A DNA stretch of 23,383 bases from a virus, in the IMG/VR virus record IMGVR_UViG_3300030329_000823, positions 1 through 23,383 of that record. One strand, 5' to 3'. How positions within the stretch are numbered: the stretch's first letter is position 1; every line of letters starts with the position of its first letter. The translations under genes were made by a program, and so were the position numbers. The notes beneath the pieces are model-generated. The model was given only the letters and a program-made list of their open reading frames with translations. It searched no databases and was not told the origin of the DNA. Below, in pieces: positions 1 through 23,383 of the stretch.

Positions 1-1
1 A

Positions 2-148
2 AATTCTAAACTACTAGAGTTTTCTAAAATAGAAGAATGTTATAATCATATTTATGATAATTTACAAGAATTAAAAGATTTTTCTAAAATACACTATGGG
101 CCAAACTCTGTTGTTAAAAGTATAGATTGTTTTAAGAAAGGAAACTAA
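2..148 (+). CDS. C-terminal fragment of an upstream unknown phage protein
   Basis: An open frame enters the window at base 2 and ends at TAA 146-148, giving 48 residues. They are charged and Lys/Asn/Ser-rich and contain the stretch LLEFSKIEECYNHIYDNLQE, which looks helical. No family is recognised. The reading frame is clean and the stop lies 3 nt before the next start at 152, as expected for the last codons of the preceding gene in a tight late operon. Most of the gene lies outside the window, so function cannot be judged. Confidence 0.6.
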   Translation, partial: NSKLLEFSKIEECYNHIYDNLQELKDFSKIHYGPNSVVKSIDCFKKGN

Positions 149-151
149 ACT

Positions 152-706
152 ATGTGGGCAAGAATTATGGGCAGTCAGTTGGTAGAGATTATTAATATGC
201 CAAAGTCTATGTATATTAATGATATTCAATACCCCAAGTCTATTTTTGGCTCTTCGTGGACTAACGCAGAACGTAAAGACTTAGGTATTGTGCCTTATGA
301 GTATGAGGGAAGCCGTATAAATAATATGTTTTATACAACATCTGAAGCTGCACCTGCCGTAGAGTCTGACAGAGTTGTTGTAAAAAGAACTCAAACTGCT
401 CGGAATGTAGATGATATTAAAACTACAATGAAAAACTCTGTGTCTCAAACTCTTAAAAGTTATCTAGAACAAACAGATTGGATTGTGATTCGAGAGCAAG
501 ACAACGGTACTGCCAAGCCCTCAGACCTTGCTAAGTGGCGCACAGACTTACGTGCAAAAGCTGCTGCATTAGAAACTGCCATAGACGACAAGACAGACGT
601 AGCAGGACTAGAAGCTATGACAGTGTTTACAGAAGAGATGCGAGATGCTGGTAAAAAAGCCTCAGAGTTCGATGAGTGGCCTCAAAACCCAAGAGCTTCT
701 ACATGA
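152..706 (+). CDS. Putative tail assembly chaperone-like protein
   Basis: This is a 184-aa protein. The start is ATG 152 with AAGGAAAC about 8 nt upstream. The C-terminal half carries a stretch like the phage tail assembly chaperone family (Phage_tail_APC type): LKSYLEQTDWIVIREQDN around residues 102-119, then a KW.....RA.A..LE.AI helix at about 128-143. In that family the pattern is a short helix, then TDW near a proline-rich loop, then a W/R/L helix. Such proteins assist tail fibre or tail assembly. The N-terminal 80 residues (IIN..KSMYI..IQYPKSIF) are not recognised. The end overlaps the next start at an ATGA junction (703-706), implying translational coupling. The family call is moderate; the T7 system has no direct counterpart. 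Confidence 0.5.
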   Translation: MWARIMGSQLVEIINMPKSMYINDIQYPKSIFGSSWTNAERKDLGIVPYEYEGSRINNMFYTTSEAAPAVESDRVVVKRTQTARNVDDIKTTMKNSVSQTLKSYLEQTDWIVIREQDNGTAKPSDLAKWRTDLRAKAAALETAIDDKTDVAGLEAMTVFTEEMRDAGKKASEFDEWPQNPRAST

Positions 707-870
707 CAGAAGAGCTTAAAACAGTAGGAGACGTTGTAGGTGTAAGTTCTACATTAGCTCTTTTAGCTGGATGGCTTCCTCCTCTTGTATCTTTTGTAAC
801 TCTTGTGTGGTTTTCTATTCGTATATATGAAACAAAAACTATTCAAAATTTAATTAAGAAAGATAGGTAA
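703..870 (+). CDS. Small holin-like membrane protein
   Basis: This is a 55-aa protein from ATG 703, which overlaps the preceding stop (ATGA), with AAGAG about 7 nt upstream. A GTG at 676 would give 64 aa but has no better ribosome site. Residues about 10-42 are strongly hydrophobic, with a WLPP turn near 24-27 splitting them into two short membrane segments. A W-x-SIRIYE exit (36-42) and a basic tail (KTIQNLIKKDR) follow. Very small phage proteins with this WLPP...IRIYE architecture occur near tail and lysis genes in podoviruses and are often considered class II holin-like. A second membrane cassette at 11574-12603 makes the exact lysis role uncertain. Confidence 0.5.
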   Translation: MTEELKTVGDVVGVSSTLALLAGWLPPLVSFVTLVWFSIRIYETKTIQNLIKKDR

Positions 871-872
871 AG

Positions 873-2603
873 ATGTCTGAAGAACAAACTGATGCTGAAG
901 AAGTAGCGGTAGACCCGATAGTAAGTTTACCCGATCCAAATATAGTTAACGCACCTATTTTAGCTATTCGTGGTCAGCAAGCTATTGGTGTTCCTAATGT
1001 TGTCACTCAGACAGGTCGTACAGACCCTTCTAATGTGGAAATGTTGTATGATCCTGTAGCTCAACAAGTACAAGCAGATGAGCTTCTTGCAGATCAAGAT
1101 AAATTTTTAGACACAAGTGAGCAACGAAGGCGTGTTTCTAGTCCTAATTTAATTACTGGAATACCTGATGTAAATGTGCAAGCTCAAGACGCCGCACAAA
1201 TACAGAACGTAGAACGCACTTTTAGCAACATGCCTACAGCTACAGCAGCTACAGGGTCCATTACTGAAAATGACGTAGTAGACCCTAATCAGGTTGTAGA
1301 CGAGCGTACAAAACAACAGATGCTGGAACGTGGAAGTCTAGCTGAAGCACAGACACAGACTTTAGCTAACGAAGCTTCTATAGCATATCAGATTGAAAAA
1401 CTTACAGAAGGTATGGAGACAGGGCAGTTTCCTCCGTGGGCTTCTCCTACTGTTCGTAAAGTAAATGAGATTATGCAGCAACGAGGATTAGGTTCCTCTA
1501 GTATGGCAGCAGCAGCTTTGGCGCAAGGGCTTATCGAATCTACTATCCCTATTGCAGCCCAAGATGCACAAGCTAATGCTACTCTTCAACTACAAAACCT
1601 AAACAATCAACAGCAAACTGCTCTTGCAAATGCAGCTACGATTGCTACAATGGATAGGCAGAATCTAGATAATCGTATGAAAGCTGCACAGCAAAATGCT
1701 CAGTCTTTCTTAAATATGAATCTTAAAAATACTACAAATGAACAGCAAGCTGCGGTATTGACATATCAATCAAGAGTACAATCTTTATTTACAGACCAAG
1801 CTGCTGCAAATGCTGCACAGCAGTTTAATGCTACCTCTCAAAATCAAGTAAATCAGTTCTACGATCAGCTAGGTGCTACAGTCGAACAGGCTAATGCAGC
1901 AAGAGATTTATCAATACAAAAATTCAATAGTGAAGAGACTACTTCTGTAGAGGAGTTTAATACTAATTTGGATAATATACGTGAACAATTTAATGTTGCT
2001 ATGCGTAGTCAGATTGACCAATCAAATGTAACTTGGCGTAGGCAGATTAACACGGCAAACACTGCTAATGAAAACAGAGCAAATCAGACTAATGCTGCTA
2101 TCATGCTTGGCCTGACGCAACAAGCTCAAAACCAACTTTGGCAGAAATATCGCGATGAAGCTCATCAGTTGTATACTTCTTTAGAAAATGAGACGCAACG
2201 AAATCATCAGATAGTTTTAAGTGCTATGGAAAATCAGTTTAATACTGATATGTTTAATCGAAGTATAGAATTTAAAAAACAAGTTCAAGCTGGCGCTGCA
2301 TCTCAACGTCTTTTACAAGATGCAATTACATTTGGAAAAGATTTACTAACAACAGAAGTAACAGTTGACAATAAAAAAACATCAATTTTAGGAGCTAGTG
2401 CTGGAGCTTTACTTGGTGCGATAGGTCTTGGTGGTAGTGATAGTAATGTTGACGTTGATCCCGGTTCAGCGCAAGAGGGTTTTGACTTTTTATCTGGAAT
2501 AGGAACAGTTGACGATGACAGTTTTGATTTTACTGAAGACGTTTTTGATGATTTTTTTGTTGGAACAATAGAAGATCCCGGTTTTGGCGGTGGAGATTTT
2601 TAA
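873..2603 (+). CDS. Putative internal virion / structural protein, Q/N/A-rich
   Basis: This is a 576-aa protein from ATG 873, 2 nt after the previous stop. Residues about 170-480 are dominated by Gln, Asn and Ala (runs such as LQLQNLNNQQQTALANAAT) with heptad-like spacing, which predicts long helices or coiled coil. Near residues 507-525 there is a Gly/Ala-rich hydrophobic segment (ILGASAGALLGAIGLGG). The last 40 residues are acidic with a Gly/Phe ending (EDPGFGGGDF). Composition and position before two giant genes resemble the T7 gp14-15-16 block of ejected internal proteins, but no sequence motif proves homology. It could instead be a tail or fibre-associated structural protein. Confidence 0.45.
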   Translation: MSEEQTDAEEVAVDPIVSLPDPNIVNAPILAIRGQQAIGVPNVVTQTGRTDPSNVEMLYDPVAQQVQADELLADQDKFLDTSEQRRRVSSPNLITGIPDVNVQAQDAAQIQNVERTFSNMPTATAATGSITENDVVDPNQVVDERTKQQMLERGSLAEAQTQTLANEASIAYQIEKLTEGMETGQFPPWASPTVRKVNEIMQQRGLGSSSMAAAALAQGLIESTIPIAAQDAQANATLQLQNLNNQQQTALANAATIATMDRQNLDNRMKAAQQNAQSFLNMNLKNTTNEQQAAVLTYQSRVQSLFTDQAAANAAQQFNATSQNQVNQFYDQLGATVEQANAARDLSIQKFNSEETTSVEEFNTNLDNIREQFNVAMRSQIDQSNVTWRRQINTANTANENRANQTNAAIMLGLTQQAQNQLWQKYRDEAHQLYTSLENETQRNHQIVLSAMENQFNTDMFNRSIEFKKQVQAGAASQRLLQDAITFGKDLLTTEVTVDNKKTSILGASAGALLGAIGLGGSDSNVDVDPGSAQEGFDFLSGIGTVDDDSFDFTEDVFDDFFVGTIEDPGFGGGDF

Positions 2604-2614
2604 AGGAGTTATAA

Positions 2615-3070
2615 ATGGTTTCTTTTTCAAGTTTAGTTGGTAAAGCAATTACAGCAGCAGTTACAAGCGGAGCAAGTACTTTAGCAAAAGTAGGTGCGGC
2701 CAAAGCAGGGCAAGCTCTTTTTGGTTCTTCATCAGGACGATCTGTTGGTGTAAGTGCTGCTACATCAGGAGCAGACATAACAAAAATTCTTGAAGATGAT
2801 GATTTAGATTTTCAAAAAACAAGCTTGGGAGCAGCAGGTTTCGTAAAAGGTATTCCAGACTATCGTCGCGTAGGTGCTACAGACGCGAATGCTCAAGCAC
2901 AATCTATCGCTGACTCTGGATTACAAAGAGTTATTGCAAGCATGATGAACAGTCCTCCTGCATCTCCTGATGTTCGCGCAAGCATACTAGGCTCTATGGC
3001 TTCTCCTCGCTCTGTTGTATCTAATTCTGATTCTAAAAAATTTAAAAAGTATTTAAAAGGACTTTCGTAA
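2615..3070 (+). CDS. Unknown small late protein, Ala/Ser-rich N-terminus
   Basis: This is a 151-aa protein with a clear ribosome site (AAGGAG, 6 nt spacing) before ATG 2615. The first 50 residues are Ala/Gly/Ser-rich and weakly hydrophobic (KAITAAVTSGASTLAKVGAA), possibly an amphipathic or membrane-active helix. The C-terminus is basic (KKFKKYLKGLS). It lies 11 nt after the 576-aa gene and 1 nt before the next gene, inside the virion-gene run, so a minor structural or ejection role is plausible. No family is recognised. Confidence 0.5.
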   Translation: MVSFSSLVGKAITAAVTSGASTLAKVGAAKAGQALFGSSSGRSVGVSAATSGADITKILEDDDLDFQKTSLGAAGFVKGIPDYRRVGATDANAQAQSIADSGLQRVIASMMNSPPASPDVRASILGSMASPRSVVSNSDSKKFKKYLKGLS

Positions 3071-3071
3071 T

Positions 3072-3614
3072 ATGGAAACTTTGACACAAAAACTGCAAAA
3101 TGATCCTCACATAGGAAAACCTATACCGGGGCAGTCTCTTACTGCTACTCCCGGCTCTATGCCGTATGAGAATCCTCCTCAGACTTCTTCTGTTGAGAAA
3201 GCATTTCTAACTCTGAAAGCAGGTTTGTATCAAAAAAATACTCAGCGTGAAATAGGTGAAGTTACAAAAGCAGGAATATCTTGTGAAACATTAGCATCTT
3301 CATTAGTTATGATGGGTTTTTCTCAAGGCATGTTTAATCCTGATGTTGCAGAACTAATCAGACCTTTTTTAACTATTGAAATTTTTAAAATAGCTAAAAA
3401 TCAAGGAGTAGATAAGGTAATACTTGAAAATAAACCCGTGAGAAAAAATTTAGATACGGATGCTTTACGAGATTTAGAAGACGAAGCGTTACCTGATAAT
3501 ACATTTAATATTGAATTTACACCAGAAGAAGAAGAGCTAATGAAAATTCCTTCAGAACCAGAACAGTTTCCTGAACCAGAGGGCTTTATGACAAAACCAA
3601 GAGAGGTAGCATAA
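3072..3614 (+). CDS. Unknown late protein with an N-terminal PGQSLT..PG motif
   Basis: This is a 180-aa protein from ATG 3072, with AAAAGG about 11 nt upstream. The N-terminus contains KPIPGQSLTATPGSMPYENP (residues 16-35), followed by a mixed helical core (about 40-115) and a very acidic C-terminal third (FTPEEEELMKIPSEPEQFPE). The proline-rich PGQSLT..PG entry is reminiscent of a virion-associated protein found in marine T4-like phages, recalled from memory and not verified. The gene sits between structural genes with 1-nt spacings on both sides, so it is probably translated with them. Function is unknown. Confidence 0.45.
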   Translation: METLTQKLQNDPHIGKPIPGQSLTATPGSMPYENPPQTSSVEKAFLTLKAGLYQKNTQREIGEVTKAGISCETLASSLVMMGFSQGMFNPDVAELIRPFLTIEIFKIAKNQGVDKVILENKPVRKNLDTDALRDLEDEALPDNTFNIEFTPEEEELMKIPSEPEQFPEPEGFMTKPREVA

Positions 3615-3615
3615 G

Positions 3616-6600
3616 ATGGCATTTATAGATCGAATCGGAGAAATTGCTTCTAAGGTTGTTGCTAAAACTTTATCTGATCCTGAAAAATCAGGTGAGCTAC
3701 TACGTTTAGGTTTAACCGCTGCAACTTTGCCTGATAGAGAAGATACCTCTCAATCTGCTTTTGATTTAGGAAGGTTTAGGCAATACAACATTTCGAGGCA
3801 GCAGGAGGATCAGGCTAAAGCTGCTGCACTGGAAGCTCAAAGAAAAGCTGCCGAAGAACAGAGAAAACGTATTTTTGAAATAGAAAAAGAAGATAGAAAA
3901 TTTAAGTTTGAAGCTGACATGAAAGTAGCTGAACACATAGCAGAACGTCAGAAAGAAAATCGTGATGCAGGTCGTGCTTTTAGAAGTGAATGGGAGACTT
4001 TTTCAGGTAATACAGGAACTCGTCATTGGAGCCAGTACGCTAATAATATTAAAAGAGATGATGGAACTACTGTGTATGTTCCTAATGAGGGTACTCAAAA
4101 GCTTTTTGAATTTAATAATATGTTTGGTCAGGGAAGTAAAGATGCTGACGTAAGAAAAAGGGGACTTATTGCTTTTGATAAATTTATAAGAGTAGCAGAC
4201 CAATCATACCGTATTAATGAGAAAAAATTATTAAAGGACGCTAACGCAAGAGCATCTCAAAGAGATCAAGTGATGTTGCATGGAAGTATGCAGAAAGTAG
4301 CAGCACAGTTAGGTTTTGACACTACAGACTATCTGGTTAGTAAGGACTCTTTTTCAAATAAACCTGTTGTTGATTCTAAAAGTGGACGAACAATTAGGTC
4401 TGGAAACGATAATAAAATTGATACACACTATTCTAAAATGGCAAATAATTTTTCATCGTTTTTCTCTCGATTTTTTGCAAAATATTCTTCAGAAGCAGAA
4501 AGATTAGGGTTTACCCGACAAGAGTTTGCAGATGTAACTCAAGCTTTTTCAAATATCAGAAAGAATATTTTAACTCCGGGTGAAGCAGGAAAAAGAAGTG
4601 ATGATTTAGACGTAGCAAGTGATGCTGCTGTATTTCTTGCTACTAAGTTAGGAGAAAAAGAGTCTCTTAGAAAAGTTCTTATTAGAGCAAAAAGCCCAAC
4701 AACCGTACATGGACCAAACGGACTAAACGATGCAAGAACATCTTCTACTGATGGAAAAGGAACTATTCAAGATTTAGATTTCTTTTTACGCAATCCGTTG
4801 TTAGCTCAAATTGCTTTAAAAGTAGGAGCAATAACCAATGAAGATATGAAACAAATTGAAAAAGAACGAACCAAAGCAGGTGGGCGTGGTTATGTATATA
4901 GAGGTGAATCAGCAGACGGAATAACATCAACCACAGTTTACGCTTATAAACCCCAACCTGCAAGTATTTTAGGACAGGCTATAGAAAATCAAAAACGAAA
5001 CACAAAAGCATTACTTGAGAATGCTACTCCAGAACAGAAACAAGAACATGCTGCTATAGAAAAAGAAATGAGTGAAAGATACACTTTGGGAGATGAAGAA
5101 AGACAAGATTTATTTTTTAGAAAACTAGATTTAGAAAATCAAATACGAGGAACTAGCCGTCGAAAAAACGAATATAAAGAAGCTGCTATTTATATAGCTT
5201 CAAACTCAGCTACACACATAATAACAAGGTCTGGTTTAGCCTCATCTACAATTCCTTTAGAGAGTGGTGGAATTGCAATGCGAGACAAAGATGATAAACC
5301 TACAAGATTTTACGTAGCTATGGAAAATAATGTAAAAAATGTTAATGAACTTTTAAAGATGCTTAAACGCATACGTAGGCTTGCACTAGTTAGTGAAAAA
5401 GATTTTGAAACGTTTGGAGGATCAGATGTTTTTTCTAAAGTTAGTCCTCTTATGGGTGCAGCAGGTGAAGTTTCGGGTAGGTTTGAAAGCGCGTTAAAAT
5501 TTGTACAAGAATTAACAAGAGTGGTTCGCGGAAGTGCTGCACAATATACTGGAGGTGAGTTGTTAAGTAGTATAAAAGAAGGTTCTTTGTATGAACAATT
5601 TGAAAACAATAGCGAAGAATTTCAAAAACTATACGGATATAAAGTTTCTCTTAATCCAGATAATGATGCCCGAATTAAAAACCTTGAAAATAAAACAAGA
5701 AAGGGATTTAATATAGCAGAAACAGATTTTAAAGAAGCTATGGAAAAAGCAGAAGGAGATGTTACTAAACAAAAAATAGCAAAAAGCATATACCTGAGAA
5801 GAACCGCGTTAATGTGGGAAAAAGCTGCTTTAACTTATAAATTAGCAGGATACGTTCAAGGAGAACAGACAGGTGGTCGAACAATTTCTAACCAAGACTT
5901 TGATAACATCTACAAAGCTTTGTGGGGTGGAAACTTTTCTAGTGAAGAATCTGCTATAAATGCTGTTCGATATCTTAACTTTACAACTCAAGAAATAAAA
6001 GATCGTGCTTTAGGCAATATGTTTCTTTTAGAAACAATTGGAAAAGGATTTAATCTTGGTTCAGTTCCTAACTTATATGCAGAAGAGATTTACGATAGAA
6101 GGTTAGATAAATTTTTTGGCGACAACCCCGATCTAAAACAGTTTGTAAAAAATGCTGGTATAGATTTAGAAAAAACTGAAAATCAAGCGCAAAGTCAAGA
6201 GGTACAAAATATTATTTTAATGGCAAAAGAACAAGATAAAGAATTGGGAAGTATACCTGAACTTACGGCAGTAGGTTTAGATGAGACAGGTATTAGAAAT
6301 TTAAATAAAACTGCGGTTAATCTATCTAGAGGTTTAAATAATAGTCGTAAAATTAGTAGAAGTGAAGATTTTGACAGCTATAGAGCTTTTGAAGACATAT
6401 ATAATGCGATACATAATCGTAGCGGAGGCCTTAGTGGTACGCTAAGTACGCTTACTGACAATTTTACAATATTAGAGGAAATTGTGGAAACAAACGACAA
6501 CAGAGCAGCAAAAGCTGCTATGTCTTTAGCATTACTGAAGGAAGTGCCTTATTTTGAAAAAATGAATACCATAGCACAAAATATAGCCACTATTTCTGTA

Positions 6601-6765
6601 CTTCTTCAAAATGCCGCAGATAGTGGAATGAATATTGATTACAATACTTTAGAGGAACAGTTTGGAAACAATGTAAGTACGCAAAATTCAGTAATACTTA
6701 AATTTTTTAGGGACGATCCTGACTTCTTAACATACATTTTTGACACATATCATAAGGCAAGCTAA
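3616..6765 (+). CDS. Giant putative virion protein (1049 aa)
   Basis: This is a 1049-aa protein from ATG 3616, 1 nt after the previous stop, with AGAGG upstream. Residues about 55-120 form a highly charged Lys/Glu/Ala coiled coil (KAAALEAQRKAAEEQRKRIF). The rest is largely helical, Asn/Lys-rich and without signal peptide, membrane segment or catalytic motif that can be recognised by eye. Size and place directly upstream of a 1595-aa gene match the T7 pair gp15-gp16, the ejected internal core proteins that build the trans-envelope DNA channel. This is positional inference only. Base composition is strongly AT-rich compared with the leftward replication genes. Confidence 0.45.
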   Translation: MAFIDRIGEIASKVVAKTLSDPEKSGELLRLGLTAATLPDREDTSQSAFDLGRFRQYNISRQQEDQAKAAALEAQRKAAEEQRKRIFEIEKEDRKFKFEADMKVAEHIAERQKENRDAGRAFRSEWETFSGNTGTRHWSQYANNIKRDDGTTVYVPNEGTQKLFEFNNMFGQGSKDADVRKRGLIAFDKFIRVADQSYRINEKKLLKDANARASQRDQVMLHGSMQKVAAQLGFDTTDYLVSKDSFSNKPVVDSKSGRTIRSGNDNKIDTHYSKMANNFSSFFSRFFAKYSSEAERLGFTRQEFADVTQAFSNIRKNILTPGEAGKRSDDLDVASDAAVFLATKLGEKESLRKVLIRAKSPTTVHGPNGLNDARTSSTDGKGTIQDLDFFLRNPLLAQIALKVGAITNEDMKQIEKERTKAGGRGYVYRGESADGITSTTVYAYKPQPASILGQAIENQKRNTKALLENATPEQKQEHAAIEKEMSERYTLGDEERQDLFFRKLDLENQIRGTSRRKNEYKEAAIYIASNSATHIITRSGLASSTIPLESGGIAMRDKDDKPTRFYVAMENNVKNVNELLKMLKRIRRLALVSEKDFETFGGSDVFSKVSPLMGAAGEVSGRFESALKFVQELTRVVRGSAAQYTGGELLSSIKEGSLYEQFENNSEEFQKLYGYKVSLNPDNDARIKNLENKTRKGFNIAETDFKEAMEKAEGDVTKQKIAKSIYLRRTALMWEKAALTYKLAGYVQGEQTGGRTISNQDFDNIYKALWGGNFSSEESAINAVRYLNFTTQEIKDRALGNMFLLETIGKGFNLGSVPNLYAEEIYDRRLDKFFGDNPDLKQFVKNAGIDLEKTENQAQSQEVQNIILMAKEQDKELGSIPELTAVGLDETGIRNLNKTAVNLSRGLNNSRKISRSEDFDSYRAFEDIYNAIHNRSGGLSGTLSTLTDNFTILEEIVETNDNRAAKAAMSLALLKEVPYFEKMNTIAQNIATISVLLQNAADSGMNIDYNTLEEQFGNNVSTQNSVILKFFRDDPDFLTYIFDTYHKAS

Positions 6766-6767
6766 CG

Positions 6768-9700
6768 ATGAGTGAAAATAGAGATGAAGAAATGTACGAA
6801 CAGGAAATGCAAGAGCTTTCTGGTGTAGACCCTACTGAAGAGAGGCGAGGTCTTGTATTTGAAAACATAGCAAAGGGTGGTAAAACTCCCCGTTTGTTTG
6901 AAAAGAAGTTTACTCCCGAACAATACGCTGCATACAAAAAACGTATAAATGAAAGGGCAGCAAGAATACCACAAGGAAGTGGCATAGAAACTGTTAAAGA
7001 CCCCAGTTTTCAAGCTGTACTTAGAGACTATGGAGATTTTAGAGGAGCTACTGACCCTACCGGAATGATGCGAGAGGGAGACTTAATTGAAGATATAAGA
7101 CGTTCAGACCTTCCGCTATTAGAATCACGCCGAACTCTAAAGGGAGAGAATGTATTTTTACCTTCCTTTCGTGACCCATCAGAGGCTTCTGAAGAAATAT
7201 TTGCATACCAAGACCTTTTTGAAGAAGAAGAAGAAGACACACAAACAACACCTGTTAAACAAAAATCTTTGGCGCAAAAGCTTCACGATAACAACGTAAA
7301 AAAAGCAAACCAACAACCTTCTACGTTAGAAATACTAGGTTCAGCCGCAAAAGATGTTGTTATATCTGCGATTGGGGGTACAGAACGTTCACTAACTAGA
7401 CCAGATACTTTAACCACTCGCGCAGGAGCTATATCAGCAGTGGAGGGTCTTGGAGACCTTGTATTACTATTAGGTCAAGAAACTTTTAGGTCAGGCCGTG
7501 GAGGTATAAGTGTTCTAGCTGATACAAGAACATATACTAATATAAGAGATGAGATTAACAATTATTTTAGCCCAAAAAAACAATCACGAAATTTTCTACC
7601 AACTAATAAAACAGCTATGCTTACCTATTTACAAGGTAGAAAAGATATGCAGGGACACATTGATAGCATTTCAAGATACCTAGAAGATAATGCGAAACAA
7701 GCATTAGGTTTGGACGATAATGTAGCTTTTAGTAGGTATTACGACAACGTAAGAGGTTTTTTCGAGATACCCGCAGATAGAGAAAATGCTTTTACAAAAG
7801 CTGCTAGTATATCTGGAATGTTAACTTTATTTGGAGGTTCTTTAGCAGCAACAAGAGGTGCTGTTTTGCTTGCTAGAAATTCGGGCAGAGTTTATGTCGC
7901 ATCCCGTGCCGCTCTTAGAACAGGTATTACTAAAAATTTTAAAGACAATTTTTTTAATCGACAAGTTTTGAACATTGATTTTGGAAAAACATACGCACCT
8001 GATAGATTTTACAGAACTCTTTCAGAAGGAGCAAGCATTGAACATCATGCAAAAATATTTGAATTAGGAGGAGTTCCTAGAGCAAAAGCTGTTGAAATGG
8101 CTAAAAACGCTAGACGAGATTTTCTAGGAGCAGTAGCAGGAGGTACATTGTATAGTATCTTTGATTCTATTTTTCAAGACGATATGGCAAACATGGGCGC
8201 TGCTTTTACAGGAAGTCTTTTGGGTAACTGGGCTGTTAGAAATGGACAAACACTTTTTTCAAGAGGTCTTTTAAATACTGTAACTAGATTAGCTTCTAGT
8301 GATAAAGGTGAATTTAGAAAATCTATTGAAGCTTTTAAAAATTCTGATTTTAAAGGAATGAATACACTACGTAAAACATTTTTACGAGTTCATGGACTTG
8401 AAACAACAGACATCAATGCTGCAAGACGTTCTTCTTTTACGCAAGGTGAGGAGGTTCTAGAGAAAATTAGAAAATTAGAACAAGAAGGTAACACTTCTCA
8501 AGCTGCAAAAGTAAAAACTAAAGCTATAAGTGAAGGTCTTTTAGATGATAAAGGACGCGCTCATGGTTGGTATGTTTTAGGCACAATACTAGAAAGCGGA
8601 TGGACTAAAAATAATATTAAGTACGGTGCTGCATTTCACAAAATAGTTTTAGATAGTGATACTGAAGATTCTAGAAGAGCTATACAACACATAGCTAGAT
8701 TGCAAACTTTGTTGGATGATTTGTATACTCAAGCTCCGAAAGCTATGGAAAAATTTCCCTTACTTGCAGAACAAGTTCTTGGTTTTTCAAAATTGCAAGC
8801 CATGAGAAATGCTCTTATGTCAAATGTTGAATTTTCTTCTTTTTCTGGCAAAGTTGTATCAGGTTCATTAATTAGTGAAACTGAAAAATATCAAGAATTA
8901 TTAAGCGATCAAGCTGTAAAACTAAAAGAAGCTTTTAAAGAATTTACACAATCAGGAGACATTAAACAATCTGATGCTCTAAATGAACTTTCTAAAGACA
9001 TTAATAGGTTAATTTCTGAACAGAATTTAGACTTCGATTTAGGAAGATTACAGAAGTTAAAAAAATACGCTAATTCTTCATTAAACATTCAAACTAAAGC
9101 AATTGAAGACAACGTAAATGATTTAATGAAAATGAGCGGAATGAACGGAATAGGTAATGAAATAGTTAGAAAAGAAAGAGGTATACAAAGTATAAATCTT
9201 CTTCAACGTGGTTTCTCTTCTTTGCAAGATAGAGCTAAACAACCTTTTGATAAATTAAAAATAGACCATGCAGATTTAGAAATAGACGTTTCTGATTTTA
9301 TGGTAGGCTTACCTGCTGAGTTTGATAACATAGAAAAAAATGTTCGTTCTCTATTTCTTAATTTTGGAAAATTTGACAATGCTACGATGAATCGTTTGTA
9401 TCGAGATGCAAGCACTGATTTCTTCAAAAAACAAATGGGTTTATCTTCAACAGAAGCTATCACCACGCCAGAACAGTATCAAGCTTTTCAAACTCAAATA
9501 CAGAAATTTATTAATCAAAATCCTGTTGTTGGAGGGCAAGGCACTGCTGAAGAAAAGAAAGCGATCTTTAATGATGTAATGCAAAACGCTAGAAGGATAG
9601 AACAATCAGGAGAGGCTGTAAATTACTCTGATTTAGCTAATATGGTTGTGTCTAACATGATAGCTAAATATGAGATACCTGCAAAATTAAATGTAGATAC

Positions 9701-11555
9701 TCTTATGACTATGCGATCTGCAATGGGAGACATGGCAAGACAAAGGTTTAATGCTAACGACTTTGATGGATACAGAATTATAAAAGAACGTATTAATCAA
9801 TTTGATACAGCCTTAGAAAATAATAGTGGAATTTTTGGAGGAAGTTTTGTACAAGATTATGCGAAGGCTAGAAAACACTATTCAGATGTATTTAGACCAT
9901 ATCTAGAAGATGGCAGTCCTTTTTTTAAAATTGCAAACACAGGTGGACAAGAAAGACGACAACCTGTTTCTCCCTCAAAATTATTTCAAATGTTTTTTAC
10001 AGGAGGAGATGATACAGCATCAAATGCTAGGCATTTTGCAAAAGTATTTTCTGATGCAGACGGAAACATTAATCCAGAAGCTATAGATGTTTTGTTGTAC
10101 TCAATGACAGACTACATGGTTGATTCTTATAAAAACTTAAATTTAACAAGTTTAGATAAGGTTATGAAAGAAGTAGTATCTGAATTTGCTCCTATGATTA
10201 GACAAGCAAATAAATCTAAATACGTTGATACTTTAGAAAATATGGTAGCAGTTTTATCTAAAGACGGAGAAGAAGTAATACAAGCTAGAAAACAGTTTGG
10301 TGAAACACTTTCTACATTTATTAATAACTCTTTTGAAGTAAGAAAAAAAGTATTTAGAGATACAGCAGTTGCTCAATTAGGACGACCTGTTATTGCAAGA
10401 CATTCTGTTCACTTAAATGCTTTAGACTTAAAAATGAATGACATTCAAGAAAAATTACTTACTCGTACGTTAGGAGAAGGTAGTCTCAAGTATGACACTT
10501 ATGAAAATTTTATTTCTAGTATAAAAAACTCTACAGAATACGAAAAAATTATTAGCGATGTGCCAGAACTAAAAGACGAAATAGACGCTATATTATCAAA
10601 TTCAGAATTTGTAAAAACTTTTAAAACTATATCTACTGGCCCAAGTGGTTTAAGTGGTAAGCCAACTCTTGAAATAATTTTAACAGATGCAAAAGATTCT
10701 TTAGAGAGAGGTTTTATGTCTCAAGCAGATTATGACAGAATTGTAAAAAATGCAGGTATTCTCATAGATGATAATTTTATGAGACATATGTTTCCATACA
10801 TCAACAGAGCAAGACCTACAAATTATGGAGGTGCTGTTGGTGACATGGAAGAAGTTTCTACAGGTTTAGCAACTGCTTTACGTGAGATAGGTGAAAAAAG
10901 AGGTCTTAAATATCATCAAGTTTTAAATCAACTTAGGTTAAGAAACAGTGAGATCATGCTGGAGTTAAATCGCAGAGGTTTTGGAAAGGTAGATGAAAGG
11001 TTAGGTTTAAGACAAAGAAAATTTAAATTTAACGTAGAGCATGAATACGATATGGTTGCTGCTCAAAATTGGTGGGATGAAAATAAAGAGGTTTATGCTT
11101 TAATTAAAGATAAAGAACATATGGAATTTATCGACAATCTTATGGAGACAGGTGCTATTACTAGAGGAATGTCTACTTCAGCAACTGAAGTAAGAAATGC
11201 TCCTAAAGAATACACCACTGCACAAGGTTTAGGACGAGTATATAACACTTTTGGAAAGCATGTTGTATCACCCGCATATATTGGTATGGAAAAAGCTGTA
11301 GTAGATTTCAGAGTAGCGAGAGCTAACATCGTTAAAGATTTACTAACAAATAAAGAGTCGGCTAAGTTTTTAACAAACATTTTTTCAGAAGGTCTGTTTG
11401 AGCCTACAAAAGCTAGAGCTTATATTAAGAGAATAGCTTTTCGACTAGCAGTAACAGGTCATAAGTTAACTGGCCCCAACGCAGTAGATGAAATATTTAA
11501 AGAATTAGAAAGAACAGCAAGTGAAGTAAGGAAAGAAAAAGAACAGGAAACATAA
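6768..11555 (+). CDS. Giant putative virion / DNA-ejection protein (1595 aa)
   Basis: This is a 1595-aa protein from ATG 6768, 2 nt after the previous stop, with AAGG about 10 nt upstream. It is the largest gene in the window. It is mostly charged and helical, with hydrophobic or glycine-rich stretches near residues 344-362 (AASISGMLTLFGGSLAATRG) and 453-490 that could insert into membranes. A Glu-rich patch lies near residues 151-156. No lytic transglycosylase-like motif was recognised, unlike T7 gp16, whose N-terminus carries one. Position after the 1049-aa protein and before the lysis cassette suggests an internal core or ejection protein. A non-enzymatic structural scaffold is the alternative. 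Confidence 0.45.
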   Translation: MSENRDEEMYEQEMQELSGVDPTEERRGLVFENIAKGGKTPRLFEKKFTPEQYAAYKKRINERAARIPQGSGIETVKDPSFQAVLRDYGDFRGATDPTGMMREGDLIEDIRRSDLPLLESRRTLKGENVFLPSFRDPSEASEEIFAYQDLFEEEEEDTQTTPVKQKSLAQKLHDNNVKKANQQPSTLEILGSAAKDVVISAIGGTERSLTRPDTLTTRAGAISAVEGLGDLVLLLGQETFRSGRGGISVLADTRTYTNIRDEINNYFSPKKQSRNFLPTNKTAMLTYLQGRKDMQGHIDSISRYLEDNAKQALGLDDNVAFSRYYDNVRGFFEIPADRENAFTKAASISGMLTLFGGSLAATRGAVLLARNSGRVYVASRAALRTGITKNFKDNFFNRQVLNIDFGKTYAPDRFYRTLSEGASIEHHAKIFELGGVPRAKAVEMAKNARRDFLGAVAGGTLYSIFDSIFQDDMANMGAAFTGSLLGNWAVRNGQTLFSRGLLNTVTRLASSDKGEFRKSIEAFKNSDFKGMNTLRKTFLRVHGLETTDINAARRSSFTQGEEVLEKIRKLEQEGNTSQAAKVKTKAISEGLLDDKGRAHGWYVLGTILESGWTKNNIKYGAAFHKIVLDSDTEDSRRAIQHIARLQTLLDDLYTQAPKAMEKFPLLAEQVLGFSKLQAMRNALMSNVEFSSFSGKVVSGSLISETEKYQELLSDQAVKLKEAFKEFTQSGDIKQSDALNELSKDINRLISEQNLDFDLGRLQKLKKYANSSLNIQTKAIEDNVNDLMKMSGMNGIGNEIVRKERGIQSINLLQRGFSSLQDRAKQPFDKLKIDHADLEIDVSDFMVGLPAEFDNIEKNVRSLFLNFGKFDNATMNRLYRDASTDFFKKQMGLSSTEAITTPEQYQAFQTQIQKFINQNPVVGGQGTAEEKKAIFNDVMQNARRIEQSGEAVNYSDLANMVVSNMIAKYEIPAKLNVDTLMTMRSAMGDMARQRFNANDFDGYRIIKERINQFDTALENNSGIFGGSFVQDYAKARKHYSDVFRPYLEDGSPFFKIANTGGQERRQPVSPSKLFQMFFTGGDDTASNARHFAKVFSDADGNINPEAIDVLLYSMTDYMVDSYKNLNLTSLDKVMKEVVSEFAPMIRQANKSKYVDTLENMVAVLSKDGEEVIQARKQFGETLSTFINNSFEVRKKVFRDTAVAQLGRPVIARHSVHLNALDLKMNDIQEKLLTRTLGEGSLKYDTYENFISSIKNSTEYEKIISDVPELKDEIDAILSNSEFVKTFKTISTGPSGLSGKPTLEIILTDAKDSLERGFMSQADYDRIVKNAGILIDDNFMRHMFPYINRARPTNYGGAVGDMEEVSTGLATALREIGEKRGLKYHQVLNQLRLRNSEIMLELNRRGFGKVDERLGLRQRKFKFNVEHEYDMVAAQNWWDENKEVYALIKDKEHMEFIDNLMETGAITRGMSTSATEVRNAPKEYTTAQGLGRVYNTFGKHVVSPAYIGMEKAVVDFRVARANIVKDLLTNKESAKFLTNIFSEGLFEPTKARAYIKRIAFRLAVTGHKLTGPNAVDEIFKELERTASEVRKEKEQET

Positions 11556-11573
11556 CAAGGAGGAAAAATATAA

Positions 11574-11834
11574 ATGCTTGATATGTTATCTACACATTGG
11601 CATCAGATAATGTTTATCGGTTTTTTAATTGTGTGGGCGACAAGAAGCAGAGAACAAATCTCAGAGCTACAAAAAGACGTTTGCACTCTTAGAAAAGAAT
11701 TAGATAAAAATATTGATTGGACACAAGATCAACAGGAAAGACTTGTTCAACTTAGGGCTGAACAAGACGTAGCAAATAAACAGATAACAAGTCTGTGGGA
11801 TTTATACAACAAAATGAGAGAGAAGGTACACTGA
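11574..11834 (+). CDS. Small TM plus coiled-coil protein, spanin-like
   Basis: This is an 86-aa protein with the strongest ribosome site of the late block (AAGGAGG, about 9 nt before ATG 11574). One hydrophobic segment (residues about 11-22, QIMFIGFLIVWA) is followed by a long charged coiled coil (about 26-80) ending in KMREKVH. This N-terminal anchor plus helical rod is the layout of inner-membrane spanin subunits (Rz-like). It is also the layout of small accessory proteins next to phage holins. The stop TGA lies 2 nt before the next start and the genes form a three-gene membrane cassette. The spanin role is inference from architecture; no outer-membrane lipoprotein partner was identified. 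Confidence 0.45.
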   Translation: MLDMLSTHWHQIMFIGFLIVWATRSREQISELQKDVCTLRKELDKNIDWTQDQQERLVQLRAEQDVANKQITSLWDLYNKMREKVH

Positions 11835-11836
11835 AT

Positions 11837-12109
11837 ATGTACGAAAGCTTTGATGTAGACGGTGACGGCAGCGTGACTGTCGAAGAAATACAAGCCATCT
11901 CTAACGTAGAGAAAACAGACTCTCAACGTAGAATGGCTTGGACGGCTATGATTGTAATGATTGTGTTTACTGCACTTTTGTTTCTACCGATCTTTCCAGA
12001 CGGTCGTATTAAAGCTCTATCTGATCTCTTTGGATTATTTTATGTGGGCATGGCAAGCGTAGTCGGTGCGTATATGGGCATGTCTGCTTGGATGAGTAAG
12101 AAAAAATGA
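11837..12109 (+). CDS. EF-hand protein with two membrane segments
   Basis: This is a 90-aa protein. ATG 11837 is chosen over an earlier in-frame ATG at 11795, which would add 14 residues inside the previous gene. The ribosome site is GAGAGAAGG about 10 nt upstream. Residues 6-17 (DVDGDGSVTVEE) are a canonical 12-residue EF-hand loop, with Asp at positions 1, 3 and 5, Gly at 6, Val at 8 and Glu at 12, so calcium binding is expected. Two hydrophobic segments follow, at about 33-53 and 61-84, ending in a basic tail (MSKKK). It ends in an ATGA overlap with the holin-like gene, suggesting a joint role at the inner membrane. Function is not established. Confidence 0.6.
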   Translation: MYESFDVDGDGSVTVEEIQAISNVEKTDSQRRMAWTAMIVMIVFTALLFLPIFPDGRIKALSDLFGLFYVGMASVVGAYMGMSAWMSKKK

Positions 12110-12603
12110 TATCACTTATAGGAACACTTATCGGTTTTGGTACATCAATCGTACCTGAAGTTTTAGGATACTTCAAACAAAAACAAGCAAACGAGCAAGA
12201 GCTACGAATGCTTGAGGCAAAAGCGAAGTACGCTTCACAACTTTCGGAATTACGTATTAAGGAACTTGACGCAGAAGCTGAGATACAAGAAACAAAGAGT
12301 ATTTATGAACATGATAGAACTATCGACTCTGGCCCTATTATCAATAGTCTTCGGGGTTCTGTGCGCCCTGTCATTACTTATCTGTTCTTTCTAATGTTTG
12401 CAGCAGTTAAAGGCACGTTAATCTATGCCATGATTACTACACAAAACATGGATTGGACTATCGCAATACAGATGGCGTGGGACAACGAAACAGCAGCTAT
12501 CTTTAGTGCTATTATAGCCTTCTGGTTTGGTAATCGTGCAATGGGCAAAGCTAGAGCGCATATCTATTCAGACAAACCTAATTCATCAATCGCATCTAAA
12601 TAA
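12106..12603 (+). CDS. 3TM holin-like protein
   Basis: This is a 165-aa protein whose ATG overlaps the preceding stop (ATGA, 12106-12109). It has a hydrophobic N-terminus (about 1-20), a charged helical stretch (about 24-70, Glu/Lys/Ala-rich), then RPVITYLFFLMFAAVKGTLI (87-106) and a final segment around 129-143 ending FWFGNRAMGK. The RP-V-Y...FWFGNRxMxK pattern resembles the Holin of 3TMs family described for gene-transfer agents and many proteobacterial phages. It would permeabilise the inner membrane at lysis. It is the last gene of the rightward block, and its last 40 bp overlap the end of the leftward gene at 12564. A holin call is likely but not proven. Confidence 0.6.
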   Translation: MISLIGTLIGFGTSIVPEVLGYFKQKQANEQELRMLEAKAKYASQLSELRIKELDAEAEIQETKSIYEHDRTIDSGPIINSLRGSVRPVITYLFFLMFAAVKGTLIYAMITTQNMDWTIAIQMAWDNETAAIFSAIIAFWFGNRAMGKARAHIYSDKPNSSIASK

Positions 12604-12785
12604 TCTTTGGTGATAACATCTAAGTCTTTCATATAATTTTTAAGAGTGGATAAATAAACGTAGTCTGGATACTCTTTTTCAAACAAATCTACAAGGTCTG
12701 TAACGGGAACATTGTTGTACGAAATAGCAATGTTCCCGTCTTCTCTTAGAGCCACGTTGACTTGAGAGATTACAGACTGTTTCAT
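12564..12785 (-). CDS. Small unknown protein downstream of nrdJ
   Basis: This is a 73-aa protein whose ATG (12785-12783) overlaps the stop of the ribonucleotide reductase gene (ATGA). It has an N-terminal beta-like stretch (SVISQVNVALREDGNIAISY) and an acidic helical C-terminus (KDYLDAIDELGLSE). It has no cysteine pair, so it is not an obvious thioredoxin or glutaredoxin for the reductase. It is the last gene of the leftward operon, and its 3' 40 bp are antisense to the end of the holin-like gene. Tight coupling to nrdJ suggests a real gene, but function is unknown. Confidence 0.5.
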   Translation of the reverse strand: MKQSVISQVNVALREDGNIAISYNNVPVTDLVDLFEKEYPDYVYLSTLKNYMKDLDVITKDYLDAIDELGLSE

Positions 12786-14710
12786 GCGCCGATGTCCACG
12801 ATCTCACAGACGCCGCCCGTACAGGCTAGTTCCTGCGATCCGCTGGTCGTGTCACCTCGCTCAAACATCTGTAGCTCTGTCCAATCAATGTCCGGTGGCA
12901 TAGCCCCTAGAGCCTTCTCATACGCTGTCTGATCGATGTCCTGATAGGGAGCTTGTTTGTATGAGTGATCCGAGAAGGGCAAAAAGGATATGCCTGACAG
13001 AGCATCAAAGTTATTCCAACACCATGCGCCTACATCTAGCCACTCATGCTCTTTGACTGAGATCGTAACAGATGGTTTGTGTTCACAATAGTTCTCTGCA
13101 ATCTTATGCCATAGTTCTAGCTGTTCGATAGCAGACATATCGTGACGGCATACAGCGCCTTGTGGGCTTTTCATAGGAAATGAAAACACCGTAACACTTT
13201 CAGGTGCCGTAAAGTCTGGCTCATTTGGTATCTGTTTATCTTTCATAAACACCGTAAGAGGGTCTTTGTTATCTCCACGTACCGTACGAATGTAGTACGG
13301 ATTGTGCCTAGCGTGAATACCTGACGCAGCGTCCACAAGTTGCGACACTGTGCCTGATGGCTTGACACACGTAACAGCAGCACTCTGATTGATACCAATC
13401 TCTTCGCAAAGCTTCTTGTTGGTTTTTATAGCTACGTTGCGTAGCTCTTGCAGAGTACCCTCACTGGCCTCGTACACAGCAGGACAATCCATGATACCCG
13501 TAAGAGACACACCTAGCAGACGTTCTTCTTCTGTTGTGTCTTTCCAACGCTTACGAAGATAATTAAAGTTAGTTAACGTAGCTTGAAACGTACCAAGAAT
13601 AGTAGCAAGGCGAACCTTTTCACGTAACGTATCTAGCGTATCGTCTGCACGGCAGATTACCTCTGACAAATTACAGAACTGATATGGACGTAATATAATC
13701 TCACAACAGGGGTTTGTACCAAAGTCTATATTGCCATCACGCCGCCCATTTGAGGCGGCTTTTTGCTGTGCGGATACACGATTAAAAATACCACGCTCAC
13801 CACTTTTGCTTTCGTACAGAGAAAGCCACTCTTTCATAAAAATACCAATATCCGGTTTCTCTGTGTAGCATACAGAGTTGTTAGCAAGCGCACGTTGCTG
13901 ATTGTCTACCCACCACTCACCGCTCTTTGCCATACGCATACGGTCATCGTTTAGATTAGACAAAGATATAAGAGCGGACCTACGAACACCACCCACAACA
14001 ACTACCTGTCCTATCTTACACATGATGTCGTGGCATTCGATAGAGGTTAGCTTACGTCCTTGTGCTTTACAGAATGTTTGAATAACAAAATCAAATAACT
14101 CCTCAAGAGGCTCTGGCCCAGAGGCGCGACCGCCAAATGTTTTAAGACGCTCACCAGCGGGGCGTACCTTTGATGTATCTATTTTAGGAATACGGTTTGT
14201 ATACAGTAAAGAAATAAGATCACGTAATGCTCTGGCCCAACCCTCTTTGGAGTCAGCTACGGATATGGCGTCCTCTGTGTGTTCAAAGACCACATCTGGA
14301 ACAGTAGGAAGTTTCTCTGTGTACTGTTCTTCTACACTGAACCCTACGCCTGTACCGTTCATAAGAATGTATAACGCTTCGTCAAAGGACCGTGGAGAGT
14401 CGATAGGAAGATATGAACAGTTGTATCCTGCAACATGCTCACGCCTTAATGCAGGACCAGCAGTCATTAAAGCTCTCATGGAACCTAACACTTTTAGATT
14501 AAGCATGGAGTCACGTAACTCTGCATACGTTTTATTAGAAACATCGTAGTTATAGCTTTCGTACAGATGTTCTTTCATAAACATCATAAACCGATCTACG
14601 GTTTCTTCCCAAGTTTCTCGACGCTGTTCTTCATCAAGCCAACGTGAGTATCGAGACATATGTATAAATGCCTGATAGTTGGTTGGCAGGGTTACTTCGT
14701 TAGATGTCAT
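12782..14710 (-). CDS. nrdJ: Adenosylcobalamin-dependent (class II) monomeric ribonucleotide reductase
   Basis: This is a 642-aa enzyme making deoxynucleotides by reducing ribonucleotides (triphosphates in the best-known monomeric enzymes) with a thiyl radical formed from vitamin B12 coenzyme. Visible features are the first redox Cys in YNCSYLP (C98), N333-P-C335-C-E337 (active-site N-x-C-x-E, with C335 the thiyl residue), the partner Cys in FCNL (C346), the PSGTVSQLVDAASGIHARHN block (451-470), and a C-terminal shuttle pair CTGGVC (C630/C635). Length and the CX4C tail match the single-chain Lactobacillus-type enzyme rather than class I NrdA; no NrdB or metallocofactor gene is seen. The start ATG lies within the end of the DUF3310 gene (11-nt overlap). 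G+C is visibly higher than in the late genes. Confidence 0.93.
   Translation of the reverse strand: MTSNEVTLPTNYQAFIHMSRYSRWLDEEQRRETWEETVDRFMMFMKEHLYESYNYDVSNKTYAELRDSMLNLKVLGSMRALMTAGPALRREHVAGYNCSYLPIDSPRSFDEALYILMNGTGVGFSVEEQYTEKLPTVPDVVFEHTEDAISVADSKEGWARALRDLISLLYTNRIPKIDTSKVRPAGERLKTFGGRASGPEPLEELFDFVIQTFCKAQGRKLTSIECHDIMCKIGQVVVVGGVRRSALISLSNLNDDRMRMAKSGEWWVDNQQRALANNSVCYTEKPDIGIFMKEWLSLYESKSGERGIFNRVSAQQKAASNGRRDGNIDFGTNPCCEIILRPYQFCNLSEVICRADDTLDTLREKVRLATILGTFQATLTNFNYLRKRWKDTTEEERLLGVSLTGIMDCPAVYEASEGTLQELRNVAIKTNKKLCEEIGINQSAAVTCVKPSGTVSQLVDAASGIHARHNPYYIRTVRGDNKDPLTVFMKDKQIPNEPDFTAPESVTVFSFPMKSPQGAVCRHDMSAIEQLELWHKIAENYCEHKPSVTISVKEHEWLDVGAWCWNNFDALSGISFLPFSDHSYKQAPYQDIDQTAYEKALGAMPPDIDWTELQMFERGDTTSGSQELACTGGVCEIVDIGA
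13741..13764 (+). terminator. Plus-strand terminator-like hairpin inside nrdJ
   Basis: On the plus strand GCCGCC (13741-13746) and GGCGGC (13754-13759) form a perfect all-GC 6-bp stem with a 7-nt loop, directly followed by TTTTT (13760-13764). This is the form of an intrinsic terminator for rightward transcription, although the sequence is coding for nrdJ on the other strand (KAASNGRR). It would act on transcripts reading through from the late block. Chance is possible because the codons also explain the bases. Confidence 0.45.
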
Positions 14711-14924
14711 CTTCTACTTCTCCAATTAGTTTATCAAGATACCACCGTGCTTTCTTTAAATCAACATCAGGGCAACCTTTATGTTTATAACGAATAAGAT
14801 ATTTTAAAATATTACCTTTGAGATAACCTTTAAACTCTTCTGCTGTCATAGAGGCAGATATAATATCAATCGCCTCTAAAGAGTTGGTATTATAATGTTG
14901 TGGATGATTAATTTGGTCGTCCAT
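14700..14924 (-). CDS. DUF3310 family protein
   Basis: This is a 74-aa protein matching the DUF3310 pattern common in phages: HPQHY near the N-terminus (residues 7-11), LEAIDII (16-22), then F-x-GYLKGNILKYLIRYKHKG (31-50) and DLKKARWYLDKL (55-66). The family is often found with nucleotide metabolism and replication genes and is sometimes annotated as nucleotide kinase-like, but its biochemical role is not established. The start ATG lies within the end of the upstream 119-aa gene (17-nt overlap) and the end overlaps nrdJ by 11 nt, so it is translated as part of the operon. Confidence 0.85.
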   Translation of the reverse strand: MDDQINHPQHYNTNSLEAIDIISASMTAEEFKGYLKGNILKYLIRYKHKGCPDVDLKKARWYLDKLIGEVEDDI

Positions 14925-15267
14925 TTGGCTTTTTCTTATGCTCCATAAAATTTACAATGTTATCAGTATCAGCGTTCTCTTCTAGATTATCGTAGTAGTT
15001 TTTCATAATCATGTCAACGCCCTCATCGAACACATACATGGGAGAGTTTGCCATGATAGAGAACAGACCATTAGCAACAACAAAAGACGTAGACTTGTTT
15101 CCTATATCAGCGTCAGCAGTGTCTTCACTGTCTGTTGTGTCAAATATCATTACTTTAAAGAACCCGTGCTTTTCAAAATCTTCTTTTGTTTCTGAGTCTT
15201 CAAGAACGATATACACTCTACCCTTTTTTAAGTTTTTAGTTTCTTCCTCGAACTCGCTTTGATCCAT
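14908..15267 (-). CDS. Unknown acidic protein
   Basis: This is a 119-aa protein from ATG 15267. The start lies inside the end of the endonuclease I-like gene (40-nt overlap), with AAGGATACC upstream on the minus strand. It is acidic (DTTDSEDTADADIGN near residues 43-57), with a predicted alpha/beta pattern (GRVYIVLED, FFKVMIFD, TSFVVANGLFSIM) and a basic last stretch (HKKKPNGR). No catalytic motif or family is recognised. Its place between the resolvase and DUF3310 genes argues for a role in DNA or nucleotide metabolism, but nothing in the sequence specifies it. Confidence 0.55.
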   Translation of the reverse strand: MDQSEFEEETKNLKKGRVYIVLEDSETKEDFEKHGFFKVMIFDTTDSEDTADADIGNKSTSFVVANGLFSIMANSPMYVFDEGVDMIMKNYYDNLEENADTDNIVNFMEHKKKPNGRPN

Positions 15268-15629
15268 TCTTTAGGTATCCTTTCTTCTGCAAATTGAAAC
15301 CCATGTTCTTCGCACCAAGAGGCGTATGTCGTAGAAGACTTTCTATTTATTTTAGTGAACGGGTTCATAAAAACAAAACGTATATCAACATCAGGATGCT
15401 GTTCTTTAATCAACAGGTGTTTTACTCTATCAGAAACGTTAAAAAATCCTTTTGTCTCAACAAATAAATCAAACTCAGGCATATAAAAATCAGGAGTATA
15501 AGTCTTAATTTTAGGTTGGTAAGAAAATTTATGTTTTTCATAATCAAAAACTATCCTACGTTGTTTTAAATCAGAAGCAAAACGTCTCTCAAACCTTGAT
15601 TTGTATTTGTATTCCGGTATATCACTCAT
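15228..15629 (-). CDS. T7 endonuclease I-like Holliday junction resolvase
   Basis: This is a 133-aa nuclease that cleaves four-way junctions and branched DNA before packaging and in host DNA breakdown. It aligns by eye with T7 gp3: E14 in SRFERRF (T7 Glu20), YTPDF with D47 (T7 Asp55), FVETKG with E58 and K60 (T7 Glu65/Lys67), then KHLLIKEQHPDVDIRFVF and a C-terminal IPKEWIK. The PD...ExK spacing is one residue longer than in T7. ATG 15629 is preferred because it overlaps the upstream stop (ATGA) and has AAGGAT 9 nt upstream. A TTG at 15650 would add 7 residues. Confidence 0.92.
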   Translation of the reverse strand: MSDIPEYKYKSRFERRFASDLKQRRIVFDYEKHKFSYQPKIKTYTPDFYMPEFDLFVETKGFFNVSDRVKHLLIKEQHPDVDIRFVFMNPFTKINRKSSTTYASWCEEHGFQFAEERIPKEWIKASSRKKLKT

Positions 15630-16021
15630 GTTCCATATATCCTTAAACAAGCTGCAAGACTTTTTCTAAAGTATTTATAAGATCGTGGACAGAACTCTAA
15701 TAACTTATCTTCTCTGCATTCATCTAAATCTGACTTTACTATAACGACTATTTTATTTTCACGCAACAGGTCTTCCACAGAACCTATGTCTTCTTTTACT
15801 TTTATTCTATTAACATCAAACTCATCGTCTGTCCAGTAGGCTCCCCGCTCATCGCCGGGAGCCTTTTTGATACGCAGTCCTATACCTCTTTTGTGTCGAG
15901 ACAGAAAGACTGCGCCCTGACTTACTGGTTGTCTTTTATCATTATCTAGATAGACATAATGTACACCTTTGTTAACGTCTACGTCTTGTGTAGATAATAT
16001 CTGTTGCATTAACAATGGCAT
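15626..16021 (-). CDS. Unknown protein between primase-helicase and resolvase
   Basis: This is a 131-aa protein starting at ATG 16021, which shares one base with the primase-helicase stop (TAATG). It ends in an ATGA overlap with the resolvase, so it is clearly part of the operon. It looks like a small alpha/beta protein: HYVYLDN, GAVFLSRHKRGIGLRIKKAP, then an acidic middle (DDEFDVNRIKVKEDIGSVED), a hydrophobic strand (KIVVIVK) and a C-terminal helix with PRSYKYFRKSLAACLRIYG. No nuclease or nucleotide-binding motif is recognised. Part of its coding sequence (15838-15868) forms a strong terminator-like hairpin on the opposite strand. Confidence 0.55.
   Translation of the reverse strand: MPLLMQQILSTQDVDVNKGVHYVYLDNDKRQPVSQGAVFLSRHKRGIGLRIKKAPGDERGAYWTDDEFDVNRIKVKEDIGSVEDLLRENKIVVIVKSDLDECREDKLLEFCPRSYKYFRKSLAACLRIYGT
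15838..15868 (+). terminator. Plus-strand intrinsic terminator antisense to the replication operon
   Basis: On the plus strand AGGCTCCC (15838-15845) and GGGAGCCT (15857-15864) form a perfect 8-bp GC-rich stem with an 11-nt loop, immediately followed by more T (TTTTT at 15864-15868). This is a textbook Rho-independent terminator shape for rightward transcription, lying inside a leftward gene. It has no T tract in the leftward direction, so it should not stop the operon it lies in. Confidence 0.6.
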
Positions 16022-17601
16022 TAAACTAACTCATTGTTGTGCGACATGACTTCGCGAAGGCGGTTAGTATCGTTATCAAAGAACAGCGTACTACACAGTC
16101 CTGTCATACCGCTAAAACGGTTCTTAATGACACGTACCTTTGTAGTGTTACGTTCTACAGGACAGTCAGCTTGTCCATTACGTTCCAAGCCTAGTACAAG
16201 ATCACTTAGCTGTCCGATGCTATGAGAACCACGCAGATGGTTCAGAGATAGCTCCTTACCTTCCTCATGCGATCCATCCGACACTCTGCGTAGGTGGGTA
16301 GCTATAATCATGCAGATACCTAGCTCCTGCACTAGCGTACGCAATTTAGTCATACACTCGTCAATCGTACGCCTTTCATCAAAGCCATGTTCCTGTGAGC
16401 TAACAAGAATGCTGATGTGATCTAGTACGATATACTTACACTTTAGAACCTTTGCCATGTAGCGCATACGTCCAATGATATTTTGTATGGAGTTGCTACC
16501 AAAGTGGTCAAAGAAAAAGATACGTCCACTACCTACAGTATCATCAAAGGCTTTGCGATACTCTTCCTGTGTATACTCTGTATCAGGTAGGTGGTAAGGC
16601 TTGCTACCGTGTATGCCCATAAGAGCTTTTGCCGTAGTCTTTACGGACTCTTCAAGAAACATTAAGCCTATGTTCTCTTCTGTAGATGAAAACACATGAT
16701 ACACAAGCTCACGTAGAAAGCCGCTCTTTCCTATACCTGTACCAGCACAGACAGTTATAAGCTCACCCGGACGCATACCGTATGTATATTTGTTCAGTCC
16801 AGCATAGGGATACGTTGCGATAGACTTCTCTGGACCCTTGTTAATCTCATCCCATAAGTCTGTGCCTGACACAATGCCTTCTGGAGTGTGTGTCGTAGCG
16901 TTCCACCAATCTTGTTTAAACTGTGCTATGGCACTCTTCTCAAGATATTCGTTAGGGTCTTTGTATCGCATGTTGACAACAGAAGCTTTTGGTGCCAGTA
17001 GCTCTGCTGCTTTTCTAGCTGCTGCTTGGCCTACTTCATCGTTATCAAAACAAATACGAATGTTATCGAACTGATTTAGAAAGTCATAGTTCTCGTTAAT
17101 GTCTTTCTCTACAGATTGTGCGCCAGACCTTATGGATACAACAGGCCACTGACTGTCGAACATTTGATAGACAGACATAGCGTCTATCTCTCCTTCGACT
17201 AACGTAATGTATTTACCACCGTTGCCGAATATCTGCTGACCAAAAAGACCACAGTCTGAGATGCTGCCCTCTGTAAAGAACTGCTTATTATTTGTTCTTA
17301 TTTTGTTGGCAACGTGTGAATTACTTTTATTATAATAAGGGTAAATATGCTCACCCTTGTTATTGAGCGTAACGCCGTATCGAAAACATACATCTTTTCG
17401 TATATTTCGGTCGTTTATCGAGTCTGAATACCCTTGAGATAGTTCAAGGTTGTTGTCAAACGGCACGATATTTTCTCCTTTGTGAGTAGTATTGCAAGAG
17501 AAGCAATGAGTACCCCCATCCATATAAACAGAAAGGGCATCGCTAGAACCACAGTCGGGGCAGGGTTGATGTGTCTTGACATATTTTGCATTTGCTGTCA
17601 C
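16021..17601 (-). CDS. T7 gp4-like DNA primase-helicase
   Basis: This is a 526-aa bifunctional replication protein that unwinds the fork 5'-3' as a hexamer and primes the lagging strand. An N-terminal zinc finger has C14-x2-C17 and C33-x2-C36. The TOPRIM primase core shows LVEGEID (E136/E138) and DND (186-188). The RecA-type helicase domain has Walker A AGTGIGKSG (286-294), EES (317-319), Walker B YIVLDHIS (390-397), a sensor His in ATHLRR (H436) and RGSHSIGQLSD (457-467). The start is GTG 17601, with GAGGAG 11 nt upstream lying inside the apparent tail of the exonuclease frame. It shares one base with the downstream gene. Length is close to T7 gp4 (566 aa). Confidence 0.95.
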   Translation of the reverse strand: MTANAKYVKTHQPCPDCGSSDALSVYMDGGTHCFSCNTTHKGENIVPFDNNLELSQGYSDSINDRNIRKDVCFRYGVTLNNKGEHIYPYYNKSNSHVANKIRTNNKQFFTEGSISDCGLFGQQIFGNGGKYITLVEGEIDAMSVYQMFDSQWPVVSIRSGAQSVEKDINENYDFLNQFDNIRICFDNDEVGQAAARKAAELLAPKASVVNMRYKDPNEYLEKSAIAQFKQDWWNATTHTPEGIVSGTDLWDEINKGPEKSIATYPYAGLNKYTYGMRPGELITVCAGTGIGKSGFLRELVYHVFSSTEENIGLMFLEESVKTTAKALMGIHGSKPYHLPDTEYTQEEYRKAFDDTVGSGRIFFFDHFGSNSIQNIIGRMRYMAKVLKCKYIVLDHISILVSSQEHGFDERRTIDECMTKLRTLVQELGICMIIATHLRRVSDGSHEEGKELSLNHLRGSHSIGQLSDLVLGLERNGQADCPVERNTTKVRVIKNRFSGMTGLCSTLFFDNDTNRLREVMSHNNELV

Positions 17602-17603
17602 CT

Positions 17604-17711
17604 TTAAAACAACTCCTCTACTTTCGGCTCTGCTACGACTTTTGTAAAGTATTTGATACCGTTAGCATATTTAAACTTACGCAATCCTTTACCATCATTC
17701 GCATCCTGCCA
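17604..17711 (-). pseudogene. Detached in-frame C-terminal tail of the exonuclease after TGA
   Basis: Directly after the exonuclease stop (TGA 17714-17712) the same frame stays open for 35 codons and ends at TAA 17606-17604, 2 nt before the primase start. It encodes WQDANDGKGLRKFKYANGIK and then YFTKVVAEPKVEELF. This resembles the usual end of phage Cas4/RecB-like exonucleases, recalled from memory. It has no ATG and no convincing start of its own. The tail is therefore either translated by readthrough, or lost through a nonsense change, or the TGA is a sequencing error. Confidence 0.6.
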
Positions 17712-18452
17712 TCATCTAGTTTTAAAATCACAATAACGACATGGAAAATCAATAATGTAATTACCACTAGTTCCCATTGGAACAGGATCATAGCATTTCT
17801 CAGGCACATCGTCAAGGTCGATAACCTTCTTGAGGTGGTCGATACGAGCCGATGCGTCGATCTTTGTAAGTTCGTCAACCATCAACAAAGCGATCTCTCC
17901 GGTGCTTTTATCGTATGCTAGAAAGCCACCTTCGTCACAATCTTCAGCTTCCATATATCCTGATATTTGTCCGATATACCCAAAAGCGTCTTCCTCAAAC
18001 AATGTACCTTGTTTAAACTTTTTAAATCCTTTGTTTGATGCAGATTTAACATCAATAATACAGCCATCGATCTTAGCATCAATGTGTCCTGTTATACCTT
18101 GCAGCTTAACTTCTTTCTGTTCATCTTCGACAGTATGTCCAGACTCTGCAACAAGAAACAAAAGCAAGGCTTCTACAATATTACCATAAAAGAATTTTAA
18201 AAGTAACTCTGGTGGGTGCTTTACCGGATCAGAGTGCATTTCATACCAAAGCTTACGATCTTCTCTACCTATATTGGACATACGAAGCTTTGATGAACGT
18301 GTACGCTCTTCAGGATCAAGAAAGCGTAACGCTTCTTCTTTTAGAGTATCAACAAACTTCTGTAAATTTTTAGGATTAACTTTGTCTTTACCATTTGTAA
18401 TTACATTATGAACATCTGGTAACAGCGTGTATATTGATTTTTCATATGACAT
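17712..18452 (-). CDS. Cas4/RecB-like PD-(D/E)XK exonuclease, stopped at an iron-sulfur cysteine
   Basis: The frame encodes 246 aa from ATG 18452, chosen for AAGGAT 5 nt upstream; an earlier in-frame start at 18515 crosses a terminator-like hairpin. The nuclease core shows GNIVEA (E94), GHID (D125), IIDVK (D134/K136) and the RecB-family QxxxY motif in GQISGYM (Q162/Y166). It probably degrades host DNA and processes ends, taking the place of T7 gp6. C220, C238 and C241 precede a TGA at codon 247. C238-x2-C241-x5-TGA is exactly the CX2CX5C pattern of AddB/Cas4-type 4Fe-4S clusters with the last Cys replaced by stop. Reading through gives 282 aa. As it stands the protein should lack one cluster ligand and its C-terminal tail. 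Confidence 0.8.
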   Translation of the reverse strand: MSYEKSIYTLLPDVHNVITNGKDKVNPKNLQKFVDTLKEEALRFLDPEERTRSSKLRMSNIGREDRKLWYEMHSDPVKHPPELLLKFFYGNIVEALLLFLVAESGHTVEDEQKEVKLQGITGHIDAKIDGCIIDVKSASNKGFKKFKQGTLFEEDAFGYIGQISGYMEAEDCDEGGFLAYDKSTGEIALLMVDELTKIDASARIDHLKKVIDLDDVPEKCYDPVPMGTSGNYIIDFPCRYCDFKTR

Positions 18453-18634
18453 AAATAATCCTTTATAAAAAATAGGGAGTCTTTCTTGTGAAGGCACTCC
18501 CTCTTTTCCCACCAATTTTTATTTTGTGTCGTTATTGGCTTAACCGCTCGAAAGCTCGACATTGTATCTAGGCCCCATCCCTCTTTTCCCCTAGATACCA
18601 CAGAGACGGTTACTCTGCACCCAATAGACTATTG
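18453..18634 (-). other. Structured non-coding gap with hairpins and a direct repeat
   Basis: This 182-bp gap holds no convincing gene. It contains stem pairs 18601-18605/18613-18617 (CAGAG/CTCTG) and 18564-18572/18590-18598 (GTATCTAGG/CCTAGATAC, perfect 9 bp, 17-nt loop), plus a weak pair at 18512-18516/18534-18538. A further hairpin lies at its SSB edge (18625-18642) and a terminator-like hairpin at its exonuclease edge. TCCCTCTTTTCCC occurs twice, at 18498-18510 and 18578-18590, exactly 80 bp apart. It is the only long gap within the leftward operon. Confidence 0.65.
18467..18501 (-). terminator. Terminator or attenuator upstream of the exonuclease
   Basis: On the minus strand GGGAGT (18501-18496) pairs with ACTCCC (18480-18475), with partial inner pairing (CTTC/GAAAG), followed by TATTTTTT (18474-18467). 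The T tract ends only 3 nt before the exonuclease ribosome site AAGGAT (18463-18458). It could end SSB transcripts or act as an attenuator that lowers exonuclease expression. Confidence 0.6.
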
Positions 18635-18642
18635 CTAGTCTA
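18625..18642 (-). other. GNRA-capped hairpin over the SSB stop codon
   Basis: The minus-strand RNA reads UAGACUA-GCAA-UAGUCUA, a perfect 7-bp stem with a GCAA (GNRA) tetraloop. The SSB stop codon TAG (18637-18635) lies across stem and loop. Such stems can stabilise mRNA 3' ends. Confidence 0.5.
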
Positions 18643-19060
18643 ACTCGTCGCCATCACTTTTGATGTAATCTGGCTCTGGCTCAAGGTCTTCATTACCTTC
18701 ATACTGAACCCATTCCAAAACCATAACTTGATTAAGTCCAGCGCCTACACCTGTCTTACCCCTATAATTCCAATTATAAGGATTAATAGAAGCTTTGACT
18801 TTACTTCCGTTGCCGATAGCGCGGGTTTCATCCCACGGATTACCAGCAGCGTCTACGACACGAATAGGTCGCCCTGACTTTGCCGTAATAAAATCACCGT
18901 GATCTTCCTTTTTGCCTTCGCCTGTCTTAACTTCAAGACCTGCTCCGGTCAAATCACGGATAGCATCCTTATCCAACTGTCCAATATTCATTTCAAACTT
19001 ATTGGACATTTGGTTTGGTTGAAACAAACTAGGGTAAAAAGCTGTACCATATACAATCAT
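18635..19060 (-). CDS. T7 gp2.5-like single-stranded DNA-binding protein
   Basis: This is a 141-aa protein from ATG 19060, with AAGGAAGGA about 7 nt upstream. An earlier in-frame start at 19186 would overlap the polymerase gene and lacks such a site. The core follows the gp2.5 fold pattern, with a short N-terminal strand, GRPIRVVDAAGNPWD (63-77), IGNGSKVKASINPYNW (82-97) and GVGAGLNQVMVLEWVQY (104-120). The last 20 residues are acidic (EDLEPEPDYIKSDGDELD), as in phage SSBs that contact polymerase and helicase through the tail. It coats single-stranded DNA at the fork. It is shorter than T7 gp2.5 (232 aa). A promoter-like element precedes it. Confidence 0.85.
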   Translation of the reverse strand: MIVYGTAFYPSLFQPNQMSNKFEMNIGQLDKDAIRDLTGAGLEVKTGEGKKEDHGDFITAKSGRPIRVVDAAGNPWDETRAIGNGSKVKASINPYNWNYRGKTGVGAGLNQVMVLEWVQYEGNEDLEPEPDYIKSDGDELD

Positions 19061-19097
19061 GGATGTTCCTTCCTTCTTGATAAGAGTTAATGTAGTC

Positions 19098-19126
19098 GTT
19101 TTAGACGATCCGATCTTCTGTGTCAA
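19098..19126 (-). promoter_or_regulatory. Internal sigma70-like promoter before the SSB gene
   Basis: On the minus strand a perfect TTGACA (19126-19121) is followed after 17 bp by TAAAAC (19103-19098, 4 of 6 to TATAAT). It lies in the 70-bp gap between polymerase and SSB, about 40 bp before the SSB start, and could boost SSB, which is needed in large amounts. The weak -10 leaves doubt. Confidence 0.5.
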
Positions 19127-19130
19127 CCCC

Positions 19131-20852
19131 TTAATGTGTGTCGGCCCAAGAAAATCCGATCTTTGCTTCAGCATCCATCTGAACACGTAACTTCAACAGA
19201 TGCCCTGCTTCGCGAATAGAGGACTGTGCCAGTTCTGCTACTCGCTCCGCATCTTGTTGATGAACTTCAAACTGTAGCTCATCGTGAATAGTGTTTACTA
19301 ATTTAGCGCGTAGACGCTCTTTTTCGATGGCTTTGTCCATGCAAATAGACCACTGTTTACATAGTATAGCACCACCACCTTGTAAAAGGGTGTTTAAAGC
19401 TGCATGAGAGCTTCGTACGTACAGTCTACGCCCGTCGATACCTCGAATGTATCCACGATCTGAAACTTGCTCTACACGTGCTAAAAGGTTTTGTAAGCTA
19501 GGCATGTTGTTTAGAAACCGCTGGCGTATTACACCACCCTGTGACTGACTTAGGTTAAGTATGGAACCTAACTTAGAGGGGCTGGCACCATACAAAAATG
19601 CATAGATAAACGTCTTTGCCAAAGCTCTGTCATCTATATCCAAAGCTTGCATAGTCACAGTGTGCGGATCACCGTTCACAACCTCTTCAGCGTACGCATC
19701 GTCTTGCATGTAGTGAGCAAGCATACGAAGTTCTAAGCCTTGAGCGTCCATGCCGCAGATACGGTAGTCGTTGCTTGGCACGGTCCAACACTCTCTACTT
19801 TGCTTACCATATGGTTTATATACAGCAACGATGTTTGCCATGTTAGGATCAGCATGTGTCATGCGACCAGTAACTGCACCTAGAGTAAATACTTTACCAT
19901 GTACACGACCATCGTTGCCTAACGCATTTAGCCAAGACTCTACAGTTTTCCAACGTGTCTCAAGCATCTTCCATTCAGATAACTTCTTTGCAGGTTCCGG
20001 TGCGGTGTCAGGCAGTGTCGCTAGATTGGCTTCTGATACTTTCGGTGCGCCTTTTGGTGTAAACTCTGTGGGTTTCCAGCCAGCCTTATCCATGCGCTCT
20101 ACTACTTGTTTGTGTGATGCAGGATTAAACTCCTCAAAGTCGATAGACCAAAAGGGTCCACCAATATCGTTGTACTGAAACTGGCGTAGACCTACTTTGG
20201 ATATGTCACCATTCTTTGTGTACTTTGGCAGATCAGTCCGTAGAACTTTTACTTTTGGTGCGAAGTACTTTTTGATGTTCGCTTTAATTGTGTCTGCTTT
20301 AGATTGAGTTTCAACAAGCAGGTCCACAGCTTTCTTTTGATCCAAGTAAAAGCCGTATCTACTCTGGCGGGAAATAATGTCAGCGATAGCATGTTCTAAC
20401 TCTATACTTTGTTGTGAAAAATCTACACCCTCTTGTAAAAGGTGTTTATATAATTGTACTGTGATGTAAACGTCTTGTTCACAGTACTCACGCATCTCCT
20501 CAGAGTACGCATCAAATTTATTAAAATCTATCTTTCCATAACCAAGACGCTCGCCCCATGCGCCAAGACTATGCCCACCAGAACGGTCAGGATTAAAAAG
20601 TCTGGATAGTACAAGAGTGTCAACTTTATTTTTAATCTCAAGGTGCCAAAGCTTCTCCAGAACCGGGAAATCAAAGTCAATACCATTGTGAGCAATGAAC
20701 GTATCCTTTTCTAAATCAACGGCAGCGACAAAAGACGCAGCATCTCGAAACGAGCGTATATCTTTATAGTTATCCACATCACAGATACATGCAACCCAGA
20801 TATAAGTGGCGTCTAAACTATCAGCTTCGATATCAATAACATAGCGTGTCAT
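19131..20852 (-). CDS. Family A DNA polymerase with 3'-5' exonuclease
   Basis: This is a 573-aa replicative polymerase. The exonuclease motifs are DIEADS (D7/E9), HNGIDFDFP (55-63) and YCEQD (D127). Polymerase motif A is GMDAQGLELRMLAHY (D369), motif B is R409-x3-K413...Y421-G422, and motif C is NTIHDELQFEV (D524/E525). The residue matching E. coli Phe762 / T7 Tyr526 is Y417, a T7-like choice. It is shorter than T7 gp5 (704 aa) and no insertion resembling the thioredoxin-binding loop was noticed, so processivity may not rely on host thioredoxin. The ribosome site AGGAAT precedes ATG 20852. It sits upstream of SSB, exonuclease and primase-helicase in one leftward operon. Confidence 0.95.
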   Translation of the reverse strand: MTRYVIDIEADSLDATYIWVACICDVDNYKDIRSFRDAASFVAAVDLEKDTFIAHNGIDFDFPVLEKLWHLEIKNKVDTLVLSRLFNPDRSGGHSLGAWGERLGYGKIDFNKFDAYSEEMREYCEQDVYITVQLYKHLLQEGVDFSQQSIELEHAIADIISRQSRYGFYLDQKKAVDLLVETQSKADTIKANIKKYFAPKVKVLRTDLPKYTKNGDISKVGLRQFQYNDIGGPFWSIDFEEFNPASHKQVVERMDKAGWKPTEFTPKGAPKVSEANLATLPDTAPEPAKKLSEWKMLETRWKTVESWLNALGNDGRVHGKVFTLGAVTGRMTHADPNMANIVAVYKPYGKQSRECWTVPSNDYRICGMDAQGLELRMLAHYMQDDAYAEEVVNGDPHTVTMQALDIDDRALAKTFIYAFLYGASPSKLGSILNLSQSQGGVIRQRFLNNMPSLQNLLARVEQVSDRGYIRGIDGRRLYVRSSHAALNTLLQGGGAILCKQWSICMDKAIEKERLRAKLVNTIHDELQFEVHQQDAERVAELAQSSIREAGHLLKLRVQMDAEAKIGFSWADTH

Positions 20853-20889
20853 CGTTTATTCCTGTTAAAAAGGTACTAGTAATGACGAG

Positions 20890-20929
20890 AGGTAGCTTGT
20901 GTGTGTGTGTCAAAGGGGAGGGGCTACCT
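20890..20929 (-). repeat. Inverted repeat with a GT tract upstream of the polymerase
   Basis: AGGTAGC (20890-20896) and GCTACCT (20923-20929) form a perfect 7-bp inverted repeat. Its 26-nt loop contains six GT units (20899-20910) and the stop of the upstream gene. On the minus strand a TTGACA lies in the loop (20915-20910) without a good -10. It may be an mRNA hairpin controlling polymerase expression. Confidence 0.4.
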
Positions 20930-21182
20930 GTATGAGGTCATCTATGTACTCTTGGAAATCTATAGCACTTTCATATTGGTCCTGTCTACCCTTTTTAATG
21001 TAAGAGACCTCTTCCTTGTTCGGGCCTATTAAAGTATGTATATACACAAACCTGTACAAACCCGATTGTTCATTTAAATGCATCCTTTTATGACCACGGT
21101 ATGTGAAACCTCTGTACTCTATTCTTACCCCGTAATCGCCTTCTTTTTTCATAAAAGGAAACTCTAGTTGTTTTTCATACAT
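20910..21182 (-). CDS. Unknown small protein upstream of the polymerase
   Basis: This is a 90-aa protein from ATG 21182. Its start overlaps the end of the PD-(D/E)XK nuclease gene by 19 nt. It begins MYEKQLEFPFMKKEGDYG, where QLEFPF could be a short linear motif. It continues with alternating strand-like segments (GVRIEYRGFTYRG, LYRFVYIHTLIGP) and ends in an acidic helix plus VAPPL. The strand-rich, basic and aromatic pattern might be a small barrel, but no family is recognised. It lies 57 nt upstream of the polymerase start. Confidence 0.5.
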   Translation of the reverse strand: MYEKQLEFPFMKKEGDYGVRIEYRGFTYRGHKRMHLNEQSGLYRFVYIHTLIGPNKEEVSYIKKGRQDQYESAIDFQEYIDDLIQVAPPL

Positions 21183-21694
21183 TCTTCTATCAACTCCTTC
21201 ACCGTTTGTAGTTCATCTATTTTTATATTATAACAATCTGCTTTTACCTGATATCCGTTTGAGGGGTCTATGGTTCCCTTCTTCCAAAACTTAGCTGTAT
21301 CAAAGAATTGTTCTTTACCCACACCGCCAAGTATAAAACCTTTGTCAAAGCTGTGTAAAACTCTACAAAATACATAAGCATCACACTTTTGTTTTGTGTT
21401 ATATGCAGCAATCGTACAATCATACTCACCTTTTGGCGTAACACTTGTAGACTTTGTTTTAACATCGATACGTATATTTTTGTCAATCATAAAATCATAA
21501 TCGTAAGTATCATGCGTGTCTACTCTATAAAATGGAGAAGCATATTTTTTAAACATAGCTTCGCCTAAGTAGCCATACATATTACCTTTACCTTTTGCTA
21601 TAGAGTGTTTAAGAACACCTAATTCTTTTGATTTATCAGATGCACTGTCTCTCATTTTAGAAGTAATATTCATAGTAACAAAGTTTTCACTCAT
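21164..21694 (-). CDS. Putative PD-(D/E)XK nuclease of unknown target
   Basis: This is a 176-aa protein from ATG 21694, which overlaps the upstream stop and has GGAG about 10 nt upstream. A GTG at 21718 would add 8 residues. The restriction-endonuclease fold signature is visible: GYLGEAMF (E45), DTYDYDFMID (D67) and IRIDVKTKST (D77-x-K79), followed by strand-rich sequence (YDCTIAAYN, CDAYVFCRV, KGFILGGVGK). This is the third such nuclease in the operon, besides the resolvase and the exonuclease. It may cut host DNA or branched intermediates. The catalytic residues are seen, the substrate is not known, and the family name cannot be given. Confidence 0.65.
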   Translation of the reverse strand: MSENFVTMNITSKMRDSASDKSKELGVLKHSIAKGKGNMYGYLGEAMFKKYASPFYRVDTHDTYDYDFMIDKNIRIDVKTKSTSVTPKGEYDCTIAAYNTKQKCDAYVFCRVLHSFDKGFILGGVGKEQFFDTAKFWKKGTIDPSNGYQVKADCYNIKIDELQTVKELIEECMKNN

Positions 21695-21872
21695 TTTGAG
21701 GGTACTCCACAGTTTCACCAGACGATTTTATTTTACCAATAAAGTTTGCATGATCCATAAGCATATTCATAAGTGCCTGTCTAGTTACTTTTACTGCTTT
21801 TGCGTTTTTACGTGCTTGATCTACAGCAATGTGTAGAGATTCAAAGTCTGCATCGCTTGTGTATAGTTTCAT
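21687..21872 (-). CDS. Small unknown helical protein
   Basis: This is a 61-aa protein from ATG 21872, 2 nt after the stop of the SleB-type gene, with GAGGTAAC just upstream. It overlaps the next gene's start by 8 nt. It is mostly helical (LHIAVDQARKNAKAVKVTRQ, then ALMNMLMDHANFIGKIK). No motif is recognised. Good ribosome site and tight packing support it as a real gene. Confidence 0.5.
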   Translation of the reverse strand: MKLYTSDADFESLHIAVDQARKNAKAVKVTRQALMNMLMDHANFIGKIKSSGETVEYPQNE

Positions 21873-21874
21873 TG

Positions 21875-22354
21875 TTACCTCATGTCCATATAGAATATGT
21901 GTGTACCTATCTGTTCAATCTTTTTCATTTCAAAGAGCCACTTTGGACTTACATAGCTTGCATGGTAGTGCGTGGCTCCTAGTGTAGACAAAACCACCAC
22001 TCCTTTCATAGCTAAAGAAGCTACGTCAAAAGCTGTGTTTAATGCTTTTTTATCCACAGAGTCCCATTCTTTCTTACCATCACAATAATAGCTAAATGCA
22101 CATTTATGTTTTATCATTTTTCCTTTCCATCTTTTTCCAGAGTGTACAACTTTACATATAGTGTCAGGAAAGTATTCAAGGTTTACACGCTCTAGGATTA
22201 CATTAGCTACAGATAGCTGACCTATAAAAGACTCAGAACGAGCCTCATGGTATACAGCTTCTACAAGACAACTTAATTCATCAGTCTCTTCTGCATAAGC
22301 TGTAGAGTTTATACTTAATACAGCAGCAATCGCTGTCATTGTTTTTTTTATCAT
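21875..22354 (-). CDS. Exported SleB-type cell wall hydrolase
   Basis: This is a 159-aa protein whose ATG overlaps the upstream stop (ATGA). An N-terminal signal peptide is visible: MIKK, hydrophobic TAIAAVLSI, then NSTAYA and likely cleavage near residue 21. The Hydrolase_2/SleB pattern follows: LVEAVYHEARSE with probable catalytic E37, GQLSVANVILERV (45-57), CAFSYYCDG (85-93), and GATHYHASYVSPKW (126-139) with IGTHIFY (149-155). Family members cleave peptidoglycan as transglycosylase- or amidase-like enzymes, and phages use them as endolysins. Here it would reach the periplasm by Sec rather than through a holin. It is unusual in lying within the replication operon, far from the holin-like genes. 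Confidence 0.85.
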   Translation of the reverse strand: MIKKTMTAIAAVLSINSTAYAEETDELSCLVEAVYHEARSESFIGQLSVANVILERVNLEYFPDTICKVVHSGKRWKGKMIKHKCAFSYYCDGKKEWDSVDKKALNTAFDVASLAMKGVVVLSTLGATHYHASYVSPKWLFEMKKIEQIGTHIFYMDMR

Positions 22355-22854
22355 ATCACCAACTCGTTAGGGTTTTCCCACCACCACGGAGCTTCAGAAT
22401 ATTGCCATTTTGCAAAGTCTGCTTTCTCTCCTTTGTAATAATGACGATACGCTACTACGGAATTACCTTTTACCTTGTATTCATCAGGCATACATTGTGG
22501 TGGTTCAGTAAAAGGTTTAGTCTCTATGTCTGTAGGACACAGTTCTAGTTCTGCACGTAGTCTTTCACATGCATGTATTTTACCATACCTTTTTGTGTAT
22601 TCTGTCAACAGCTTTTCATAAAGATTGTATAACCATCTATATTGCACATACGATTCTCTAGCCCATTTTGTGCTAGGATGGTTTTTATATGCAAGTTTAT
22701 ACAAACCTTTATTATTGCAGTAATCTTCACCACTAAGAAGTCTGTGCGCTGTACATAACATCTGTGCTGACTCTAGTATCATTTTTACAACGTGTTTATC
22801 ACAATGATATTCAGCAGCACGTACAGGGTCTTTGTCTAAATAGAAAATATTCAT
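22351..22854 (-). CDS. Conserved phage protein of unknown function
   Basis: This is a 167-aa protein from ATG 22854, with CAGGAAA about 7 nt upstream and 1 nt after the previous stop. A longer frame to 22893 lacks a good site. The N-terminus reads MNIFYLDKDP, then AAEYHCDKHVVKMILESAQM and LCTAHRLL (12-39). Later come HPSTKWARESYVQYRWLYNL (59-78), a central helix and a C-terminal DFAKWQYSEAPWWW. The MNIF...DP..AA...CDKHVVKMI.E.AQML opening is one recalled from many marine phage genomes, where it is unassigned. Conserved His, Asp, Lys and Trp could suit a nucleic-acid enzyme, but that is speculation. Confidence 0.6.
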   Translation of the reverse strand: MNIFYLDKDPVRAAEYHCDKHVVKMILESAQMLCTAHRLLSGEDYCNNKGLYKLAYKNHPSTKWARESYVQYRWLYNLYEKLLTEYTKRYGKIHACERLRAELELCPTDIETKPFTEPPQCMPDEYKVKGNSVVAYRHYYKGEKADFAKWQYSEAPWWWENPNELVI

Positions 22855-22855
22855 G

Positions 22856-23044
22856 TCACGTTTCCTGCTCAGTATCGTTATAGATTTTGTCAATCTGATC
22901 TTTTGTCAATCGCTTACGTTTATGTTTTATCTTCTTTGATTCCACAACACGCTTACGAAACATAGGATCAGACAGGCTTGCCGCCGAAAGGCTACGCCTT
23001 TTCTTTTGGCGCTGCAAGTCTTTTTGTACTCTTCGATAACCCAT
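22856..23044 (-). CDS. Small basic protein, first gene of the leftward operon
   Basis: This is a 62-aa protein from ATG 23044, with TTGGAAAAACA upstream, about 38 nt after the predicted leftward start of transcription. It is extremely basic in the first half (RRVQKDLQRQKKRRSLSAAS) and again at 37-48 (KKIKHKRKRLTK), with an acidic end (IDKIYNDTEQE). It is probably helical and nucleic-acid binding. First place in an early operon is typical for host-takeover or regulatory proteins. No family is recognised. Confidence 0.55.
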   Translation of the reverse strand: MGYRRVQKDLQRQKKRRSLSAASLSDPMFRKRVVESKKIKHKRKRLTKDQIDKIYNDTEQET

Positions 23045-23068
23045 TGTTTTTCCAACTATTTTTTTTGG

Positions 23069-23116
23069 TTGACAAGGACTTGTAGGCTAGTATACCCTAT
23101 GGGATCGATTTGTCAA
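23069..23116. promoter_or_regulatory. Symmetric divergent promoter pair sharing one -10 core
   Basis: Rightward: TTGACA (23069-23074), 16 bp, TATACC (23091-23096). Leftward: TTGACA (23116-23111), 16 bp, TATACT (23094-23089). The two -10 boxes overlap on the palindrome GTATAC (23090-23095). TTGACAA and TTGTCAA lie at equal distance on each side, so the 48-bp element is symmetric about 23092/23093. It would drive the leftward operon from about 23082 and the rightward genes from about 23103. Confidence 0.75.
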
Positions 23117-23120
23117 CTGG

Positions 23121-23141
23121 AGTTAATTATATTGATTAACT
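23121..23141. promoter_or_regulatory. Operator-like dyad in the rightward leader
   Basis: AGTTAAT (23121-23127) and ATTAACT (23135-23141) form a perfect inverted repeat with a 7-nt spacer, 21 bp in all. It starts 5 bp from the leftward -35 and about 18 bp downstream of the predicted rightward start. Size and spacing suit a dimeric helix-turn-helix regulator. Confidence 0.5.
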
Positions 23142-23159
23142 ATTATTTTTCCCTATACC
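23132..23159 (+). promoter_or_regulatory. Possible second rightward promoter
   Basis: TTGATT (23132-23137), 16 bp, TATACC (23154-23159). The spacing and the -10 hexamer are the same as in the upstream promoter at 23069, with a weaker -35. It overlaps the dyad at 23121-23141, so a bound regulator could block it. Confidence 0.4.
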
Positions 23160-23195
23160 GCTTTTATCTGTTTGTGGGCAGAAAGGTAGCAAAAC

Positions 23196-23209
23196 TAGAT
23201 AGCTATCTA
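23196..23209. repeat. Perfect 14-bp palindrome
   Basis: TAGATAGCTATCTA reads the same on both strands. It lies in the 157-nt leader between the divergent promoter and the rightward gene at 23260, and could be a regulator site. Confidence 0.5.
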
Positions 23210-23259
23210 TATCGTAAACAAAGAACTTATCTTGATCTATACAGAAAAAGGAAGTACAA

Positions 23260-23383
23260 ATGATTGTCAATGGTGTTACAACAGAGATCAAAGAACGTGC
23301 AGACGGTATGTTTAATGTGTGGCAAAAACATGCTCTTTCTTGGTACGATGCAGACTTTGAGGAGTGGCTACGAGAAAGTGATA
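23260..23383 (+). CDS. N-terminal part of an unknown rightward early protein
   Basis: The frame opens at ATG 23260, with AAAAAGGAAG about 7 nt upstream, and is still open at the window end (41 codons). The sequence starts MIVNGVTTEIKERADGMFNV and continues WQKHALSWYDADFEEW. It is aromatic and acidic. No family is recognised. It is the first gene after the rightward half of the divergent promoter, so it is probably expressed early. Confidence 0.6.
   Translation, partial: MIVNGVTTEIKERADGMFNVWQKHALSWYDADFEEWLRESD

Follow-up and report, generated by a model that had tools for sequence, protein, structure and literature searches.

Known relatives and identity of the exonuclease

The Cas4 protein SSO0001 (PDB 4ic1) has a C-terminal cysteine triad and a fourth cysteine near the N-terminus, and replacement of any one of its four cysteines by alanine yields insoluble protein (PMC3466216). 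The nuclease domain of AddB (AddAB, PDB 4ceh/3u44) also combines a PD-(D/E)XK active site with a C-terminal cysteine triad. Proteins of family phrog_1990 occur in marine podoviruses, among them gp17 of Roseobacter phage SIO1 and gp26 of Pelagibacter phage HTVC115P. The viral DNA analysed here, a stretch of 23,383 nt referred to below as the window, encodes on its minus strand an exonuclease homologous to both over its full length (44–47% amino acid identity), and the four cysteines of the SIO1 enzyme are the same as the set formed in the window by C220, C238, C241 and codon 247. The gene neighbourhoods in SIO1 and HTVC115P resemble that of the window, with genes for DNA polymerase and endonuclease I, joined in SIO1 by ribonucleotide reductase. 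Unlike its phage relatives in phrog_1990, the window copy reads TGA at the last cysteine codon. Further relatives from isolated phages are found in Lentibacter phage ICBM1, Sinorhizobium phage phiM6 and Puniceispirillum phage HMO-2011. Comparison of the window with named phages by megablast gave no match, nor did a sequence search of solved structures.

An earlier note, made from the bare sequence, had called the product a phage exonuclease and likened its motif to that of AddB/Cas4-type nucleases, and this identity is upheld. The read-through protein matches the phrog_1990 profile (Cas4-domain exonuclease) with an E-value of 7.7e-48 over residues 22–269 of 281, and the PD-(D/E)XK catalytic residues E93, D124, D133 and K135 (numbered without the initiator Met), all encoded upstream of the TGA, are invariant in the alignment. 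With Cys entered at the TGA, the read-through frame was modelled by AlphaFold (mean pLDDT 93); the model has a Cas4/RecB-like nuclease fold, and its best match among solved folds is SSO0001 (Z 11.0, 178 residues, rmsd 3.8), with lambda exonuclease, Cas4/Cas1 and AddB (Z 6.2–6.6) as other matches. According to this model, the window enzyme would share with SSO0001 the Cas4 fold and the C-terminal cysteine triad; it differs in its predicted fourth ligand, C220, which lies just before the triad. It is unlike AddB in that it is short, stands alone without a helicase domain and has its fourth cysteine placed elsewhere.

An interrupted frame within a replication module

The neighbouring genes encode a family A DNA polymerase, a gp2.5-like ssDNA-binding protein, a T7-type primase/helicase, endonuclease I and ribonucleotide reductase, and the exonuclease thus sits in a replication module of the kind usual for marine podoviruses. 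The features of the locus are collected in Table 1. The earlier note had placed a TGA where the last cysteine of the CX2CX5C motif belongs, preceded by C238 and C241 and followed by 35 sense codons to a TAA that ends 2 nt upstream of the primase start, and this description proved correct to the base. It had also argued, from the location of the probable primase ribosome-binding site GAGGAG within the tail, that the genes were packed against the TAA and not against the TGA, and both points are upheld. The primase/helicase frame is unbroken, and is 99% identical in the related sequences G007 and G008.

Table 1. Coordinates of features at the exonuclease locus of the window.
Feature	Position	Strand	Basis
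Cas4-type exonuclease gene (PD-(D/E)XK, predicted Fe-S); ATG at 18452, TAA at 17606-17604; 282 codons in full when read through, interrupted by one TGA	17604..18452	-	phrog_1990, alignment, fold model
TGA at codon 247 (17714-17712), where the last Cys codon of CX2CX5C is expected	17712..17714	-	sequence and Cys codons in relatives
Conserved coding C-terminal tail, 35 codons and TAA	17604..17711	-	homologous tails in relatives
C238-x2-C241, first two Cys of the C-terminal triad (C238, 17741-17739; C241, 17732-17730)	17730..17741	-	sequence, alignment
C220, predicted fourth cluster ligand of the subfamily, replacing the N-terminal Cas4 Cys	17793..17795	-	alignment
GAGGAG (17618-17613), probable ribosome-binding site of the primase/helicase gene, within the exonuclease tail	17613..17618	-	sequence
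T7-type primase/helicase, intact; GTG at 17601	16021..17601	-	phrog_239, E 3e-171

Conservation of the cysteine and of the tail

The alignment with homologues that the earlier note had proposed gives a clear answer, since 205 of the 206 other sequences have Cys at the residue matching codon 247. The sole exception is the homologue of cyanophage PP, which lacks all four cluster cysteines. This homologue keeps the fold motifs, and represents a cluster-free member of the family. When 29 related viral contigs were compared codon by codon, a Cys codon was found at the site in every one (14 TGC, 15 TGT); the nine nearest contigs, which are 95–97% identical at the amino acid level and come from nine metagenomes, all have TGC, and those farther away have TGC or TGT. 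All relatives covering the region beyond the TGA end in a stretch that is homologous to the 35-codon tail at each residue; in them the length after the Cys is mostly 28–42 residues and at its shortest 19. As judged from these alignments, the tail beyond the TGA is genuine coding sequence.

The TGA itself, for which the earlier note had also suggested a search, did not recur at codon 247 in relatives down to about 40% identity, in records that may omit near-identical strains. No in-frame internal stop was found in some 57,000 codons of the relatives' exonucleases; an apparent stop in one of them (L198) was due to an ambiguous base (N). Of two pattern scans of viral contigs for TGA in the context of the site, one returned nothing and the other a single, unrelated match arising by chance in a contig (L034) which has no exonuclease.

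Origin of the stop codon

We consider the TGA to be a one-off, private single-base difference, either a base-level artefact or a very recent nonsense allele, and not a programmed or recoded codon (probability roughly 0.93). The difference, C to A in the third base of a Cys codon, affects a marine-phage Cas4-type exonuclease gene that is in other respects ordinary and intact. The near-universal Cys at the site, whose one exception has lost the whole cluster, argues for this reading, as do the lack of internal stops in relatives and the intact state of the remaining window relative to G007, in comparison with which no other in-frame stop or frameshift was seen. Against it stands the very rarity of stops among relatives, which counts equally against an error and an allele, as well as the chance that a near-identical strain sharing the TGA was missed in the records searched.

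Clues on the age of the stop were provided by the differences private to the window. Over 4.6 kb there are 39 of these relative to relatives, mostly transitions, of which 28 are synonymous, 10 nonsynonymous and 1 is the stop. Within the exonuclease, five other private amino-acid differences were noted, four of them shared with outgroups and one, K120T, not. With K120T and the stop alone truly private, the exonuclease shows no decay, and the stop is therefore either recent or not real. An old pseudogene under relaxed selection had been considered on the basis of a ratio of private nonsynonymous to synonymous changes of 5:6, compared with 3:23 in other lineages (p 0.035), and was dropped on account of the four residues that outgroups also have.

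Between the two versions of a one-off change, we judge a base-level artefact of sequencing, amplification or assembly consensus to be somewhat the likelier, because real nonsense alleles in a gene that all relatives keep should rarely reach the consensus, whereas a contig with thin coverage can be expected to contain single-base errors in its consensus. The other private differences of the window nevertheless resemble real evolution, so that errors do not seem widespread in the contig. A real nonsense allele of recent origin, present in part or all of the phage population, so that the contig would represent either a phage with a defective exonuclease or a genome of a minority that the assembly caught, is a tentative alternative to which we give rather less than even odds. 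In its favour, the contig bears ordinary evolved differences (the synonymous and nonsynonymous changes counted above) and no other lesion, so that generally poor contig quality is not the cause. Against such an allele stand the intact gene kept by every relative examined and the lack of any sign of relaxed selection when outgroups are used to polarise the changes; moreover, a consensus contig would be expected to carry the common allele.

Of the origins put forward in the earlier note, nonsense mutation and sequencing error both remain, and readthrough with insertion of Trp, Cys or selenocysteine is unsupported, because TGA is absent from this codon in relatives, the DNA downstream shows nothing distinctive and a decoding gene is lacking. 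Programmed readthrough or recoding of UGA, yielding the 282-residue enzyme either by itself or alongside a 246-residue form, would fit the intact tail and the frame kept past the stop; it is nonetheless highly improbable, as the UGA is not conserved in any relative down to the identity limit given above. The DNA following the TGA is the same over at least nine codons as in Cys-bearing relatives, the nine codons being identical in L001 and L007, and a selenocysteine-type hairpin was dropped from consideration, since the 58 nt from the UGA, inspected for a SECIS-like structure, fold like shuffled sequences (z 0.09). No tRNA gene, including any suppressor tRNA, was found in the window. TGA terminates several other window genes normally, and no other gene has it in frame, whereas an alternative code would place TGA within the frames of several genes and avoid it as a terminator; the view of the earlier note that the genetic code is not changed wholesale is accordingly sustained. 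Decoding of the UGA with some frequency, to Cys, Sec or Trp, in this lineage only, leading to a mixture of truncated, cluster-less and full enzyme through a switch confined to one strain, is less credible still. That the 246-residue protein works without a cluster, as cluster-free relatives such as that of cyanophage PP, with none of the four cysteines, presumably do, would agree with the position of the catalytic D/E/K residues ahead of the TGA, and yet is scarcely to be believed for a gene retaining the other three cluster cysteines and an intact tail, as expected of a new loss, when even the shortest tail among relatives extends 19 residues past the Cys.

Should the one-off TGA be real, translation would end after residue 246, and the product would be devoid of the last Fe-S ligand and of the conserved 35-residue tail, with the catalytic PD-(D/E)XK residues still encoded. 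Loss of function would be expected because the cysteine-to-alanine proteins of Sso0001 are insoluble, and we infer that the truncated exonuclease would probably be unstable and inactive.

Other features of the window

Immediately upstream of the exonuclease gene, the sequence GGGAAAAGAGGGA occurs twice on the minus strand (18495–18510 and 18575–18590). It is found nowhere else in the window, and none is expected in shuffled sequences. One of the copies lies inside an inverted repeat, GTATCTAGG...CCTAGATAC. A repeat finder run with default settings reported nothing in this intergenic region, where G007 has an insertion. The GGGAAAAGAGGGA repeat is possibly a regulatory element.

Two long genes of 1049 and 1595 aa, located at 3616–11555, show just 47% and 65% identity to their counterparts in G007, compared with 95–100% for most of the genes flanking this segment on both sides. 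This pattern suggests a mosaic exchange of large virion proteins. A 159-aa gene at 21875–22354, predicted from its sequence to encode a secreted cell-wall hydrolase type of protein, found no counterpart in the equivalent part of G007, in which the flanking genes are directly joined.

Two positions of the fourth cysteine in the family

The C-terminal CX2CX5C triad is found in relatives, though not in that of cyanophage PP, and is incomplete in the window, where two of the three cysteines are encoded and the third codon is TGA. The earlier note had named one more cysteine as a ligand of AddB/Cas4-type clusters. Such a fourth cysteine does exist in the window exonuclease, but not where AddB and Cas4 have it: the N-terminal Cys is absent, and C220 is present 17 residues before C238. 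Where the triad is complete (204 sequences), the near Cys occurs alone in 113, the N-terminal Cys alone in 86 and the two together in 5, and it is in no case (0) that both are missing; the same tally on clusters at 70% identity gives 54, 11, 5 and 0, respectively. Members entering this comparison include, besides the window (17793–17795), L045, L121, L043, L129–L131, L134 and others. This either/or pattern suggests that the fourth Fe-S ligand may have changed place within the marine phage exonuclease family, and members with both cysteines (HMO-2011 and its kin) are possible intermediates. In the part of the literature covered, no report of a relocated fourth Cys was found.

A claim of recoding would have been notable for this exonuclease, and the one-off status of its TGA keeps a false lead out. 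What the comparison establishes for the family is that the predicted fourth Fe-S ligand can occupy one or other of two places in the sequence, and that some members have a Cys at both.
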